Shown here one piece after another: positions 1 through 64,000 of a stretch of 64,000 nt of DNA. Each line of letters begins with the position of its first letter. The stretch's first letter is position 1. Source of the stretch: Herbiconiux moechotypicola (GTDB lineage: Bacteria > Actinomycetota > Actinomycetes > Actinomycetales > Microbacteriaceae); NCBI RefSeq assembly GCF_024979255.1, contig NZ_JANLCN010000001.1, forward strand, positions 1 through 64,000, written 5' to 3'. The translations under genes and the position numbers were made by a program. The notes below the pieces were generated by a model. It searched no databases. It had not been told where the DNA came from and was given only the letters and a program-made list of their open reading frames with translations.

Positions 1-705
1 GATGCTCGCCAACCACACCCCACCCTGCTCAGGCGTAAGAGCGAACCGGCCACGGATCATGCCGTCCCTCGTCTGCGCGATAGTGAGGGAGCGCTGCTGC
101 TGGAGCCGCTCATCCCGTGGCTCGGCACCATCGGGGTCGATGATCTCCCGCAAGTGGAGGGCGAGCCTGGCCGTCTGATCGGTCGTCAGACGATGCGTGA
201 TGGTCTCGTCGACGAGCGTCTGCTCGGCGGAGGCCACGACATCGGGGCAGCAGCCGCGGTCGGCGAGTTCGCCGCACCGCTTCACGATGACGGCCGCGGT
301 CTCGACGGCGAGGACTCCCTCATCGAGCCGCTGCGCAACCAGCGGGAACGGGGCCGGACCCTCACCACCACCCAGGACCACCGCACCGCGCATCCTGCGC
401 CCGACCTCCAGCCGCGCCCTGCTCTCCTGCGCCGACGTACCCGTCACGCCCGCGACGAGCTTGACCGGGCTCGTGAAATTCTGCGACCTACTCAGCCCCT
501 CATCACCAAGCTCACTGCGCGACCGCACCGCAACCTCACCGGCGACCCGCACCTGCGCCGCACCCACAAGCCGCCCAACCACCTCGACAGCAGCCATCAA
601 CTCAAGCACCTCATCGTCGCTCGCACCCCCAAGCCCCGCCCCGACCCCACCCACAACACCACGAAGATCGTCAGCGATCTCCCAGAGTCGAGCAGTTGCG
701 GTCAT
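1..705 (-). CDS. DUF222 domain protein, 5' part (HNH endonuclease family likely)
   Basis: Reading the minus strand from ATG at 705 gives 235 open codons to the left edge with no stop, so the 3' end lies outside the window. The protein begins MTATARLWEIADDLRG and continues with the helical, Arg/Glu-rich DUF222 pattern: a VGAAQVRVAGEVAVRS segment, an ARLEVGRRMRGAVVLGG segment, and LTTDQTARLALHLREIIDPDG near the visible end. In this family a C-terminal HNH nuclease domain usually follows; it would be beyond the edge and is not seen. Such genes are multicopy in many Microbacteriaceae and their role is poorly defined. The long plus-strand frames over this stretch are its antisense shadows. Confidence 0.85.
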   Translation of the reverse strand, partial: MTATARLWEIADDLRGVVGGVGAGLGGASDDEVLELMAAVEVVGRLVGAAQVRVAGEVAVRSRSELGDEGLSRSQNFTSPVKLVAGVTGTSAQESRARLEVGRRMRGAVVLGGGEGPAPFPLVAQRLDEGVLAVETAAVIVKRCGELADRGCCPDVVASAEQTLVDETITHRLTTDQTARLALHLREIIDPDGAEPRDERLQQQRSLTIAQTRDGMIRGRFALTPEQGGVWLASI

Positions 706-944
706 ACTGAGATTCTATCAGAAGACGCTGATCAAAGCTCGTTTTCACGCCGCCTTCTTCGCGTCTCGGAATGTGATGATCTTGAGGTCGTATCGCGCCT
801 CCACCATCCCGCGCTTTGGCACGTTCATCGTCTGCATGAGCCGGCGCAGGCGTATCGAATTCATCGGCCTGATTTCACAGTTAAGCAACTCGCTCGGTGC
901 GTCGAGTGCCCCCGAGGTGCCCGACGACTGCCTGATAAGCGTTT

Positions 945-2819
945 CTAGCGAACGACGATAGGCGTCTGTGCCGAGGTCTTGCTCAGATCTGAGTAGCCAG
1001 GGAGCGATCCTGTCACAGTGACGCTGATCTTGTGTCCGATCTGCGCTCTGGTTGGTGTGAAGGTCGATTTGGTTGCCCCGGTGATCGCCTTGCCGCTGGC
1101 AATCCACTGGTAGCGCAGCGTCGTGCCGGCCCTCCATCCTCCCGTCTTGACGGTGAGCACGGTCCCGACCTTTGGCGTTCCCGCGATCGTAGGAGCAGCC
1201 GCGGATTGTGTGCCCTTCGCCACGATGGTGGTCTGAGCAGACGTTCTCGTCACAGTCGTGTACCCGGCAAGGGTTCCCGTCACGCGCACGCTGATCTTCT
1301 TCCCGACCTGAGCGGCTGTTGGGATGAAGCTGGAACTCGATGCCCCTGCAATGGCCTTGGAATCAGCGAACCATGCGTACGTGAACTTGGTGCCAGCGGT
1401 CCACGACCCGGTCTTCGCGGTCAAGGCGACGCCGGTCTTCGGTGTGCCGCCCACCGTTGGGGTGGGCGCGATCAGGGTTCCTTTGGCGATGGCGGCAGTT
1501 GACGCCGACTTCGTCGTTCGACTGGTGTACCCGGCCAGCGTGCCCGTGACGCGCACGTCGACTTGCTTGCCGAGCAGTGACGCGGTCGGCGTGAAGGTGG
1601 ATTTCGTTGCACCGGGCACGGCGACGCCTCCGGCTGTCCACTGGTACGTCAAGGCTGCGCTGCTGGTCCAGGTTCCGGCTGTAGCTCTAAGGGAGGCACC
1701 CACGGCGGCTGATCCCTTGATGGTCGGGGTGCCTGCTGTCAGCGTGCCTAGTCCGACCGCGCCGGTGGGCGCCGTCGTCACTGAAGTGGGGTCGTATCCG
1801 GTGAGGGACCCGGTAACGCGCACGGAGATCTTCTTGCCCACGGTCGCCGCGGTCGGAGTGAACGACTTCGATGTCGCGTCGACCACATCCACTCCATCGG
1901 CAACCCACTGGTAGGTGAACGTGGTGCCTGCTGGCCAGATTCCGGCCTTAGTGGTCAGCTGGCCGCCGACGACAGGCGACCCGGTGATCGTCGGGGATCC
2001 TGCCGGCAGGGCAGGCCGAGTGGTGAGTGTGACGCTGGCAATGGTTCGGAATTCTGTGGTGCCGTTTCCGAGCGAGTCACCGAGGGGGTAGAGCGTGATG
2101 TTCCAGAGCCCTGGTGCGGCTGTGGAGGGGATGGTGATGGTGCGTTGCCAGGTACCGTTCTTCGTGGTGCCGGAGACGAGACTCATCTGTCCGAACCCGG
2201 CGCCCTGAGTTGTCGTGGTACTTCCCGCCGTGATGAACGGTGCCTCGACGCCCGAGGGATCGCTCGCCTTGAGGGTGACCGTGAAGGTTGCCGGTCCGTC
2301 CTTCAGGTTGAACCTGTTCTTGTCGACGCTCGCGCCGAGGAACGTCGGCGGGCTGGTGTCGGCAGGAGCTGCGGCATTGAGGGTGACACTAGCGATCGTC
2401 TTGAAATCGGTGGTGCCGTTGCCGAGCGAGTCGGCGAGAGGGTACAGCGTGACGGTCCACAGGCCCGGGGCGGCCGTGGCCGGGATGGTGATGGTGTGTT
2501 GCCACGTGCCGTTCTTCGCAGTGCCTGCGACAAGGCTCATCTGTCCGAACCCGGCACCCTGACTTGTGGTTGCGCTTCCCGCAGTGACGAACGGCGCTTC
2601 GACGCCCGAAGGATCGCTCGCTTTGACGGTGACCGTGAATGTCGCGGGTCCATCGCCGAGGTTGAAGGTCTTCTTGTCGACGCTTCCGCTCACGAAGGTC
2701 GGAGGCAGCACGTCCGCTGCGGCATTTGCGGTGCCGGCGCCGACTAGCGGTGCAGAGAGCAAACCGACCGTGGCGGCCGCTACCACCAGAGCGCGCTTGA
2801 GCGGAACGAAACCCTTCAC
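945..2819 (-). CDS. Secreted Ig-like repeat protein
   Basis: About 624 aa from GTG at 2819; ATG at 2834 is in frame but lies inside the G-tract used as ribosome binding site (GGGGGG, 5-nt spacer, GTG). A signal peptide (KGFVPLKRALVVAAATVG...TANAA) is followed by two near-identical ~105-aa modules starting PPTF and containing SVDK, DPSGVEAPF and APGLW. Then come four ~80-aa Ig-like repeats of the pattern PTIxGTPxVGxxLTxKxGxW...YQWxAxGxxIxGAT...GKKISVRVTGxLxGY. No catalytic motif or cell-wall anchor is visible, so I infer a secreted structural or adhesive protein. The repeats resemble those in the peptidase at 11382-15047. It lies upstream of and codirectional with the DUF222 gene. Confidence 0.85.
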   Translation of the reverse strand: MKGFVPLKRALVVAAATVGLLSAPLVGAGTANAAADVLPPTFVSGSVDKKTFNLGDGPATFTVTVKASDPSGVEAPFVTAGSATTSQGAGFGQMSLVAGTAKNGTWQHTITIPATAAPGLWTVTLYPLADSLGNGTTDFKTIASVTLNAAAPADTSPPTFLGASVDKNRFNLKDGPATFTVTLKASDPSGVEAPFITAGSTTTTQGAGFGQMSLVSGTTKNGTWQRTITIPSTAAPGLWNITLYPLGDSLGNGTTEFRTIASVTLTTRPALPAGSPTITGSPVVGGQLTTKAGIWPAGTTFTYQWVADGVDVVDATSKSFTPTAATVGKKISVRVTGSLTGYDPTSVTTAPTGAVGLGTLTAGTPTIKGSAAVGASLRATAGTWTSSAALTYQWTAGGVAVPGATKSTFTPTASLLGKQVDVRVTGTLAGYTSRTTKSASTAAIAKGTLIAPTPTVGGTPKTGVALTAKTGSWTAGTKFTYAWFADSKAIAGASSSSFIPTAAQVGKKISVRVTGTLAGYTTVTRTSAQTTIVAKGTQSAAAPTIAGTPKVGTVLTVKTGGWRAGTTLRYQWIASGKAITGATKSTFTPTRAQIGHKISVTVTGSLPGYSDLSKTSAQTPIVVR

Positions 2820-2836
2820 AACTACCCCCCACATCG

Positions 2837-2862
2837 GTCGCGTGCATCGGTGCATACGCGAC
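2837..2862 (-). promoter_or_regulatory. Leader hairpin upstream of the Ig-like repeat gene
   Basis: Arms GTCGCGT (2837-2843) and ACGCGAC (2856-2862) are perfectly complementary, with a partial inner extension (GCA with TGC). On the minus strand this sits about 18 nt upstream of the GTG at 2819, so it could be an operator or an mRNA leader hairpin next to the ribosome binding site. Function is inference. Confidence 0.3.
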
Positions 2863-2990
2863 CTCCAGAATCTAGCAGTGCCGAGATGCTGTCGTTGCCT
2901 TCCTCGACACGAGCGCATGATCATGACCCTGCGATGGTGCCGTACCGACCGGTAGAGCTGAGCGATGGAGACCGCTGCTACCCTGACCAC

Positions 2991-3314
2991 ATGCTCGCCG
3001 ACCCCTCCGTCTACGAGGAACTCGCCGCCTTCGTGGACGAGCGCGACTGGGCCCAGTTCCACACCCCCGAGAACCTCGCCAAGAGCATCTCCATCGAAGC
3101 CGCCGAACTCCTCGAACCCTTCCAGTGGACTCCGGATGCGGCCGACTCCGACATCCGAGACGAGCTCGCCGACGTGCTCACCTACGCCTACCTCCTCGCC
3201 GCCCGCCTCGGCACAGACCCCGACACCCTCATCCGCACCAAGCTCGCCAGGACCCGCGAGAAGTACCCCGTCGACAAGTCCCGCGGCACCTCCGCGAAGT
3301 ATGACCAGCTCTGA
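2991..3314 (+). CDS. MazG-like nucleotide pyrophosphohydrolase
   Basis: A 107-aa protein of the small all-alpha NTP pyrophosphatase (MazG-like, RS21-C6-type) superfamily, expected to hydrolyse (d)NTPs to monophosphates. The Mg-binding ExxE...ExxD signature is visible: E36-A-A-E39 in SISIEAAELLEPFQW and E58-L-A-D61 in RDELADVLTYAYLLAARL. ATG 2991 is chosen because the conserved fold begins right after it and upstream codons look non-coding. The 3' end (KYDQL, stop) forms the first copy of a 35-bp direct repeat. Its ancestral downstream neighbour appears to have been the helicase now at 4470, whose duplicated start sequence overlaps this stop codon. Small MazG-like enzymes often sit beside nucleases or helicases in defence-like loci. 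Confidence 0.88.
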   Translation: MLADPSVYEELAAFVDERDWAQFHTPENLAKSISIEAAELLEPFQWTPDAADSDIRDELADVLTYAYLLAARLGTDPDTLIRTKLARTREKYPVDKSRGTSAKYDQL

Positions 3315-3323
3315 GATCGTCCA
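3289..3323 (+). repeat. 35-bp direct repeat, left copy
   Basis: Left copy of a direct repeat that matches 4365-4399 at 31 of 35 positions. It covers the last codons of the MazG-like gene and an ATG ACC AGC TCT GAG ATC GTC reading MTSSEIV, the same N-terminus found at 4377. The two copies bracket the gene at 3398-4300, giving an insertion unit of 1,076 bp. Confidence 0.9.
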
Positions 3324-3397
3324 CGAGCAGCCAAGGTCTCGACTTGCACTAACCTGTGACGATCAGCATCGTCGGCTGAACATCTACTGGGGGGCAG

Positions 3398-4300
3398 ATG
3401 CGTACATATACGCGATTGAAGTGCAGGCGTCTCCGCGAGCCGCAATCTGCGGCTGACGTTCCGAAGGAAGCGGGCGTTAGCTCAGAAGAGTCTATGGCTG
3501 TGGTGCACGAACGCTTGTCAAGTACGTCTTGGATCCCCGAGCATCGACTCCACGAGGGTGACTACGTCAAACTTCTGACGCTGGCAAAGTCGGATCGTGT
3601 GCCACTGCGGAACGGCGAGCTAGAAGACCGCTTGAAGGCGGTTCGGGGAGCTGCCATCAGCGATCCGAGAGTCGAACTCCTCGCGGCGAACACCCTCGAC
3701 CTGCTCGTTCAGATCAAGCACGGCATTCAACTCGATGGATTGATCGCGAATAACATTCTCGCGCTGGCTGATCCTCATTCAGGATGTTGGGGTCTCGTCA
3801 CTGTCGATCGGGGCGCGGTCGACATTCGCGTCCGATCGCAAGAGGTTACGGCGCTTCGCGAGGGAACCGTGAATCTGCTCTCGGTCTTGAACGTTGAGGA
3901 CCGTCTGAGCGAGCGTGCCTTTCTTTCAAGAGGCCAGGACGTGCTCGAAGTCGACGGGAAGTCGATTCAGTCGAATCGAGGTGGCGAGGAGGAAGCCAAA
4001 GGCACGGTTCACGTTCTCGGGCGGTTGGGGTTTTACTTCTACGCCGCGAGACGGCCCGGCCCGATCGCGTTACTCATCATCAGCGCGGCTCTTCTCGCGA
4101 TCTCGCTAGCCATGCTCGTTGTCGGCTTGATCAATACGAGCCTTGCAATGAGCCAGGTGTACGTATGGATTCACAACACAATCGATCGAATCTTCACCGG
4201 TGCCCTCGGAGCCGCCCTCGTTACTATTGTGACCACTGCACAATCTTTGCTGCGCTATCGACGACTCAGCGGAACGCGAGTCGTCATCGACTGGGTGTAA
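3398..4300 (+). CDS. Orphan protein with two C-terminal membrane segments
   Basis: A 300-aa protein I do not recognise. ATG 3398 has a GGGGGG tract three bases upstream. The first ~215 residues are soluble and mixed in character, with ELLAANTLDLLVQIKHG and CWGLVTVDRGAVDIRV segments. They are followed by a strong hydrophobic helix (GPIALLIISAALLAISLAML) and a second one (GALGAALVTIVTTAQSLL), with a short basic tail ending VVIDWV. Codon use is visibly less C/G-ending than in the MazG-like and helicase genes on either side. The gene lies wholly between two 35-bp direct repeats, which points to acquisition as a cassette. A membrane-linked effector or sensor is possible but is inference only. Confidence 0.75.
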   Translation: MRTYTRLKCRRLREPQSAADVPKEAGVSSEESMAVVHERLSSTSWIPEHRLHEGDYVKLLTLAKSDRVPLRNGELEDRLKAVRGAAISDPRVELLAANTLDLLVQIKHGIQLDGLIANNILALADPHSGCWGLVTVDRGAVDIRVRSQEVTALREGTVNLLSVLNVEDRLSERAFLSRGQDVLEVDGKSIQSNRGGEEEAKGTVHVLGRLGFYFYAARRPGPIALLIISAALLAISLAMLVVGLINTSLAMSQVYVWIHNTIDRIFTGALGAALVTIVTTAQSLLRYRRLSGTRVVIDWV

Positions 4301-4364
4301 GAAGACCCCATGATGCCGCGCACGTATTTTGAGCGCCGACCGCGACGAGAGCGGTCGTTCGACG

Positions 4365-4399
4365 CCTCAACGAAGTGTGACCAGCTCTGAAATCGTCCA
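4365..4399 (+). repeat. 35-bp direct repeat, right copy
   Basis: Right copy of the repeat at 3289-3323, with four differences. GTG ACC AGC TCT GAA ATC GTC CAT at 4377 reads MTSSEIVH and is in frame with the downstream helicase, so this copy carries that gene's ancestral start. Confidence 0.9.
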
Positions 4400-4469
4400 T
4401 CTCCCGTTCGACCGGGCGGAGGTCTCCGTCTAGGCCCGAAGCGGCGACAAGCGCATCACCAATTGGTCT
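4377..4469 (+). pseudogene. Ancestral 5' end of the helicase gene, cut by an amber codon
   Basis: From GTG 4377 the frame reads MTSSEIVHLPFDRAEVSV, then TAG (4431-4433), then ARSGDKRITNW and straight into VVYILDDD of the helicase. The frame is unbroken except for that stop, which looks like a TGG-to-TAG change (V-W-A to V-stop-A). The first 31 codons are therefore either lost, with restart at GTG 4470, or the stop is read through. Confidence 0.7.
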
Positions 4470-6161
4470 GTGGTCTACATCCTCGACGACGACACGGGCC
4501 GCGGCTCGAAGGCATCAGCCCGCCGCAAGATCTACGTAGGCGAATCCCTCAACGTAGCCGCCCGCATGCGCCAGCACCTCGCGAGCATCGAGCGCAGCCA
4601 CCTCACCAACCTCCGCGTCATCCTCGACGAGACCTTCAACAAGTCCGTCTGCCTCGACCTCGAGTCGTTCCTCATCGAGATGCTCAGCGGCGACGGCGCC
4701 TTCGAGGTGCTCAACCGCAACGACGGCATCGTCGATGCCGACTACTACAACCGCGCCTTATACCAAGACACCTTCGACGCCATCTTCGACCGCCTGAAGC
4801 TCGACGGCGTGTTCACTCGCACCATCCCCGAGATCATCAACAGCGACCTCTTCAAGCTGAGCCCCTTCAAATCGCTCACCGACGACCAGGCCTCCGCCGT
4901 CGAGGGCGTCGTGAAGAGCCTCTTCGACGATCTGCGCAGCAACGACCGCAGCACCACGGTCATCCAGGGCGACCCCGGCACCGGAAAGACCGTCGTCGCG
5001 ATCTACCTGCTCAAGCTACTCGCCGACATCCGTGCATCCACACCCCTCGACGCCCTCGACGACGACGGCGACTCCCTCTTCTCCGAGTTCTTCACCGACG
5101 AGCACCGGATGCTCCTCCGCGACCTCCGCATCGGCTTCGTCGTCCCGCAACAGTCGCTCCGAACCTCAGTGCAGAAGGTCTTCCGTAAGACCCCGGGCCT
5201 CAACCCGTCGATGGTGCTGACAGCATTCGAGGTGGGGGAGTCTGAGCTCGACTTCGACCTGCTCATCGTCGACGAGACCCACCGCCTCAACCAGCGGTCG
5301 AACCAGCCGTCGGCGGCGCAGAACATCAAGTTCCGCGACATCACCGCGAAGCTCTTCGGAACCGACGACGTCACGAAGACGCAGCTGGACTGGATCAAAG
5401 CCAAGAGCACCCACCAGATCTTCCTTCTAGACGCGGCCCAGAGCGTTCGCCCGCACGACCTCCCGACCGAACTTCTCAACCAGCTCGTCGCCGAGACGAA
5501 GTCTGCCGCCCATCACCATCCGCTCCTCTCCCAACTGCGCGTACGTGCCGGCGCCGACTACGTCGGTCACATCCGCCGAATGCTGGGTGCCGAACCCACC
5601 TCGGATGGGCGGCCAGCCGCATCCGTCGTCCCCGATTTCGGCGAGTACGACTTTCGGATGTTCGATGACGTCACCGAGATGCGCACCGAGATCGAGCGCC
5701 GAGACCGCGAAGTCGGCCTCTCCCGCCTCGTCGCCGGCTACGCCTGGGAGTGGACGACGAAGGCTAAGAAGCCGGGCTACGACATCGAGATCGGTGAGTT
5801 CCGGATGCGCTGGAACAGCACCCAGACTGACTGGATCGCATCGCCGAGTTCGCTCGACGAGGTGGGTTCGATCCACACGGTGCAGGGCTACGACCTCAAC
5901 TACGCCGGCGTCATCATCGGCCCTGACCTTCGCTTCGACATCGACACCGGCCGCATCATCGTCGACCGCGCCTCCTACTTCGACAAGAAGGGCAAGGAGG
6001 CGAACAAGGCGCTCGGCCGCAAGTACTCCGACGACGACCTTCTCTGGTACATCCAGAACATCTATGCGGTGCTGCTTACGCGCGGCATCCGCGGCACCTA
6101 TATCTATGTCTGCGACCCAGTGCTGCGCGAGCATCTGCGTCGGTGTGTGCCTGCGGCCTAA
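4470..6161 (+). CDS. GIY-YIG nuclease-like/DUF2075-type superfamily 1 helicase
   Basis: 563 aa from GTG 4470. The N-terminus carries a GIY-YIG-like motif (VVYILDD ... KIYVGES, residues ~1-27). An ATPase core follows: Walker A GDPGTGKT near residue 167, Walker B-like LLIVDETHR near 264-270, and a motif VI-like VQGYDLNYAGVIIGPD near the C-terminus followed by YAVLLTRGIRGTYIYVCD. This layout fits DUF2075-type P-loop helicase/nuclease proteins, which process DNA or RNA and are frequent in defence contexts. An in-frame amber at 4431 separates it from a more likely ancestral start at 4377, so expression may be reduced. The neighbouring MazG-like gene appears to be its original operon partner. Confidence 0.85.
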   Translation: MVYILDDDTGRGSKASARRKIYVGESLNVAARMRQHLASIERSHLTNLRVILDETFNKSVCLDLESFLIEMLSGDGAFEVLNRNDGIVDADYYNRALYQDTFDAIFDRLKLDGVFTRTIPEIINSDLFKLSPFKSLTDDQASAVEGVVKSLFDDLRSNDRSTTVIQGDPGTGKTVVAIYLLKLLADIRASTPLDALDDDGDSLFSEFFTDEHRMLLRDLRIGFVVPQQSLRTSVQKVFRKTPGLNPSMVLTAFEVGESELDFDLLIVDETHRLNQRSNQPSAAQNIKFRDITAKLFGTDDVTKTQLDWIKAKSTHQIFLLDAAQSVRPHDLPTELLNQLVAETKSAAHHHPLLSQLRVRAGADYVGHIRRMLGAEPTSDGRPAASVVPDFGEYDFRMFDDVTEMRTEIERRDREVGLSRLVAGYAWEWTTKAKKPGYDIEIGEFRMRWNSTQTDWIASPSSLDEVGSIHTVQGYDLNYAGVIIGPDLRFDIDTGRIIVDRASYFDKKGKEANKALGRKYSDDDLLWYIQNIYAVLLTRGIRGTYIYVCDPVLREHLRRCVPAA

Positions 6162-6172
6162 CCTCGCCGCAC

Positions 6173-6322
6173 CTAATCGGCGTCGTCGACGTACCTCTGA
6201 AGCAGTTCCTTGACCACGTCGGTCAAGGTCCGACCCTGTCGCGCAGCCTTGTCCTGAGCAGCCGCATACAAGTCTGGTGGAATCCGAAACGACTTGTGTG
6301 GCGTCTTGGGCTGGTTGGGCAT
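6173..6322 (-). CDS. Small ribbon-helix-helix-like protein
   Basis: 49 aa from ATG 6322 (an upstream in-frame ATG at 6364 would add 14 residues). The sequence KSFRIPPDLYAAAQDKAARQGRTLTDVVKELLQRYV has the strand-helix-helix pattern of RHH DNA-binding proteins and antitoxins. It is convergent with the helicase, 11 bp from its stop, and divergent from the gene at 6386. No toxin gene is coupled to it. A role as repressor of the short divergent region is likely but not shown. Confidence 0.65.
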   Translation of the reverse strand: MPNQPKTPHKSFRIPPDLYAAAQDKAARQGRTLTDVVKELLQRYVDDAD

Positions 6323-6385
6323 TGACTCATCGTGCCAGATCCACGCCTCTTGCTGGGTGTACATCCACCTTCTATCATGGGTGGT

Positions 6386-6763
6386 ATGACACCTTCAGCT
6401 CTATTTAGTTCTGTGGTCGTACCGAAATACCTCGCCGACGCCTTCGAGGATCGCGCGAATTGGGACGGCCTCTGCGCCGAAGAAGCGGTGATTCGCTTGC
6501 TCGCAGATTGGGTGAACGACCCCGAACCTAAGACCGACCGGGTGGATCTACCCAAAGTGCTCTACGAGGTTGAGCAGGGGCTCGCAAGCGATGGATGCGC
6601 GAACTTTATTCGTGCTCGGTACGGAACTACCAAGCTTCGGCGATGCCGGAATTGTGGCATCCGAGTCGCAAAGTCGCAACGGATCCTGCCGTGGAAGGCG
6701 TGCTCGGAGGATTGCGCCGACGAACTATGGATTCGCGCCAATTGTGTCGGCGATCCCGAATGA
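6386..6763 (+). CDS. RHH-like protein with C-terminal Cys cluster
   Basis: 125 aa from ATG 6386 (ATG 6377 is an alternative). The N-terminus SSVVVPKYLADAFEDRA...CAEEAVIRLLADWV resembles a ribbon-helix-helix unit. The C-terminal half has CRNCGIRV and CSEDCADEL, a CxxC-x18-CxxxC arrangement that could bind zinc. I do not recognise a family. It diverges from the 49-aa RHH protein with about 63 bp between starts, and is followed by the NUDIX gene 44 bp downstream. A DNA- or RNA-binding regulator is the simplest reading. Confidence 0.6.
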   Translation: MTPSALFSSVVVPKYLADAFEDRANWDGLCAEEAVIRLLADWVNDPEPKTDRVDLPKVLYEVEQGLASDGCANFIRARYGTTKLRRCRNCGIRVAKSQRILPWKACSEDCADELWIRANCVGDPE

Positions 6764-6807
6764 TCGTGCGAATGGTGCTTGCGTATCAACTAGGGGACTC
6801 TTAGACC

Positions 6808-7257
6808 ATGACCAAACTGCAAGTCGTCGCTGCGGTGTTCATTCGTGACGGTAACGTCCTCGGTTGTCGGAGAGCGCCAGGCCGGGTAGCCGCTGGTCAA
6901 TGGGAATTTCCCGGCGGCAAGGTGGAGCCAGGCGAGGATCCGCGATTCGCACTTCAGCGCGAGGTCGCTGAGGAGCTTGGAATTGATGTGACCGTTGGTG
7001 ATCTGCTCGATAGAACGCCCACCGCCGTCGGAGAACTCACCATCGATCTGGCTTGCTACGGGATCACTGAATACTCACTCGAACCGATCGCGAGCAGCGA
7101 CCATGATGCCCTCTCCTGGTTTGCGCCCGAGGATGTTTTCGCGGTGAGTTGGGCGAAGCCAGACTTACCCATGGTGAGAAAGATCGCGGCCTGGCGAATG
7201 TGGCGGTCTCAGAATTCGGCAGTCAGCTTTGAGAACGTAGATCCGTCACGTGCGTAG
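6808..7257 (+). CDS. NUDIX hydrolase (MutT-like)
   Basis: 149 aa with a complete Nudix box: GGKVEPGEDPRFALQREVAEELGI matches Gx5Ex7REUxEExGU. The N-terminal VVAAVFIRDGNVLGCRRAPG and QWEFPGG resemble 8-oxo-dGTP diphosphatases (MutT/CTP pyrophosphohydrolase group), so it probably cleans oxidised or modified nucleotides from the pool. The last 49 bp overlap, in convergent orientation, the 3' end of the SRA-nuclease gene. With the MazG-like gene it makes two nucleotide-pool enzymes in one small island. Confidence 0.9.
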   Translation: MTKLQVVAAVFIRDGNVLGCRRAPGRVAAGQWEFPGGKVEPGEDPRFALQREVAEELGIDVTVGDLLDRTPTAVGELTIDLACYGITEYSLEPIASSDHDALSWFAPEDVFAVSWAKPDLPMVRKIAAWRMWRSQNSAVSFENVDPSRA

Positions 7258-8114
7258 ACCGCGATACCCAGACCGTCGCAGAGGCTGAGTAGGTCCTCAT
7301 CCGGCGAGCCGGGGAGCAGGATCGCGGGGCGCGCCGTCAGCCCGAGGCGGTTCGCGTTGTGGGTGTAATCCAATACCTGACCAATGGCTGCGCGAACGCA
7401 CTTGCGGGCTGCCGACTTCTTAGCTTCAAACAACTCCGACGTGGTGCTGTCGAAGAGGTCTGGTTCGACGAAGCTCGTCCCAACTGGAATTCTCTTCCGC
7501 TGCAGGTCGTGCCCCATTGCCCTTCGCCACGATCCGAAGTCGGACTGAAGCTCGAACTCGATCCGCGACGCAATCCGTCCTGGTTGGGATATTGGGCTGA
7601 GTAGATAGTCGTCCGACCCCGGCGCGCTCCAATCGTGTGACTGGATCTGGAGAATGCGCTCGCGGCCAAGGGGCGGCACGAGTTTCAGGTCGGCGTCGAG
7701 CGGAGCGAGACTGAAAATAATCCCCTGCCGGATGTCGCCCATCACATCAGGTATATCTCGCCACTCGAATGGAGGGTCGTCGAGCGTGAATGCGCCGACA
7801 TAGGTTGCGTGCGTGTCTTTGGTGCGGAATAGGCGGATTGTCTTCCCGTCTCGTGGCGAATCCAGGAGGGCAAGATTTCCTCGCGTGAGCGTCTGTGGCC
7901 CGATCCGACCCTCGCCGGTATAGGCGTAAATTCCGTCTTCGCGAGCACCCTCATGTAGGTCGTAGCCGTACTTGACGCCTTTGGCTGGGTCAGTGAAGAC
8001 CAAGATGTTGCTTGATTGCGCCGGCGTTGAGATCCCCTGTTGCTGTTGACCACCGTAAAGCGCATGCACTGCTCGGCGTGTCATCATCTCGCCGATCTGG
8101 ATCGTCCACGTCAT
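7209..8114 (-). CDS. ScoMcrA-like SRA domain protein with PD-(D/E)XK nuclease motif
   Basis: 301 aa from ATG 8114, preceded by GGGGG and a 5-nt spacer. The N-terminal region (ALYGGQQQQGISTPAQS, VKYGYDLHEGAREDGIYAYTGEG, LTRGNLALLDS, RLFRTKDTHATYVGAFTL) matches the modified-base-reading SRA-like domain of ScoMcrA-type proteins. The C-terminal part has EPDLFDSTTSELFEAKKSAARK, with D219 or D222 and E230-A-K232 as the PD-(D/E)XK signature. It replaces the HNH nuclease found in ScoMcrA itself. I infer a type IV restriction enzyme cutting modified, for example methylated or phosphorothioated, DNA. No modification gene is adjacent, as expected for type IV. Confidence 0.8.
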   Translation of the reverse strand: MTWTIQIGEMMTRRAVHALYGGQQQQGISTPAQSSNILVFTDPAKGVKYGYDLHEGAREDGIYAYTGEGRIGPQTLTRGNLALLDSPRDGKTIRLFRTKDTHATYVGAFTLDDPPFEWRDIPDVMGDIRQGIIFSLAPLDADLKLVPPLGRERILQIQSHDWSAPGSDDYLLSPISQPGRIASRIEFELQSDFGSWRRAMGHDLQRKRIPVGTSFVEPDLFDSTTSELFEAKKSAARKCVRAAIGQVLDYTHNANRLGLTARPAILLPGSPDEDLLSLCDGLGIAVYARDGSTFSKLTAEF

Positions 8115-8144
8115 CGCTGCCCCCTGCTACAGGCTAGCGGTCGC

Positions 8145-8161
8145 TGAGTAGTTACTACTCA
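8145..8161. promoter_or_regulatory. Perfect palindrome upstream of the SRA-nuclease gene
   Basis: TGAGTAGTTACTACTCA has 8-bp arms around one central base and lies about 30 bp upstream of ATG 8114. A 14-of-17 copy lies at 10113-10129. This is an operator candidate; the binding protein is unknown. Confidence 0.5.
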
Positions 8162-8269
8162 AGTCCCTTCCCGGCGCATCCTTCTGAGCATTCACCGAGC
8201 GGATCTAGGTTGCCCAGGCGGCGAGGATGGTGCAGCGCGTCGAGGACAGTTGTCGGGACGCCGTGGCCA

Positions 8270-9952
8270 TCAGCAGCGGCGCATTTGCTCCACCCCTGTC
8301 CCGAGGCTATTCGGGCCGCCCAAGAGGATGGCGTTCGGTGTGCCGCTTGTCTGCATTCGCGCCAAGATCCTGCCAGGCACGCACTCCGATGGCGTGATGA
8401 AGAGAACTGTCCTGGTCACCCCGGCCAGAGCCGCGCCTGACAACGCATCGGGGAAATTCGTGCCCAGCGCTAGAAACACGTTCTGGTCCTCTCCCCGGTC
8501 TACAAAATAGTCGCCCAATTCGGCCGATACGTCGTACCGGGTGGCGCCCGAGATGCGGTTGAGACCCATGTCGAGTGACCGGATGTCGTCATCCAACGCG
8601 GGCAAAATCGAGTTTGGTCCTCCGATCACCCACGCGGATTGCGAATCGAGCTGTTGCAAGAGTGCTCTAGTCGGCGCATCCAGCCTGGTGTTCGCTCCGT
8701 TGACCAAGACCACGACTCCACCATTTGAGGCGGCGGCTGAACCTGCTGAGAGCGCGTCCGCGAAGCCGCGCCCATCGGCGAAGAACACTCTGATGCGGGA
8801 CTCGCCAGTCGTGGGGTCCGGCGTGATGGTGGGTGCGGCCAGACGTGCCAGCTTTCGAGACACCTCGTACCGATCGGCTCCACCGATTCGTTCGATCTCT
8901 GGCGCGAACTGCGCGAGCCGGGAATAGGTCTCGCTGCTGACCGAGTTTGGCCCCCCGACTACGTAGATCTTCTGCGGTTTCAAACGGACCAACTCAGACG
9001 CGATGGTCGCAGGGACACTACCCGGTGTGACCAGCAGTACCGGACCGCCCAAGTGGGCGGCCACGGGTCCAGCACTCAGCGCATCCGGATAGTTGGTGCC
9101 ATCCGCAATGAAGACTGCTGGCACGCCCGCCTTGAAGTGACTTGCGGAGATGTTGGCAGAAGCCTCGAAGCGGTCGGCGCCGGAGATCCGCTGCACGGTT
9201 CGCGCGGCCCACGGAAATAGAGTGGTGCTGTAACCGGTCAGCTGGTCACCAGGTGACGGCTGGATGAGCGTGGCTGTCGATCGTGTGGGCTGATTCGGCC
9301 AGTATTGCGGGCTGTACATCTGCCCGCCTCCGATGTCATTCGTGTAGTCGGAGAACAGGAGGGCTTGAGGAGCGTCCGGCACGCCGATCATGAAGTAGCT
9401 GCCGCCCGTAACCGTTGCCCAAGTTCCTTCTTCCCAGGTTCCGTCCGGATTTCGGATGAACGTGACGACCTGCTGCACATTGTTGTTGAAGTAGGCGGTG
9501 GTCTCTACGACGCCCTTGATCGAGGCTCCGGCAATCATCCCGACGTTCGCAACCATGTCGGCTCCGTCTATCGTGAGCACCTTGGCCTCGGAACGGAACG
9601 GAGTGTCGCCCCACCACGTCGGGGCTAGCCCGACGTCGTCTACTGAGTACGGCGAGTGGTATTCGGAGAAGTGGATTCGATAGTCCCCATCTTTGAGACC
9701 TTCGAGTCGGTAGTCACCCTTCCAGTCGGCAGTGCCGAACTGGGCGTAGTAGCCATGCTCGTCGTACACGGTGATCTGGGCTTGGACGCCGAAACTGTTC
9801 TGGCCCGCGGGACTCAGGTTGGATACGTGCCCCGAGATGGCATGCGTCTCGGTCTCGGCGGCTGCTGCGGATGCTGTCGAGATCGCGATGGAACCGGCAA
9901 CGAGGCCTGCCATCGCTATAGTTGCGGTGATCGTCGATCGGATCCGTGCCAC
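8270..9952 (-). CDS. Secreted protein with cell wall-binding repeat 2 domains
   Basis: 560 aa from GTG 9952, with GGGGG and a 5-nt spacer upstream. A signal peptide (MAGLVAGSIAISTASAAAA) leads into a carboxypeptidase-regulatory-like beta region (ADWKGDYRLEGLKDGDYRIHF). A second beta domain follows, and then three ~90-aa cell wall-binding repeat 2 units (PF04122 type), each starting RISGADRFEAS, RIGGADRYEVS or RISGATRYDVS and containing FIADGTNYPDALSAGPVAA and VVGGPNSV. The protein is expected on the cell wall; its partner or substrate is unknown. It diverges from the secreted protein at 10203, with an operator-like repeat between them. Confidence 0.88.
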   Translation of the reverse strand: MARIRSTITATIAMAGLVAGSIAISTASAAAAETETHAISGHVSNLSPAGQNSFGVQAQITVYDEHGYYAQFGTADWKGDYRLEGLKDGDYRIHFSEYHSPYSVDDVGLAPTWWGDTPFRSEAKVLTIDGADMVANVGMIAGASIKGVVETTAYFNNNVQQVVTFIRNPDGTWEEGTWATVTGGSYFMIGVPDAPQALLFSDYTNDIGGGQMYSPQYWPNQPTRSTATLIQPSPGDQLTGYSTTLFPWAARTVQRISGADRFEASANISASHFKAGVPAVFIADGTNYPDALSAGPVAAHLGGPVLLVTPGSVPATIASELVRLKPQKIYVVGGPNSVSSETYSRLAQFAPEIERIGGADRYEVSRKLARLAAPTITPDPTTGESRIRVFFADGRGFADALSAGSAAASNGGVVVLVNGANTRLDAPTRALLQQLDSQSAWVIGGPNSILPALDDDIRSLDMGLNRISGATRYDVSAELGDYFVDRGEDQNVFLALGTNFPDALSGAALAGVTRTVLFITPSECVPGRILARMQTSGTPNAILLGGPNSLGTGVEQMRRC

Positions 9953-10112
9953 TTGTGCCCCCTGGAGTCTGTGCGATCAGCGTATTCGACGCTTGACTGG
10001 CGAGGTGTTGGCTGGCATTCCGACGCCGGAACCGGCGTGGTCCATCGCAGGCACCTTGTCCTTCACCCGGATCTGCATCGCTGCGCCCTTCAGTCGCCAC
10101 GCGAGTGAGCGA

Positions 10113-10129
10113 TGAGCAGCAACTACTCA
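10113..10129. promoter_or_regulatory. Operator-like near-palindrome between divergent secreted-protein genes
   Basis: TGAGCAGCAACTACTCA matches the palindrome at 8145-8161 at 14 of 17 positions and keeps the ACTACTCA half intact. It sits in the divergent gap between the genes starting at 9952 and 10203. No gene was seen in the rest of this 250-bp gap. Confidence 0.45.
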
Positions 10130-10202
10130 TGGTTCCCCACGTTCCTCAGCGAGCAAGCTGTCGGCATGCCCGCCTAAGAGCGGGTGGAAGAAGGGAATGA
10201 TC

Positions 10203-10730
10203 ATGCCGAGCTTGCTGCGACGGATGACGATGACTGCGGCGTTTGTATTGGTACTGAGTGGTGGTGTTGCTGCGAGCCACTGGGCTCCGCCGGCTGCGAA
10301 TGCAAGTCTCTCGGCGTTCAACTGCGTGATTTCCGTCGATCATCCACACGCGTCTCACCACGTCGGCGGCACCATGAACGTGGAGGGCCGTGTGGAATGC
10401 GAGCAACGAATGGAAAGCATCTACATTCGGCTGTACCTCCACAAGCAGGGCGGCGGAGAGTGGGCGGGCACTCCCGGCTCGAGGAACAACGCGAGCTACC
10501 TGAAGGCGAATGCAGCTGCGCCGTGTTCGGCCGGGCCGGGGCAGTACTGGGGCGAGGCTCGAGTCACGGCCGTTCCGCCCGCGGGATGGTCGCCACGTTC
10601 GGCGACGGGGTGGGCTAACGGCTTCGTGTTGCCTTTAGCGTGCGGAAACTCGCTCACGGGCGAAGATGACGGCGACGTTCTCGGGACTACCGTTGTGCGC
10701 AGCACGATTCGATTTGAACCGAGCGCCTAG
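10203..10730 (+). CDS. Secreted protein of unknown function
   Basis: 175 aa from ATG 10203, chosen because AAGGGA lies 6-8 bases upstream; ATG 10197 is too close to it. A signal peptide (LLRRMTMTAAFVLVLSGGVAAS...ANA) precedes a small beta-rich domain containing four cysteines (FNCVIS, VECEQR, APCSAG, LACGNS), suggesting two disulfides outside the cell. There is no enzyme motif and I do not recognise the family. The stop lies 9 bp before the next gene, so the two probably form an operon. Confidence 0.7.
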   Translation: MPSLLRRMTMTAAFVLVLSGGVAASHWAPPAANASLSAFNCVISVDHPHASHHVGGTMNVEGRVECEQRMESIYIRLYLHKQGGGEWAGTPGSRNNASYLKANAAAPCSAGPGQYWGEARVTAVPPAGWSPRSATGWANGFVLPLACGNSLTGEDDGDVLGTTVVRSTIRFEPSA

Positions 10731-10739
10731 GAGTAGGTC

Positions 10740-11054
10740 GTGATTGCAGAGCCTGTTGATCCTCGAGACGTCCGTCAGGATGTGGATCACCCGGTGTACC
10801 GGGTGTACTTCTGGCATCAGCCCGACCCAGCGTGGGGGGCGCACTCGTGGGAGTGGCGCATCCGGGACGCCCGGGATGTCTTCGAGGTCATCGGGTGGGC
10901 GGAGGCAGAGCGGGGGGAGCGTACTTACCAGTTGTTCGTGGAGGAACTCATGGAGGAGGGGAACGCGGCCGAGGGCGTGCGGCTTGTGCGGTTGGCGGGG
11001 GACGATCCCACGCGTGCGGGAGAGGGCGTCAACATCACCTTCACGAGAGAGTGA
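10740..11054 (+). CDS. Small acidic protein of unknown function
   Basis: 104 aa from GTG 10740, with GGAG seven bases upstream. It is a soluble protein with many Trp, Glu and Arg residues (VYRVYFWHQPDPAWGAHSWEWRIRDARDVFEVIGWAEAE). No signal peptide or motif is visible. It follows the secreted protein gene by 9 bp. The combination HSWEWRIRDA...VIGWA is suggestive of a small immunity-like or accessory protein, but that is speculation. Confidence 0.6.
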   Translation: MIAEPVDPRDVRQDVDHPVYRVYFWHQPDPAWGAHSWEWRIRDARDVFEVIGWAEAERGERTYQLFVEELMEEGNAAEGVRLVRLAGDDPTRAGEGVNITFTRE

Positions 11055-11381
11055 GCGGTGGTCATCACACCAAGCGTTCCCTGGGAGCTGAGCGACTTTC
11101 GGGTAAACGGCCGCCGGTCGAACCTATCTGAGGCAGGCCGGCGGCATCCGGTTCGATTCTGAATTCGTTCTGGTTTCGCTCGAACTGGAGCCGCTCCGTG
11201 GATAGATCGGGCGAGGCATGTCGCCGGTCTCGATCTTCGTCGAGCTGCGCGGCCGATGATGTGGAGTACTCGACTGGCAGGCGGTCGAAGATCTGATTCA
11301 TCGCGCTGGTGCGCATGGAGGTGTGCTCATTGACGGCGTCGGAGCATATTGCTGTGAAGGTCTTTTACCCGGCTTGAGAGC
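11055..11381. other. Intergenic stretch without a convincing gene
   Basis: About 327 bp between convergent genes. It holds an inverted repeat GCCGCCGG (11110-11117)/CCGGCGGC (11138-11145) that could terminate the 10740 transcript; there is no T-tract. A minus-strand 83-codon frame here lacks family features and a ribosome binding site, so it is not called. Confidence 0.4.
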
Positions 11382-14300
11382 TCAGCACGGGCGGCCGACG
11401 GGGTCGCGAGTGCCGGTCTCAAGGTCGACATCCGCGACGTAGTAGCCGTCGCTGACGCGATACCAGAGGCTGTCCCAGCCGCCATTTCCGATGTAGGGAC
11501 TGAAATAGCCCCTGACCGACTGGCCATAGACGTGGCAGACGAGCGTGAGTGGGGTCCCGGCCCCGTACCAGCCCGCCTGCGTCGACGTGAGGTTGGGGGC
11601 GCTCATCCTTTGCGTCTGCACGGCCGGGGTCCCGGTCGGTAAAGCGGGAACGGAGGCGGTCGGAGCGCTCGTCTGTGCTTGGGCGATGAATCCAGCGCGC
11701 GATCCGTTCACGGTCACCGTGAGGCGCTTGCCCACCTCACTGAGAGTGACGGTGTACGACGGAGACGTCGCGCCGCCGATCGGCGCACCGTCTGCCGACC
11801 ACTGATACGCGAGCGTGTCGGGAGTGGGAGACCAAACACCCGCATCGGCGCTGAGTGTCGATCCGAACGATGCATCGCCGTTGACGATTGGAATCGGTGC
11901 TGAGGTGAACTGTTGCGGGCTGATCGTCTTTGGACCGCTCGTTCGGGCGGTGCTCGCGTATCCTGCCCGTGAAGCGGTTACTGTCACGCTGATGCTCTGA
12001 GCGGCATCCGCCTCGGTCAGCTTGTAGGTCGACGCAGTCGCGCCAGCGATGACCTCTGCACCCCGCACCCACTGATAGGTGAGCTTGGAGGGCGTCGGAG
12101 ACCACGTGCCCGGCTTCGCGGTGAGCGTCGATCCGACGATTGCGCTGCCGCTGACAGTCGGCGTCGGCGCAGTGGTGAAGGTGAGCGTCGCCACTTTCTT
12201 CGCCGTGCTCGTCTTAGACGTGGTCGCATACCCCGACCGCTTGACCGTGACCGTGACCGTGACGGTGGTTCCGGCGTCCGGCTCGACCAAGGTGTACTTG
12301 GAGGTGGTGGCGGACGGGATCGCCGTGCCGTTCCTCTTCCACTGGTAGCTGATCGTGGAGGGTGACGGTGACCACGTTCCTGGAGCGGCTGTGAGGGTGG
12401 AGCCCACCGTTCCCTGGCCCGAGATCGTCGGAGTCGGAGTCACTTTGAAGAAGGCGGGTACTGCTGTCACCCCACTGGTCTTCGACGTGGTGATGCGCCC
12501 GACGGATGAGGCGGTGACCACGACCGTGAGCGACGTGCCCGCGTCCGCGGGAGCTAACGTGTAGCGCGAGTTGACGGCGCCGGAGATGGATACGCCGTTC
12601 CGCTTCCATTGGTACTTCAGCGTCGAGGGTGTCGGCGACCACGTGCCTAGTTGTGCGGACACAGTCTCGCCGACCACGACCGATCCGTTGATCGTGGGGA
12701 GCGGCGCTTTCGTGAATGCGATGGAGGCGATGGTCGTGGCGGCGCTCGTCTTCGTGGAACTCGTGTAGCCCGACTTGGTCGCTTTCACGGAGACCGTCAG
12801 CTTGGCGCCCGCGTCTGCCTCGACCAGCTTGTAGGTGGACGAGGTCGCCCCCGAGATCGCCGTCCCGTTCCGAGCCCATCTGTATGAGTACGTGTCGGCC
12901 GCCGGCGACCAGGTTCCTCGCTTCACGGTGAGCGTCGATCCGACCGTCGCCGACCCGCTGATGGTCGGAGTGGGCGCCTGGGAGAAGAGGGATTGGATCG
13001 CCTTCGTTGCGCTCGTCTTCGACGTGCTGGTGCGCCCGATCGCGGTTGCGGTCGTCGTGACGGTGATCGACTTTCCTGCATCGGCCGCGACGAGCTTGTA
13101 CGTGGCCGCGGTGGCTCCAGGGATGGATGCGCCCGCGCGCTTCCATTGATAGGTGATCTTCGCCGCGGGCGACCAGGAGCCCGGCGCCGCGGTGAGCGTG
13201 GATCCCACAGCCGGGGTTCCACTGATCGTGGGCACCGGCGCCACAGCGAACGCGATGGTGGCGACAGCTTTCGCCGCACTCGTCTTGCTGGCGGTGGTGT
13301 AGCCGGACTTCTTGGCGGTGGTCGTTACCGTGATCGAGGTGCCCGCATCCGCCGTCACCAGCTTGTAGGTCGCCGCGGTCGCGCCCGAGATCGGCGTGCC
13401 GTTTCTCTTCCACTGGTAGGTGATGGTGGTCGGCGACGGCGTCCACGTTCCCGCGTTCGCCTTCACTGTTGAACCCACCGTGCCGGTGCCGCTGATGGTG
13501 GGCGTGGGCGCGGTCGTGAACGACAGCACCGTCACAGCCGACGTCTGCGCAGTGGTCGCGGTGGCGGAGGCGTAGCCGTCGCGATTCACAGTGACCACCG
13601 CCGAGAGGCGAGCTTTCGCATCTGCGGTGACGACCGAGTAGCTGCTGCCGATCGCTCCGGGGATCGGCGTGCCGTTACGGAACCACTGGTAGGTGTACGT
13701 GAGGGTGTCGCGGGCCCACGATCCCTTGCTTACCTTCAGTACCGATCCGATTCGCGGCGTGCCGCTGATCGTGGGTGCTGAGACGAGATTCACCGGTGCT
13801 GCGGAGACGCCGAACTGGGGATGGATTCCTGTGCCGAAGTTGATCGCGTACACCTTATAGACGTCAGAGCTGTCGCTCTGGTCGACCACGACATCGAAGC
13901 CGTGATTCGGGCCGCGCCCGAATGCCGCATCGACGTCGCTTCGGGGGATGTCTGCGATCGCCTGCGTCAGCAACGCGTCATTGCGATAGATGTGGATGGC
14001 GATCGGGTCGGTTGTGTCCTGATCGAGGGTCCACCCGCGGAGACGCACTTTACCGTCGACACCGGCCACGGAGTCGAGATTGCCGATGGGGTTGGCCGAC
14101 GGAGGCGAGGGCTTGGTGCCGAGCTCTGGATTGACACCCCCGCCGGCGTTGATCGCGTACACGGTGATGTTTCCGGCGCCGGCGCCGGAGTCGAGGTAGA
14201 CGGAGTATCCGTGGAACTCGCCGCGGTGATGGACGGCGTCGACGTCGGGCCGGGATTGGTCAGCCCGCGCGGCGGCGCGCATCACACCGTTCACGTAGAC

Positions 14301-15047
14301 GTGCACGTCTATCGGATCGTTGGTGTCGGGGTCGATCGCCCACCCGCGTACGAAAACCCCGCCGGATGCCGAGTCGACGGCATCGAAGGCACCGAACGGT
14401 GCGGCGCTGCCGACGGGGCCGCAGCCGTCGGCAGTAAAGGAGGTGCGTCCCCACACACCGTTGCTTATCGGGCCCGATGGCGGAAGATCGGGAGCGCCGC
14501 AGATCCTGAGGCCGTGTGCCGAATCGAATGGTAGTGGGGATCCGTGGTTGTAGCAGCCCGGCGCAGACCAGTACTCGAAGTGAAGATGAGCGACGCCGTT
14601 GTTGTTGTAGCTGCCTGCTGAGCCGACGCTGCCGATCGCCTGCCCCGCCGAGATCGATCCGCTAGTGACCGATGCGTTGATGTGGGTGAGCGTGTAGCTT
14701 CTGCCTCCACTCACATTGACGCAGAGGTTCCCGTACGACGCCTGCCAATACGCCACCACGCCGTCTTGCGGCGCTACCACTGTGCGACCGGCTGTTGACG
14801 TGCTGCTTGCACCGGTCGTGAGGTCGAGCCCGAATTGTGAGGTTCCTGTATGGGTTCCTGACGAGTAGCCCTGATAGATGTAGACCGGGCCGCCCGACTC
14901 GAACGGTGATCGTATGTTGCCCTCGGCAGCGGATGCGGACTGCGGAAAGCTCTGCACGCCGAGGAAGACGAGGAGTGCCATGACGACGGTGATCGCGACA
15001 GCGCGCGCGGATGTGTGAGCTCCGGACGAATACGTTGAACCAACCAC
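11382..15047 (-). CDS. Secreted M23 peptidase with eight Ig-like repeats
   Basis: About 1,221 aa from GTG 15047 (GGGGG plus 5-nt spacer upstream; the in-frame ATG 15065 is inside the leader). After a signal peptide (TVVMALLVFLGVQSFPQSASA) comes an M23/LytM peptidase domain: GTHTGTSQFGLDLTTG and, ~95 residues later, the HLHFEY zinc motif. Two ~85-aa modules (GVFVRGWAIDPDTNDPI..., KVRLRGWTLDQDTTDPI...) follow. Next are eight ~90-aa Ig-like repeats (PTISGTxxVGSTLxxxxGTW...YQWKRNGT), and a C-terminal SH3-like module (GWYGAGTPLTLVCHVYG...WDSLWYRVSDGYYVADV). I infer a peptidoglycan-targeting or surface enzyme with a long repeat stalk. Confidence 0.88.
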   Translation of the reverse strand: MVGSTYSSGAHTSARAVAITVVMALLVFLGVQSFPQSASAAEGNIRSPFESGGPVYIYQGYSSGTHTGTSQFGLDLTTGASSTSTAGRTVVAPQDGVVAYWQASYGNLCVNVSGGRSYTLTHINASVTSGSISAGQAIGSVGSAGSYNNNGVAHLHFEYWSAPGCYNHGSPLPFDSAHGLRICGAPDLPPSGPISNGVWGRTSFTADGCGPVGSAAPFGAFDAVDSASGGVFVRGWAIDPDTNDPIDVHVYVNGVMRAAARADQSRPDVDAVHHRGEFHGYSVYLDSGAGAGNITVYAINAGGGVNPELGTKPSPPSANPIGNLDSVAGVDGKVRLRGWTLDQDTTDPIAIHIYRNDALLTQAIADIPRSDVDAAFGRGPNHGFDVVVDQSDSSDVYKVYAINFGTGIHPQFGVSAAPVNLVSAPTISGTPRIGSVLKVSKGSWARDTLTYTYQWFRNGTPIPGAIGSSYSVVTADAKARLSAVVTVNRDGYASATATTAQTSAVTVLSFTTAPTPTISGTGTVGSTVKANAGTWTPSPTTITYQWKRNGTPISGATAATYKLVTADAGTSITVTTTAKKSGYTTASKTSAAKAVATIAFAVAPVPTISGTPAVGSTLTAAPGSWSPAAKITYQWKRAGASIPGATAATYKLVAADAGKSITVTTTATAIGRTSTSKTSATKAIQSLFSQAPTPTISGSATVGSTLTVKRGTWSPAADTYSYRWARNGTAISGATSSTYKLVEADAGAKLTVSVKATKSGYTSSTKTSAATTIASIAFTKAPLPTINGSVVVGETVSAQLGTWSPTPSTLKYQWKRNGVSISGAVNSRYTLAPADAGTSLTVVVTASSVGRITTSKTSGVTAVPAFFKVTPTPTISGQGTVGSTLTAAPGTWSPSPSTISYQWKRNGTAIPSATTSKYTLVEPDAGTTVTVTVTVKRSGYATTSKTSTAKKVATLTFTTAPTPTVSGSAIVGSTLTAKPGTWSPTPSKLTYQWVRGAEVIAGATASTYKLTEADAAQSISVTVTASRAGYASTARTSGPKTISPQQFTSAPIPIVNGDASFGSTLSADAGVWSPTPDTLAYQWSADGAPIGGATSPSYTVTLSEVGKRLTVTVNGSRAGFIAQAQTSAPTASVPALPTGTPAVQTQRMSAPNLTSTQAGWYGAGTPLTLVCHVYGQSVRGYFSPYIGNGGWDSLWYRVSDGYYVADVDLETGTRDPVGRPC

Positions 15048-15172
15048 GGTAGCCCCCACGACCATGCAAAATACGACGTTGTGATGCTGCGGTCAGGATC
15101 CCCCGAAGCAGGCCCAGGCTAGCAGCGGGCACGCCGCGCAAATACACCCCACAACGGGTGCCGCGGCCGCGG

Positions 15173-15889
15173 TCATCGAGCAGCTGCGACAGCGCGGCCT
15201 CGGTCCGTTGCCGGGAAGGCGGCGACTGCATCCCGCAGCTCGGCCGCGGGGAGGTTGGCCCCGAAGAGCGGGCTGCCGGGCTGCAGCACGATGCTGTCGT
15301 GGAGGGTGCCGACCGGCACCGGGTCGAAACCCACTGTGTCCACGAACGCAGCGACCGTGGCCAGCGAGCCGACGTCGTCGCCCGCGATGCCGATCGCCTT
15401 GCGATCGTGCGCCCCCGATGGCCGCGGGCCCTGATCCAGGTCGTGATACCCCATGTGGTTGAACGCCTTCACCACCCGCGACCCCGGCAGGAACGCCTGC
15501 ACGAGCTCGCTCGTCGAGACGCGTGGGTCGTCGAGGTCGGCGCGGTGGCCGTCGACCTCCCACCAGTAGTTCATGGCGTCGATCACGAGCTTGCCGTCGA
15601 GCAGGGCGGCCGGGATGCTGCGGTACTTGCCCAGCGGCAGCGCCAGGATGACGACAGAGGATGCGCGGGCCACCTCATCCGCGGTCGTCGCGACAGCGCC
15701 CGGGGCGAGCACATCGACGATGAGGGCGATCTTCGACGGAGCGCCTGATCCGGCGATGAGCACGCGGTAGCCGGCCGCGAGCAGCAGGCGGGCCAGCACC
15801 GTGCCGACCTTGCCCGCGCCGAGGATGCCGACCACGGGGCGCGGCGACGTGTCTTCGTGGGGCGCGCGGCGCGCATCCGCGTCACTCAT
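15173..15889 (-). CDS. NAD(P)-binding oxidoreductase, F420-dependent NADP reductase-like
   Basis: 238 aa. The Rossmann motif GILGAGKVGTVLARLL is at residues ~21-36, followed by DEVARASSVVILALPLGKY and LVIDAMNYWWEV. This is the arrangement of the small NADP oxidoreductase, coenzyme F420-dependent family (Npd-like), although many members do not use F420. ATG 15889 overlaps the upstream LLM oxidoreductase gene by 8 bp, so the two are translationally coupled and may share a cofactor chain. The C-terminus (RGRAVAAAR) is ordinary. The pair diverges from a MarR regulator. Confidence 0.8.
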   Translation of the reverse strand: MSDADARRAPHEDTSPRPVVGILGAGKVGTVLARLLLAAGYRVLIAGSGAPSKIALIVDVLAPGAVATTADEVARASSVVILALPLGKYRSIPAALLDGKLVIDAMNYWWEVDGHRADLDDPRVSTSELVQAFLPGSRVVKAFNHMGYHDLDQGPRPSGAHDRKAIGIAGDDVGSLATVAAFVDTVGFDPVPVGTLHDSIVLQPGSPLFGANLPAAELRDAVAAFPATDRGRAVAAAR

Positions 15890-16967
15890 GGGCCGAATCC
15901 GAATCCGAATCCGAAGCCGAATCCGAGTCCGAAGCCTCCGCCAGTAGCTCCTGCACCCGCGGCGCCACCCGCGTGCCGAACAGCTCGATCGTGCGCGCCC
16001 GTGCCTCCACCGGCAGCCCGCCGATGTCGTACTTGAGGTCGAAGCGGCTGATGTGCAGTTCGCGCGTCATCCGCACGATCTTCTGCGCGACCGTCTCGGG
16101 CGAGCCTACGAACAGCGCGCCCGTCGCGAGCTCGAGCTCGTAGCGCTCGCGGGTCGGCGGGTAGAAGCCGCGCTCGCGGCCCATCATCGTGACGAGCGGC
16201 TGCCACGACCGCCACCAGGTCTCGGCGGCTTCCTCATCCGTGTCGGCGATGAGTCCGAGAGCGTGCTGACCCACGGGGAGGCGCGGGTGACCGAACTGTT
16301 CGAGCGCGCGGTAGTAGAGGTCGACGTGGCCGGCGAACCGCTCCGGCTCGCCGCCGATGATCGCAAGCAGCAAGGGCAGGCCGTAACGGGCCGCGCGGAT
16401 GACCGAGTTCGGGCTGCCGCCCACGCCGATCCACGTGGGGATGCCACCCGGGCGCATCCGCGGGTGCAGCGTCTCGTCGACCAGCGGAGTGCGCACGGTG
16501 CCCTGCCAGGTGACCGACTCCTCGCGCTGCAGCTTCATGAACAGGTCGAGCTTCTCCTCGAACAGGGTCTCGTAGTCTTCGAGGTTGTACCCGAAAAGCG
16601 GGAAAGACTGCGTCTGGGATGCGCGACCGAGCACCATCTGCGAGCGCCCGTTCGAGAGAGCGTCGAGGGTGGAGAACTCGTTGTAGAGGCGCACCGGGTC
16701 GTTGGTGCTGAGCACGGTCACGGCGGTGCCGAGGCGGATGCGCTCGGTCGCGGTGGCGATGCCGGCCAGAAGCACCGGGGTGGCGGAGTCGACGTAGCCC
16801 TCGCGGTAGTGCTCGCCGACGCTGAAGATGTCGAGGCCCACGCGCTCGGCCTGACGGGCTTCGTCGACCACCAGGCGAACGGTCTCGGCGTCGGAGAGGG
16901 TTCGGCCGTGGTGCGTGGGGACGTCGCCGAACGAGTTGAGGCCGAACTCGAGGTCGGATGCGGGCAC
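15882..16967 (-). CDS. LLM class flavin-dependent oxidoreductase
   Basis: 361 aa of the luciferase-like TIM-barrel family. Visible landmarks: EARQAERVGLDIFSVGEHYREGY near the N-terminus, TATERIRLGTAVTVLSTNDPVRLYNEFSTLDALSNGR, and PTWIGVGGSPNSVIRAARYGLPLLLAIIGG. It is likely an FMN- or F420-using monooxygenase or reductase of unknown substrate. The C-terminus ends in an unusual Ser/Asp run (SDSDSASDSDSDSAHE) encoded by a tandem hexanucleotide. It forms an operon with the reductase at 15173 and diverges from marR at 17025, with a palindromic operator in between. Confidence 0.9.
   Translation of the reverse strand: MPASDLEFGLNSFGDVPTHHGRTLSDAETVRLVVDEARQAERVGLDIFSVGEHYREGYVDSATPVLLAGIATATERIRLGTAVTVLSTNDPVRLYNEFSTLDALSNGRSQMVLGRASQTQSFPLFGYNLEDYETLFEEKLDLFMKLQREESVTWQGTVRTPLVDETLHPRMRPGGIPTWIGVGGSPNSVIRAARYGLPLLLAIIGGEPERFAGHVDLYYRALEQFGHPRLPVGQHALGLIADTDEEAAETWWRSWQPLVTMMGRERGFYPPTRERYELELATGALFVGSPETVAQKIVRMTRELHISRFDLKYDIGGLPVEARARTIELFGTRVAPRVQELLAEASDSDSASDSDSDSAHE
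15893..15934. repeat. Tandem hexanucleotide repeat, seven units of CCGAAT type
   Basis: Seven consecutive 6-bp units (CCGAAT four times, CCGAAG twice, CCGAGT once). They encode the Ser/Asp tail of the LLM oxidoreductase and lie just upstream of the start of the reductase gene (ATG 15889). Copy-number change would lengthen the tail without shifting frame. Confidence 0.85.
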
Positions 16968-17000
16968 GGGATGCTCCTTCGGGTGGTGTGGATCGTATTA

Positions 17001-17012
17001 TTGACATGTCAA
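17001..17012. promoter_or_regulatory. MarR operator candidate
   Basis: TTGACATGTCAA is a perfect 12-bp palindrome in the 57-bp gap between the divergent LLM oxidoreductase (start 16967) and marR (start 17025) genes, next to the AGGAGG of marR. A dimeric MarR would fit here and control both directions. Confidence 0.6.
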
Positions 17013-17024
17013 CTAGGAGGGATG

Positions 17025-17591
17025 ATGGAGAATTCCCGCGATGCTGGGCGGAAGGGCGGGCGGCTGTCGCCGACACCGCACGACCTGCGGGTGTGGCGCG
17101 ATTTCGTGGAGACGGGGAACCGCATCCGGTCGCTGCTCGAGGCGCGGTTGCAGGCGGAGTCGGGGATGTCGTCGGGGGACTACTCGGTGCTGCTCGCGCT
17201 GTCGGAGGCGCCGGGGAAGCGGATGCGGTCGTCGGAGCTCGCGGAAGCGATCGGGTGGGAGCGGAGCCGGTTGTCGCATCACCTGGGGCGGATGGAGCGG
17301 CGGGGACTGGTAGGTCGGTCGTCGTCGGAAGTCGATGGCCGCGGGGCGGAGGTGCTGTTGACAGAGGAGGGGGCGTCACGGTTTCGGGTGGCGTCGGTGG
17401 CGCACCTGCGGGCCGTGCAGGAGCTGTTCGTGGAGGCGTTCGCGGGGGACGGCGGCCGAGGCGGAGCCGCTTCAGCAGAGAGAGCCGAGGTGCCGCCGGG
17501 GTCGGATGCTCGACAGAACCCGACTTTGACAGATGTCGAGGGTGTCACGACTGTGCTGACGAGGCACCTCGATAGTCTCCTCGAGGAATGA
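17025..17591 (+). CDS. MarR family transcriptional regulator
   Basis: 188 aa from ATG 17025, with AGGAGG four to five bases upstream; ATG 17022 is too close. A winged helix core is seen: SGDYSVLLALSEAPGKRMRSSELAEAIGWERSRLSHHLGRMERRGLVGRSSSEVDGRGAEVLLTEEG, with the recognition helix and the DxRG wing typical of MarR. A long C-terminal segment with GGRGGAASAERAE precedes the final dimerisation helix. It probably represses the divergent LLM oxidoreductase-reductase operon and itself through the palindrome at 17001. The ligand is unknown. Confidence 0.9.
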   Translation: MENSRDAGRKGGRLSPTPHDLRVWRDFVETGNRIRSLLEARLQAESGMSSGDYSVLLALSEAPGKRMRSSELAEAIGWERSRLSHHLGRMERRGLVGRSSSEVDGRGAEVLLTEEGASRFRVASVAHLRAVQELFVEAFAGDGGRGGAASAERAEVPPGSDARQNPTLTDVEGVTTVLTRHLDSLLEE

Positions 17592-17604
17592 AAGAGGGGG
17601 CATG

Positions 17605-18120
17605 ATGCGGCGGAGGTTGCTGCAGGGTGGCACGGCGGGCGGTGCGCTCGTGGTGGCGGCCCTGCTCGGCGGATGCGTGGCGTTCGGGAGCGCGGCGCCG
17701 CAAGGGCCAGCCGCCTCGACGCCTGCGGCGGAGGTGAAGACGCGATCCGTGTACGGGTTCGTCATCATCGCGGATCCGGATCCTTCCGGAGAGAAATGGG
17801 CGGAGCGTCAGCAGCGCCAGTGGGACACAGGCGACTCGAGCTGCACCGCCCCCGCCGGCTTCGAAGACGTGGTCGCCGGCGGTGAGGTGCAGGTGATGGG
17901 GCCATCCGGAGTTCTCGCGACGGGGCAGATCGAGGTGGGGACGTGGAGCTCCGACGTGATGACGTCGAATCGGGTCTTCGGATGCGGGTTCCCGTTCGTC
18001 GTCGAGGGCGTGCCCGAAGGGCTCGATGAGTACGGCATCCACGTGGGCGCCGAATCCCGCCCCGCCTACGCCTTCAGCGCCAGCGAACTCCGCAGCGGCC
18101 CGCGCCTCTTCCTGCCGTGA
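17605..18120 (+). CDS. Putative lipoprotein
   Basis: 171 aa from ATG 17605; GGGGG lies four bases upstream. The N-terminus MRRRLLQGGTAGGALVVAALLGGC is a lipoprotein signal with lipobox LLGGC, so the protein should be anchored to the membrane outer face. The mature part has no family I recognise; it contains DSSCTAPAGFEDVVAGGEVQV and FGCGFPFVVEGVPEG, so a disulfide between the two Cys is possible. The gene follows marR by 13 bp, so it may be cotranscribed. A hairpin at 18220 follows. Confidence 0.7.
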   Translation: MRRRLLQGGTAGGALVVAALLGGCVAFGSAAPQGPAASTPAAEVKTRSVYGFVIIADPDPSGEKWAERQQRQWDTGDSSCTAPAGFEDVVAGGEVQVMGPSGVLATGQIEVGTWSSDVMTSNRVFGCGFPFVVEGVPEGLDEYGIHVGAESRPAYAFSASELRSGPRLFLP

Positions 18121-18219
18121 CGCGTACACGCCTGCGAGCGATAGCGCATCCCACTCGCTCGGCGGTGCCCCCGAAGACGTGGTAGCGGGTGCTGGGGTTC
18201 GTCTCCTATCGTCAGGTGT

Positions 18220-18240
18220 CGCCCACTGAACGAGTGGGCG
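18220..18240 (+). terminator. Hairpin downstream of the lipoprotein gene
   Basis: CGCCCACT (18220-18227) pairs with AGTGGGCG (18233-18240) around a 5-nt loop. No T-tract follows, as is common for terminators of high-GC actinobacteria. It lies 100 bp after the lipoprotein stop and just before the deacetylase gene. Confidence 0.45.
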
Positions 18241-18249
18241 CGCGCGACG

Positions 18250-19173
18250 GTGAGAACGAGGACGACGGTGACCCCGAGGCATGCGAAGGCGCCCCCGATG
18301 TCGGCGGTCGTCGGTCGGCGGGTGGCGCTCGGGATGCTCGGGGCCGGGATTCTCGGGGGCGGGGCGGCTCTGTTCGCGGTGCAGCGCGCATCCGGGCCTG
18401 CGGTCGGCGCGGTGACCGCGACACCCGTTGCGGCCGTGACGCCGACCCCCGCGCCTACGCCAACCCCGACTCTTTCCCCGACCGCCGCCCCGTCGCCGGA
18501 GCCCAGCACCACGCCGACGCCCACGTCATCTGCCGGCCCCGTGCTCGAGAAGGTGCCGTTGCCCGGCGGGTCGATCACCGAGCTGCCCGGCGAGGGCAAT
18601 CTGCTCGCGTGGACGGTCGACGACGGGTCGAACGGCGAGGTGATCAGGCTCTACACCGAGTTCGCCGCGGCGACCGGAACCCGGCTCACCTACTTCCTCA
18701 ACGGCGCCTACGGCGGCTGGGCCGACAATGCCGAGCTGCTGCGGCCGCTCGTGCAGTCGGGGCAGATTCAGCTCGGCAACCACACTTTCGACCACGCCGA
18801 CCTCACGAGCCTCAGCGACTCGGGCGTGATCGACCAGCTGCAGCGCAACCACGACTTCATCGAGGCGACGTACGGGGTGGATGCGCGCCCCTATTTCCGC
18901 CCGCCCTATGGCTACCACGACGACCGGGTGGACGCGCTCGCCGCGAGTATCGGGTACACCTGCCCGGTGCTCTGGTACGGGTCGCTGTCGGACTCGGGGC
19001 TCATCACGCCCGAGCAGGTCGTGGGGTTCGCGGAGCGGTGGTTCCTGCCGCAGCACATCGTGATCGGGCACCTCAACTTCTTGCCGGTGACGGAGGTGTT
19101 CGGGCGGCTCGGCGAGATCGTCGCCGAACGCGGGCTGCAGACGGTGACACTGGACGACGTGTTCGCGAAGTGA
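18250..19173 (+). CDS. Polysaccharide deacetylase (NodB domain), membrane-anchored
   Basis: 307 aa from GTG 18250; ATG 18298 is an alternative that keeps the whole signal-anchor. A hydrophobic anchor (RRVALGMLGAGILGGGAALFAV) and a Pro/Thr linker (TPTPAPTPTPTLSPTAAPS) precede a NodB homology domain. Its motifs are TVDDG (where TFDDG is usual), GNHTFDHADL (metal His pair) and RPPYGYHDDRVDAL. Such carbohydrate esterase family 4 enzymes deacetylate peptidoglycan or other N-acetylated glycans outside the membrane. The Phe-to-Val change in motif 1 leaves the catalytic Asp pair in place. Confidence 0.82.
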   Translation: MRTRTTVTPRHAKAPPMSAVVGRRVALGMLGAGILGGGAALFAVQRASGPAVGAVTATPVAAVTPTPAPTPTPTLSPTAAPSPEPSTTPTPTSSAGPVLEKVPLPGGSITELPGEGNLLAWTVDDGSNGEVIRLYTEFAAATGTRLTYFLNGAYGGWADNAELLRPLVQSGQIQLGNHTFDHADLTSLSDSGVIDQLQRNHDFIEATYGVDARPYFRPPYGYHDDRVDALAASIGYTCPVLWYGSLSDSGLITPEQVVGFAERWFLPQHIVIGHLNFLPVTEVFGRLGEIVAERGLQTVTLDDVFAK

Positions 19174-19277
19174 GCCCGTGCGGCCGCGACGGAGGCCGAT
19201 GAGGTTCACCGACGGCGTTCAGGGGGCGTGTTTAGGGTGAGGGCGTCGGCGGTGTCGGCGTTGTCGGAGGAGGCGTC

Positions 19278-19937
19278 ATGGGTGGTTCGTACGGTGGGTT
19301 CGGGTCGGGGAGCGGGTCCGGCGGCGGTTCCGGGGCAGGAGCCTGGGCCGGGGCCGACGGCGTGTTCGGGGCTGACGGCGTGTTCGGTGCCGGCGGGCCG
19401 CTCGGGGGTGCGGGGGCGGATGCTGTGTGGCAGGCGCTGGAGCAGGTGCGAGAGCGGATCGAGGAGAGGGTCGGCTCGAGGTTCGGTCGGCGGGATGTGC
19501 GGGCCGCGGTGCTCGCGGTGCTGGCCGAGGAGTCGCTGCACGGGTACGGGGTCATCAGCGCGATCGAGGAGCGCAGCGACTGGCGGTGGCGGCCGAGTGC
19601 GGGGGAGGTGTATCCGACGCTGCAGCTGCTCGTCGACGAGGGGTTGATCGTCGCCACGGAGGAGGATGGGCGGAAGACGTACTCGATCACCGAGGCGGGG
19701 CGTGCGGTGGTCGAGGCGAACGGGAGCGGCGACAGCGCGGAGACCGGTGACGAAGCCGGAGACGCTGGCGGCGGTGGTGCGGGCCGTGACTTCCGTGCCC
19801 TGCCCAAGGCGGGGTTCGAGCTCGCGCAGGCTGCGGCGCAGGTGGGGCGCACGGGCACTCCCGAGCAGGTGAAGCAGGCCGTGCAGGAGCTCGAGGATGC
19901 GCGGCGCCGACTCTACGCGATCCTCGCGCAGGAGTGA
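19278..19937 (+). CDS. PadR family transcriptional regulator
   Basis: 219 aa from ATG 19278 with GGAGG four bases upstream. A flexible Gly-rich N-terminus (GGSYGGFGSGSGSGGGSG) is followed by the PadR winged helix: DVRAAVLAVLAEESLHGYGVISAIEERSDWRWRPSAGEVYPTLQLLVDEGLI. A C-terminal helix (VKQAVQELEDARRRLYAIL) is for dimerisation. The stop overlaps the start of the UbiB-type kinase gene by 4 bp, so the pair is cotranscribed. The ~45-residue Gly/Ala leader is unusual for PadR proteins. Confidence 0.9.
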   Translation: MGGSYGGFGSGSGSGGGSGAGAWAGADGVFGADGVFGAGGPLGGAGADAVWQALEQVRERIEERVGSRFGRRDVRAAVLAVLAEESLHGYGVISAIEERSDWRWRPSAGEVYPTLQLLVDEGLIVATEEDGRKTYSITEAGRAVVEANGSGDSAETGDEAGDAGGGGAGRDFRALPKAGFELAQAAAQVGRTGTPEQVKQAVQELEDARRRLYAILAQE

Positions 19938-22177
19938 CGCGGGTGGGCGCGGACGGTCAGAGCGAGCCGGATGCAGGTGGATCGCGGGAGGGTGCGGATG
20001 CGGGCGGTCACACACCGACCCGGCGCATCCCGTTGCAGGCGCCGGTGCGCTCCGCGAAGCGGGCGCGATCAGCGGCCGACGACAGCATTCAGGCACAGCA
20101 GACGGAGCGGATCTCGCTTCCGGATGGACAGGTGACCGAGCGGATCGTGGTTCCCGACGCGTTTCCGACAGAGCGGATCGAGCGGCTGGAGGAGGTGCTC
20201 GACGGAGGCGCTCCGGTGAGTGCGTCCCGGCACGTCAACGCGGGGTCGGAGGTGGGGGCCGGCTACGAGGATCGTGGGTGGGCGGGATACGCCGAGGGCG
20301 GGACCGAGGAGTATGTGGGGGAGGCGCCCAGGTACGCTCGCAAGGGCTCGGCGGCCGCGCATCCTGAGGCGACAGGAGAGCGCGATGCGGTAGGGGCGGC
20401 AGCAGTGGCAGCGGCGTCAGCAGCGGCGGCCGGTGCGGGTGCCGCGCCTCAGGGACCCGGGGCCGGGGGGACGCGGGCGCGTTACCGGCGCATCCTGAGG
20501 TTCGCGGGGTGGAACCTGGCGGTGACCTGGTTCTACGAGCTGCTGCTGCCGCGGATCGGGCTCGCTCGCGTCGCCGAGCGCACGCGGGCGAAGCGGATGC
20601 AGCGGTTCGCGCGGCGGTTCCACGGGCTGGCGGTGGAGCTCGGCGGGCTCATGATCAAGGTCGGGCAGTTCATGTCGTCGCGGCTGGATGTGCTGCCGCC
20701 CGAGATCACCAAAGAACTCGAGGGGCTGCAGGACGAGGTTCCCGCGGTGCCGTTCCCGCTCATCCGGCAGTTGGCCGAGGCCGAGCTGGGGGTGCCGCTC
20801 GAGCGGGCGTTCGCGTGGGTCGACGAGGTTCCGGTGGCGGCGGCGTCGCTCGGGCAAGCGCATCGGGCGCGGCTGTCGAGCGCCGACGCGGCCGAGACGG
20901 GGCTGGATGCAGTGGTGCTGAAGGTGCAGCGGCCCGGCATCGACGAGATCGTGACGGTCGACCTCGCGGCGCTCCGGCGGGTGGGCGGATGGCTCAGTCA
21001 CGTGCGGCTCGTGTCGTCGCGGGTCGACGCGCCGGCGCTCGTGGAGGAGTTCGCCGCGACTTCTCTCGAGGAGATCGACTACCTGCACGAGGCTGCGAGC
21101 TCGGAGCGTTTCGCCGCCGAGTTCGCGGGCGACGCGCGGGTCGGTGTGCCGACGGTGGTGTGGGAGCGGACGACGCGGCGCGTACTGACGCTCGAAGACG
21201 TCACGGCGATCAAGATCACGGATGCGGCGGCGCTCGCGGCGGCCGGCATCGATCCGGCGTCGGTGGCGCCCGTGTTCGCGGCGGTGATGTTCGATCAGCT
21301 GTTCACGCACGGGTTCTTCCATGCGGATCCGCACCCGGGGAACATCTTCGTGACGCCTCGGCCCGCGGCCGACAGCGGCGCCACCGACGCCTCGGGCGCT
21401 GCGGACGCCTCAGGTGCCGACCCCGCGCATCCGTTCACCCTCACCTTCATCGACTTCGGCATGATGGGCACCGTGCCACCCGGCACCCGCAGCGGGTTGC
21501 GCAAGATGCTCATCGCGGCCGCGTCGCGTGACGGCAAGGGGCTCGTCGCCGCTGCGCAAGACCTCGGGGTGCTGCTCGCGAGCGCCGACACGCGCGAGCT
21601 CGAGCGGGCGCTCACGCAGCTGTTCGCGCGCTTCGGGGGGATGGGGTTCGCCGAGCTGCGGGAGGTCGATCAGCGCGAGTTCGCCGACTTCGGGGCGGAG
21701 TTCGGGCACGTCATCCGGTCGCTGCCGTTCCAGCTGCCCGAGAACTTTCTGCTCATCATCCGGGCGATGTCGCTCACCTCGGGAGTGTGCAGTGCGCTCG
21801 ATCCGTCGTTCAACCTGTGGGACTCGGTGGAGCCGTACGCGCAGCGACTCATCCGCGAGGAGCGCGGCAACGTGGCGCAGGACTTCGGTTCGCAGGCGCT
21901 GTCGAACCTCGGGCTGCTGTGGCGGATGCCGGCACGGATGGACGCTCTGCTCACGAGCATCGACGAGGGCCGCGTGGCGGTGTCGGTGCCCGGGCTCGAG
22001 CGCAGGATCGGGCGGCTCGAGCGGGCTGCCGGGCGGCTCGGGTCGGCGCTGGTGTTCGGGTCGCTGCTGATCGCGGGGGCACTGGTGCGGCTGACCGACG
22101 AGGTGTTCGGGACGGTGCTGATGGTGGTGTCGGTGCTGCCGTTGCTGCACGCACTGTTCTCGGGGCGGCGGCGGTAG
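19934..22177 (+). CDS. ABC1/UbiB-type atypical kinase, membrane-anchored
   Basis: 747 aa from GTG 19934, overlapping the PadR stop. The first ~190 residues are low-complexity and acidic/basic. The ABC1 kinase-like core follows: GGLMIKVGQFMSSRLDVLPPEI (KxGQ motif), PVAAASLGQAH (Ala-rich loop), VVLKVQRPG (Lys), FFHADPHPGNIFV (catalytic Asp/Asn) and FIDFGMMG (DFG). Two C-terminal hydrophobic helices (ALVFGSLLIAGALVRL, VLMVVSVLPLLHALF) anchor it. UbiB proteins support quinone or isoprenoid lipid homeostasis; the extended N-terminus is longer than usual. Pairing with a PadR gene suggests regulated expression. Confidence 0.9.
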   Translation: MTRVGADGQSEPDAGGSREGADAGGHTPTRRIPLQAPVRSAKRARSAADDSIQAQQTERISLPDGQVTERIVVPDAFPTERIERLEEVLDGGAPVSASRHVNAGSEVGAGYEDRGWAGYAEGGTEEYVGEAPRYARKGSAAAHPEATGERDAVGAAAVAAASAAAAGAGAAPQGPGAGGTRARYRRILRFAGWNLAVTWFYELLLPRIGLARVAERTRAKRMQRFARRFHGLAVELGGLMIKVGQFMSSRLDVLPPEITKELEGLQDEVPAVPFPLIRQLAEAELGVPLERAFAWVDEVPVAAASLGQAHRARLSSADAAETGLDAVVLKVQRPGIDEIVTVDLAALRRVGGWLSHVRLVSSRVDAPALVEEFAATSLEEIDYLHEAASSERFAAEFAGDARVGVPTVVWERTTRRVLTLEDVTAIKITDAAALAAAGIDPASVAPVFAAVMFDQLFTHGFFHADPHPGNIFVTPRPAADSGATDASGAADASGADPAHPFTLTFIDFGMMGTVPPGTRSGLRKMLIAAASRDGKGLVAAAQDLGVLLASADTRELERALTQLFARFGGMGFAELREVDQREFADFGAEFGHVIRSLPFQLPENFLLIIRAMSLTSGVCSALDPSFNLWDSVEPYAQRLIREERGNVAQDFGSQALSNLGLLWRMPARMDALLTSIDEGRVAVSVPGLERRIGRLERAAGRLGSALVFGSLLIAGALVRLTDEVFGTVLMVVSVLPLLHALFSGRRR

Positions 22178-22178
22178 G

Positions 22179-22197
22179 CGCGCGCAGATTTCGCGCG
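22179..22197. terminator. Hairpin between convergent genes
   Basis: CGCGCG (22179-22184) and CGCGCG (22192-22197) can pair around a 7-nt loop in the 24-bp gap between the convergent kinase and membrane protein genes. It probably works in both directions; it is short and without a T-tract. Confidence 0.35.
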
Positions 22198-22201
22198 ACC
22201 G

Positions 22202-22675
22202 CTAGCGGAAGCTCAGTTCCACCACGCCGAAGGGGAAGGGATACAGGAACGCGTAAGGTGCGCCCGGCGTCCAGTCGCCGATCGGGATGAGGGCGAACCA
22301 GCCCAGCGCGATCGCGAAAGAACCCACGGCGACGACGATCACTGCGGTCGACGCACGATCGAGCGTGCGGATCGCCTGTGCCTCGGTCTGTGCGGACTTG
22401 AGTACGCGGGTGAGTGCGAGAACGACGATCGCCGCGAGCGCGACGAACACGAGCGGACTCGGTTTCAGCACGAGATCGATGCAGCCGGAATTCTCGTCGG
22501 CGGGCTGCTCGGCCGCCCCTCCTACGCATCTGCCCGCGCTGGCCACCGCGAGCATGCCGTAGAGGGCGCCCACGAGCACGGTGACGATGACGAGTCGCCG
22601 AATGCGCGAGATGATCGCCCGGCCTGGCAGCGAGATCGTCGTACTGGGCTCCAGTGCTGTGGAGTGTTGTGACAC
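22202..22675 (-). CDS. Small membrane protein of unknown function
   Basis: 157 aa with three hydrophobic helices: LVIVTVLVGALYGMLAVAS, PLVFVALAAIVVLALTRVL and TAVIVVAVGSFAIALGWFALI. Two Cys (GRCVGG, SGCIDL) flank a loop after the first helix and may form a disulfide outside the cell. No family motif is recognised. It is convergent with the kinase gene and its start faces the plus-strand gene at 22782 across 106 bp. Confidence 0.7.
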   Translation of the reverse strand: MSQHSTALEPSTTISLPGRAIISRIRRLVIVTVLVGALYGMLAVASAGRCVGGAAEQPADENSGCIDLVLKPSPLVFVALAAIVVLALTRVLKSAQTEAQAIRTLDRASTAVIVVAVGSFAIALGWFALIPIGDWTPGAPYAFLYPFPFGVVELSFR

Positions 22676-22781
22676 AAGACCTCCTGCCTAAAGGTTTGAA
22701 CACGGGAGCAGTCCTGTCAACATCCGTTGAACTAGCGGATGCTCCAGGCGGATGGGTGGACTGGTCTGGGAGGATCGGGGG

Positions 22782-23531
22782 ATGAGTTCAGGGGTGCCGC
22801 CGTTTCCGACTGGTCAGCCGCAGAGTCGGCCGGGGGTGGCGGGCGAGCCTGCGGCGTCGCCGAGTACTTCGCGGGGTGCGAGTGCGACGAGTGCGGGTGC
22901 GGGTGCGGCAGGTGGGCGCGACCCGCGGCGGAACGGGATGGGGACGGCCGCACTCATCCTGGGCATCGTGTCGTTCGTGGGTGCGTTCATCCCGTTGTTC
23001 GGGTATCTGGCGGTGCTCATCGCGTTGGTGGGGCTGGTGCTCGGGATCGTGGCGCTGTTCTTCGCGGGGCGGCGGAGGGGGCCGGCGATCGCGGGGATCA
23101 TCCTCAACGCGGTCGGCGCCGTGCTCGCCGTCGTGATGTCGATCGTGTACACCTTCGTGTTCTTCGGGGCGCTCATCACCAGCGCGATCGCGGCAGCCGA
23201 GGATGCGGACAGCCGGTCGCCTGAGGTGGCGCTCGTGTACGAGATCGACGGCACGGGGTCGGATGTGGATGTCACCTACACGACGTCGGTCGACGGCGTG
23301 CAGGCGGTCGAGCGGGAGACCGTCCGGAACCTGCCGTTCGAGGCCGAGTTCGAGGTGGGCGTCGATGGCGCGGACCGCTACGCGAGCTACACGATCACCG
23401 CGGTGAACGGGGCGGATGGTGGAGACGTCACCTGCCGCATCACTCTCGACGGCGCCCTCATCGCCGAGGACACGGCCTCAGGCGCCTACGCCACCGCCAG
23501 CTGCACCGGAAGCGTCGCCAACACGCGATAG
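22782..23531 (+). CDS. DUF4190-like membrane protein with MmpS-like C-terminus
   Basis: 249 aa from ATG 22782, which has GGGGG directly upstream. A Ser/Gly/Pro-rich cytosolic N-terminus is followed by two helices in a DUF4190-like arrangement (NGMGTAALILGIVSFVGAFIPLFGYLAVLIALVGLVLGIVALFF, then RGPAIAGIILNAVGAVLAVVMSIVYTFVFFG). The C-terminal ~95 residues (ALVYEIDGTGSDVDVTYTTSVDG...YTITAVNGADGGDVTCRITLDGALIAED...SCTGSV) match the extracytoplasmic MmpS fold. The role is unknown. A strong Rho-independent terminator follows 52 bp later. Confidence 0.8.
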   Translation: MSSGVPPFPTGQPQSRPGVAGEPAASPSTSRGASATSAGAGAAGGRDPRRNGMGTAALILGIVSFVGAFIPLFGYLAVLIALVGLVLGIVALFFAGRRRGPAIAGIILNAVGAVLAVVMSIVYTFVFFGALITSAIAAAEDADSRSPEVALVYEIDGTGSDVDVTYTTSVDGVQAVERETVRNLPFEAEFEVGVDGADRYASYTITAVNGADGGDVTCRITLDGALIAEDTASGAYATASCTGSVANTR

Positions 23532-23582
23532 GTCGTATAAAGCGAGCTATCATCACTCAATGTGGTAAGCTCGAGTACACCG

Positions 23583-23611
23583 CTCGGCCCCTCTGGGGCC
23601 GAGTTTTCTTT
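23583..23611 (+). terminator. Rho-independent terminator
   Basis: A 9-bp perfect stem CTCGGCCCC/GGGGCCGAG with TCT loop is followed by TTTTCTTT. It ends the 22782 transcript and lies just before the convergent WYL regulator stop at 23610. It is the clearest classical terminator in the window. Confidence 0.9.
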
Positions 23612-24635
23612 AACCGGGCGGTGACCCGGCTGCGGCCGCGTAGCGGTCGGAGAGGGTGGAGAAGGCGGCGGCGAGTTCGGGTGGGTCGAGCACGTCGAGC
23701 GGGGCGTCGAAGCGGCCGAGGGAGGCGGCGAGGGCCGTCCACGACCAGGCGCCCGCGGTGTAGCGCGTGCGGTCGGGTCCCTCAGGGGTGACGGTGCCGT
23801 CGCCGGCGAACGGCGTGACGGCAGTGGCGGGCAGGTGGAGCACGACGGTGCCGGTGCAGGGCCACTCATCACGCGCATCCGAGCCCTTGAAGCGGGCCGA
23901 GACGAAGGCGTGCACGTCGCCGCCGGGTACGTCGCGCGGGGTGAAGCGGGGGCCGGTCGGGATGCGCGGGGTGATGCGGTCGGCGCGGTAGAGACGCCAG
24001 TCGGCGCGGTCGAGGCTCCAGGCGACGAGGTACCAGCGCCCGTTCGCGGTGACGAGGTGGTGCGGCTCGACGCGCCGCGGAGCCGGCGGGTAGGAGTCGG
24101 CGGCGCGCGACGCGCCGGCGGGAGCGGTGGCCAGCGAGGCGTAGTCGAACCGGAGAATCTCGCGGGCGCGGATGGCGGTGGAGAGGGTGATGAGCACGTC
24201 GGGGGAGACGGGCGGAGTGGGCCCGGATGCGGGCTGAAGTGCCGAGAAGCGGATGGCGTCGAGGCGGTGGCGAAGGCGGGTGGGAAGGACCTGGCGCACG
24301 GTTGTGAGGGCGCGGACCGCCGCCTCGCTGAGCCCGCCCGTCCCGGAGGTGCCGTCGATGCCGTTCGCCGCGGCGGACTGCAGCGCCACCGCGAGCGCGA
24401 GCGCCTGATCGTCGTCGAAGAGCAGCGGCGGTAGCTCGGCCCCCGCGTCGAGCCGGTACCCGCCGTCTGGGCCCTTCACCGCGCGGATGCGGTAACCCAT
24501 CGTCCGCAGGCGTTCCACATCCCGCCGCACCGTGCGCGGCGCCACTTCCAGTCGCTCGGCGAGCAACTGCCCCGGCCAATCGCGGCGCGACTGCAGCAGC
24601 GACAACAGGAGCAGCATCCGGGAGCTCGACGACAT
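23610..24635 (-). CDS. WYL domain transcriptional regulator (YafY type)
   Basis: 341 aa. An N-terminal winged HTH of DeoR type (LLLLSLLQSRRDWPGQLLAERLEVAPRTVRRDVERLRTMGYRI) is followed by a WYL domain with ILRFDYAS, RRVEPHHLVTANGRWYLVAWSLDRADWRLYRADRI, and a WCX-like C-terminal extension. WYL domains sense small ligands or nucleic acids. It diverges from the PhnB-like gene at 24728, which it probably controls; this regulator-VOC pairing is common in actinobacteria. Confidence 0.92.
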   Translation of the reverse strand: MSSSSRMLLLLSLLQSRRDWPGQLLAERLEVAPRTVRRDVERLRTMGYRIRAVKGPDGGYRLDAGAELPPLLFDDDQALALAVALQSAAANGIDGTSGTGGLSEAAVRALTTVRQVLPTRLRHRLDAIRFSALQPASGPTPPVSPDVLITLSTAIRAREILRFDYASLATAPAGASRAADSYPPAPRRVEPHHLVTANGRWYLVAWSLDRADWRLYRADRITPRIPTGPRFTPRDVPGGDVHAFVSARFKGSDARDEWPCTGTVVLHLPATAVTPFAGDGTVTPEGPDRTRYTAGAWSWTALAASLGRFDAPLDVLDPPELAAAFSTLSDRYAAAAGSPPG

Positions 24636-24648
24636 TCCTCAACACTAC

Positions 24649-24680
24649 GAGAAGTAGAGGACCGAAACAGGCCTCTTCTC
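24649..24680. promoter_or_regulatory. Interrupted inverted repeat between divergent WYL and PhnB-like genes
   Basis: GAGAAG-TAG-AGG (24649-24660) faces CCTCTTCTC (24672-24680); apart from the 3-nt bulge the arms are complementary. It lies in the divergent promoter region and may be the operator of the WYL regulator. Confidence 0.35.
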
Positions 24681-24727
24681 CCGACAGAGTGGAACGCATC
24701 CTGAACCGACACGAACAAGGAGACACC

Positions 24728-25150
24728 ATGTCGATCACCGTCACCCCTCACCTCAACTTCCGCGGCCAGGCTCGCGAGGCGCTGGAGTTCTACCGCACCG
24801 TCTTCGGCGGGCAGCTCTTCATCGTCACGAACGACGACGCCCACAGCACCGAGCGTCCCGAGGAGGCCGCACAGGTGAAGTTCGGCCAGGTCACCGCCGA
24901 GAACGGCTTCAGCATCATGGCCTACGACGTGCCCGCGAGCCGCGACTACGACCAGGGCGTGAACTCGCTCTTCGTCTCGGTGCGCACGCCCTCCGCCGAG
25001 GAGACGACCGCGCTCTGGAACAAGCTCGTCGAGGGCTCGACGGTGATCGAAGCGTTCGGTCCGTCGTTCTTCTCGCCGGCCTACGGGATGCTGCGCGACG
25101 CCTTCGGGGTCGTCTGGGTTCTCGACGTGGCGGTCGAGTACACGGGCTGA
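24728..25150 (+). CDS. VOC/PhnB-like protein
   Basis: 140 aa from ATG 24728, with AAGGAG at the proper distance. It has the PhnB/3-demethylubiquinone-like glyoxalase fold: VTPHLNFRGQAREALEFYRTVFGGQL at the start, NGFSIMAYDVP, and SFFSPAYGMLRDAFGVVWVLDV at the end. These VOC proteins bind small molecules and often a metal, but few have known activity. The stop is only 7 bp from the convergent RidA gene. It is probably under the divergent WYL regulator. Confidence 0.88.
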   Translation: MSITVTPHLNFRGQAREALEFYRTVFGGQLFIVTNDDAHSTERPEEAAQVKFGQVTAENGFSIMAYDVPASRDYDQGVNSLFVSVRTPSAEETTALWNKLVEGSTVIEAFGPSFFSPAYGMLRDAFGVVWVLDVAVEYTG

Positions 25151-25157
25151 CGCCGCC

Positions 25158-25577
25158 TCAAGCCGCCCCGACCGCGAAGGCCGTCGCCGCCACCTCGACC
25201 CGGCAGCGTCCGAACAGGCCCGAGGCCACGGTCGTGCGGGCGGGGCGGCCGAGCGGGTCGGGGAGCAGCCGCGCATACACCGCGTTGAACTCCGGCAGCA
25301 GCTCGATCGAGGCGAGGTGCACGGTCAGCTGCAGCAGCGCATCCGGGGCCGATCGCGCTGCCGACAACACGGTGAAGAGGTTGCGCAAGACTGCTTCGAA
25401 CTCGTCGGCCGCGCTCGCGGGTAGGGTGCCTACGGCATCGACGGTGCCGAGCAGACCCGACACGTGCACGGTGCCGTCGTGCACCACCGCGTGGGGCACG
25501 ACAGGGCTCGCGAACAGCTCGTCGAGCACGAGACGGGTGGGCGGGATGCGCGGGGCCGCGCCGGGCGGGGTGGTCAC
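25158..25577 (-). CDS. RidA family protein (second of two)
   Basis: 139 aa from GTG 25577, which overlaps the reductase stop as GTGA. It has the YjgF/RidA pattern: HAVVHDGTVHVSGLLGTVDAVG, EFEAVLRNLFTVLSAARSAPDALLQLTVHLASIELLPEFNAVYARLL, and PARTTVASGLFGRCRVEVAATAFAV, with the conserved Arg of the RTTV segment. RidA proteins hydrolyse reactive enamine/imine intermediates. It is the last gene of a five-gene operon that also encodes another RidA protein at 27168. Confidence 0.87.
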   Translation of the reverse strand: MTTPPGAAPRIPPTRLVLDELFASPVVPHAVVHDGTVHVSGLLGTVDAVGTLPASAADEFEAVLRNLFTVLSAARSAPDALLQLTVHLASIELLPEFNAVYARLLPDPLGRPARTTVASGLFGRCRVEVAATAFAVGAA

Positions 25578-26599
25578 AGCATGATCTCCAATCGGGTTCG
25601 GCCGCGGCTCACGCAGGCGGCGAGAAACCCGCCCGCGCGTTCGGTGTCGCTCAGGCAGAGGTCGCGGTGGTCGATCTCGCCGGAGACGGATTCCACTACG
25701 CAGCTGCCGCACACCCCGCTCTCACACGAGTACTCGAGGGGTACCTTCACTCGGTGCAGCGCGGCGAGCAACGACTCCGTCTCGCCGACGACCAGTTCGC
25801 GCGCCGCGCCCTTGAGGTAGACGGGGAACGTGGCGCCGAGGCGCTCCCCGGGGGCGGTGGTGGTGGCGGCGAAGGCCTCGCTGCGCACCGGGGGAAGGCC
25901 CGCGGCGGAGGCGGCGTCGGCGACGGCGGTCATGAGGCCGGCGGGGCCGCAGACGTAGGCGGCGAGGTGGCGGGCGGGGTGCGTCGCGGGACGCGCGGTA
26001 GGGGATGGCAGCGTGCTCGTGGCAGGGTGTGCCGCGGCGTCGAGGACAGCGGCGACGTCAAGGCGGTCGCCGAGCGAGCTCGCGTGTACCTCGACGCGCA
26101 CCCCGAGCGACCGGAGATCGTCGACGAGCACGGCGTCGGCGGGGGTGCGCACGGCCAGATGCGCCACGGCGGCGGCGGGAGCGGCGCCGGTGGTCATGTC
26201 GGCGGTGAGGGCGTGGGCGACGCCCGCGATCGCCGTCACGCCGATGCCGCCGGCGATGAAGAGGTGCTCGTCCGCATCCGGGTCGAGTCGCAGACCGGGT
26301 TGCGGGTACGAGACGAACACCTCGTCACCCTCGCTCAGCGCGTCGTGGAAGAGCAGCGAGCCCCCGCGCCCGTTGGGCTCGCGCTGCACGGCGATCTCGT
26401 AGCGATCGGGATGCACGGGGAAGCCTATGAGGGAGTAGTCACGCCGGACTCCGGTCGCGTGCTGCAGCTGCACGTGGTCGCCCGGCTCGAACGCGGGGAA
26501 GGCCGCTCGGTGAGCGGGTCGCAGGCTGATGCGGATGACCCGCGGCGAGAGCGGCGTGATGCGGTCGACGCGGGCCGCGATCAGCAGGCGCACGGTCAC
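25574..26599 (-). CDS. Phthalate dioxygenase reductase-like 2Fe-2S oxidoreductase
   Basis: 341 aa. FAD/FMN-binding barrel: RDYSLIGFP (RxYS motif). NAD-binding half: HLFIAGGIGVTAIAGVAHAL and YVCGPAGLMTAV. C-terminal plant-type ferredoxin domain: CESGVCGSC...C. This order (flavin, NAD, ferredoxin) is that of the vanillate demethylase reductase/phthalate dioxygenase reductase group, which passes electrons from NADH to a Rieske oxygenase. No oxygenase subunit is visible nearby. It starts at GTG 26599, overlapping the MOSC stop by 4 bp, and ends overlapping the RidA start. Confidence 0.92.
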   Translation of the reverse strand: MTVRLLIAARVDRITPLSPRVIRISLRPAHRAAFPAFEPGDHVQLQHATGVRRDYSLIGFPVHPDRYEIAVQREPNGRGGSLLFHDALSEGDEVFVSYPQPGLRLDPDADEHLFIAGGIGVTAIAGVAHALTADMTTGAAPAAAVAHLAVRTPADAVLVDDLRSLGVRVEVHASSLGDRLDVAAVLDAAAHPATSTLPSPTARPATHPARHLAAYVCGPAGLMTAVADAASAAGLPPVRSEAFAATTTAPGERLGATFPVYLKGAARELVVGETESLLAALHRVKVPLEYSCESGVCGSCVVESVSGEIDHRDLCLSDTERAGGFLAACVSRGRTRLEIML

Positions 26600-27171
26600 G
26601 ACCGGTCTCCGACCGTGCCCGGCGCACCTGTCGCGCCCGGCGCATCCGTCGCCGCCGTCGCGTGCACCGGCACGATCGCGTCACCCGGGCGGATCACACC
26701 ACCCCGCACGATGCTGCAGTTGAGCCCCGAGCGGCCCACGAGCGGCTCGAACACGGCCTTGTCGATGAGGCGCTCGAGGTAGCGGCACGGCACGTTGAGG
26801 CGGCCGCCGTGCAGCAGCACCTCGCCCACGGCGAAGGTGGTGCCGACGAGGTCGCCGAGGGGGGCGCCCGCCGTCACGAGGTTGCGGCGCGTCTCGACGG
26901 GTTCGAGGCCGAGGCCGGTCTCGGCGTTGAGGGCGTCGATGGTCTCCTGGGCGATGAGGGTGACCTGCCGGTCGACGTGCCAGAGGTGGGAGTAGTGGCC
27001 GCGGTGGGTCGCGTAGCGGTCGCCCTCGATGCCGATGCCCTCGAGCATGCGGGCCTCGTCGAGTGCGTGCATCTCGACGCCGGCCGCCTCGGCGACGAAC
27101 ACCGCCGAGAGGGTGCCGCGCCACGCCGGTGCCGACGCCGGCGTGGTCACTCCCGCATCCGCCCCCGTCAC
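26596..27171 (-). CDS. MOSC domain protein
   Basis: 191 aa from GTG 27171. The MOSC beta-barrel core is visible: EGIGIEGDRYATHRGHYS, RQVTLIAQETIDAL, TRRNLVTAGAPLGDLVGTTFAVGEVLLHGGRLNVPCRYLERL and RSGLNCSIVRGGVIRPGDAI, including the conserved Cys in NVPCRYLE. MOSC domains carry molybdenum cofactor or sulfur for N-hydroxylated-compound reduction and related reactions. It is encoded between a RidA gene and a 2Fe-2S reductase with 4-bp overlaps on both sides, so the three products are probably made together; a YiiM-like or mARC-like redox step is plausible. Confidence 0.88.
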   Translation of the reverse strand: MTGADAGVTTPASAPAWRGTLSAVFVAEAAGVEMHALDEARMLEGIGIEGDRYATHRGHYSHLWHVDRQVTLIAQETIDALNAETGLGLEPVETRRNLVTAGAPLGDLVGTTFAVGEVLLHGGRLNVPCRYLERLIDKAVFEPLVGRSGLNCSIVRGGVIRPGDAIVPVHATAATDAPGATGAPGTVGDRS

Positions 27172-27566
27172 GCCGGCAGCGCGACGACGAAGTCGATCTC
27201 GACCAGCGCCTCGGGTGCATACAGGCTCTGCACGCCGAGGTATGTGCTCGTCGGCGGCGCCTCCACCCCGGCGCGCAGCGGCCCGAGGATCGCGGGCACC
27301 AGCTCGGGCGAGTGCCCGACCACGTAGATCGTCTCCTTCACGATGTCGGAGCGCGTCGCCCCCACCGCGGCGAGCAGCCCGTCTACGCGCTCGACGATGC
27401 GGGCCACCTGGGCGCCGTGGTCGCCCACGCCCACGAACTCGCCGTCGTCTCCCCAGGCGACCTGGCCCGACACGAACAGCAGCGATTGCCCGGCGCCGAC
27501 GACGCCGAGCTGCGAGATGAGCCCGGGCAGGCCGAACACGGTGGGCGGGTTGACGAACTCGGTCAT
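27168..27566 (-). CDS. RidA family protein (first of two)
   Basis: 132 aa from ATG 27566. RidA pattern: LLFVSGQVAWGDDGEFVGVGDHGAQVARIVERVDGLLAAVGATRSDIVKETIYVVGHSPELVPAILGPLR and PTSTYLGVQSLYAPEALVEIDFVVAL. It differs from the RidA protein at 25158 in most positions, so the two are not recent duplicates. ATG 27566 overlaps the stop of the upstream hydrolase by 4 bp. Imine/enamine hydrolysis in a catabolic pathway is the likely role. Confidence 0.88.
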   Translation of the reverse strand: MTEFVNPPTVFGLPGLISQLGVVGAGQSLLFVSGQVAWGDDGEFVGVGDHGAQVARIVERVDGLLAAVGATRSDIVKETIYVVGHSPELVPAILGPLRAGVEAPPTSTYLGVQSLYAPEALVEIDFVVALPA

Positions 27567-28261
27567 GAGCTGGCCTCCAAGCGGGTGATGACGGTGGCGA
27601 GGGTGGCGGCGAGTAGATCGGGATGCGTGACCATCGGCATGTGCGCGGTCGGGATGCGGGTGACGCTATAGCCGCGGGCATCGGCGGTGGCGAGCATGCC
27701 CTCCATGAGCGGGAGCGCCTCGCAGTAGACGTAGTGGGCGGGGGTGGCGTCGGGCGCCGGGGCGGGATCGCGGTGGGTCGCGAGGGGCATGGGGGTCATG
27801 TGCGCGGTGAGCCACGCGGCGTCGGTGGGGTCGGTCACGCCGAGACCGGCCGGGTCGAGCGGGGTGACGAGCCACGGATGTGCGTCGTCGACCGGTTGGA
27901 ACGCGTTGGCGAGCCAGGGGAGCAGGTCGAAGGCCGACTCGCCCTCCGCGGCGAGGAAGGCGTCGAGGTAGACGACGCCGGCCACGCGCTCGCTCGCGGC
28001 GGCGGCGCCCTGCGCCACGAGGCCGCCGTAGCTGTGGCCGACGAGGATGGCCTCGTGGAGATCGTGCTCGTCGAGGTAGGCGGTGATGGAGCGGATGTGG
28101 GTGTCGAGGCCGGTGTCGAGCCCGGCTTCGGAGGCGCGGCCGGCGAGGCCGGGCAGGTCGGGGGCGTGCACGTCGTGGCCGGTGTCGGTGAGTGCGGGAA
28201 CGAGACGCTCCCACGCCCAGCCGCCGAGCCAGGTGCCGTGGATGAGGACGACTTGGGTCAT
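27563..28261 (-). CDS. Alpha/beta hydrolase
   Basis: 232 aa. Oxyanion-hole motif LIHGTWLGGWAWERLVPAL at the N-terminus, nucleophile elbow GHSYGG (Ser), VVYLDAFLA with the acid loop, and a C-terminal His in HMPMVTHPDL, which together form a serine hydrolase triad. It belongs to the small esterase-like alpha/beta fold proteins. It is the first gene of the five-gene operon running to 25158 and diverges from an XRE-cupin regulator with operator-like repeats in the 67-bp gap. The substrate is unknown. Confidence 0.9.
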   Translation of the reverse strand: MTQVVLIHGTWLGGWAWERLVPALTDTGHDVHAPDLPGLAGRASEAGLDTGLDTHIRSITAYLDEHDLHEAILVGHSYGGLVAQGAAAASERVAGVVYLDAFLAAEGESAFDLLPWLANAFQPVDDAHPWLVTPLDPAGLGVTDPTDAAWLTAHMTPMPLATHRDPAPAPDATPAHYVYCEALPLMEGMLATADARGYSVTRIPTAHMPMVTHPDLLAATLATVITRLEASS

Positions 28262-28276
28262 GCCGCCAGCGTAGTT

Positions 28277-28309
28277 TGCCGATTGGCATTGGCATTGCCT
28301 TTAAGGCAA
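28277..28309. promoter_or_regulatory. Clustered TGCC/GGCA inverted repeats, XRE-cupin operator candidates
   Basis: TGCC-GATT-GGCA (28277-28288) and TTGCCTTTAAGGCAA (28295-28309, 7-bp arms) lie in the divergent gap between the hydrolase operon (start 28261) and the XRE-cupin gene (start 28329). They are likely operators for the adjacent regulator. Confidence 0.6.
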
Positions 28310-28328
28310 GAGTTAACATGAGTGCAAC

Positions 28329-28910
28329 ATGACCGAGAGCATCGCGCGCGCCATCCGCGCTCATCGCGCCCAGCGGGGACTGACCTTGGCGGCGGCGGCG
28401 AAGGCCTCCGGGGTCTCGTCGGCGCACCTGTCGCGCATCGAGAACGGCGAACGGAGCCCCTCCATCGCGGTGCTGCTGCAGCTCGCGCGGGCCTATGGGG
28501 TGCCGCTGGGCGTGCTCATCGGCGAGGAGCAGGACGCGGCCGACGACGAGGTGTCCGTGCGCCGTGCCTCGCCGCCCGCACCGGGGCCGGTCACGGAGAT
28601 CGGCTACGAGCTGCTCGGGTCGAACGCGCCGCGCACGCTGCTCCAGCCGATCCGGGTGCTTCTGCCGGCGGGGTCGGCGACGCGGCGGCGCTCGCACGAG
28701 GGCGAGGAGTGGGTGCTCGTGGAGCACGGGCGCCTCGACCTCGAAGCGGGCACCGCGACCCACACCCTCAGGCCGGGCGACTCCGCCCACTTCTCGGCCG
28801 AACTCGAGCACCGCCTCGCGAACCGTGGCACCGAACCGGCGTCTCTGCTGCTCGTCAGCTCCGTCGCGCATCCCGCCCACCACGCCCCCGCCCCTGACGC
28901 GCCTCGGTGA
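28329..28910 (+). CDS. XRE-cupin transcriptional regulator
   Basis: 193 aa. An N-terminal Cro/C1-type HTH (RGLTLAAAAKASGVSSAHLSRIENGERSPSIAVLLQLARAYGVPLGVLIGE) is joined to a C-terminal cupin barrel (RRRSHEGEEWVLVEHGRLDLEAGTATHTLRPGDSAHFSAELEHRLANRG). Proteins of this form sense small ligands and control adjacent catabolic operons. It diverges from the hydrolase-RidA-MOSC-reductase-RidA operon and most likely regulates it from the TGCC/GGCA repeats. Confidence 0.92.
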   Translation: MTESIARAIRAHRAQRGLTLAAAAKASGVSSAHLSRIENGERSPSIAVLLQLARAYGVPLGVLIGEEQDAADDEVSVRRASPPAPGPVTEIGYELLGSNAPRTLLQPIRVLLPAGSATRRRSHEGEEWVLVEHGRLDLEAGTATHTLRPGDSAHFSAELEHRLANRGTEPASLLLVSSVAHPAHHAPAPDAPR

Positions 28911-28931
28911 GGCGTCGGAGCGGCACCGTGG

Positions 28932-28992
28932 ATCGAGTAGGCGCAATCGGGCGGTTCGCGGCGGGGAATGCGACCGATTGCGCCTACTCGAT
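28932..28992. terminator. Perfect 19-bp-arm hairpin between convergent genes
   Basis: Positions 28932-28950 and 28974-28992 are exact reverse complements (19 of 19) with a 23-nt loop. It sits in the 108-bp gap between convergent genes ending at 28910 and 29019, so a bidirectional terminator is likely. No T-tract is present. A second hairpin of the same arm length is at 43208-43264. Confidence 0.7.
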
Positions 28993-29018
28993 GAGGTGGG
29001 GATGCGCAGCGGGGCGGG

Positions 29019-29657
29019 CTAGGGGTGCTCGGCGGCGGTGAGGCCCTGGAGCTGGTAGTCGCGGGCGCGGGACATGTGTGCGGCCATGCGGGAGCGGGCG
29101 AGGGCGGGGTCGCGGGCGAGCACGGCGTCGAGGATGCCCTGGTGCTCGGCCTGCGACTCGGCGGTGCCCGCGATCGACGACACCCACGGCCGGCGGTGCA
29201 GCGCGATGAGCGTCTCGGCGCGGGCGATGAACTCGATCAGGGCGTCGTTGTGGCTGGCGCGGTGCAGCGCCTGGTGCCAGCCGTCGTGGATGCGCGCGCG
29301 CGTGGCCTCGTCGGGCTCCGCATCCGCCCGCTGCAGCATGGCGCTCATCTGTGCGCGCTCGAGCTCGGTGGCGCGGAGGGCGGCCGCCTCGGCCGCCGCC
29401 GCCTCGAGGGCGCCGCGCACGTCGAAGTAGTCGAGCACCTCCTGCAGGGTGCGCTCGCGCACGCGGTAGCCGCGACGCTCGCGCACCAGGATGCCGTCCT
29501 TCTCGAGCAGGCTGAGCGCCTCGCGGATGGGCGTGCGCGAGGTGCCGAGGTCGCCGGTGAGGGCGCTCTCGTAGAGCCGTGTCTCCGAGGTGATGTCACC
29601 CGCGATGATGCGCTCGCGCAGGGTGCGGTAGTGCGCGGATGCCGCCGTCTCGTTCAC
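29019..29657 (-). CDS. GntR family regulator (FadR/FCD type)
   Basis: 212 aa from GTG 29657, with AAGGAG four bases upstream. The GntR winged helix reads HYRTLRERIIAGDITSETRLYESALTGDLGTSRTPIREALSLLEKDGILVRERRGYRV, with TPIREAL and the wing. An all-helical FCD-like sensor follows: FDVRGALEAAAAEAAALRA, HDGWHQALHRASHN and HQGILDAVLARDPALARSRMAAHMSRA. It lies 37 bp downstream of three codirectional genes with 4-bp overlaps (LLM, LLM, class V aminotransferase), so it probably regulates this operon and perhaps the divergent ABC transporter operon at 33870. Confidence 0.92.
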   Translation of the reverse strand: MNETAASAHYRTLRERIIAGDITSETRLYESALTGDLGTSRTPIREALSLLEKDGILVRERRGYRVRERTLQEVLDYFDVRGALEAAAAEAAALRATELERAQMSAMLQRADAEPDEATRARIHDGWHQALHRASHNDALIEFIARAETLIALHRRPWVSSIAGTAESQAEHQGILDAVLARDPALARSRMAAHMSRARDYQLQGLTAAEHP

Positions 29658-29694
29658 AGGTCTCCTTCGGCCGGACGTCGTGGGGGAAGCGGGC

Positions 29695-31083
29695 TCACAG
29701 CGAGAGGCGCCAGTGGGGGTGATCGGCCGCGAGCCGTGTCGCCCCCGCTCCGAACAGATTCTCACGGAACGTGCTGCGCGTGCGCGACCCGCCCGCCGCA
29801 TCCGGAGCCGGCCGCAGCCGCCCGCGCCGCCGCAGCTCGGGCACCACGTGCCGCACGATGTCCTCGTAGGTGCCCGGCCGCACCGCGTAAGCGAGGTTGA
29901 AGCCGTCGAGGTCGGCCACCTCGGCCCAGCGCTCGAGCTCGTCGGCGACGGTGGCGCCCGACCCCACGATGGTGGGGCCCATGCCGCCGACGCCCATGTA
30001 GTGGGCGACCTCGCGCAGCGTCCACACCCGGTCGGGGTCGGCCGAGGCGAAGAAGCGCGCCGAGAACTGGGCGCCGTTGGACTCGATGTCGGCCAGGGGA
30101 ACATCCGGGTCGTAGGTCGACAGGTCGACGCCCACGGGGCCGGCGAACTGTACCATCGCGCCGTCGTAGTCGATGTAGTCGAGCAGGTCGCGGTACTTCG
30201 CCTCGGCGATCTCGTCGGTCTCGCCGGTGACGATGGTGGCCACCGCGAACGCCTTGATGGAGTCGCGGGCGCGGCCGAGCGCCACCGCGGCATCCCGTGC
30301 CCCCGCCACGATCGGCGCGAGCACCTCGGGCCGGGTGCCGTGCACGAACAGCCCCTCGGCGTGCTCGGCCGCGAAACGCTGGCCGCGCGACGACGACCCG
30401 GCTTGGAAGAGCACCGGCGTGCGCTGCGGCGACGGCTCCGCGATGAACGCGTCGGGCACCTGGTACCACCGCCCGTCGTGGCGCAGCGGGTGCACCTTGG
30501 CGGGGTCGACGTATACACCGGCCTGCTTGTCGACGCGCACGGCGTCGTCGTCCCATGAGAGCTCCCACAGCTTGTGGGTCACCTCGAGGAACTCGTCGGC
30601 CCGGTCGTAGCGCTGGTCGTGCACGAGCTGCTCGCCGGCGCCGAGGTTGCGGGCGGCGCTGTCGAGGAACGAGGTGACGATGTTCCAGCCCACACGGCCC
30701 TCGGAGAGGTGGTCGAGGCTGGTCATGGTGCGGGCGAACAGGAACGGATGCTCGTACGACGTCGACACGGTGATGGCGAAGCCGAGGCGCTCGGTGACCG
30801 CTGCCATCGCCGACACCACCGCGACCGGGTCGTCGATCGGCACCTGGCTCGCGGTGCGCAGGGCGTCGTCGGGGCCGCCGCGGTAGGAGTCGAGCATGCC
30901 GAGGATGTCGGCCATGAAGATGCCGTCGAAGCCGGCGTGTTCGAGGTCGCGGGCGAGGCTGGTCCAGTAGCGGAGGGTCTTGTACTCGCTGGATCGGTCG
31001 GAGGGGTGGCGCCAGAGACCCGAGGAGATGTTGCCGGGGGAGAAGTTCTCGAAGGCGTTGAGGTGCAGGAGGCGGTCGGTCAT
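29695..31083 (-). CDS. NtaA/SnaA/DszA-family flavin monooxygenase
   Basis: 462 aa, the usual length of this family. Landmarks: LHLNAFENFSPGNISSGLWRHPSD at the N-terminus, LARDLEHAGFDGIFMADILGM, FAITVSTSYEHPFLFARTMTSLDHLSEGRVGWNIVTSFLDSAARNLG, and PVLFQAGSSSRGQRFAAEHAEGLFVHG. Members use FMNH2 from a separate reductase to oxidise amino-polycarboxylates or organosulfur compounds. ATG 31083 overlaps the stop of the LLM gene upstream. No reductase gene is adjacent. Confidence 0.93.
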   Translation of the reverse strand: MTDRLLHLNAFENFSPGNISSGLWRHPSDRSSEYKTLRYWTSLARDLEHAGFDGIFMADILGMLDSYRGGPDDALRTASQVPIDDPVAVVSAMAAVTERLGFAITVSTSYEHPFLFARTMTSLDHLSEGRVGWNIVTSFLDSAARNLGAGEQLVHDQRYDRADEFLEVTHKLWELSWDDDAVRVDKQAGVYVDPAKVHPLRHDGRWYQVPDAFIAEPSPQRTPVLFQAGSSSRGQRFAAEHAEGLFVHGTRPEVLAPIVAGARDAAVALGRARDSIKAFAVATIVTGETDEIAEAKYRDLLDYIDYDGAMVQFAGPVGVDLSTYDPDVPLADIESNGAQFSARFFASADPDRVWTLREVAHYMGVGGMGPTIVGSGATVADELERWAEVADLDGFNLAYAVRPGTYEDIVRHVVPELRRRGRLRPAPDAAGGSRTRSTFRENLFGAGATRLAADHPHWRLSL

Positions 31084-32594
31084 GGGTGTCCGTTCTCGCG
31101 GGCGGTGGGGCGGGTCGGATGCGCGGGGTGGGCCGGCGGGGTGGTGGCCGGATGCGCGGGGCTGGCGGCCGCGGGGTGGGCCGGCGCGGTGGTGGCCGGA
31201 TGCGCGGTGGCGGCGGCTGGGGTGGCGGGGGTCGAGCGCGTCCCGGTGGTGTCGTCGCGGAGGTTGTCGCGGAGGGTGGCTCCCGGGGTGTAGGAGGTGC
31301 GGACGAGGCCGCGGGCGGCGAGTTCGGGGACGACGAAGTCGACGAAGTCCTCGAGATTGCCCGGGGCCCAGGCGGGCGACACGATGAAGCCGTCGCCTCC
31401 GACGTGGTCGAACAGCTCGGCGAGCTGAGCGGCGACGGTCGCCCCCGAACCCACGAAGCGGGGTTGGCTGGTGTCGCGGCCGTAGCGCTCGGCGACCTGG
31501 CCGACGGTGATGTCGCGGGCCTCGTCGACCCGCGCGTACTGGTCGATCAGCCCCTGACCTCCGGGCACGTCGAGGGAGGCGAACGGGGTGTCGAACGGCA
31601 CCGTCGACAGGTCGAAGCCGAGATGCCCCGAGAGCACGACGAGCCCGGCGACCGGGTCGACGCCCTCGTCGTAGATGCGCGCCTTCTCGGCCGCGATCGC
31701 ATCGCTCTCGCCGGTGAACACCTGGATGACGTGCAGCACCGCGACCTCGGACGGCTCACGCCCCTGCGCCGCGGCCTCCGCCTTCACGGCGTCGCGGTAG
31801 CGCACCATGCCGGCCGGGTAGGGCTGCACGCTCATCACCGCGTCCGCCCAGCGCGCCCCGGTGCGGATGCCGCGCGGCGACGCCCCCGCCTGGAAGATCG
31901 CGGGCCCGCGCTGTGGACTCGGATGCACGTTGAGCGGGCCGCGGCTGGAGTAGAACCGCCCCTCGAAGTCGATCTCGGTGACGGCCTCGCGCGGCACGAA
32001 CGGGGTGGCGCGAGGGTCGAGCGCGGAGCCGCCGTCGCCGGATCCGGCCCCCGCCTTCCACCCGTTCCACAGCCGCCTGCACAGCTCCACGTACTCGTCG
32101 GCCATGTCGTAGCGCAGGTCGTGCGGGGTCTGATCGTCGGCACCCAGGTTCTCGGCCGCGGCCCGGTGGTGCCCGGTGACCACGTTCCATCCGATGCGCC
32201 CGTCGCTCAGGTGGTCGAGCGTGGCGAGCGTGCGCGCTGCCACATACGGCGCCGTGCCCGCGATGGACCGCGTCGCCACGATCCCCACGTGCGAGGTGGC
32301 CGCGGCCAAGAACCCCGTCATCGCCGTGGCGTCGAACACGGGCACGTGGGCGGCGTGCTCCACGGCGTCGCCGATCGACGCGCCGTACTCGCGGTACACC
32401 CCGCCGGTGTCGGCGAGCAGCACGAAGTCGAACCCGCCCCGCTCCGCCGTGCGCACCAGCTGCTGCCACACCTCGGGTCGGTCGAAGCGGTAGCCGTGCG
32501 GCAGGTTGCGCGGGTAGTGCCGTGTGCCCATGCTCTGGTGGGGGAACGGCGGCATCACGGTCACCCCGAGCCGCATGCGGCCGGCGGCACTCAC
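31080..32594 (-). CDS. NtaA/SnaA-type flavin monooxygenase with low-complexity tail
   Basis: 504 aa from GTG 32594, which overlaps the aminotransferase stop as GTGA; ATG 32576 would be six codons shorter. Family landmarks: MRLGVTVMPPFPHQSMGTRHYPRNLPHGYRFD, ERGGFDFVLLADTGG, VGIVATRSIAGTAPYVAARTLATLDHLSDGRIGWNVVTGHHRAAAENLG and AIFQAGASPRGIRTGARWADAVMSVQPY. The enzyme body ends near TPGATLRDNLR. About 45 further residues are Ala, Pro, His and Thr in loose AHPA repeats, an extension not seen in the sister enzyme at 29695. Confidence 0.9.
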   Translation of the reverse strand: MSAAGRMRLGVTVMPPFPHQSMGTRHYPRNLPHGYRFDRPEVWQQLVRTAERGGFDFVLLADTGGVYREYGASIGDAVEHAAHVPVFDATAMTGFLAAATSHVGIVATRSIAGTAPYVAARTLATLDHLSDGRIGWNVVTGHHRAAAENLGADDQTPHDLRYDMADEYVELCRRLWNGWKAGAGSGDGGSALDPRATPFVPREAVTEIDFEGRFYSSRGPLNVHPSPQRGPAIFQAGASPRGIRTGARWADAVMSVQPYPAGMVRYRDAVKAEAAAQGREPSEVAVLHVIQVFTGESDAIAAEKARIYDEGVDPVAGLVVLSGHLGFDLSTVPFDTPFASLDVPGGQGLIDQYARVDEARDITVGQVAERYGRDTSQPRFVGSGATVAAQLAELFDHVGGDGFIVSPAWAPGNLEDFVDFVVPELAARGLVRTSYTPGATLRDNLRDDTTGTRSTPATPAAATAHPATTAPAHPAAASPAHPATTPPAHPAHPTRPTARENGHP

Positions 32595-33739
32595 CCGGCG
32601 CCGCCCGTCGACGCGATCCAGGATGCGGTGAACGCCGCCATTCCCGCCCCGAGGTCGAGACGGGGCGACCCGGATGCGGAGGCGAGCTCGATCGCGCCGG
32701 CCAGAGCCGCGAGGGCCCCGGCGGCGGGCACGAAGGCGGCGCGCGGTCCGGTGTGCGAGATCTTCACGAGACGAGGATCGACCTCCGATGAGCCGGTGCC
32801 GAGCACCACGCCGAAGCGATCGCGGGCGAGCGCGAGCACCGTGGAGCGATCGACCCCGTCGGGCAGCAGCGCCGCCGTGGTGAGCCCCGACGAGCGTTCC
32901 TCTTCGTCGACCCAGAGCCGCAACCCGAGGCCGGCGAGCCCGGCCCGCACCGCGCGGGCCACGGCCCGGTGCCGTGCGACGCGCATCCCGAGCCCCTCGT
33001 CTTCGACGTCGGCGACGGCGGCCTCGAGGGCCCAGAGATCGTGCGTGATGGGGGTGAGCGGGATGGCCGTGCGGTCGGTGTCGAGCCAGTCGCGCTTGAG
33101 GTCGAGCAGCGACAGCGACGAGAACGACGGGGCGCCGGCCGGCCGGGCGAGCAGCCCCCATCCGGTCTCCGACACGGCCGCCACCGCGAGCCCGGACGGC
33201 CCGCCGAGCGCCTTCTGCGCGCCGATCACGAGAATGTCGGGCCCCTCGTCGCCGAGCAGCACGGGCTCGGCGCCCACCGAGGCCACCGCGTCGACCACGG
33301 TGGGCACCCCGCGCGAGCGCGCGGCGGCGAGGATCTCGGCGAGCGGGTTCACGATGCCCGACGCGGCCTCGCCGTGCACGAGCGCGATGGCCGCCCACGG
33401 GCCGTTGTCGAGCGCATCCGTCACCTCGGCCAGCGGGATGGGCTGCCCCGGCACCGAGGGAGTGAGCGTGGTGACCGTCGCCCCGCCGGCGGCGAGCCAC
33501 TGCCCGAAGAGATGACCGTAGACGCTCGTGGCCACGTTGAGCACGCGACCGCCCCCGCCGCCGAGCTCGCGCGCCACGGCCTCGAGGGCGACGACGGCCT
33601 CGCCCGGCACGAGCGCGATATCGTGGTGGGTACTGCCCAGCAGCGCCCCGATGCGGTGGCCCAGACGGTCGTACCGCGCGGCGCTGAATGCCGCGGGATC
33701 GAGGAGCGGACTCCAGCTCGCATCCCTCTGCGCGACCAT
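32591..33739 (-). CDS. PLP-dependent class V aminotransferase-like enzyme
   Basis: 382 aa from ATG 33739, with GAGAGGAG four bases upstream. Class V fold: SVYGHLFGQWLAAGGATVTTL, ALVHGEAASGIVNPLAEI, PTVVDAVASVGAEPVLLGDEGPDILVIGAQKALGGPSGLA (Lys of the QKAL segment binds PLP; Asp of VVDAV pairs with the pyridine N). The C-terminal half carries SGLTTAALLPDGVD and KISHTGPRA. It could be a cysteine desulfurase-like, serine-glyoxylate-like or lyase enzyme; the sequence does not decide. It is the first gene of the minus operon to 29019 and diverges from the transporter operon at 33870. Confidence 0.88.
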   Translation of the reverse strand: MVAQRDASWSPLLDPAAFSAARYDRLGHRIGALLGSTHHDIALVPGEAVVALEAVARELGGGGGRVLNVATSVYGHLFGQWLAAGGATVTTLTPSVPGQPIPLAEVTDALDNGPWAAIALVHGEAASGIVNPLAEILAAARSRGVPTVVDAVASVGAEPVLLGDEGPDILVIGAQKALGGPSGLAVAAVSETGWGLLARPAGAPSFSSLSLLDLKRDWLDTDRTAIPLTPITHDLWALEAAVADVEDEGLGMRVARHRAVARAVRAGLAGLGLRLWVDEEERSSGLTTAALLPDGVDRSTVLALARDRFGVVLGTGSSEVDPRLVKISHTGPRAAFVPAAGALAALAGAIELASASGSPRLDLGAGMAAFTASWIASTGGAG

Positions 33740-33869
33740 GTGGCTCCTCTCGACCGGGGTCACCCGGGCAACCGCCCGAGCTTTTTACGCACTGTTACAT
33801 GCGGGAAATAATGTACACAAACGTATTCATTACTCTATCCAGAGTCGTCCCACGAAACGGAAGAGTCTC
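33740..33869. promoter_or_regulatory. AT-richer divergent promoter region
   Basis: This 130-bp gap between the aminotransferase (start 33739) and the SBP gene (start 33870) is the AT-richest part of the cluster. It contains TGTTACAT (33793-33800) and ATGTACACA (33811-33819), which could be imperfect halves of a GntR-type operator. Promoters are expected in both directions. Confidence 0.4.
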
Positions 33870-35468
33870 ATGACCCGAGCATCACACCGCACCCCGCGCC
33901 GCCGCCGCATCCGCGTCGCCGCACCGGTCGCCGCCCTCGCGGCCGGAGTCCTCCTCCTCTCCGGCTGCGCCGCCGGCAGCGACGCCACCTCGCCGAGCGG
34001 TGCCGCCGGCGAGCCGGTGGAGGGCGGCGAGATCACCTACGCCCGCCTCAGTCAGGAGATCTCCTCGCTCGACCCGCAGGCGGAGACCCTCACCACGGCC
34101 AACGCCTACACGCTCGACAAGATCTTCGACACGCTCTACGCCATCGACACCGACGGCCAGCTGCAGCCCTCGCTCGCCACCGGCTACACCACGAGCGACG
34201 ACGGCCTGGTGTGGACCTTCACCCTCGAAGACGGCGTCACCTTCTCCGACGGCTCGGCCTTCGACTCCGCCGACGTGGTGTACTCCATCCAGCGCCACCT
34301 CGACACGCCGGGTGCCCTGCCGCTGGCCGCACCCATCACCGACGTGACCGCGGTCGACGCGAGCACCGTGCAGATCACCCTCTCCGAGCCCTACACCCCG
34401 CTGCTCTGGGAGCTCTCGATCTTCTCCAGCAGCATCCTCCCCGACGACCTCGCGGGCGAGTCGGCCGACACCTTCTTCGACGCCCCCATCGGCACCGGCC
34501 CCTTCACGGTCGGCGAGTGGAACAAGAGCACCGGCGACTTCACGCTGGTGAAGAACGACGCCTACCGTGTGGAGGGCCTGCCCTACCTCGACACCGTGCA
34601 CCTCACCACGGTCGACGACGACAATCAGCTCGTGCAGCAGGTGGAGAGCGGCCAGGCGCAGATCGTCGACGACGTGCCGATCGCGAGCGTGGAGCAGCTC
34701 GAGGGCAACTCGGCCGTGGGCGTGCAGAGCGTCGGCAGCTGGAACTCCGACATCGTGTTCTTCAACACCACCTCCGAGCTGTTCAGCGACCGCTCGGTGC
34801 GCCGCGCCGTCGCCCAGGCGGTCGACCGCACCGCGCTCACCGAGGCGACCACCTTCGGCACCGCCACCCCGGCGACCACTTTCATCGCCTCCACCATCAA
34901 CTACTCCGACCAGGATGCCGACGTGCTGCAGTACGACGTCGACGCCGCCCAGGCCGAGCTCGCCTCGTCGTCGCACCCCGACGGCGGTGCGGTGACGCTG
35001 CTCGTGGACGGCGGTTCGCAGTCGCGCGACCAGCAGGCGCAGATCATCCAGTCCTCGCTCGCCGAGATCGGCCTCGACGTCTCGATCGAGAGCGTCGACA
35101 ACGCCACCTTCTGGACCAGGTTCCCCGCCGGCGACTACGACTTCGCGCTCACCACGACCATCGCCGACACCGGAGACCCCGACAACGTCTCCAGCTGGCA
35201 GGTCGACGGCAACGGCCCGACGCAGTCGTTCCACACCTTCTACGACAACGACGAGGTGAACCAGCTCGTGGTCGACGGCCGCACCACCCCCGACGGCGAC
35301 GACCGCGCGGCGATCTATGCTCAGATCCAGGAGATCGTGGCGCAGGACTCCCCGTCGCTGCCGCTGGCCTACATCTCCGAGATCAAGGCGACGTCGTCGA
35401 AGCTGCACGGTCTGGAGCTCATCCCGAACGGCACCGTGCGGCTCGAGAACGTCTGGATCGAGCAGTAG
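33870..35468 (+). CDS. Dpp/Opp-type (family 5) solute-binding lipoprotein
   Basis: 532 aa from ATG 33870. Signal with lipobox LLLSGC (VAALAAGVLLLSGCAAGSD). Family 5 landmarks: GGEITYARLSQEISSLDPQ, NAYTLDKIFDTLYAIDTDGQLQPSLATGYTTSDDGLVWTFTLEDGVTFSDGSAFDSADVVYSIQRHLD, GTGPFTVGEWN, VRRAVAQAVDRTALTEAT and LPLAYISEIKATSSKLHG. Such proteins capture peptides, opines, nickel or other small solutes. Directly followed by two permease and two ATPase genes, then catabolic genes, so it probably delivers the substrate those enzymes use. Confidence 0.95.
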   Translation: MTRASHRTPRRRRIRVAAPVAALAAGVLLLSGCAAGSDATSPSGAAGEPVEGGEITYARLSQEISSLDPQAETLTTANAYTLDKIFDTLYAIDTDGQLQPSLATGYTTSDDGLVWTFTLEDGVTFSDGSAFDSADVVYSIQRHLDTPGALPLAAPITDVTAVDASTVQITLSEPYTPLLWELSIFSSSILPDDLAGESADTFFDAPIGTGPFTVGEWNKSTGDFTLVKNDAYRVEGLPYLDTVHLTTVDDDNQLVQQVESGQAQIVDDVPIASVEQLEGNSAVGVQSVGSWNSDIVFFNTTSELFSDRSVRRAVAQAVDRTALTEATTFGTATPATTFIASTINYSDQDADVLQYDVDAAQAELASSSHPDGGAVTLLVDGGSQSRDQQAQIIQSSLAEIGLDVSIESVDNATFWTRFPAGDYDFALTTTIADTGDPDNVSSWQVDGNGPTQSFHTFYDNDEVNQLVVDGRTTPDGDDRAAIYAQIQEIVAQDSPSLPLAYISEIKATSSKLHGLELIPNGTVRLENVWIEQ

Positions 35469-35526
35469 CGAGGCGCAGCAGGGTCACGTCGCAGGGCGTC
35501 GAGCAGCAGGCGGTAGAACGGATTCC

Positions 35527-36546
35527 ATGGGCTGGGTGAAGCAGGTCGGCCTGCTGGTGCTGCGTGCGGCACTGGTGGCCGGGGGAGTGGTGCTCGCCAC
35601 CTTCGTGCTGCTGCAGCTCGTGCCGGGAGACGTCGCCACCTCGCTGCTCGGCAGCCGTGCCACCCCGGAGGCCGTGGCCGAACTGCGTCAGCAACTCGGG
35701 CTCGACCTGCCGTGGTACGCCCGCTTCGGCACGTTCGTCACCGACCTGTTCACGGGCGGCGGCGAGTCGCTCGTGAACGGCGTGCCGGTGGGCGAGCTCA
35801 TCTCGGCCCGGGCCGGGGTGACGCTCGGCATCGTGGCGCTGGCCGTTCTGTTCGCCGTGGTCATCAGCACCGCCCTCGCGGTGGTGGCCGCGGCGAACCA
35901 CGACCGGTGGGCCGACCAGGTGGTGCGCCTGATCTCCACCAGCACCCTCGCCATCCCGGCGTTCCTCGTGGGCATGCTGCTCATCCTGCTGTTCGGGGTG
36001 CAGCTGCGGTGGTTCCCGGTCGGCGGCAACACCGACGGCATCCGTTCGCTGGTGCTGCCCTCGCTCACCGCCGCGCTGGCGATCGTGCCGGTGCTCACCC
36101 GCAGCCTCCGCGTGCAGCTGCTCGAGGTGGCGGGCGGCGACTTCGTGGCGGCCGCGCGCTCGGCGGGGTTCTCGAACGCCCGGGTCACCTTCGCCTACCT
36201 GCTGCCGAACGCGGCCATCCCGGCGCTCACGCTGGTGGGGCTCAACGTGGCCTACCTCGTGGGCGGCACCTTCGTGGTCGAGAAGGTGTTCGCCATCCCG
36301 GGCCTCGGTGCGCTCATGTTCGATTCCATCAGCGCGCGCGACGTGCCGGTCATCCAGGGCATCGTGGTGTACACGGCCATCCTCGTGGTGGTCGTGAACC
36401 TGGTGACGGATGCGCTGGTGCGGCTCATCGACCCGCGGCGGCGCACGAGGGGGTCGCGCCGGACGGCTCGGCGCGACGCCGCCGGTGCCGCGGGTCGTGG
36501 CACCACCGCCGGTGCCGCCGAGATGCGCTCGGGGGTGAGCGCGTGA
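35527..36546 (+). CDS. ABC transporter permease, DppB type
   Basis: 339 aa from ATG 35527, the usual length. An N-terminal helix (GLLVLRAALVAGGVVLATFVLLQLVPGDVATSLLGSRATPEAVAELRQQLGL) is the DppB TMP-PK-like region. It is followed by five more helices and the EAA loop (EVAGGDFVAAARSAGFSNARVTFAYLLPNAAIPALTLVGL) that contacts the ATPase. It overlaps the next permease gene by 4 bp (GTGA). The final ~40 residues (RRTRGSRRTARRDAAGAAGRGTTAG) form an Arg/Ala-rich cytosolic tail. Confidence 0.94.
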   Translation: MGWVKQVGLLVLRAALVAGGVVLATFVLLQLVPGDVATSLLGSRATPEAVAELRQQLGLDLPWYARFGTFVTDLFTGGGESLVNGVPVGELISARAGVTLGIVALAVLFAVVISTALAVVAAANHDRWADQVVRLISTSTLAIPAFLVGMLLILLFGVQLRWFPVGGNTDGIRSLVLPSLTAALAIVPVLTRSLRVQLLEVAGGDFVAAARSAGFSNARVTFAYLLPNAAIPALTLVGLNVAYLVGGTFVVEKVFAIPGLGALMFDSISARDVPVIQGIVVYTAILVVVVNLVTDALVRLIDPRRRTRGSRRTARRDAAGAAGRGTTAGAAEMRSGVSA

Positions 36547-37424
36547 CCGTCGAGACGATCTCGTCCATCCTGTCGGGCCCCGGCGACGGCGGCGCGGGCG
36601 GCCACCCCACGCGTCGTCGGCGCCGGCGCTCCGGCACGCTCATCGCGGGCGCCGTGATCGTGGGGATCGTGCTGCTCGCCGCCGCCTTCGCCCCGCTCGT
36701 GGCGACCCACGACCCGATCGTGCAAGACCTGACCGCGGGCCTCCAGCCGCCCTCGGCGGCGCACTGGCTCGGCACCGACCAGCTCGGCCGCGACATCTGG
36801 TCGCGCATCGTCTACGCCGCCCGCACCGACCTGCGCGTGGGCGTGCTCGCGGTCGCCACACCCGCAGTGCTCGGCATCGCCCTCGGACTCCTGGCGGGCT
36901 ACTTCGGCGGCTGGACCGACCGCATCGCCTCCTACCTCGTCGACACCAACCTCGCCTTCCCCTTCTACGTGATCGTGCTGGCCATGGTCACGCTGCTCGG
37001 CACCGGCGAGGGGGCCATCTACCTCACCTTCGCGCTGGTGGCGTGGGTGAACTACACCCGGGTGGTGGGCGTGGTGACCGCCGGGTTCGCGCGCGAGAAC
37101 TGGGTGCTCGCCGCGCGCGGCGGAGGGCTCGGGCACGTGCGCGTGATGGTGCGCCACGTGCTGCCCAACGCGCTGCCGCAGATCGTGGTGCTGGTCGTCA
37201 ACGACATCGTCTTCGTCATCCTCGCCGTGGTGACGCTCAGCTACCTCGGGCTCGGCATCCAGCCGCCCACGCCCGACTGGGGCGGCATGATCTCCGATGG
37301 GCAGGCCTTCCTCACCAGTCGCCCGTGGATCTCGCTCGCGCCAGGTGCCGCGCTCTTCGTCACCGCCGTGGGCTTCTCGCTGCTCGCCGACGGCATCGCC
37401 GACGTCTTGAGGGACGAGCGGTGA
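36543..37424 (+). CDS. ABC transporter permease, DppC type
   Basis: 293 aa from GTG 36543. Landmarks: an Arg-rich cytosolic start, LIAGAVIVGIVLLAAAFAPLVATHDP (first helix), AHWLGTDQLGRDIWSRIVYAARTDLRVG (DppC signature), the EAA loop ENWVLAARGGGLGHVRVMVRHVLPNALPQIVV, and PDWGGMISDGQAFLTSRPWISLAPGAALFVTAVGFSLLADGIADVL at the end. The length is usual for DppC. It overlaps both neighbours by 4 bp. It forms the channel with the DppB-type protein. Confidence 0.95.
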   Translation: MTVETISSILSGPGDGGAGGHPTRRRRRRSGTLIAGAVIVGIVLLAAAFAPLVATHDPIVQDLTAGLQPPSAAHWLGTDQLGRDIWSRIVYAARTDLRVGVLAVATPAVLGIALGLLAGYFGGWTDRIASYLVDTNLAFPFYVIVLAMVTLLGTGEGAIYLTFALVAWVNYTRVVGVVTAGFARENWVLAARGGGLGHVRVMVRHVLPNALPQIVVLVVNDIVFVILAVVTLSYLGLGIQPPTPDWGGMISDGQAFLTSRPWISLAPGAALFVTAVGFSLLADGIADVLRDER

Positions 37425-38239
37425 GCGGCGCGCTCGTGGTGCGCGGGCTGGCCGTGGGGCGGCCCGAGCGGGATGCGCATCCGCTGGTCTCCGAGCTCGA
37501 CCTCACCGTGCAGCCGGGCGAGTGCCTCGGGCTCGTGGGGGAGTCGGGGTCGGGCAAGAGCCTCACCCTGCGGGCCATCGCGGCACTGCTGCCGAAGCCG
37601 CTCGTGGTGCGTGCGGGCTCGGTCGCGGTGGGCGACGCGGTGCTGCCGCTCACGGCCGGGACCGCCGCGCGGAAGGCTCGCCGCGCGCGGATCGCGATGG
37701 TGTTCCAAGACCCGTCGAGTGCGCTCGATCCGCTGAAGCGGGTGGGCGCGCAGGTGGCCGCGGTGCGGCAGCACGTGCGCGGGCGGAGCCGTGCCGAGGC
37801 GCGGCGGGATGCGGTGCAGCTGCTCGCGGAGGCGCGGCTGCCGCATCCGGAGCAGCTCTACGGCCGGTACCCGCACGAGCTGAGCGGTGGGCAGCGGCAG
37901 CGCGTGATGATCGCGTTCGCGCTCGCGAGCGACCCCGAGTTCCTGCTCTGCGACGAGCCGACGACGGCGCTCGACGTGACGGTGCAGGCCGAGATCCTGG
38001 CGCTGCTCGACGAGATCAGGGTGACGAAGGGGGTCGGGGTGCTGTTCGTCACGCACGACCTGCCGGTAATCGCGCGGGTGAGCAGCCGCATCGCGGTGAT
38101 GCGGCACGGCGCCGTGGTGGAGACCGGCGACACCCTCGAGGTGCTCGGCGCGCCCGCCCACGAGTACACGCGCGGCCTCGTGGCGTCGGCGCTCGCGCTG
38201 AGCGGCGGCGGGGCGGCGGATGCGGGGGGTGCGTCGTGA
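37421..38239 (+). CDS. ABC transporter ATPase, DppD type
   Basis: 272 aa from GTG 37421. Walker A GESGSGKS, Q-loop MVFQDPSSALDPL, signature LSGGQRQRVMIAFALA, Walker B FLLCDEPTTALD, H-loop VLFVTHDLPVIARV. It lacks the oligopeptide C-terminal Cys-rich extension; the protein ends in GGGAADAGGAS. With the following ATPase it makes the heterodimeric motor of the importer. Start and stop overlap neighbours by 4 bp. Confidence 0.94.
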   Translation: MSGALVVRGLAVGRPERDAHPLVSELDLTVQPGECLGLVGESGSGKSLTLRAIAALLPKPLVVRAGSVAVGDAVLPLTAGTAARKARRARIAMVFQDPSSALDPLKRVGAQVAAVRQHVRGRSRAEARRDAVQLLAEARLPHPEQLYGRYPHELSGGQRQRVMIAFALASDPEFLLCDEPTTALDVTVQAEILALLDEIRVTKGVGVLFVTHDLPVIARVSSRIAVMRHGAVVETGDTLEVLGAPAHEYTRGLVASALALSGGGAADAGGAS

Positions 38240-39003
38240 GCGAACTGCTGAGGCTCGACGCGGTGTCGGTCGACTACGGGGCGACCCGTGCCGTGAACGA
38301 CGCCTCGCTCACCGTGGGCGCCGGCGAGATCGTGGGCGTGGTGGGGGAGTCGGGGTCGGGCAAGACCACGCTCGGCCGGGCGATCGCGGGATTCGTGCCG
38401 GTGAGCGCCGGGTCATTGCACTGGGAGGGCGCACCGCTCCCGCTCCCGCGCCGGCGGCCGGCCGAGCTGCGGCGCGACATCCAGATGGTGTTCCAAGACC
38501 CGTACCAGTCGCTCAACCCCCGGCTCACCGCCGCCCAGACTCTCGGCGAGCTGCTGCGCGCGCACGGCCTCGCCGACCGCGCCTCCGCCCCCGCCGCCAT
38601 CGACGAGCTGCTCGCGCGCGTGGAGCTCACGCCCGAACTCGGCCGCGTGCGCCCCTCGCACCTCTCGGGTGGTCAGCGCCAGCGCGTCGCCATCGCCCGC
38701 GCGCTCGCCGTGCGCCCGCGCCTCATCGTGGCCGACGAGCCCACCTCGGCGCTCGACGTGTCGGTGCAGGCCGCCGTGCTCGCGCTGTTCGCGTCGCTCC
38801 GCGCGACGCTCGGCACGGCGCTCGTCGTCATCACCCACGACCTCAGTGTGGTGGAGCGGCTGAGCGACACGGTCGTCGTGATGAAGGACGGCGCGATCGT
38901 GGAGCAGGGGCCGACCGCCCGGGTGCTCGCGAGCCCCGCGCATCCGTACACCCGGCGGCTGCTCGACGCCGTGCCCCGCCTGGTGCTGCCGGAGCGCTCG
39001 TGA
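38236..39003 (+). CDS. ABC transporter ATPase, DppF type
   Basis: 255 aa from GTG 38236. Walker A GESGSGKTT, Q-loop MVFQDPYQSLNPRLTAAQTLGELL, signature LSGGQRQRVAIARALA, Walker B LIVADEPTSALD, H-loop LVVITHDLSVVERLSD. Typical DppF/OppF ending (SPAHPYTRRLLDAVPRLVLPERS). It overlaps the downstream amidohydrolase gene by 4 bp, tying import to hydrolysis. Confidence 0.94.
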   Translation: MSELLRLDAVSVDYGATRAVNDASLTVGAGEIVGVVGESGSGKTTLGRAIAGFVPVSAGSLHWEGAPLPLPRRRPAELRRDIQMVFQDPYQSLNPRLTAAQTLGELLRAHGLADRASAPAAIDELLARVELTPELGRVRPSHLSGGQRQRVAIARALAVRPRLIVADEPTSALDVSVQAAVLALFASLRATLGTALVVITHDLSVVERLSDTVVVMKDGAIVEQGPTARVLASPAHPYTRRLLDAVPRLVLPERS

Positions 39004-40208
39004 CGGCGGGCAGCACCGGTGTCACCACCACCGTCGGCGCGCGGGTGATGGATGCGCACGGCCGGTTCGCTCCGCGCACCCTCCGCGTCGAGGGCGACCG
39101 GATCGCGTCCGTCAGCGACGCCGCCGCGGATGCGACCGGTGCGGTGCAGAGGGCGGGCGGCGACTCCGTAGCGGGCGAGCGGGTCGTCGACGCGCGCGGG
39201 CTGTGGGTGATGCCCGGGGTGGTGGATGTGCACGACCACGTGTCGTGGAACGACTTCCATCACGACGAGCGGGATGCGCGCAGCGACGACGAGCGGCAGG
39301 CGCGGCTGCGCGCAGGACTCGCGGCCACGCTGCGGGCGGGCGTGACGACCGTGCGGGACGCGGGCGGTGCCGATGCCGGGCTGCGCGACCGAATCACGGA
39401 AGGCGACCTCCCGGGCCCACGGCTGCGGGTGGCGGTCGACATGATCGGGGGCGCGCAGATCGCCTCGGACACCGCCGGGTCGGTCGACCGGATGCGCGCG
39501 GCCGTCGCCGCCGCGCTCGCGAAGGGAGCCGACTGGGTCAAGCTCGTGGCCACCTCGGGCGTCGCCTCGCCCGGTGAGTCGGTGCTGGAGCCGCTGCTCA
39601 CCCGCGACGAGATCGCCGCCGCCGTGGAGGAGGCCGCCGAGGCGGGCGTGCGCGTGATGGTGCACACCTGGGGCGGCGACTCGCTCGACTGGGCGGTCGA
39701 CGAGGGCGCCGCGAGCATCGAGCACGGCATCCACCTCACGTCCCGCCAGGCGGCGCGCGCCGCGGCGGCCGGCACGGTCTTCGTGCCCACCCTCACCATC
39801 TACCGCCGGGTGCTCGACCTGGTGCGCTCGGGCGCCCTCGCCGGAGTGCCCGAGCAGCGCGTGGCCGATGCAGTCTCCCGTCACGTGGAAGCGGTGCGCC
39901 ACGCGCTCGACGCCGGGCTGCCGCTCGCGCTCGGGTCGGACTTCTCCACTCCCGAGCAGCACGGCACCAATCTCGCCGAGATCGCCGCGCTCGTGCGGGC
40001 CGGGGTGCCCGCGCCCGACGCGCTGGTCGCGGCCACGCGCACGGGCGCCGAGCTGCTGCGCATCGACGCGGGCGTGCTCGAGCCGGGGCGGCTCGCCGAC
40101 CTCGTGCTGCTGCGCTCCGATCCGCTCGACCCCGTGACCTTCGATGACGCCGGGGCTGCGGTGGCCGTGATGCAGGGCGGAGAATGGGTGCACGATGACG
40201 TCGAGTGA
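39000..40208 (+). CDS. Metal-dependent amidohydrolase
   Basis: 402 aa from GTG 39000. It fits the amidohydrolase superfamily (imidazolonepropionase/prolidase-like branch): LWVMPGVVDVHDHVSWN carries the HxH metal pair, GADWVKLVATSG the bridging Lys, VRVMVHTWGGD and SIEHGIHLT two further metal His, and LGSDFSTPEQHG the catalytic Asp. An N-acyl bond in the imported compound is a likely substrate. It is encoded between the importer ATPase and a C-S lyase, overlapping the latter by 14 bp. Confidence 0.9.
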   Translation: MTAGSTGVTTTVGARVMDAHGRFAPRTLRVEGDRIASVSDAAADATGAVQRAGGDSVAGERVVDARGLWVMPGVVDVHDHVSWNDFHHDERDARSDDERQARLRAGLAATLRAGVTTVRDAGGADAGLRDRITEGDLPGPRLRVAVDMIGGAQIASDTAGSVDRMRAAVAAALAKGADWVKLVATSGVASPGESVLEPLLTRDEIAAAVEEAAEAGVRVMVHTWGGDSLDWAVDEGAASIEHGIHLTSRQAARAAAAGTVFVPTLTIYRRVLDLVRSGALAGVPEQRVADAVSRHVEAVRHALDAGLPLALGSDFSTPEQHGTNLAEIAALVRAGVPAPDALVAATRTGAELLRIDAGVLEPGRLADLVLLRSDPLDPVTFDDAGAAVAVMQGGEWVHDDVE

Positions 40209-41421
40209 GCCGACCAGGAGCGCCGCGGGCGCGCATCCGTTCGACGCCATCACCGCTGAGCAGCTCGACGTGCCGAGCAGCCGCAAGTGGAGCCTGCACC
40301 CCGGAACGCTGGGTGCCTGGGTGGCCGAGATGGACTTCGGCACGGCACCGGCCGTCACCGCGGCGCTGCACCGGGCGGTCGACGACGGCGTGCTCGGCTA
40401 CCTCTCGCCCGCCACCGCGCGCGACCTCGCCGACGCGACCGCGATCTGGATGCGCGAGGAGTACGGCTGGGCGGTCGACCCCCGCGACGTGCATCCGGTG
40501 TCCGACGTGATGGCCGCGCTCGGCGTGGCCGTCACCGAGTACTCGCGGCCCGGCTCGGCGGTGATCGTGCCGACGCCGGCGTACATGCCCTTCCTCACCT
40601 ACCCCGCCACGCTCGGGCGCGAGGTGGTGCAGGTGCCGGGCATCGAGCGCGACGGGCGGTGGACGCACGACCTCGACGCCCTCGACGCCGCCTTCGCGGC
40701 GGGCGCGGGCACGCTCGTGCTCTGCAACCCGCAGAACCCCACCGGCACCGCACTCGAGCGCGAGGAGCTCGAGGCGATCGCCGAGATCGTGGAGCGGCAC
40801 GGGGCGCGGGTGTTCGCCGACGAGATCCACGCGCCGCTGCGCTACGACGGGCGGCGGCACATCCCCTACGCCTCGGTGTCGGAGGCAGCGGCCGGGCACA
40901 GCGTCACGGGTACGAGCGCCTCGAAGGCGTGGAACATCCCGGGGCTCAAGGCCGCCCAGCTCATCACCACCAACCCCGCCGACGCCGAGCGGTACCGGCG
41001 CTTCGGCTTCGCGGTGCAGCACGGGGCGTCGACCCCGGGCGTGATCGCCTCGACCGCCGCCTACCAGGAGGGTCGGGAGTGGTTGAGCGACGTGGTGCAC
41101 TACCTCGACGGCAACCGCCGGCTGCTCGGCGAGCTGCTCGACGAGCACCTGCCCGAGGTGGGGTATCGGATGCCCGACGCCACGTACTTGGCCTGGCTCG
41201 ATCTCGGGGCCTACGACCTGGACGGGGCGCCCGCCCGGTTCCTGCGCGAGCACGCGGGCGTCACCGTGACCGACGGCGCCCTGTGCGGCGCCGGGTACGA
41301 GCGCTTCGCGCGGCTCGTGTTCGCCATGCCCGCTCCGCTGCTGCGGGAGGCGGTCGTCGCGATCGCCGACGCCGTGCACTCGTCCCGTTCCACCCTCGCA
41401 CCCTCGGAGAGACCGTCATGA
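40195..41421 (+). CDS. PatB/MalY-type C-S lyase (fold type I PLP enzyme)
   Basis: 408 aa from ATG 40195. PatB/MalY landmarks: the start AGAHPFDAITAEQLDVPSSRKWSLHPG, VAEMDFGTAPAVTAAL, GYLSP, NPQNPTGT, FADEIHAPL and GTSASKAWNIPGLKAAQ, whose Lys holds PLP. These enzymes are beta-C-S lyases that split cystathionine or S-substituted cysteines into thiol, pyruvate and ammonia. Its position after an importer and amidohydrolase suggests release of sulfur from S-substituted cysteines. A 14-bp overlap with the upstream gene and 4-bp overlap with the next one indicate tight coupling. Confidence 0.93.
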   Translation: MTSSEPTRSAAGAHPFDAITAEQLDVPSSRKWSLHPGTLGAWVAEMDFGTAPAVTAALHRAVDDGVLGYLSPATARDLADATAIWMREEYGWAVDPRDVHPVSDVMAALGVAVTEYSRPGSAVIVPTPAYMPFLTYPATLGREVVQVPGIERDGRWTHDLDALDAAFAAGAGTLVLCNPQNPTGTALEREELEAIAEIVERHGARVFADEIHAPLRYDGRRHIPYASVSEAAAGHSVTGTSASKAWNIPGLKAAQLITTNPADAERYRRFGFAVQHGASTPGVIASTAAYQEGREWLSDVVHYLDGNRRLLGELLDEHLPEVGYRMPDATYLAWLDLGAYDLDGAPARFLREHAGVTVTDGALCGAGYERFARLVFAMPAPLLREAVVAIADAVHSSRSTLAPSERPS

Positions 41422-42761
41422 CCGATCAGCCGCCCGCCGTGCCCGCCTCACCCGCCGAGCCGGCCGCCGAGCCCGAGTACGACTGGTCGGGCTACGGCTT
41501 CGACACCCGCCAGATCCACGCGGGGGAGTACGCCGACCCGGTCGCCGGCGCGCGCATCCCGCCCATCGCCCTGAGCGCGGGTTACCGCTTCGACTCCTGG
41601 GACGACGGGCGCGAGCGCTTCGCCGGCGAGAGCGAGGGGCTCATCTACTCCCGCCAGCGCAATCCCTCCGGCTCGGTGGCCGAGCGGCGCATCGCCTCGC
41701 TCGAGGGCGGCACGGATGCGATCGTGGTGTCGTCGGGGCAGGCCGCCATCACCGCGGCACTGTTCGCGCTGGTGCGCTCGGGCGAGCGGTTCGTGTCGAC
41801 GGCGTCGATCTACAGCGGCACGCGCATCCTGTTCGGCCGCAGCTTCGAGCGCATGGGCGTGGGCGTCGACTACGTGTGGAACCCCGACGACGACGACGAG
41901 TGGGAGCGGCGGATCGGGCCGTCGACCAAGGCGATCTTCACCGAGACCATCCCCAACCCGAAGAACGACATCGTCGACATCGACCGGGTGGCCGCCGTCG
42001 CCGCCCGCCACGGCATCCCGCTCGTGGTCGACAACACCATCGCCACGCCCTACCTCATCCGGCCGGGGGAGCACGGGGCGGCGGTGGTGGTGCACTCGTC
42101 GACGAAGTTCCTCTCGGGGCACGGGGCCGCCATCTCGGGCACCATCGTCGACACGGGCGTGTTCGACTGGGCGGCGGCGTCGCGGTCGTATCCGCTCATC
42201 ACGCAGCCGCCGGCGCCGGGCGGGCGGTCGATGCTCGAACGGTTCCCCGCGGCCCCGTACGGGCGGGCCACGCGCGACGCCGTGGTGAACGACATCGGGC
42301 CGGCGCTGTCGCCGTTCACGTCATTCCTGCTGCACCAGGGCATCGAGACGCTGTCGCTGCGCATGGACCGCCACCTCTCCAACGCGGCGACGATCGCGGC
42401 GTGGCTGGAGACGCATCCGGGCGTCGAGTCGGTCGACTACGCGGGGCTGCCGTCGAGCCCCTACAGTGCACTCGCGCAGCGGTTGTACGGGGGTCTCACC
42501 GGGTCGGTGTTCGCCGTCACGGTGCGCGGCGGTGAAGCGGGTGCGCGGCGGTTCACCGACCGGCTGCGGGTCATCAGCCGCATGACCAACATCGGCGACG
42601 TGCGGTCGATGGCGCTGCACCCGGCCACCACGACGCACCTCTCGTTCTCGGAGGAGCTGCGGCTCGCGCTCGGGGTGACGCCGGGGCTCATCCGGCTCTC
42701 GATCGGCACCGAGACGGTGGACGACCTGATCGCCGACCTCGACCGGGCGCTGCGGCCGTAG
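41418..42761 (+). CDS. Cys/Met metabolism PLP enzyme (trans-sulfuration family)
   Basis: 447 aa from ATG 41418. Landmarks: YGFDTRQIHAGEYADP, GLIYSRQRNPSGSVAERRIASLEGGTDAIVVSSGQAAITAALFAL, ETIPNPKNDIVDID, PLVVDNTIATPYLIRP and VVVHSSTKFLSGHGAAISG (PLP Lys). The ending MTNIGDVRSMALHPATTTHLSFSEE...IRLSIGTETVDDLIADLDRAL is typical of O-acetylhomoserine sulfhydrylase/cystathionine gamma-synthase. It could re-fix sulfide or thiols released by the C-S lyase. It is the penultimate gene of the operon. Confidence 0.92.
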   Translation: MTDQPPAVPASPAEPAAEPEYDWSGYGFDTRQIHAGEYADPVAGARIPPIALSAGYRFDSWDDGRERFAGESEGLIYSRQRNPSGSVAERRIASLEGGTDAIVVSSGQAAITAALFALVRSGERFVSTASIYSGTRILFGRSFERMGVGVDYVWNPDDDDEWERRIGPSTKAIFTETIPNPKNDIVDIDRVAAVAARHGIPLVVDNTIATPYLIRPGEHGAAVVVHSSTKFLSGHGAAISGTIVDTGVFDWAAASRSYPLITQPPAPGGRSMLERFPAAPYGRATRDAVVNDIGPALSPFTSFLLHQGIETLSLRMDRHLSNAATIAAWLETHPGVESVDYAGLPSSPYSALAQRLYGGLTGSVFAVTVRGGEAGARRFTDRLRVISRMTNIGDVRSMALHPATTTHLSFSEELRLALGVTPGLIRLSIGTETVDDLIADLDRALRP

Positions 42762-42810
42762 CCCGCATCCTGGTACCCGCTTTCCCTATCCACCTCTCGA
42801 AAGGAAACCC

Positions 42811-43158
42811 GTGTCCGACTACTACGACCGCACCGAGGACAAGAAGTTCACCGCCGTCTACAAGAAGGAGACGCCCGACATCCTCGCCGCGTTCAGCGCC
42901 TTCGACAGCGCGGTGTTCGCCGCCGAGGGGCGCGAGATCCCGCTGAAGTACCGCGAGCTCATCGCGCTCGCCGTGGGCATCACGACGCAGTGCGTGTACT
43001 GCATCGACGCCCACAGCCAAAACGCCGTGAAGGCTGGCGCGACCGACGGCGAGCTCGCCGAGGCGGCGTGGGTCGCCACGGCGATCCGTGCCGGAGGCGG
43101 GTACGCGCATGGCCGGCTCGCGTTCAAGCTCGGCGGTGCGGGCGACCACCAGCACTGA
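42811..43158 (+). CDS. AhpD-like carboxymuconolactone decarboxylase family protein
   Basis: 115 aa from GTG 42811, with GAAAGGAAA upstream. The all-helical CMD core carries the AhpD-type redox motif QCVYCIDAHSQNAVKAGATDGELAEA (CxxC with downstream His) preceded by a conserved Glu (KYRELIALAVGI). Members act as thiol-based peroxide reductases or decarboxylases. As last gene in a sulfur-linked operon it may deal with oxidised thiols or peroxide from monooxygenases. The nearby downstream hairpin at 43208 probably ends the transcript. Confidence 0.9.
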   Translation: MSDYYDRTEDKKFTAVYKKETPDILAAFSAFDSAVFAAEGREIPLKYRELIALAVGITTQCVYCIDAHSQNAVKAGATDGELAEAAWVATAIRAGGGYAHGRLAFKLGGAGDHQH

Positions 43159-43207
43159 GCGGCCCGGCGCGCGCGGCCTGCCGCGGCGCGCGCTCCGGCC
43201 GAGCTTG

Positions 43208-43264
43208 AGACGAACGTGGGCGGTCACAGCGGCTCTTCGAGCCCCTGACCGCCCACGTTCGTCT
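43208..43264. terminator. Perfect 19-bp-arm hairpin with inner stem
   Basis: Positions 43208-43226 and 43246-43264 are exact reverse complements (19 of 19). The 19-nt loop contains a second small stem GGCTC (43231-43235)/GAGCC (43239-43243). It lies 50 bp after the AhpD-like gene stop and before the tRNA-Cys, which reads the other way, so it may stop both transcripts. No gene was seen from 43159 to 43504. Confidence 0.7.
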
Positions 43265-43504
43265 TTGCGTGCGGTGGCGCCGTTCGCTCGTGCACGACTG
43301 CGCCCATCCGCCGCTCTCGGGCGGGCGGATGCGCGCGATCGTGCGGTTGTGAACGGTTTCCGGTGCGGCCTGGTGTGTCGTATCGCTCTCAGCGGCCCCG
43401 GCTGGGCCGGTTTCGCCACGCGTGGGCGCATCCGGGCCTGTTGAAGCGCCGGACGCGCGCTCGATTGGCGAAGTGGGTGGTTGCCGGCGCGCGCGGGCCT
43501 GTCG

Positions 43505-43575
43505 ACGCGGTGACCGGATTCGAACCGGCGTAGACGGCTTTGCAGGCCGCTCCCTGACCACTCGGGCACACCGCG
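43505..43575 (-). tRNA. tRNA-Cys (anticodon GCA)
   Basis: On the minus strand the 71-nt sequence folds as a cloverleaf. The acceptor stem is CGCGGTG/CACCGCG (7 perfect pairs). The discriminator base is U, as required for Cys identity. The anticodon loop is CTGCAAA, giving GCA, and the T-loop TTCGAAT lies between GCCGG and CCGGT. CCA is not encoded. It lies between the organosulfur operon and a PadR-membrane protein pair. Confidence 0.93.
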
Positions 43576-43671
43576 ATGTGACTCCACCCTCTCCGATCGG
43601 AACGGCCGGCGCCCGATCGTGACGTCCCGTGTCAGCATGTGCTGTGAGGAATGCTCTGGACAGTTCTATCT

Positions 43672-43679
43672 CTATATAG
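43672..43679. promoter_or_regulatory. Short AT palindrome before the PadR gene
   Basis: CTATATAG lies 14 bp upstream of ATG 43693 in a rare AT-rich run. It could be part of the promoter or the PadR operator; it is too short to be sure. Confidence 0.3.
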
Positions 43680-43692
43680 CTAGACTTGGTGC

Positions 43693-44040
43693 ATGGATCC
43701 TTTGAGTCGGCTCACCCCCGCCACCGTCGACGTGCTGCGCATCCTTCTCGAGGAGGGCGGCGAGCTCTGGGGGCTCGCGGTCGTCAAGAGGTCGGGGAGG
43801 CCGGCCGGGAGCGTGTACCCGATCCTGGAGCGGCTCGAAGGCGCGGGCTGGGTGGAGTCGGCGTGGGAGGCCGACAGCGAGCGCAACGGGCCACGCCGGC
43901 GGCTGTACCGCTTCTGTGCAGAGGGGGCGGATGCGGCGCGCGAGGCGGTCGACCGGTTCGAGCGGGTCGCCCGGCGCGAGAGGCCGCGTTCGGCGCCGCG
44001 CGCGCCACTGGCGCCGGCGCACGGCGGAGCGCTGTCGTGA
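43693..44040 (+). CDS. PadR family transcriptional regulator
   Basis: 115 aa. Winged helix of PadR type: LTPATVDVLRILLEEGGELWGLAVVKRSGRPAGSVYPILERLEGAGWVESAWEADSERNGPRRRLYRFCAEG. The usual C-terminal dimerisation helix is short. It overlaps the following membrane protein gene by 4 bp; PadR-permease pairs of this kind are common in actinobacteria, the regulator repressing its own operon. Confidence 0.88.
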   Translation: MDPLSRLTPATVDVLRILLEEGGELWGLAVVKRSGRPAGSVYPILERLEGAGWVESAWEADSERNGPRRRLYRFCAEGADAAREAVDRFERVARRERPRSAPRAPLAPAHGGALS

Positions 44041-45200
44041 GCGTCGACCGGGTGCTCCGCGCGCTCGCCCGCCTGCTGCCGTCGGGGGCACGCGGCCGCT
44101 ACCTCGAAGAGTGGCGCGCCGACGCGGCCGGAGCCGCTGAACTGGGGCTCCGCCGTCGCGACGTGGTGCTCGGGGCCGCCGTCGTGACCCTCACGCTCGA
44201 CCGCGACGTGCCCGACTACACCGGTGAGCCTCGAGGCTCCCGGCCCCGTCGCCTCGCCCGGCGAGGGATCGCGCTCACCGGGGCGAGCGGCGTCGTTCTT
44301 CTCGGGCTCCTCCTCACCGGCGGTGGCATCGTGCCGGAGGGCCCGGGAGCCACCCCGGCCGTGCTGGCCGCGCTCGAGTCGGCGGGATGGCTGGTGCTGA
44401 GACTGGCCATCGCACTGGCCCTCGTGGGCGCCGTCATGACGGCGATCGCCGCGTTCACCGCGCGCACAGCGCTCGCGAGGGCGGCGCTGTTCGCCACGCT
44501 GCTCGCCCCGGTATTCCTGGTGATGCCGCTCGCTCATCCGCTGTTCTCTGACGGACTCGCCCCGTTGGTGCTCGCGGCGGTGAGCCTCCTCGTCGGGATC
44601 TTCGGGTTGGCCGCGGGGCTCGCGGTCGTGGTCGGATCCCCGCCGCTCGCGCTCCAACCCCGTCGGGCCACCCGCCGGCAGCGCCTGCCGGTCGCCGTCG
44701 GCGGGGCGGTCGCGATGCTCGCGATCGTCGTCGTCGGGGGCCTCGACACTCTGGTGTGGAACCCACTGGCGAAGGCACCCGGGCTCGGGCTGGGGGAGGT
44801 CTACCGGCGCATGGCCTCCGACGACGGCTTCTTTCTCGGCACCGCGGTCGTGGCGGTGACGGTGTGGGCCGTGTTCTGGCTCGTTCCCGCGCTCGTGCTC
44901 GTGGTCATCGCCGCGCGACGGGGCTCGACGGGACTCACCCCGCGCCGCATCGTCGTGATCGTACTGGCGCTCGTCGGGGGCGCGGTGTTCTTCCGCTTCT
45001 TCGCGGGCTTCTCGATCGGCATGTCGATCGCCGACACCTTCATGACCTCGGGCGGCGACAGCTCGGTGATCTCGGCCGTGCTGCCCATCGTGGGCCAGCT
45101 CGCCCTGGCGGGTGCACTGGTGGCGCTCGGATGGGCCCCGCGGGTGTCGAGAGAAGCGGACGTGACAGGGCGGAGACCCCGCGGCGCCCTGGCGGCGTGA
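44037..45200 (+). CDS. Multi-pass membrane protein paired with PadR
   Basis: 387 aa from GTG 44037. An N-terminal cytosolic segment (LLPSGARGRYLEEWRADAAGAAELGL) resembles the short helix found in actinobacterial PadR-linked membrane proteins. At least eight hydrophobic helices follow, e.g. GIALTGASGVVLLGLLLTGGG, LAIALALVGAVMTAIAAF and AVAMLAIVVVGGLDTLVW. There is no ATPase motif. It may be a transport or stress sensor component; no known family is assigned. It is convergent with the nucleoside hydrolase, 4 bp apart. Confidence 0.8.
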   Translation: MSVDRVLRALARLLPSGARGRYLEEWRADAAGAAELGLRRRDVVLGAAVVTLTLDRDVPDYTGEPRGSRPRRLARRGIALTGASGVVLLGLLLTGGGIVPEGPGATPAVLAALESAGWLVLRLAIALALVGAVMTAIAAFTARTALARAALFATLLAPVFLVMPLAHPLFSDGLAPLVLAAVSLLVGIFGLAAGLAVVVGSPPLALQPRRATRRQRLPVAVGGAVAMLAIVVVGGLDTLVWNPLAKAPGLGLGEVYRRMASDDGFFLGTAVVAVTVWAVFWLVPALVLVVIAARRGSTGLTPRRIVVIVLALVGGAVFFRFFAGFSIGMSIADTFMTSGGDSSVISAVLPIVGQLALAGALVALGWAPRVSREADVTGRRPRGALAA

Positions 45201-45204
45201 CGGT

Positions 45205-46179
45205 TCAGCGGCCGGAGAGCACGCGGATGAAGTCGCGGAGGAAGCCCTCGCGGTCGACCTCGGTGACGACGAGGGTGTCGGGGGCGGGTTCGGTGGGCCA
45301 GCTCGGCGGGTAGCCCTCGTGGGTCTCGAGCAGGTGGGCGCGCACCGAGTAGCCGTCGGTGACGATGTTGACGGGGCCGCGGCGGGAGCCCGTGATCCAC
45401 GACGGCTGCACGAGCAGTGCGGCGGCGAGGCCGTCGTGGGCCGAGGAGACGCGACGCCCCCAGGCGTGCTGGTAGAAGTCCATGTAGGCGCCGAGCACCT
45501 GCGCCGAGAAGGTGCCCCACTCGGTGCCGGCGCGGGCGAGCGCCTCGACCTGTTGCTCGTCGACGATCGTGCCCGCGGTGACGTTGACGCCCACCATCAC
45601 GAGCTCGTTCCGCGGCGCGGCGAACACCCGGCGGGCGGCCTCGCCGTCGTTCTGGATGTTCGCGTCGACCATCTGCGACACCCCGAGCGGCGGGAACGGT
45701 CCCGAGCCTCCCATGATGACGACCGAGCGGTAGAGGGTGAGGATCTCGGGGTCGAGCTCGAGCGCGAGCCCGATGTTGGTGAGCGGTCCCACGGGCAGCA
45801 GGTCGTAGTAGCCGGGGCGTGAGCGGCCGAGCTCCACGATGAGCTCGGCGGCGCTGAGCGGCGACAGGTTCTTCGGCGCGATCGGGTCGCTCCACAGGTC
45901 GCCGAGCCCGTCGCGGCCGTGCACGAGGTGCGCGATGGCCGGCTCGCCCACGATCGGGCGGTCGGCGCCGCGTGCCACGAGCGTGTCCTCGAGGCCCGCC
46001 ACCTTCAGCACCCGAGCGATGTTGGTGAGCGACGAGTCGACCGGCGTGTTGCCGTAGACGGCCGTGATGGCCGAGAGCTCGGCGTCGGGCCGGCCCGCCA
46101 GGTAGAGCAGGGCGAGCGCGTCGTCGATGCCCGTGTCGGTGTCGAGAACGATGTGGCGGATGTCGTCGGGAGCGGTCAC
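45205..46179 (-). CDS. Inosine-uridine-type nucleoside hydrolase
   Basis: 324 aa from GTG 46179. The N-terminal Asp cluster HIVLDTDTGIDDALALL is the calcium/ribose-binding motif of the family. Other landmarks are ITAVYGNTPVDSSLTNIARVL, YYDLLPVGPLTNIGLALEL, VVIMGGSG, and VDANIQNDGEAARRVFAA. The enzyme cleaves N-glycosidic bonds of ribonucleosides for salvage or catabolism. It diverges from the nucleotidyltransferase at 46299 with about 119 bp between. Confidence 0.92.
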   Translation of the reverse strand: MTAPDDIRHIVLDTDTGIDDALALLYLAGRPDAELSAITAVYGNTPVDSSLTNIARVLKVAGLEDTLVARGADRPIVGEPAIAHLVHGRDGLGDLWSDPIAPKNLSPLSAAELIVELGRSRPGYYDLLPVGPLTNIGLALELDPEILTLYRSVVIMGGSGPFPPLGVSQMVDANIQNDGEAARRVFAAPRNELVMVGVNVTAGTIVDEQQVEALARAGTEWGTFSAQVLGAYMDFYQHAWGRRVSSAHDGLAAALLVQPSWITGSRRGPVNIVTDGYSVRAHLLETHEGYPPSWPTEPAPDTLVVTEVDREGFLRDFIRVLSGR

Positions 46180-46298
46180 GACGACCGAATCTACCGGCTG
46201 GGCACGGCCCGCCACGCGCATCCGACGCACTGTTACGCCGTGTGTAGCCGGCTGTGTAATCTGGAGGACTTTCGATCGGGCGACGGCGGGGAGACGAC

Positions 46299-47135
46299 AT
46301 GACGGCACCAGAACTGCAGCGACGGATGCTCGACGCCTTGCTGTCGCAGATCGCCGCGGACTCGCGCATCGTCGGCGTCTGCCTCACGGGCTCGCTCGGG
46401 GCGGGTAGGGGCGACGAGCACTCCGACGTCGACCTCGTGCTGGTGACCGACGATGCGCAGCACGAGAGCGTGATGAGCGAGCGGATGCGGCTGATCGCGT
46501 CGTGGGCGCCGCTGGTGGCGGGGTTCACCGGCGAGCACGTGGGGGAGCCGCGCCTCATCATCACGCTGCTCGGGCCGCCGCTGGTGCACGTGGACTTCAC
46601 GTTCGTGCGGATCTCCGACGTGGGTCGGAGCGTGAGGTCGGGCGAGGTCGTGCACGACACCGCCGGAGCGGTGGCTGCCGAGCTCGACCGGGCCGGTGCG
46701 GATGCCGGTGCCGGCGAGCCCGGCTTCGACCTGCAGTGGGCGGAGGATCGCTTCTGGGTGTGGGTGCACTACGCCGCCACCAAGGCCGCCCGGGGGGAGT
46801 GGTTCGAGGTGCTCGATCTGCTGGGGTTCGTGCGGGGCGCGGTGCTGGGGCCTCTTGCCGCGGTCGCCGCCGGGCGGGAAGCGCGCGGCGTGCGCCGGAT
46901 CGAGTCGGTCGCGCCCGTCGCAGCGGTCGAGTTGCGCAGCACGGTCTGCGGCTACGAGCCGGCCGCGATCGTCGAGGCACTGCTGGCCTCGATCGCGCTC
47001 TACCGCCGCTGGCGAGACGGCGCGGAGGCCCGGCACGCGGTAGCAGCGGCGGCGCCGCTCGTGCGGAACGTCGAGGCCGAGCGCCTGGCGATGGAGTTTC
47101 TCGACGTCACGCTGGCCGGTCTCCACGGCCGGTGA
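46299..47135 (+). CDS. Nucleotidyltransferase domain protein
   Basis: 278 aa from ATG 46299 with GGGGAGA upstream. The N-terminal polymerase-beta type motif CLTGSLGAGRGDEHSDVDLVLV (GS...DxD) identifies a nucleotidyltransferase, and DFTFVRISDVGR supplies a third acidic site. The helical C-terminus (WVWVHYAATKAARGEWFEVLDLLGFVRGAVLGPL) is as in aminoglycoside- or lincosamide-modifying relatives. The substrate cannot be read from the sequence. The 3' end overlaps by 29 bp, in convergent orientation, the LLM gene at 47107. Confidence 0.85.
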   Translation: MTAPELQRRMLDALLSQIAADSRIVGVCLTGSLGAGRGDEHSDVDLVLVTDDAQHESVMSERMRLIASWAPLVAGFTGEHVGEPRLIITLLGPPLVHVDFTFVRISDVGRSVRSGEVVHDTAGAVAAELDRAGADAGAGEPGFDLQWAEDRFWVWVHYAATKAARGEWFEVLDLLGFVRGAVLGPLAAVAAGREARGVRRIESVAPVAAVELRSTVCGYEPAAIVEALLASIALYRRWRDGAEARHAVAAAAPLVRNVEAERLAMEFLDVTLAGLHGR

Positions 47136-48066
47136 GGCCCGCGTATCGGCTGCGCGGTCGCGGAATCCCGAGGCGCTCGCGCAGGTGGGACGGGGCCATG
47201 CCCGGGGTGTCGCCCAGAACGGCGGGATCGATCTCCAGCGCGGTGAGGATGTCGCCGACCAGCTGAGGCGGCGTCGTGAGCACGAGGGTGAGGGAGCCTT
47301 CGGTGCCGCTCACGGGACCGGCTGCGGTGCCCGACGTCGCCCTCGCCGCCGCGAGCGCGGCGAGGGCGACGTACACGGCGGGGACCGGCAGGAACTCGAT
47401 GCGATGCCCGGGCAGCGCGGCGAGGCGGCCCGAACCGGGGGCGTCGAGCAGGAAGAGCGGCGGCTGGCCCTGGGGAGGACGCGGGGTGATGAGCGGGCCC
47501 TTCACCGTGAAGTAGCGACCGGAGTGGTCGATGTGGTGGATCTTGGTGTTGTCGACGTACCTTCCGGTGACGGCCTCTCTGATCTCGGCGCCGTCTTCCC
47601 ACGAATCCCAGAGCGCGGAGACGACTTCCGCGAACTCGGCCGCCTCTGCGACGAGCTCGGTGGGGTCGAGGTCTGCGGCCTGGGGGAAGTGGGCGTCGGC
47701 GACCGCGGTGCGCGTGGGGTCGACGAGGAGTCCGGCGCGGCCCGAGCTGATGAAATCGACGGTGGCCACCTCCTTGGCCACGTGGAAGGGTTCGCGGTAG
47801 TGGCTGCGCGCCGTCGCGAGGAGTCCGATGCGGGTGGTGCGGCGAGCCAGGAATGCCAGCGCATCGGTGGGGGAGACGCGGGCTCGTCCGTCGGCCGCGC
47901 GCTCCAACGGGTCGTCGAGCACGATGAGGTCGAAGCCCAGCGCCTCCGCACGCCGGGCTGCGTCGACCAGCTCGTCGACGCCCGACGCACCGGAATCCGT
48001 GGAGGCCCCGATGCCGTCGAGCGACAGCCCGACGAGTGTGCGCCGGGAGGCGGCCTGGCCGCTCAC
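47107..48066 (-). CDS. LLM class flavin-dependent oxidoreductase, short form
   Basis: 319 aa from GTG 48066. It keeps luciferase-like features: VDELVDAARRAEALGFDLIVLDDPLE, LARRTTRIGLLATARSHYREPFHVAKEVATVDFISSGRAGLLVDP, and DSWEDGAEIREAVTGRYVDNTKIHHIDHSGRYFTVKGPLITPRPPQGQPPLFLLDAP. The C-terminal third is shorter and more divergent than usual, without the common QxG(S/A)S segment, so catalysis is uncertain; it may be a structural partner of the LLM enzyme at 49102. It is coupled by a GTGA overlap to the adenosine deaminase-like gene. Confidence 0.82.
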   Translation of the reverse strand: MSGQAASRRTLVGLSLDGIGASTDSGASGVDELVDAARRAEALGFDLIVLDDPLERAADGRARVSPTDALAFLARRTTRIGLLATARSHYREPFHVAKEVATVDFISSGRAGLLVDPTRTAVADAHFPQAADLDPTELVAEAAEFAEVVSALWDSWEDGAEIREAVTGRYVDNTKIHHIDHSGRYFTVKGPLITPRPPQGQPPLFLLDAPGSGRLAALPGHRIEFLPVPAVYVALAALAAARATSGTAAGPVSGTEGSLTLVLTTPPQLVGDILTALEIDPAVLGDTPGMAPSHLRERLGIPRPRSRYAGLTGRGDRPA

Positions 48067-49112
48067 GACGCCGCCTCCGACGCCCGCGCGCCCCAGTGCG
48101 CGTCACCGACGGCGCGCAGGTGCGCCTCCATCTCCGGCCCCGCCACCTGCCCGACCACGCCCGCCTCGTAGAGCTCGCGCGCATCCGCCCCCACCGAGAG
48201 CGCGAAGCGGTGCTCCACCCCGAGGTCGGTGCCGAACATGGCGGGGTCGTCGGTGTTGACCGTCACGGCGAGGCCCGCGGCGAGCAGGGCGGGCAACGGA
48301 TGCTCGGCGAGGCTCGGCACCACCCGCGTGCGCAGGTTGGAGGTGGGGCACACGTCGAGCACCAGGCGCCGGTCTCGCAATTCGCGCACGAGCGAGGGGT
48401 CGTCGATGGCGCGGAAGCCGTGGCGGATGCGGTCGGCGCCCAGCAGCTCGACGGCCTCGCGCACCGAGCGCGCCCCGTCGTCTTCACCCGCGTGGGGCAC
48501 CGCCGCGAGTCCACCGTCGCGCGCCCGGGCGAACAGCTCGACGAAGTCGGAGGTGGGGGCGGCGCGCTCGCGCCCGCCGAGCCCGACGCCCACGATGCCG
48601 CGGTCGCGGAAACGGATCGACTCCTCCACGATGGGCAGGCTCGACTCCGGCTCGCGGTTGCGGTCGATGTCGGGGGTGAGCCGCACGATCACGCCGGTCT
48701 GCTCGAAGGCGTCCTGGATGCCGTCGGTGTAGCCCTCGAACAGCTCTCGGCTCTCGATGCCCCGGCTGAGGTACTGCCCGGGCGAGAAGATGCCCTCGAG
48801 GTAGACCACCCCGAACGATGCGGCCTCCTTCGCGTAGTCGACGACCACCTGGCGGAAGTCGTCGGCGGTGTCGACCACGTGGGTGGTGACGTTCCACACG
48901 TCGATGAAGTGGTCGAAGTCGCTGAACTCGTAGAAGCGCTCGAGCTCCTCGAGCGAGTCGACGGGGAGCGCCATGCCGTTGCGGCGGGCGAGCTCGAACA
49001 GGGTGGCGGGTCGTACGGCGCCCTCGAGGTGCACGTGCAGCTCGATCTTCGGGTAGGGAGGCTCGGAGGGCCCGGCGGCAGGGATGCGGCCGGCGAGGCT
49101 GTCAGCGGACAC
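48063..49112 (-). CDS. Adenosine deaminase family protein
   Basis: 349 aa. Motifs of the family: PKIELHVHLEGAVRPATLFELARRNG (HxH metal pair), AVPHAGED (metal His and Glu), RIRHGFRA (His), and VTVNTDDPAMF (catalytic Asp). Members deaminate adenosine, adenine or related purines with zinc. It sits between two LLM monooxygenase genes with overlaps of 4 bp downstream and 11 bp upstream, an unexpected context for plain purine salvage. A purine-like or S-adenosyl-derived substrate made accessible by the LLM enzymes is conceivable, but this is inference. Confidence 0.9.
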   Translation of the reverse strand: MSADSLAGRIPAAGPSEPPYPKIELHVHLEGAVRPATLFELARRNGMALPVDSLEELERFYEFSDFDHFIDVWNVTTHVVDTADDFRQVVVDYAKEAASFGVVYLEGIFSPGQYLSRGIESRELFEGYTDGIQDAFEQTGVIVRLTPDIDRNREPESSLPIVEESIRFRDRGIVGVGLGGRERAAPTSDFVELFARARDGGLAAVPHAGEDDGARSVREAVELLGADRIRHGFRAIDDPSLVRELRDRRLVLDVCPTSNLRTRVVPSLAEHPLPALLAAGLAVTVNTDDPAMFGTDLGVEHRFALSVGADARELYEAGVVGQVAGPEMEAHLRAVGDAHWGARASEAAS

Positions 49113-50361
49113 GGGCGTCTCCTTCGTGCAGGTGGTCGTGCAGAGTCGATCCGGAGTACTCCTCGCGGTACACCCCGAGCTCCTGCAGCTCGGGCACCAC
49201 CCGGTCGACGAACTCCTCGATGCCGCTCGGCACCACGGAGGGGTTCACCACGAACCCGTCGGCCGCCCCGGCCTGCACCCAGGCGTTGATCTCTTCCGCC
49301 ACCTGGCGCGGGGTGCCCACGAAATCGCGGCGCGCCCGCACCACGCCGAGCAGCTCGCGCACCGAGAGCGACCGCTCCTCGGCGAGCGCGCGCCACTCCG
49401 CGATCATGACCCGCGCATCCCGCGCCTCGCCCACCTCGCCACGGGTGAACGCCTCGGCATGGGCCCAGTCGGGGTCGAACGCTGGCAGCGGCCCGTCGAC
49501 GTCGAGCCCGCTGAGGTCGTGCCCCCACACCTCTTCGAGCAAGAAGATCGCCGTGCGCGGCGTCATCTCGAGGGCGCGCCACTCGCGCAGCCGCTCCTCG
49601 GCCTCGGCCGGGGTATCGCCCAGCACGAACGCCGTGCTGGGGAGGAAGAGCACCTGGTCGTGTCTCCCGGCCGCCCGGCGCCTGGCCCGCACGTCGTCGC
49701 AGAACGCCTTCGACTCCGGGATGCTGCGCCGGCCCGCGAACACCACGTCGGCGTGGGCGGCCGCGAGGTCGCGCCCCTCCGGCGATCCGCCCGCCTGCAC
49801 GATGGCCGGACGATGACCGGCCACGGCGTCGAACGCCGCGCTCGGGTCGTCGCCCGCCCACAGCGCGCCCACCTCGCGCAGGAACGCGTCGGCCTGCCGG
49901 TAGCGGTCGGCGTGCGCCACCATGCGCCCCGGGCGGAAGTTGGTGGAGGCACCGATGCCGAAGGTTGTGTGCGAGGTCACGACGTTCCACCCCGCCCGGC
50001 CCTGCGAGAGGTGCTGCAGCGCCGCGAGCCGCCGGGCGACGTCGTAGGGGTCGGAGAAGGTGGTGCCGACGGTGGCCACGAGCCCGATGTGCGTGGTCTC
50101 GGCGGCGAGACCGGAGAGCACGGTGAGCGGGTCGGGCTTGTCGAGGATGGCGTGGTCGACCACCCGCCCACGGTGCTCCTGCAGCCAGTTCGCCTCGGCG
50201 AGGAAGACGAAGTCGAACAGCCCGCGCTCGGCGCCCCGGGCGAACCGCAGGAACGCGTCGAACTCGATCTGGCTCCCGGCGTCGGGATGCGACCAGAGCG
50301 TGAAGTGGTGGTCGTTCGGGTAGAACGCACCGAGGTGCACCCGCCGGAGTGGTTGTGACAT
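49102..50361 (-). CDS. LLM class flavin-dependent monooxygenase (NtaA/SnaA-like)
   Basis: 419 aa. Landmarks: RRVHLGAFYPNDHHFTLWSHPDAGSQIEF, ARGAERGLFDFVFLAEANWLQE, HIGLVATVGTTFSDPYDVARRLAALQHLSQGRAGWNVVTSHTTFGIGASTNF, and PAIVQAGGSPEGRDLAAAHADVVFAG, with QAGGSP as the FMN-phosphate contact. It likely oxidises an organosulfur or amine compound with FMNH2. First gene of the three-gene minus operon with the adenosine deaminase-like gene and the short LLM gene. It diverges from another LLM gene at 50453 with a ~90-bp gap. Confidence 0.92.
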   Translation of the reverse strand: MSQPLRRVHLGAFYPNDHHFTLWSHPDAGSQIEFDAFLRFARGAERGLFDFVFLAEANWLQEHRGRVVDHAILDKPDPLTVLSGLAAETTHIGLVATVGTTFSDPYDVARRLAALQHLSQGRAGWNVVTSHTTFGIGASTNFRPGRMVAHADRYRQADAFLREVGALWAGDDPSAAFDAVAGHRPAIVQAGGSPEGRDLAAAHADVVFAGRRSIPESKAFCDDVRARRRAAGRHDQVLFLPSTAFVLGDTPAEAEERLREWRALEMTPRTAIFLLEEVWGHDLSGLDVDGPLPAFDPDWAHAEAFTRGEVGEARDARVMIAEWRALAEERSLSVRELLGVVRARRDFVGTPRQVAEEINAWVQAGAADGFVVNPSVVPSGIEEFVDRVVPELQELGVYREEYSGSTLHDHLHEGDARVR

Positions 50362-50452
50362 CGGAGACCGATCCTAGAAGAGTCCGGCCGCCAACCGCGC
50401 TCCGTGTCGGAGTGTGACTCGCGGCTGTGTCGGCGGGCACCCCTCGGGCATC

Positions 50453-51616
50453 ATGGGGCGGGTGCAGAAACCCGGCGCCGGCATCCCCCTCTCCGTGCTC
50501 GATCTCGTGCTGATCCCCGAGGGCGGCACCCCCGCGAGCGCCCTCGCCGATGCCGTGACCCTGGCCCGTGCCGCCGATCGGGCGGGCTACCAGCGTTACT
50601 GGGTGGCCGAGCACCACCTCTACCCCGGCGGAGCGGGCGCCGCCTCGTACCTGCTGCTGCCGACCGTCGCCGCGGCGACCACGCGCATCCGAGTGGGCAC
50701 CGCCGTGATCGTCATCGACAACCATGCACCGCTGCAGGTGGCCGAGATCGGCGGCACCGTCGCCGCCCTCGCGGGGCGCGGGGTGGACCTCGGGGTCGGA
50801 CGGGGTGGGCCGTCGGAGGCTCAACGGGCCGCGGCGCGGGCCGTGAACGACCGCCTCGCCGTGGGGGAGCTCGAACCAGGTCCAGTGGGGGAGTCCGAGC
50901 TCGTAGACGGGGTGGTGGTGCCGCCGAGGGTGGTGGTGCCCTTCAACGACGTGCGGGCGGGGCTCAACGACCGCCTGCTCTCGCGCACCCCGGGTGCCCC
51001 GGCCGACTTCGGCGAGCAGATCGCCGAAGTGCTCGGCTTTCTGCGCGGTGGGTTCGAGGTGCCCGAGGGGGTCGAGGTGGTGGCGACCCCGGCCGAGGGC
51101 GCCGATGTCGACCTCTGGGTGCACGGCAGCTCGGCCGGGGTGAGCGCCCAGGTGGCCGGGCGGAACGGGCTGCGCTTCGGCGCCAACTACCACTCGCTGC
51201 CGCAGTCGGTGTTCGCCACCGTGGCCGCCTACCGGGAGGCGTTCGTGCCCTCGGCGCAGCTCGACCGCCCCTACGTGGCGGTGTCGGCCGACGTGGTGGT
51301 GGCGGAGACCGACGAGGAGGCCGCGCGCATCGCCGAACCGTTCGGGCTGTGGCTCTACCGCTCGCGCACCGAGTACGCCGCGCCGCTGTACCCCAGCGCC
51401 GCGACCGCCGCCGCGCATCCGCTCACCGAGTCGCAGCGGGCCCAGGTCTCCGACCGGCTGGCCAGCCGGATCGTCGGCTCGCCCGCGACCGTGGTGCGGC
51501 GGTTGGCGGCGCTCGCCGCGGCCACCGGGGCCGACGAGCTCGTGGTCACCACCCAGGCGCACGCGCTCGCCGACCGCATCCGCTCCTACGAGCTGCTCGC
51601 GGAGGCCTGGGACTGA
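50453..51616 (+). CDS. LLM class flavin-dependent oxidoreductase, MsnO8-like
   Basis: 387 aa from ATG 50453; GTG 50462 is a close alternative. MsnO8-type signs: the start GIPLSVLDLVLIPEGGTP, DRAGYQRYWVAEHHLYPGGAGAASYLLLPTVAAATTRIRVGTAVIVIDNHAPLQVAEIGGTVAALAGRGVDLGVGRGGPS, and LWVHGSSAGVSAQVAGRNGLRFGANYHSLPQS. The His pair of AEHH is typical of this branch. It probably uses FMNH2 for an unknown substrate. It is divergent from the LLM operon at 49102 and convergent with the CUT1 permease genes. Confidence 0.9.
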   Translation: MGRVQKPGAGIPLSVLDLVLIPEGGTPASALADAVTLARAADRAGYQRYWVAEHHLYPGGAGAASYLLLPTVAAATTRIRVGTAVIVIDNHAPLQVAEIGGTVAALAGRGVDLGVGRGGPSEAQRAAARAVNDRLAVGELEPGPVGESELVDGVVVPPRVVVPFNDVRAGLNDRLLSRTPGAPADFGEQIAEVLGFLRGGFEVPEGVEVVATPAEGADVDLWVHGSSAGVSAQVAGRNGLRFGANYHSLPQSVFATVAAYREAFVPSAQLDRPYVAVSADVVVAETDEEAARIAEPFGLWLYRSRTEYAAPLYPSAATAAAHPLTESQRAQVSDRLASRIVGSPATVVRRLAALAAATGADELVVTTQAHALADRIRSYELLAEAWD

Positions 51617-51621
51617 TCGGC

Positions 51622-51650
51622 GGTCGGCGGGCCTCCACGGGCGGCCGACC
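51622..51650. terminator. Hairpin between convergent LLM and permease genes
   Basis: GGTCGGC (51622-51628) pairs with GCCGACC (51644-51650) in the 34-bp gap between the stops at 51616 and 51651. It is probably a bidirectional terminator without T-tract. Confidence 0.5.
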
Positions 51651-52502
51651 TCAGCGGCCGCCGCCCACCGCGATCCCCGCCTTGACGTAGCGCTGCGCCG
51701 CGAACACCACCAGCAGCGCCGGCAGGCTCGCCACCAGTGAGGCCGCCATCACCGCCGCCCAGCTCGTGACCTGCGAGCTCGTGAGGGCGTAGACGAACAC
51801 CGTCATGGGATACATCTGGTCTTGCGTCACGAGTGTCAGCCCGAACAGCAGGTCGCCCCAGCTGAACAGGAAGGTGAACACGCCCGCCGTGATGACCGCG
51901 TTCCGCGACAGCGGCAGCACGATGCGCACGAGGCTGCCGAGCGGACCCAGGCCGTCGAGCTTGCCGGCCTCCACCACGTCGTGGTCGAGGCGCAGCATGA
52001 ACGCCCTCAGCACGATGATGGCGAACGGGATGCCCGCGGTGGAGTTCGCGATGATGAGCCCCGCGTAGGTGTTGAGCACGCCCCAGAAATTGAACATGGC
52101 GTAGAACGAGTTGGCGAGCACCACGCTCGGGATCATCTGCGCGAGCAGCAGCAGCACCAGGGCCACGTCGACGATGCGCGAGGTGAGCCGGCTGAGGGCG
52201 TAGGCCGCCGGAATGGCCACGAAGAGGCTGAGCAGCACCGAACCCGCCGAGACGATGATGCTCACCTGCAGGCTCTCCAGCCCGTCTTCGAACACGGTGG
52301 AGTAGCCGTCGAGGCTGGGCGCGGCGGGGATCCAGTCGATGTTCGCCGAGGTGACGCCCGGCTGGAGCGAGGCCGAGAGCATCCAGAACACCGGGAAGAG
52401 GTACACCAGCAGGATGGCGACGCTCAGCACCGTGAGCAGGATGCGCCCGGCACGGCCACGGCGGGGCCCGCGCGCCGTGGCGCGGCCAGGCGCGCGGCTC
52501 AC
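51651..52502 (-). CDS. CUT1-type ABC permease, MalG-like
   Basis: 283 aa from GTG 52502. Six hydrophobic helices and the EAA loop (VEAGKLDGLGPLGSLVRIVLPLSRNAVITAGVFTFLFSWGDLLFGLTLV) identify a MalG-type inner membrane permease; the N-terminus is Arg-rich. CUT1 systems import sugars, glycerol-phosphate and sometimes other solutes. It overlaps the upstream permease gene by 4 bp. No ATPase (MsmX/MalK type) is in this operon, so a shared ATPase elsewhere must power it. Confidence 0.92.
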   Translation of the reverse strand: MSRAPGRATARGPRRGRAGRILLTVLSVAILLVYLFPVFWMLSASLQPGVTSANIDWIPAAPSLDGYSTVFEDGLESLQVSIIVSAGSVLLSLFVAIPAAYALSRLTSRIVDVALVLLLLAQMIPSVVLANSFYAMFNFWGVLNTYAGLIIANSTAGIPFAIIVLRAFMLRLDHDVVEAGKLDGLGPLGSLVRIVLPLSRNAVITAGVFTFLFSWGDLLFGLTLVTQDQMYPMTVFVYALTSSQVTSWAAVMAASLVASLPALLVVFAAQRYVKAGIAVGGGR

Positions 52503-53455
52503 GACTGCCGCCTCTCGCCGCGCCGCGAGAGCCAGGTGTAGACACCGGCGAAGCCCAGGCTGATGACCAGCAGCACCATGCCGTAGGCCCCCGCGTCACC
52601 GAACTCGAACAGCTGGAACGCCGAGCGGTACGACAGCAGGCCGAGGGTGACGGTGTTGTCGGCCGGGCCGCCCTGGGTGAGCACGAGCACGAGGTCGACG
52701 ATGAGGAGGGTGTAGACGATGCTCATCACGACGAGCACCGAGATGACGGGCCAGACGCTCGGCACGACGATGTACACGAGGCGCTTCCACGCGCCCGCCC
52801 CGTCGAGCTGCGCGGCCTCGAGCTGGTCGTCGGGCACCTGCTTGAGGGCGGCGCCGAGGATGGTGACCCAGTAGGGCAGTGCGCCCCAGATCGACACGGC
52901 GATGACGGCCCACAGTGCGGTCGCGGGGTCGGCCAGCCAGGCGTTCGTGGGCAGGCCGATCGCGTGCAGCACGTCGTTGACGGCGCCGTCGCCCGAGAGC
53001 AACCACTTCCAGATGGTGCCCACCACGACGGCGGGGAGGAGCCAGGGGATGAGCAGCAGCATCGGTAGCCAGCGGCTGCCGGGGAAACGGCGGTTGAAGT
53101 GCAGGGCCAGGGCGAAGCCCACCACGAGCTCGACCGTCACCGAGACGATCGTGATGAGCAGGGTGTTGACGATCGCCTTGCCGAGCAGCGGCGAGGAGAA
53201 GATGTGGACGAAGTTGTCCAGGCCCACGAAGGGCGCCTCGCCGGTGAAGAAGGTGCCCGTGGTGAAGTCGGTGGTGCTCATGTACACCCCGTAGCCGAGG
53301 GGGAACACGAAGCAGAGGGCGAAGAAGACGATGGCCGGCACGAGGAAGCCCACCAGCTCGGCCTTCGTGCGGCCCGACAGCGACAGGCCGCGCCGCCCGG
53401 AGCGGGTGGGCTCCGGGCGGCGCGGCGTGGTGGCGCGGGTGGCGCTGGTGGTCAC
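52499..53455 (-). CDS. CUT1-type ABC permease, MalF-like
   Basis: 318 aa from GTG 53455, which overlaps the SBP stop. Helices and loop of MalF type: KAELVGFLVPAIVFFALCFVFPLGYGVYMSTTDF, NTLLITIVSVTVELVVGFALALHFNRRFPGSRWLPMLLLIPWLLPAVVVGTIWKWLLSGDGAVNDVL, and EAAQLDGAGAWKRLVYIVVPSVWPVISVLVVMSIVYTLLIVDLVLVLTQGGP. With the MalG-like protein it forms the membrane pore. Its neighbours are the SBP gene upstream and the second permease downstream. Confidence 0.92.
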   Translation of the reverse strand: MTTSATRATTPRRPEPTRSGRRGLSLSGRTKAELVGFLVPAIVFFALCFVFPLGYGVYMSTTDFTTGTFFTGEAPFVGLDNFVHIFSSPLLGKAIVNTLLITIVSVTVELVVGFALALHFNRRFPGSRWLPMLLLIPWLLPAVVVGTIWKWLLSGDGAVNDVLHAIGLPTNAWLADPATALWAVIAVSIWGALPYWVTILGAALKQVPDDQLEAAQLDGAGAWKRLVYIVVPSVWPVISVLVVMSIVYTLLIVDLVLVLTQGGPADNTVTLGLLSYRSAFQLFEFGDAGAYGMVLLVISLGFAGVYTWLSRRGERRQS

Positions 53456-54711
53456 TGGCCCGCGACGGCCTTGCTCAGGGCCTCCTCGGCGCTGGTGCCG
53501 TTGACGGTCGCATCCTGGATCGCGGTCACGTACTGCTGCTGCAGAGTGTTCCAGTCGGTGCCGAGGGTGGCGGTGTTGACCGCGGTGGGCACGGCGTCGA
53601 CGAAGGGAGCGGCGCCGGGCACCTCGGCCACGAAGGCCTCCTGGGCGGTGGTGAGGGCCGGGATGTAGCCGCCCTGCACGGCCGTCTCGACCTGGTTCTC
53701 TTCGGAGGCGCGGCACTCCACGAGCGCGGCCGCGGCTTGGGCCTTGGTCTCGTCGCTCTGGGCGGCGACGCCGTAGGCGTACCCGAGCAGGCCGACCTTG
53801 GGCTCTTCTCCGGCCTCGAGGGTGGGGAACGGAGCGATGCCGTACTCGAAGTCGGTGGGGGTGACCAACTGCCACGGACCCGTCACCGCGATCGCGGCCT
53901 TGCCACCGGTCCACTGGTCGTTGGCGTCCCAGCCCCAGTTCACGAACTCCTTCGACAGGCTGCCGTCGTCGAAGAGCTTCTTGTAGAGGTCGACCGCGGC
54001 CACCGCTCCGTCGCTGGTGGGGTCGGCGGGGTCGCCGCCGGCGCTCAGCAGGAAGGGCAGGAAGAACACGGGGGCGGCGCCGTCGGTGGCGTTGCCGGCG
54101 AAGGCCACGCCGTACTGGTCGGCGGTGGTGAGGGCCTTGGCGTCTTCGACGAGCTCGTCGAAGGTGGTGGGCGCCTCGGTGATGCCGGCGGCGGCGAACA
54201 GGTCCTTGTTGTAGAACACCGCGTAGTCCTCCACCTGCACCGGCAGGGCGTAGAGGGTGTCCTCGTACTGGCCGAGGGCGGCGACGCTGTCTTCGAGGCC
54301 GTCGGTGGAGACCCCCAGCGAGTCGAGGTCGGCGAGCACGCCCTGCGAGGCGAGCAGCGGCACCTGCACGTCGGTGCTGAGCAGCGCGATGTCGGGCAGC
54401 GACTTCGAGCTGGCCGCCTGCAGCAGCTTCGAGGTGTAGTCGCCCGTGATGGTCTCGTTCTTCACGGTGATGCCGAGCTCGGTGGCGCAGTCGGCGAAGT
54501 ACTTCTCCTGCAGGCTCTGGTAGGGGTCGTAGTCGATGTTGTTCCACACCGTGAGCTCGACGCCGTCGAAGTCGCCGGAGCCGCTGGTGGAGGAGGGCGT
54601 GCCGCCCGAGGAGCAGCCGGCGAGGGCGAGCGAGCCGGCGACGGCGGTGGCGGCGAGCACACGGGGGAGTGAGCGGGAGAGCGCGCGGCGGGTGCGGCGG
54701 TTCACGGTCAT
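53452..54711 (-). CDS. CUT1-type (family 1) solute-binding lipoprotein
   Basis: 419 aa from ATG 54711. Lipobox LALAGC in the signal (LAATAVAGSLALAGCSSGG). Family 1 features: GVELTVWNNIDYDPYQSLQEKYFADCATELGITVKNETITGDYTSKLLQAASSKSLPDIALLSTD, YALPVQVEDYAVFYNKDLFAAAGITEAPTTFDELVEDAKALT and GGKAAIAVTGPWQL. It captures the solute outside and hands it to the MalF/MalG pair. The gap to the LLM gene (54871) includes GATTGTTACGC on the minus strand, a possible promoter element. Confidence 0.93.
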   Translation of the reverse strand: MTVNRRTRRALSRSLPRVLAATAVAGSLALAGCSSGGTPSSTSGSGDFDGVELTVWNNIDYDPYQSLQEKYFADCATELGITVKNETITGDYTSKLLQAASSKSLPDIALLSTDVQVPLLASQGVLADLDSLGVSTDGLEDSVAALGQYEDTLYALPVQVEDYAVFYNKDLFAAAGITEAPTTFDELVEDAKALTTADQYGVAFAGNATDGAAPVFFLPFLLSAGGDPADPTSDGAVAAVDLYKKLFDDGSLSKEFVNWGWDANDQWTGGKAAIAVTGPWQLVTPTDFEYGIAPFPTLEAGEEPKVGLLGYAYGVAAQSDETKAQAAAALVECRASEENQVETAVQGGYIPALTTAQEAFVAEVPGAAPFVDAVPTAVNTATLGTDWNTLQQQYVTAIQDATVNGTSAEEALSKAVAGQ

Positions 54712-54870
54712 GGGGAGGGTTCCTTTCGGGTGGCGGCCGAGGGGCCACCGGATGCTGTGTCGAGCCGCGCACACGCGGCCGGTGCCCCATTCTGGGACGG
54801 CCCGGCGCGGGCGCGCCAGCGGTGCGTCACCCCCCGACACACGGGGCAAGAATGCGTAACAATCGCACGC

Positions 54871-56265
54871 TCAGGCGTTCGGGGCGTTCTCGTTCCCGCC
54901 ACGCCTCCAGCGCGCCGCCGGGTGGTCGGCCGCCAGCCGGTCGGAGCGGTCGGAGCGCAGTCGCGAGCGGAAGGTGCCGCCCGTGGGGAACCCGCCGAAG
55001 AGACCGCGTTCACGGAGCCGGGGCACCAGCAGCTCGGTGAAGTCGTTCAGCGACCCGGGCGACACGAACTGGTGCAGCAAGAAGCCGTCGACCCCCGACT
55101 CGTCGACGAACCGCTCCACCTCGGCGGCCACCGCATCCGGTGTGCCGATGAAGCGGTCGTCGGCGAAGGCCGTCACCCGGCTGAACCGCTCGCGCACCTC
55201 GCCCGCCGGCAGCGGCGGCGTGTCGGGCCGGGCGCCGGCGATCTGGGTGTGGTTGGTCTCCTGCTTCACGAGCGGCTCGTCGTCGCGATAGCGCGTGAAG
55301 TCGATGCCGCTCCAGCCCGCGTAGGCGGCCAGCTGGGCCTCGGCCGAGTAGTACGACTGCAGGTCGTCGATCTTCTCCTGCACGGCGATCGGCGTCGAGG
55401 CGAGCACCGGGTTGAGCCCCACCACGGCGCGGATCTCCGACGGGTCGCGGCCGAACTCGGCCGCCCGGCGGCGGATGTCGTCGAGCCCCTCCCTGATCTT
55501 CGCGGGCTCCGACTCGCCCACGAACACGAGCTCGGCGTGCCGGGCGGCGAACTCGCGCCCGCGCGCCGACCAGCCGGCCTGCACGATCACGGGCGTGCGC
55601 TGCGGCGAGGGGATGCTGAGGTGCGGGCCCGCCACCTGGAACTGCGCCCCGTCATGGTCGATCCGGTGCACCTTCGACGGGTCGGCGAAGCGGCGCCGCT
55701 CCTTGCTGCCGAGGTAGGCACCGTCTTCCCAGCTGCCCTCCCAGAGCCCGTACGCCACGTCGAGGAACTCGTCGGCGCGGTCGTAGCGCGTGTCGTGCGC
55801 CACCACGTCGAGGCCGAAGTTGCGGGCGGCGCCCGGCAGGTAGGAGGTGACCACGTTCCACGCCACCCGGCCCGCCGTGAGGTGGTCGAGCGTGCTGAAC
55901 CGGCGGGCGTGGGCGAACGGATGCTCGTAGGTGGTGGAGACGGTGGCGCCGAACGCGAGGTGCTCGGTCACGGCCGCGAGGGCGGGGATGTGCAGCAGCG
56001 GGTCGTGGGCGGGGATCTCGACGCCCCACTCGAGCGCCGTGGCCGCCGAGCCGCCGTAGGTGTCGTAGAGGCCGAGCACGTCGCCGAAGAAGAACAGGTC
56101 GAAGCCGGCCTCCTCGGTGCGCCTGGCCAGGTCGAGCCAGTACTGCAGCCCGGTGGCGTTCAAGCGCTCGTCGGAGGGGTGCGTCCACAGGCTCACCGCG
56201 CCGGAGCCGTTGCCCACGCAGGCCTGCTCGTAGAGTCCGTACAGCAGGGGGCGGCGTTCAGGCAT
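54871..56265 (-). CDS. NtaA/SnaA/DszA-family flavin monooxygenase
   Basis: 464 aa from ATG 56265 with GGAGAG before it; the amidohydrolase stop overlaps this start by 8 bp. Family landmarks: LLYGLYEQACVGNGSGAVSLWTHPSDERL, LDLARRTEEAGFDLFFFGDVLGLYDTYGG, LAFGATVSTTYEHPFAHARRFSTLDHLTAGRVAWNVVTSYLPGAARNFGL and PVIVQAGWSARGREFAARHAELVFVGE. It is close in design to the enzyme at 29695. It probably acts after or before the amidohydrolase in oxidising an N- or S-containing substrate. Confidence 0.93.
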   Translation of the reverse strand: MPERRPLLYGLYEQACVGNGSGAVSLWTHPSDERLNATGLQYWLDLARRTEEAGFDLFFFGDVLGLYDTYGGSAATALEWGVEIPAHDPLLHIPALAAVTEHLAFGATVSTTYEHPFAHARRFSTLDHLTAGRVAWNVVTSYLPGAARNFGLDVVAHDTRYDRADEFLDVAYGLWEGSWEDGAYLGSKERRRFADPSKVHRIDHDGAQFQVAGPHLSIPSPQRTPVIVQAGWSARGREFAARHAELVFVGESEPAKIREGLDDIRRRAAEFGRDPSEIRAVVGLNPVLASTPIAVQEKIDDLQSYYSAEAQLAAYAGWSGIDFTRYRDDEPLVKQETNHTQIAGARPDTPPLPAGEVRERFSRVTAFADDRFIGTPDAVAAEVERFVDESGVDGFLLHQFVSPGSLNDFTELLVPRLRERGLFGGFPTGGTFRSRLRSDRSDRLAADHPAARWRRGGNENAPNA

Positions 56266-57559
56266 GGGTGCTCTCCTTCGCGTGGCCGGCGGTCGAGCTC
56301 CAGAGGAGTGCGCCGTCGACATGGGTGGCGGTGACCGGGGTCGAGCCGGTCTCGACCAGTTCGGCGCGAGCGTCGAGTGGGTCGGGGCTCGCCGTGTCGA
56401 AGACGGCGAAGTCGGCGCGCGCGCCCGGCGTCAGGTGCCCGGTCGAGCCCTCCAGGCCGAGCGCTCTCGCGCCTCCGAGGGTGACCGCCTCGAGCAGCCG
56501 CTCGTGCAGGTCGGCCTCCCGGTACCCCTGCGCCCGCGCCAGCAGATGAAGGGCTGCGACGTCGGCGAGCGGGTTGAGCGACGGCGACGAGGAGAGCGAG
56601 TCCGTGCCGACGGCCAGAGCGTTGCCCTCGGCCAGGTAGGCGGCCACGGGTGGCGGGTCGAGCCCGATGACCGCGTTGGAGCGGGGGCACAGCGCCACCG
56701 TCACGCCCCGGCGTCGCAGCAGCGCGCGGTCGTCGGCGTCGACGTAGATGCCGTGCGCGAGGTGGGTCGATGGGGTGAGCGCACCCGCCCGGTCGAGGTA
56801 GGAGATCGCCCCGAGGCCCGAGCCGCCGCCGGCGAGCAGCTGCAGGTCGGCGTGCCCGTACTGCCGCCACTGCTCGGCGAGCGTGCCCGTCCCCGTGCGC
56901 GTGAACTCGTCTTCGGAGGCGGCCTCGGCGGCATGGATGTGCTGGCGCAGCCCGAGCTCGGCCGCGAACTCCACCAGGTCGTGCAGCACGTCGGTGTCGA
57001 GCGAGTACACGGCGTGCGGCGAGAGCCCGGTCGCCGGGGGAGCCGGGATGCGGCCCAGCGCCTCGGTCACGCGGGCGCGGCCCTCCGCATCCCACCGCCC
57101 CGCCTTCCAGTTGAACACCTCCCAATAGACGATGCCGTGCAGCCCGGCGTCGTGCAGCGCTCCGCCCGCCGCCGGGTCGGTGACGATGTCGGCCAGCGCC
57201 GTCGTGCCCCAGCGCAGTGCTTCAGCCGCCCCGGAGGCCGCCGAGGCGGCCCAGTCGTGCGGGCGCTCGTACGCCTCCTGGAAGGCGTGAGACCAGTGCT
57301 CGAAACCGTCGTAGCGGCCGAGTCCGACTGCGGCCATGTCGCTGTACTGCAGGTGGGTGTGGGCGTTCACCAGGCCAGGGGCGATCGTGCCCTGCCACTC
57401 GATCTGCTCGAACCCGGTCTCCAGGCCCGACACCACCTCGTGGTGCGCACCGGCTGCCACGACGACACCCCCGCGCACCGCCACCGCGCCGTCGGCGACC
57501 GGAGGGCCGGACACCGGGAGGAGCACGGGCGCACGGTGGACGGTCACGGTGGATGGCAC
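56258..57559 (-). CDS. TRZ/ATZ-type amidohydrolase (deaminase-like)
   Basis: 433 aa from GTG 57559. Metal motif LVNAHTHLQYSDM (HxH), GLSPHAVYS, LRQHIHAAEAASEDE (His), HLAHGIYVD (His) and LCPRSNAVIGLDPPPVAAYLAEGNALAVGTDSLSSSPSLN (Asp). The layout is that of chlorohydrolase/ S-adenosylhomocysteine- or guanine-deaminase-like enzymes. The true substrate is uncertain. Its start is 61 bp from the end of the MetI gene, and it is coupled to the LLM gene at 54871. Confidence 0.88.
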   Translation of the reverse strand: MPSTVTVHRAPVLLPVSGPPVADGAVAVRGGVVVAAGAHHEVVSGLETGFEQIEWQGTIAPGLVNAHTHLQYSDMAAVGLGRYDGFEHWSHAFQEAYERPHDWAASAASGAAEALRWGTTALADIVTDPAAGGALHDAGLHGIVYWEVFNWKAGRWDAEGRARVTEALGRIPAPPATGLSPHAVYSLDTDVLHDLVEFAAELGLRQHIHAAEAASEDEFTRTGTGTLAEQWRQYGHADLQLLAGGGSGLGAISYLDRAGALTPSTHLAHGIYVDADDRALLRRRGVTVALCPRSNAVIGLDPPPVAAYLAEGNALAVGTDSLSSSPSLNPLADVAALHLLARAQGYREADLHERLLEAVTLGGARALGLEGSTGHLTPGARADFAVFDTASPDPLDARAELVETGSTPVTATHVDGALLWSSTAGHAKESTHA

Positions 57560-57620
57560 GCGCTGGAGCCTAGGGCTGCGGCGCGGCCGGTGCGAGCGAG
57601 GGCGCAACAATCCGGAACAC

Positions 57621-58280
57621 TCAGCGCCGCAGCGCCTTGCGCGCCAGACCGTTCCCGATGAACTGCACGGCCTGCACGATCACGACGATCACGATCACCG
57701 CGGCCCAGGTGACCACCGGGTTGAACTGCCGGTAGCCGAATTGGATGGCGAAGGTGCCGAGACCGCCACCGCCCACGTAGCCCGCCACCGCCGACATGTC
57801 GACGATAGCGATGAGCACGAAGGTGTAGCCGAGCGTGAGCGGCCCGAGCGCCTCGGGGATGACGAGCGTGAGCACGATGCGCAGCCTGCTCGCCCCCATC
57901 GAGCGCGCCGCCTCGATCACCCCGGGCTGCACGGTGAGCAGGTTCTGCTCCACCACCCGGCTGATACCGAAGGTGGCTGCGAGCGAGAGGGTGAAGATGA
58001 TGGCGGTGTTGCCGATGCCGGTGCCCGTCACCGCCCGGGCGAGCGGCTGGGCCGCTGCCAGGAAGATGATGAACGGGATGGGCCGGAACACGTTCACCAC
58101 CACGTTGAGCACCGCGAACACGGGCCGGTTCGAGTAGATGCTGCCCGGCCTGGTGGTGTACAGGCCGAGCCCCACGAGAAGCCCGCCGATGCCGCCGAAC
58201 AGCAGGCTGAGCCCCACGATGTAGAGCGTCTCGACGGTCGCCTGGCCGAGCTGGGGCAGCAGCCGGATGAGGTCATCCAC
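57621..58280 (-). CDS. metI: Methionine ABC transporter permease, MetI
   Basis: 219 aa from GTG 58280. Five to six helices with the MetI signature: QATVETLYIVGLSLLFGGIGGLLVGLGLYTTRPGSIYSNRPVFAVLNVVVNVFRPIPFIIFLAAAQPLARAVTGTGIGNTAIIFTLSLAATFGISRVVEQNLLTVQPGVIEAARSMGASRLRIVLTLVIPEA and the ending GGGGLGTFAIQFGYRQFNPVV. It belongs to the MetNIQ importer of methionine, methionine sulfoxide or related sulfur compounds. It overlaps metN by 8 bp. Confidence 0.94.
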   Translation of the reverse strand: MDDLIRLLPQLGQATVETLYIVGLSLLFGGIGGLLVGLGLYTTRPGSIYSNRPVFAVLNVVVNVFRPIPFIIFLAAAQPLARAVTGTGIGNTAIIFTLSLAATFGISRVVEQNLLTVQPGVIEAARSMGASRLRIVLTLVIPEALGPLTLGYTFVLIAIVDMSAVAGYVGGGGLGTFAIQFGYRQFNPVVTWAAVIVIVVIVQAVQFIGNGLARKALRR

Positions 58281-59316
58281 GGTGCGCCTCCGTCACCTCG
58301 ACGCCGGCCGGCAAGGCCCCCAGCGCGCCGTCGATCGCGGCGTCCGCGCCTCGCACAGCGAGCGTGAGGTGCCCGAACACCCGCCCGCGGATGTCGTTGA
58401 TGCCGCCGTAGACGAGCTCGAACTCGAGCCCCGCCGCCGAGAGCCCGGCGAAGAGACGGCCCTGGGCGCCCGCATCCGCCTCGCCCTCGCGGAACGAGAA
58501 GGTCACCAGTCGCCCCGGGTGCCGCTCGCGCAGCACCGCGATCTCCGCGGCCGAGGGCACACCCCGCACCACGGTCGACACGAAGCGCTGCGACGACGCC
58601 TGCCGGGGGCGCGAGAACACCTCGAACACCTCGCCGTGCTCCACCACGCGCCCCGCATCCATCACCGCCACCTTCGTGGCCAGGGTCTGGATGACGTCCA
58701 TCTCGTGCGTGATGACGATGATGGTGACGCCGAACTCCTCGTTCACGCGCTTCAGCAGCGCGAGCACCTCGTGGGTGGTCTCGGGGTCGAGGGCGCTGGT
58801 GGCCTCGTCGGCGAGCAGGATGCGCGGCCGGGTGGCGAGGGCCCTGGCGATGCCCACGCGCTGCTTCTGGCCGCCCGAGAGCTGCTCAGGGTAGGCCTGC
58901 GCCTTGTCGGAGAGTCCGACGAACGCCAGCAGCTCGTCGACCCGGGCCGCGGTCTCGGCCCTGCCGAGACCGGCGACGCGGAGCGGGTAGGCGACGTTCT
59001 TCCACACCGTGCGCGAGGTGAACAGGTTGAACTGCTGGAAGATCATGCCGATGCCGAGCCTCAGGCGGCGGAGCTCCCGCTCTCCGAGGCCCGTCACCTC
59101 CACGCCGTCGACGAGGATGCTGCCGGAGGTCACCGGCTCCAACGCGTTGACCAGGCGCACCAGGGTGCTCTTGCCCGCGCCCGAATAGCCGATGATGCCG
59201 TAGACGTCCCCGGCCTCGATGTCGAGGCTCACGCGGTCGACGGCCGTCACGGCGTACCCGCCCCGCGAACGGGACGGGTACGCCTTCGTGACCTCGCGCA
59301 GGCTGACGAGCGGCAT
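58273..59316 (-). CDS. metN: Methionine ABC transporter ATPase, MetN
   Basis: 347 aa from ATG 59316, sharing one base with the metQ stop (TGATG). Walker A GYSGAGKST, signature LSGGQKQRVGIARALATRP, Walker B ILLADEATSALDP, H-loop IIVITHEMDVIQTLA. The C-terminal ~85 residues (RLVTFSFREGEADAGAQGRLFAGLSAAGLEFELVYGGINDIRGRVFGHLTLAVRG) are the NIL domain that senses internal methionine in MetN proteins. It powers MetI for MetQ-bound substrate. Confidence 0.95.
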   Translation of the reverse strand: MPLVSLREVTKAYPSRSRGGYAVTAVDRVSLDIEAGDVYGIIGYSGAGKSTLVRLVNALEPVTSGSILVDGVEVTGLGERELRRLRLGIGMIFQQFNLFTSRTVWKNVAYPLRVAGLGRAETAARVDELLAFVGLSDKAQAYPEQLSGGQKQRVGIARALATRPRILLADEATSALDPETTHEVLALLKRVNEEFGVTIIVITHEMDVIQTLATKVAVMDAGRVVEHGEVFEVFSRPRQASSQRFVSTVVRGVPSAAEIAVLRERHPGRLVTFSFREGEADAGAQGRLFAGLSAAGLEFELVYGGINDIRGRVFGHLTLAVRGADAAIDGALGALPAGVEVTEAHRG

Positions 59317-60227
59317 CAGCCGCCGTGCGCCGCGGTATCGGCCTCGACGTCGGCGAGCGACGCCCGCAGGTCGTCGACCGGGGTGGTGAGGAACACCGCG
59401 GTGCCTCCCGAGGCCTCCTGCACGCCGTCGAGCACCGCCTGCGTGGTCTGGTAGATCTCCACGAGCTTGGCGTAGGTGGGGTTGTCGGCGTCGTCGGCGC
59501 GGGCGGCGAAGATGTTTACGTAGGGCAGCGCGTTGGGGTCGGACGGGTCGTCCTGCGCGATGGCGTCGGCCGCGGTGAGACCGGCGTCTTCGACGAAGTC
59601 GTTGTTGATGATGGCGGCGGCCACATCGGGCAGCGACGTGGGCGTGAGCGAGGCCTCCAGCGTGGTGACCTTCACCTTCGAGGCCGACTCGTCGATGTCG
59701 TCGAGCGTGGCGAAGATGCTGCCGCCGTCCTTCAGCTCCACGAGTCCCGCCGACTGCAGCACGAGCAGGCCGCGGGCGAGATTGCTCTCGTCGTTCGGGA
59801 TGGCGACGGTCGAGCCCTCGGGGATGTCGGCGACGTCGTCGTACTTCGTAGAGTAGAGGCCGAGCGGGTAGATCGCGGTGGCGCCGATGGGCGTGAGGTC
59901 TTCGCCGGCCGAGACGTTGTACTGCGCCAGGTAGACGATGTGCTGGAACTGGTTGAGGTCGAGCTCGCCCTCGGTGAGCGCGGGGTTGGGCTGGGCGTAG
60001 TCGGTGAAGTCGACGATGTCGACCGTGATGCCCTCCTCGGCGGCGGCTTTCTTGTAGGTCTCCCAGTACGGGTCGCTCGCCCCGACGACCCCGATCTTCA
60101 CCGGATCGCTGTTGCCGGTCGAGTCGCCCGCGTCGGTGCTGCCGGAACCCGACGAGGCGCAGCCGGCGAGCAGCGCGATCAGAGGCAGTGCCACGGTGGC
60201 GGCCAGGAACTTCTTGCTGATGGACAT
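59316..60227 (-). CDS. metQ: Methionine-type solute-binding lipoprotein, MetQ/NlpA
   Basis: 303 aa from ATG 60227, with GAGAGGAAA upstream. Lipobox LLAGC (LPLIALLAGCASS). NlpA/MetQ features: VKIGVVGASDPYWETYKKAAAEEGITVDIVDFTDYAQPNPALTEGELDLNQFQHIVYLAQYN and IPNDESNLARGLLVLQSAGLVELKDGG. It binds methionine or a related sulfur amino acid. First gene of the metQ-metN-metI operon. I looked for a SAM riboswitch in the 5' region and did not see one. Confidence 0.94.
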   Translation of the reverse strand: MSISKKFLAATVALPLIALLAGCASSGSGSTDAGDSTGNSDPVKIGVVGASDPYWETYKKAAAEEGITVDIVDFTDYAQPNPALTEGELDLNQFQHIVYLAQYNVSAGEDLTPIGATAIYPLGLYSTKYDDVADIPEGSTVAIPNDESNLARGLLVLQSAGLVELKDGGSIFATLDDIDESASKVKVTTLEASLTPTSLPDVAAAIINNDFVEDAGLTAADAIAQDDPSDPNALPYVNIFAARADDADNPTYAKLVEIYQTTQAVLDGVQEASGGTAVFLTTPVDDLRASLADVEADTAAHGG

Positions 60228-60340
60228 GTGATTTCCTCTCGGTGGTACGAGGGGTGACCCTAGAACGGGGGTGCATTCCCGTGCCGGAATATGACGTGCC
60301 GCCGTCATGGTGTTGCGCCGTGTGACCTAGCGTGGAGGTC

Positions 60341-60715
60341 ATGGCGGGGGAGCGGGGAGTCGTGGTGAGGCGGTGGCTGCTACTCGCCGGGGCGATCGTC
60401 ACCGAGGTGTCGGCCTCCCTGTCGCTGAAAGCCGCGCTCGACCATCCCGGCTGGTACGTGCTGGTCGTGAGCGGGTATCTCGCCGCCTTCGTGCTGCTGG
60501 CGTTCGTGCTGCGCGCGGGCATGCCGCTCGGGGTCGCCTACGGGGTCTGGGGTGCGCTCGGGGTGGCGCTCACCGCGGGACTCGCGGTGCCGCTGTTCGG
60601 CGAGTCGGTCACCCCGCTCATGCTCGTGGGGATCGCGCTGGTGATGGCCGGGGTGCTCGTGGTGGAGATCGGTTCCCAGCGCGCCGCGGCGGTTCGTTCG
60701 ACGGAGAACCGCTGA
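60341..60715 (+). CDS. SMR family multidrug transporter subunit, first of a pair
   Basis: 124 aa from ATG 60341; later GTG codons are possible starts. Four helices of the small multidrug resistance family: WLLLAGAIVTEVSASLSLKAALDHPGWYVLVVSGYLAAFVLLAFVLRAGMPLGVAYGVWGALGVALTAGLAVPLFGESVTPLMLVGIALVMAGVLVVEIG. The conserved membrane Glu is in IVTEVSAS. The basic N-terminus and the Arg-rich tail are longer than in EmrE. Stop and next start share a base (TGATG), so the two SMR proteins are made together, probably as a heterodimer. Confidence 0.9.
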   Translation: MAGERGVVVRRWLLLAGAIVTEVSASLSLKAALDHPGWYVLVVSGYLAAFVLLAFVLRAGMPLGVAYGVWGALGVALTAGLAVPLFGESVTPLMLVGIALVMAGVLVVEIGSQRAAAVRSTENR

Positions 60716-61029
60716 TGGGTTGGCTGTTTCTCGCCGCGGCGATCCTGTTCGAGGTGGGCGGCACCCTATCGCTGCGGATGGCGACCCACGGCAGGGCGAT
60801 CTGGTACCTGCCCGTCGGCGTGGGCTACGTGGCGGCCTTCACCTCGCTCGCCCTCTGCCTCGGCCAGGGCGTGCCGCTCGGTGTCGCCTACGGCATCTGG
60901 TCGGCCGTGGGCGTGGCCCTCACGGCGATCGCGGGCCGGGTGCTGTTCAAGGAGCCGCTGACGTGGCTCATGGGTCTCGGCATCGTGCTCATCGCCGGGG
61001 GAGTGCTCCTCATCGAGCTCGGGCACTGA
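60715..61029 (+). CDS. SMR family multidrug transporter subunit, second of a pair
   Basis: 104 aa, the usual SMR length. Four helices: MGWLFLAAAILFEVGGTLSLRMATHG, VGVGYVAAFTSLALCLGQGVPLGVAYGIWSAVGVALTAIAGRVLFKEPLTWLMGLGIVLIAGGVLLIELG. The key Glu lies in LFEVGGTL. Paired SMR genes usually encode dimers exporting cationic compounds such as guanidinium-like or quaternary amines. It is convergent with the small helical protein gene at 61043. Confidence 0.9.
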   Translation: MGWLFLAAAILFEVGGTLSLRMATHGRAIWYLPVGVGYVAAFTSLALCLGQGVPLGVAYGIWSAVGVALTAIAGRVLFKEPLTWLMGLGIVLIAGGVLLIELGH

Positions 61030-61042
61030 GCAGCGGGGCCGG

Positions 61043-61273
61043 TCAGGCGGCGGGGGCGAGCCGGGCGTCGAGATCGTGTGCGATGGAGTCGAGCTCGGCC
61101 GCCAGCCCGGCGAGGTCGCTCGCACGGGTGTCGAATCGGTGCGCGGCCGTGTAGAGCGCGAGGCGCAGCCGTGCTGCGGCGGCCGGCTGACCGTGCGCGA
61201 TCGAATCGACGCGGGAGTGCAGCGCGCGTCGCTTCTCGAGCAGGTCGCGGGGCCAGAGTGCGGTGGAGGTCAT
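61043..61273 (-). CDS. Small helical protein of unknown function
   Basis: 76 aa, with AGGACACCCC just upstream of the start. It is almost entirely helical (LEKRRALHSRVDSIAHGQPAAAARLRLALYTAAHRFDTRASDLAGLAAELDSIAHDLDARL). No family is recognised. The repeated DSIAHxxxA pattern might form a coiled coil. The coding status is likely but not certain. Confidence 0.55.
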   Translation of the reverse strand: MTSTALWPRDLLEKRRALHSRVDSIAHGQPAAAARLRLALYTAAHRFDTRASDLAGLAAELDSIAHDLDARLAPAA

Positions 61274-61447
61274 GGGGTGTCCTTTCGCTCCCGCGCGACG
61301 TTACGCCCGTGCGGCGCGGGAGCTCGGTGTGTGACGCCCGCGTGTCACTCTGTTGCGTCGCGTGACGCTCACGGGGCCGGCGGGGTGGCGGCGATGCCGT
61401 GGGAGGATGGGGACGCGAAGGCGTGGACGACGAACGAAGGAGTGACC

Positions 61448-61756
61448 GTGACGGATGCCGATGAGCGGGTCGTGCTGTGGGTCGAACTGCGGGTGCGCGC
61501 CGAGAGCGTGGAGCAGTTCGTGACGGTGGCGGCGGAGCTCGCCGCCCGGTCGCTGGCCGACGAGGAGGGCTGCCTGCACTACGACGTGGTGGAGCTCGAC
61601 GCGGCCGAGCGCGTCTACGGCATCTACGAGGTGTACCGCGACGCCGACGCGGTGACCGCCCACGGCGCCTCCGAGCACTACGCCGTGTGGAAGGCCGTGG
61701 CGGGAACGTTCTTCGAAGAGGACGGCAAGTCGGTGCGCCGCGGGCGTCTGCTCTAG
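61448..61756 (+). CDS. YgiN-like antibiotic biosynthesis monooxygenase
   Basis: 102 aa from GTG 61448, chosen because GAAGGAG lies six bases upstream; GTG 61442 is too close to it. ABM-fold landmarks: VVLWVELRVRAESVEQFVTVAAELAARSLADEEGCLHYDVVELDAAERVYGIYEVYRDADAVTAHGASEHYAVWKAVAG. Such proteins are small dimeric quinol- or polyketide-type monooxygenases that often need no cofactor. The ABC-F gene starts at the base after its stop, so they are cotranscribed. Confidence 0.88.
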   Translation: MTDADERVVLWVELRVRAESVEQFVTVAAELAARSLADEEGCLHYDVVELDAAERVYGIYEVYRDADAVTAHGASEHYAVWKAVAGTFFEEDGKSVRRGRLL

Positions 61757-63400
61757 GTGACCGCGACGCTCGTAGCGCGGGGAGTGGCCGGAGGCCACGA
61801 CCACCGTGTGCTCTTCGAAGGCCTCGATCTCGTGGTCGCCCCCGGCGACGTGGTCGGGGTGGTAGGGGCCAACGGGGCGGGCAAGTCGACCCTCCTGCGC
61901 ATCCTCGCCGGTCTCGACGCGCCGCTCGAGGGAGTGGTGTCGCTCGCCCCTGCCGACGCGTTCGTGGGCTTCCTGCCGCAGGAGCACGAGCGGATGCCCG
62001 GGGAGACGGTGGCCGGCTACGTGGCGCGCCGCACGGGTACGGCCGCAGCGACGGCCGAGATGGATGCGACGGCGGCAGCGCTCGGTGACGGCACCGACGC
62101 GTCGGCCGACGCCTACTCGGCGGCCCTGGAACGCTGGCTGGCCAGCGGGGCCGCCGACCTCGACGAGCGGATGCCCGTGGTGCTCGCCGAGCTCGGGCTG
62201 GAGGTGTCGGCCGACGCGCAGATGACCGCGCTCTCCGGCGGCCAGGCGGCTCGGGTGGGGCTCGCCGCGCTGCTGCTCTCGCGGTTCGACGTGGTGCTGC
62301 TCGACGAACCCACCAACGACCTCGACCTGGACGGTCTCGATCGGCTGGAGGCGTTCATCCGGGGCCTGCGCGGGGGTGTGGTGCTGGTGAGTCACGATCG
62401 GGAGTTCTTGGCGCGGAGCGTGAACCAGGTGCTCGAGCTCGATCTCGCGCAACACTCGCACCGGCTGTTCGGGGGCGGGTACGAGTCGTACCTCGAGGAG
62501 AGGGCGGTGGCGCGGCGGCACGCGCGCGAGGACTACGAGGAGTTCGCGGCGAAGAAGGCCGATCTGGTGGCGCGGGCGCGCACGCAGCGCGAGTGGTCGA
62601 GCCAGGGGGTGCGGAACGCGATGCGCAAGGCGCCCGACAACGACAAGATCCGGCGGCGGGCGGCGACCGAGTCGAGCGAGAAGCAGGCGCAGAAGGTGCG
62701 GCAGATGGAGAGCCGCATCGCGCGGCTCGACGAGGTGGAGGAGCCGCGCAAGGAGTGGCAGCTGCAGTTCACCATCGGGGCGGCGCCGCGTTCGTCGGGC
62801 GTGGTGGCGACGGTGTCGGAGGCGGTGGTGCGGCAGGGCGGTTTCACGCTCGGGCCGGTGACGCTGCAGGTGGATGCGGGCGACCGCATCGGGATCACGG
62901 GGCCGAACGGGGCGGGCAAGTCGACGCTGTTGCGGCTGCTGCTCGGGCGGGTCCCGCCCGAATCGGTGTCGGGCTCGGCGTCGCTCGGGGCGTCGGTGGC
63001 GGTCGGCGAGATCGACCAGGCGCGGGCGGTGCTGGCGGGGTCGTCGTCGTTGCTCGACGCGCTCTCGGCGCAGCTGCCCGATCTGCCCGCGGCCGAGGTG
63101 CGCACTCTGCTCGCGAAGTTCGGTCTTAAGGCCGACCATGTCGGGCGCGCGGTTGACGAGCTGTCGCCGGGGGAGCGCACCCGCGCGGGACTCGCGCTGC
63201 TGCAGGCGCGTGGGGTGAACGTGCTCGTGCTCGACGAACCGACCAACCACCTCGACCTCCCGGCCATCGAGCAGCTCGAGCAGGCGCTCGACTCCTACAC
63301 CGGCACCCTGCTGCTCGTCACCCACGACCGGCGCATGCTCGAGACCGTGCACCTCACCCGCCGCTGGCACGTCGCCGGAGGCCGCGTCACCGAAGCCTGA
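61757..63400 (+). CDS. ABC-F family ATPase
   Basis: 547 aa from GTG 61757. Two ATPase halves and no membrane helices: Walker A GANGAGKST and GPNGAGKST, signatures LSGGQAARVGLAALLL and LSPGERTRAGLALL, Walker B VLLDEPTNDLD and LVLDEPTNHLD. Between them is the charged P-site tRNA interaction motif (KKADLVARARTQREWSSQGVRNAMRKAPDNDKIRRRAA). ABC-F proteins act on ribosomes, some giving antibiotic resistance. Coupled to the YgiN-like gene. Confidence 0.93.
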   Translation: MTATLVARGVAGGHDHRVLFEGLDLVVAPGDVVGVVGANGAGKSTLLRILAGLDAPLEGVVSLAPADAFVGFLPQEHERMPGETVAGYVARRTGTAAATAEMDATAAALGDGTDASADAYSAALERWLASGAADLDERMPVVLAELGLEVSADAQMTALSGGQAARVGLAALLLSRFDVVLLDEPTNDLDLDGLDRLEAFIRGLRGGVVLVSHDREFLARSVNQVLELDLAQHSHRLFGGGYESYLEERAVARRHAREDYEEFAAKKADLVARARTQREWSSQGVRNAMRKAPDNDKIRRRAATESSEKQAQKVRQMESRIARLDEVEEPRKEWQLQFTIGAAPRSSGVVATVSEAVVRQGGFTLGPVTLQVDAGDRIGITGPNGAGKSTLLRLLLGRVPPESVSGSASLGASVAVGEIDQARAVLAGSSSLLDALSAQLPDLPAAEVRTLLAKFGLKADHVGRAVDELSPGERTRAGLALLQARGVNVLVLDEPTNHLDLPAIEQLEQALDSYTGTLLLVTHDRRMLETVHLTRRWHVAGGRVTEA

Positions 63401-63419
63401 GGGGCGACGCGACACCGGG

Positions 63420-63806
63420 TCACGGCCGAGCGCTGTGAACGAGCTGGTGGGCGCGCTGGAAGGAGACGTTGAGCATGGAGCCGATGTCGCGCACGGGGAC
63501 TCGTTCGTCGGCCAGACGTCGGGCGAGGAGAGCCGTCTCGCGGCGCGCTTTTTCCTCGAGCTGGGCCGCTTCGGACCTCGTCGACCGGATTCCTTCGAGC
63601 GTGTGGGCCACGTCGACCTCACCGATGCTGTCGACCACCAGATCGACCTCGACCGAGTCGGCCGGTGCTTCGGTGACCAGCGCGATGTAGTCGGCCGCCA
63701 TGACCGAGGCCTCGGACAGTCTGCGTGCTTGGGTGAGACCGTCGATCTCGGGAACGCGGATCATCCACCACTTGCCCTCACGCGTCACGTGAGCCGTGTA
63801 TCTCAT
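63420..63806 (-). CDS. HicB-like antitoxin
   Basis: 128 aa from ATG 63806. The N-terminal HicB fold is seen as YTAHVTREGKWWMIRVPEIDGLTQARRLSEASVMAADYIALV. The C-terminal part is helical (AAQLEEKARRETALLARRLADERVPVRDIGSMLNVSFQRAHQLV) and contains an HTH-like VPVRDIGSMLNVSFQRAHQL for operator binding. Its start overlaps the stop of the HicA-like gene by 4 bp (ATGA), the toxin-first order usual in HicAB systems. Confidence 0.85.
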   Translation of the reverse strand: MRYTAHVTREGKWWMIRVPEIDGLTQARRLSEASVMAADYIALVTEAPADSVEVDLVVDSIGEVDVAHTLEGIRSTRSEAAQLEEKARRETALLARRLADERVPVRDIGSMLNVSFQRAHQLVHSARP

Positions 63807-64000
63807 CGGTGCTCGTCCTCCTCGATCGCCGCCAGGAGCCGTCGGTAGACGCCCGGACTGATGGTGCGGTGTCCGTCAGGGATGGTGAAACTCGTCCCGC
63901 CCGGCCCACGCCACTTCGTGTGGGAACCGGATGAGGTCACGATGATCCATCCGGAACGTCGCAGCAACGCCCGAACTCTCCGCGTCGGTTGTTCAGTGAC
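63803..64000 (-). CDS. HicA-like mRNA interferase toxin, 5' end off the edge
   Basis: 66 codons are open on the minus strand from the right edge to the stop at 63803. The sequence VTEQPTRRVRALLRRSGWIIVTSSGSHTKWRGPGG continues with TSFTIPDGHRTISPGVYRRLLAAIEEDEHR. The GSH segment carries the catalytic His of HicA, and the dsRBD-like order of elements fits. The first visible codon is GTC, so the start is just outside the window. It is followed by HicB with a 4-bp overlap. Confidence 0.82.
   Translation of the reverse strand, partial: VTEQPTRRVRALLRRSGWIIVTSSGSHTKWRGPGGTSFTIPDGHRTISPGVYRRLLAAIEEDEHR

Follow-up and report, generated by a model that had tools for sequence, protein, structure and literature searches.

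How did a gene of no known family come to stand between two genes that overlap in other genomes? The question arises in Herbiconiux moechotypicola, in a stretch of 64,000 nucleotides (the window, with positions counted from its first base) from an assembly, G000, of 4.28 Mb in 51 contigs, where a MazG-like gene and a helicase gene are separated by about 1 kb of DNA bracketed by short direct repeats. The answer we consider likely is that an acquired one-gene cassette of about 1.04 kb inserted into an operon of a MazG-like gene and a GIY-YIG helicase gene, with duplication of about 35 bp of the target, and that several insertions with long target duplication, this one among them, struck this operon in Herbiconiux and a second genus.

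Junction repeats and empty sites

The MazG-like gene (2991..3314, plus strand; 107 aa; Pfam PF12643, 2e-19) is intact, and homologs of it are present in most of the loci fetched. Its last codons lie within the left junction copy (3289..3323, plus strand), which holds the end of the gene (stop at 3312-3314) together with an ATG at 3301, the orphaned start of the former helicase. The frame opened by this ATG (3301..3456, plus strand; 51 codons, reading MTSSEIV) runs to a stop at 3454-3456 that lies inside the start of the inserted cargo gene, which uses another frame. The right junction copy (4365..4399, plus strand) carries the former helicase start, a GTG at 4377. The copies agree at 31 of 35 positions, differ at the other four, and are spaced 1,076 bp apart; a 29-base pattern common to both has two matches in the 64-kb window at three or fewer mismatches, and none in 100 shuffles. 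The preliminary description of this DNA had reported the repeats as brackets of a cassette, with the same positions, match and left-copy contents, and all of this was borne out. With so short a duplication, and with 11% divergence between its copies, the limits cannot be placed exactly, and the cassette, taken here as 3324..4364 (plus strand; about 1.04 kb), has ends that are not defined to the base. A search of 2850-4500 gave no site resembling a promoter or terminator, and the segment 4301-4400, with a hairpin at 4337-4357, folds no better than its shuffles (z -0.63).

In all six of the other Herbiconiux genomes that keep the junction (G002, G004, G010, G011, G012 and G013), the flanks of the cassette align with an overlap of 29-34 bp and the cargo is absent, the left flank reaching 3320 or 3322 and the right flank starting at 4365-4370. 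The cassette has no match at this junction in any of the six, and the lone further match to it, 28 bp elsewhere in G013, is at chance level (E about 1e-3). The MazG stop overlaps the long helicase frame in 53 of the 55 loci fetched with the helicase, by exactly 14 bp in 49 and by 32 or 38 bp in four; of the other two, one is a disrupted Herbiconiux locus and one lacks MazG. Empty sites at six of six Herbiconiux junctions and overlapping genes in 53 of 55 loci give strong support to the view that a cassette of roughly 1 kb, bearing a rare 300-aa gene, inserted here and that the junction was duplicated in the event. Just such an insertion at an overlapping junction had been proposed earlier, with the suggestion that relatives be searched for an intact overlap free of cargo, which is what all six junctions display. 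The opposite reading, which takes the cargo as ancestral and the repeat as a coding motif common to both genes, has a negligible probability: the empty sites and the overlapping loci count against it, as does the confinement of the cargo to one of 16 Herbiconiux genomes, and no points supporting it were found. Neither relatives that always carry the cargo without a second repeat copy nor a repeat serving as a coding motif of both genes came to light.

The cargo gene and the helicase downstream

The cargo gene (3398..4300, plus strand) encodes 300 amino acids and belongs to no known family; its product has no match in Pfam, NCBIfam, PADLOC, PHROGs or PDB sequences, and no relatives were found in plasmids, phages or viral contigs. 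Its GC3 is 0.65, as against 0.92 for the MazG-like gene and 0.88 for the helicase. A protein search of the 16 Herbiconiux genomes found the cargo in its own genome only. It occurs in at least three of 398 family genomes, its own included, the others being a homolog with 34% identity and a marginal match with an internal stop; in the class, among the matches listed, it occurs in one of 394 genomes, again its own. Both of these larger searches scored the best five candidates per genome first, so misses are possible. The homolog in G401 (locus L072) is distant from that genome's helicase, is spanned by no direct repeat, and has a flank with one small match among 11 other genomes of the same genus. 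Hydropathy marks a strong hydrophobic segment toward the C-terminus of the cargo protein, at residues 223-241, and a second long helix appears in a low-confidence structure model (mean pLDDT 41, unusable). Solely from the company it keeps, that is, by guilt by association, the window cargo may be a candidate uncharacterized defense gene.

On the other side of the cassette, the preliminary description had placed the helicase's own MTSSEIV start in the right repeat copy. The start found there is instead the GTG at 4377, and the decayed frame that it opens (4377..4433, plus strand) is closed at codon 19 by an in-frame TAG at 4431-4433. Four intact Herbiconiux helicases used for comparison have ATG where the window has GTG, and a sense codon at the position of the stop. 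The body of the gene (4470..6161, plus strand; 563 aa) is open from a GTG at 4470 and matches SLFN-g3 (PF09848, 3.3e-66) along with GIY-YIG (PF01541), the latter below the Pfam family cut-off; its best named relatives are those of Herbiconiux daphne and Herbiconiux sp. VKM Ac-1786. This GTG is the next in-frame start, and it retains most of the GIY-YIG region while dropping the conserved stretch just upstream of it. The remainder of the helicase is probably read from GTG 4470, or else the gene would be a young pseudogene.

Amino acid changes private to the window helicase number 17, the stop included, and four of them fall within the first 31 codons; the hypergeometric probability of at least four there is 0.009, for a count made after the pattern had been seen. 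The helicase body differs from the four relatives with dN of 0.086-0.099 and dS of 0.37-0.50, for a dN/dS of 0.20-0.23, and the same ratio between relatives' helicases is 0.17-0.20 (four pairs). Because the window helicase is changed at 31 of the 478 sites invariant in the other four, exceeding the 8-24 changes of each of those, some loosening of constraint in the body is possible. The start region thus looks to be free of constraint, and the body would have retained most of its constraint or be too young to have decayed.

These features bear on two further claims made earlier. Preservation of both reading frames had been offered as a mark of orderly integration; the MazG-like gene is indeed whole, but the helicase has a GTG start and a stop at codon 19, and with the helicase start region broken the argument does not hold. 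Removal of 1,076 bp had been expected to restore a compact operon. Since the codon-19 stop lies outside the repeat, deleting just those 1,076 bp would leave the ancestral helicase frame unrestored.

Outside the insertion, the neighboring stretch 6173..8114 encodes a small protein with a weak RHH match (minus strand), a 143-aa ORF (plus), a NUDIX protein (plus) and a protein with a weak SRA match (minus), and the DNA from the helicase to 8114 aligns with G011. The last of these genes (7209-8114, minus strand) adjoins the NUDIX gene and encodes a protein of 301 aa that matches SAD/SRA weakly and may act in restriction of modified DNA. Elsewhere in the window, at 11382-15065 (minus strand), a 1227-aa protein has M23 peptidase and Ig-like matches, and its gene contains strong internal DNA repeats at 12004-13775.

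Repeats and cargo in the operons of relatives

The helicase is present in eight of the 16 Herbiconiux genomes at E <= 1e-30, and seven of these eight have operon-derived direct repeats, 35-214 bp in length and at different places; the remaining one, G011, has the helicase and no such repeat. We call a case clean if the upstream copy is joined to the upstream target and the downstream copy to the downstream target, with the cargo between. The clean cases are the window (35 bp, 89%), G002 (196 bp, 97%), G010 (73 bp, 85%) and G013 (208 bp, 94%), while the repeats of G001 (214 bp, 94%), G004 (44 bp, 91%) and G012 (107 bp, 82%) accompany fragments in other arrangements. In G013 and G010 there are also cassettes that replace operon DNA instead of duplicating it. 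The points of insertion in relatives are spread through MazG and helicase. The expectation that different cargo would be found at the same junction therefore held for the operon and not for the exact base, three Herbiconiux genomes having cargo between clean duplications of 73, 196 and 208 bp elsewhere. A scan of 13 operon loci, partly chosen for helicase pieces, found 16 repeat pairs that touch the operon and two outside it. For background, 400 kb of G011 and G328 (20 stretches of 20 kb) gave five comparable pairs, of which three belong to a single repeated family in a single stretch, in a count that excludes two further pairs inside single reading frames.

Many of the genes in or beside the operon are defense-like, and others are not. 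Between the repeats lie a DndB protein in G010, an Ltp-family lipoprotein in G002, and in G013 a 211-aa protein that matches an unknown phage family; G013 also has a 423-aa protein without matches. The replaced parts contain an ORF with helicase-associated domains in G010 and a DUF6602 protein with weak nuclease similarity in G013. G001 has a TIR-like effector between helicase pieces as well as NaeI, a cytosine methylase and Vsr; G012 has an AAA/subtilase pair and NaeI; and G004 has a RhuM/Fic protein. The NaeI-type genes of G001 (locus L075, 5352-6302, minus strand) and G012 (locus L079, 12573-13523, plus strand) stand next to fragments of the same helicase gene that differ between the two genomes. 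In L079, the AAA ATPase and subtilase (S8) pair, at 8813-12172, has the full helicase on one side and a helicase fragment on the other.

A second genus of the family, g8, has the helicase listed in six genomes. Five of these were chosen for extra helicase pieces (in G328, a split helicase), and all five carry operon repeats, the longest pair in each measuring 130-446 bp; the G328 repeat (130 bp, 96%) splits the helicase cleanly. The sixth, G022, has an intact helicase and no repeat. The genes found in or beside the operon are a ThsA-like SIR2 protein and a ThiC-like ORF in G355, McrBC-like genes in G380, HD-CE and TPR proteins in G166, ABC-transporter genes in G401, and two proteins without matches in G328. 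The ABC-transporter region of G401 was dropped as cargo, since it also occurs downstream of a helicase piece in G355 and appears to be an ordinary neighbor. Two further arrangements were seen in this genus. In G401 (locus L111, reverse-complement coordinates 9538-9900), two separate helicase pieces are directly joined downstream of an intact copy. In G166 (locus L109), an 838-bp direct repeat (1133-1966 and 9318-10150; 86%) lies outside the helicase operon, and a helicase fragment immediately precedes the second copy. In other genera, one of 52 loci, in a sample that favors intact helicases, gave a weak repeat case (L059, 39 bp, 82%).

Routes of insertion and the wider pattern

The absence of an integrase or transposase had been remarked upon from the start, and Pfam scans of seven window ORFs at 2991-8114 found no such family; nor did any recombinase family appear in the ORFs scanned in the window and in relatives' loci. 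IstB_IS21, the sole mobile-element name among the scanned ORFs, was rejected as a below-cut-off match of an McrB-type ATPase. The preliminary description had nonetheless likened the event to site-specific integration, which would require an integrase supplied in trans to insert cassettes at the junction core and duplicate that core. Such a process would account for a duplicated element that spans the functional junction and for a MazG-like gene left whole. The insertion points scattered through MazG and helicase in relatives share no common core, however, the repeats vary from 44-214 bp in other Herbiconiux to as much as 446 bp in g8, and the scanned ORFs, the seven of the window among them, offer no linked recombinase. 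Because insertion positions and repeat lengths vary in this way, we regard site-specific integration as very improbable. Integron cassettes and att-site integrative elements also carry small single-gene cargo between direct repeats, but here the ORFs scanned lack an integrase, and the repeat changes in length and position from genome to genome.

We propose instead that foreign DNA was captured at a break, through either of two routes: one-sided homologous recombination, with the other end joined illegitimately, or the filling in of widely staggered ends followed by end joining. The MazG-like gene would have been left whole, the helicase would have been deprived of its coupled start, and the first 31 helicase codons would then have decayed. 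The one-sided route (homology-facilitated illegitimate recombination), in which donor DNA that brings along a piece of this operon is anchored by it in the resident operon and the free end joins illegitimately to yield duplications or deletions, seems to us quite possible, at a little below an even chance. It would explain how duplications and deletions both came to be in one locus, as in G013 and G010. In G001 and G012, NaeI adjoins helicase pieces that come from different parts of the gene, a hint that cargo moves together with operon fragments, which serve as anchors. A similar model has been proposed, in the relevant passages of PMC5361080, for Vibrio T6SS immunity arrays. Against this route, searches of Herbiconiux, family and class genomes turned up no donor in which this cargo adjoins operon DNA.

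End joining at staggered breaks, in which fill-in of long overhangs and ligation of foreign DNA between the filled ends leave duplications of variable length, is a possibility that we place clearly short of even. The lengths do vary, and Ku is found in 15 of 16 Herbiconiux genomes, G000 included, although a gene so general in Herbiconiux proves nothing about these events. Overhangs of at least 200 bp would be unusual, and the deletion-type events require a second step. A ComEC-type protein is likewise found in 15 of the 16, G000 included; since Ku and the ComEC-type protein are each so widespread, neither route can be dismissed for want of genes. The repeat copies themselves bear on the choice. 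In the four clean cases they differ at 33 positions (counted by eye), of which 26 are private to a single copy, the outcome expected of copies that started out identical, a point in favor of end joining and against one-sided recombination. At the remaining seven (two in G002, five in G013), each of the two states is found in some other genome, a pattern that an imported copy could also produce and that speaks for the one-sided route. The truncated MazG copy of G002 departs from the relatives' commonest state at all six of its differences, and three of the four differences in the window fall on the downstream copy. The two copies in the window share a final base that the six other Herbiconiux junctions lack, which favors duplication of the genome's own DNA over one-sided recombination, though this is a single site at the edge of the left copy, where cassette DNA could match by chance. 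On the whole, the copy differences fit a duplication of own DNA followed by separate decay, and an imported copy would be compatible with them also.

The window event fits the class called insertion with long target duplication, which came from comparison of Helicobacter pylori genomes and frequently involves restriction-modification genes (Nobusato et al., Gene 2000, as described in passages of PMC1643837, PMC3031569 and PMC4978471). In both settings, so far as these passages describe the class, a block of genes lies between long, variable direct repeats derived from the target. Close relatives of the window have the empty site (six of six Herbiconiux junctions; 53 of 55 loci), and the repeats are target-derived, exceed the usual transposon duplications, and vary (35 bp here, 44-214 bp in other Herbiconiux, 130-446 bp in g8). 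The Helicobacter cases in those accounts often carry restriction-modification genes, and such genes or similar ones occur in several of the other operon cassettes, whereas the window cargo is one gene of no known family, in an actinobacterium. Unlike the Helicobacter insertions as there described, those in Herbiconiux hit the same operon repeatedly within a genus. One H. pylori restriction-modification cluster, according to a passage of PMC4978471, may have inserted into another with long target duplication; that case is called site-specific, a description that the spread of positions in Herbiconiux does not support.

Two other systems invite comparison. For the arrays of orphan immunity genes in T6SS clusters of Vibrio, homology-facilitated illegitimate recombination was proposed (PMC5361080, in the passages concerned), and there, as in the operon here, a new module lies beside leftovers of the old locus and repeated events produce mosaics; for the window cassette, in contrast to that model, no donor came to light in the genomes searched. 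McrBC units have been found inserted in restriction-modification gene complexes, likewise a defense unit inside another defense-type locus (PMC2614495), and flanking duplications such as those of the window are not described in the relevant passages of that paper. We therefore assign the window event to insertion with long target duplication, what is new being that a single operon is hit again and again within a genus and that the cargo is of unknown family. Use of this operon as an insertion site was unreported in the open-licence papers searched, a search that lay mostly outside subscription papers.

A broader reading would make the operon a recurrent acceptor of defense cassettes, its leftover fragments serving as portable homology anchors for recombinase-free uptake in two genera, and the 300-aa protein a new single-gene defense effector with a soluble part and membrane helices; taken whole, we consider this unlikely. 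What the locus offers is a series of insertions in one operon of one genus, with no recombinase found, in which decay has advanced to different degrees and empty sites are available to compare against. Insertion with long target duplication thereby becomes testable outside Helicobacter, and reading what lies between duplicated operon pieces becomes a route to unknown defense genes.
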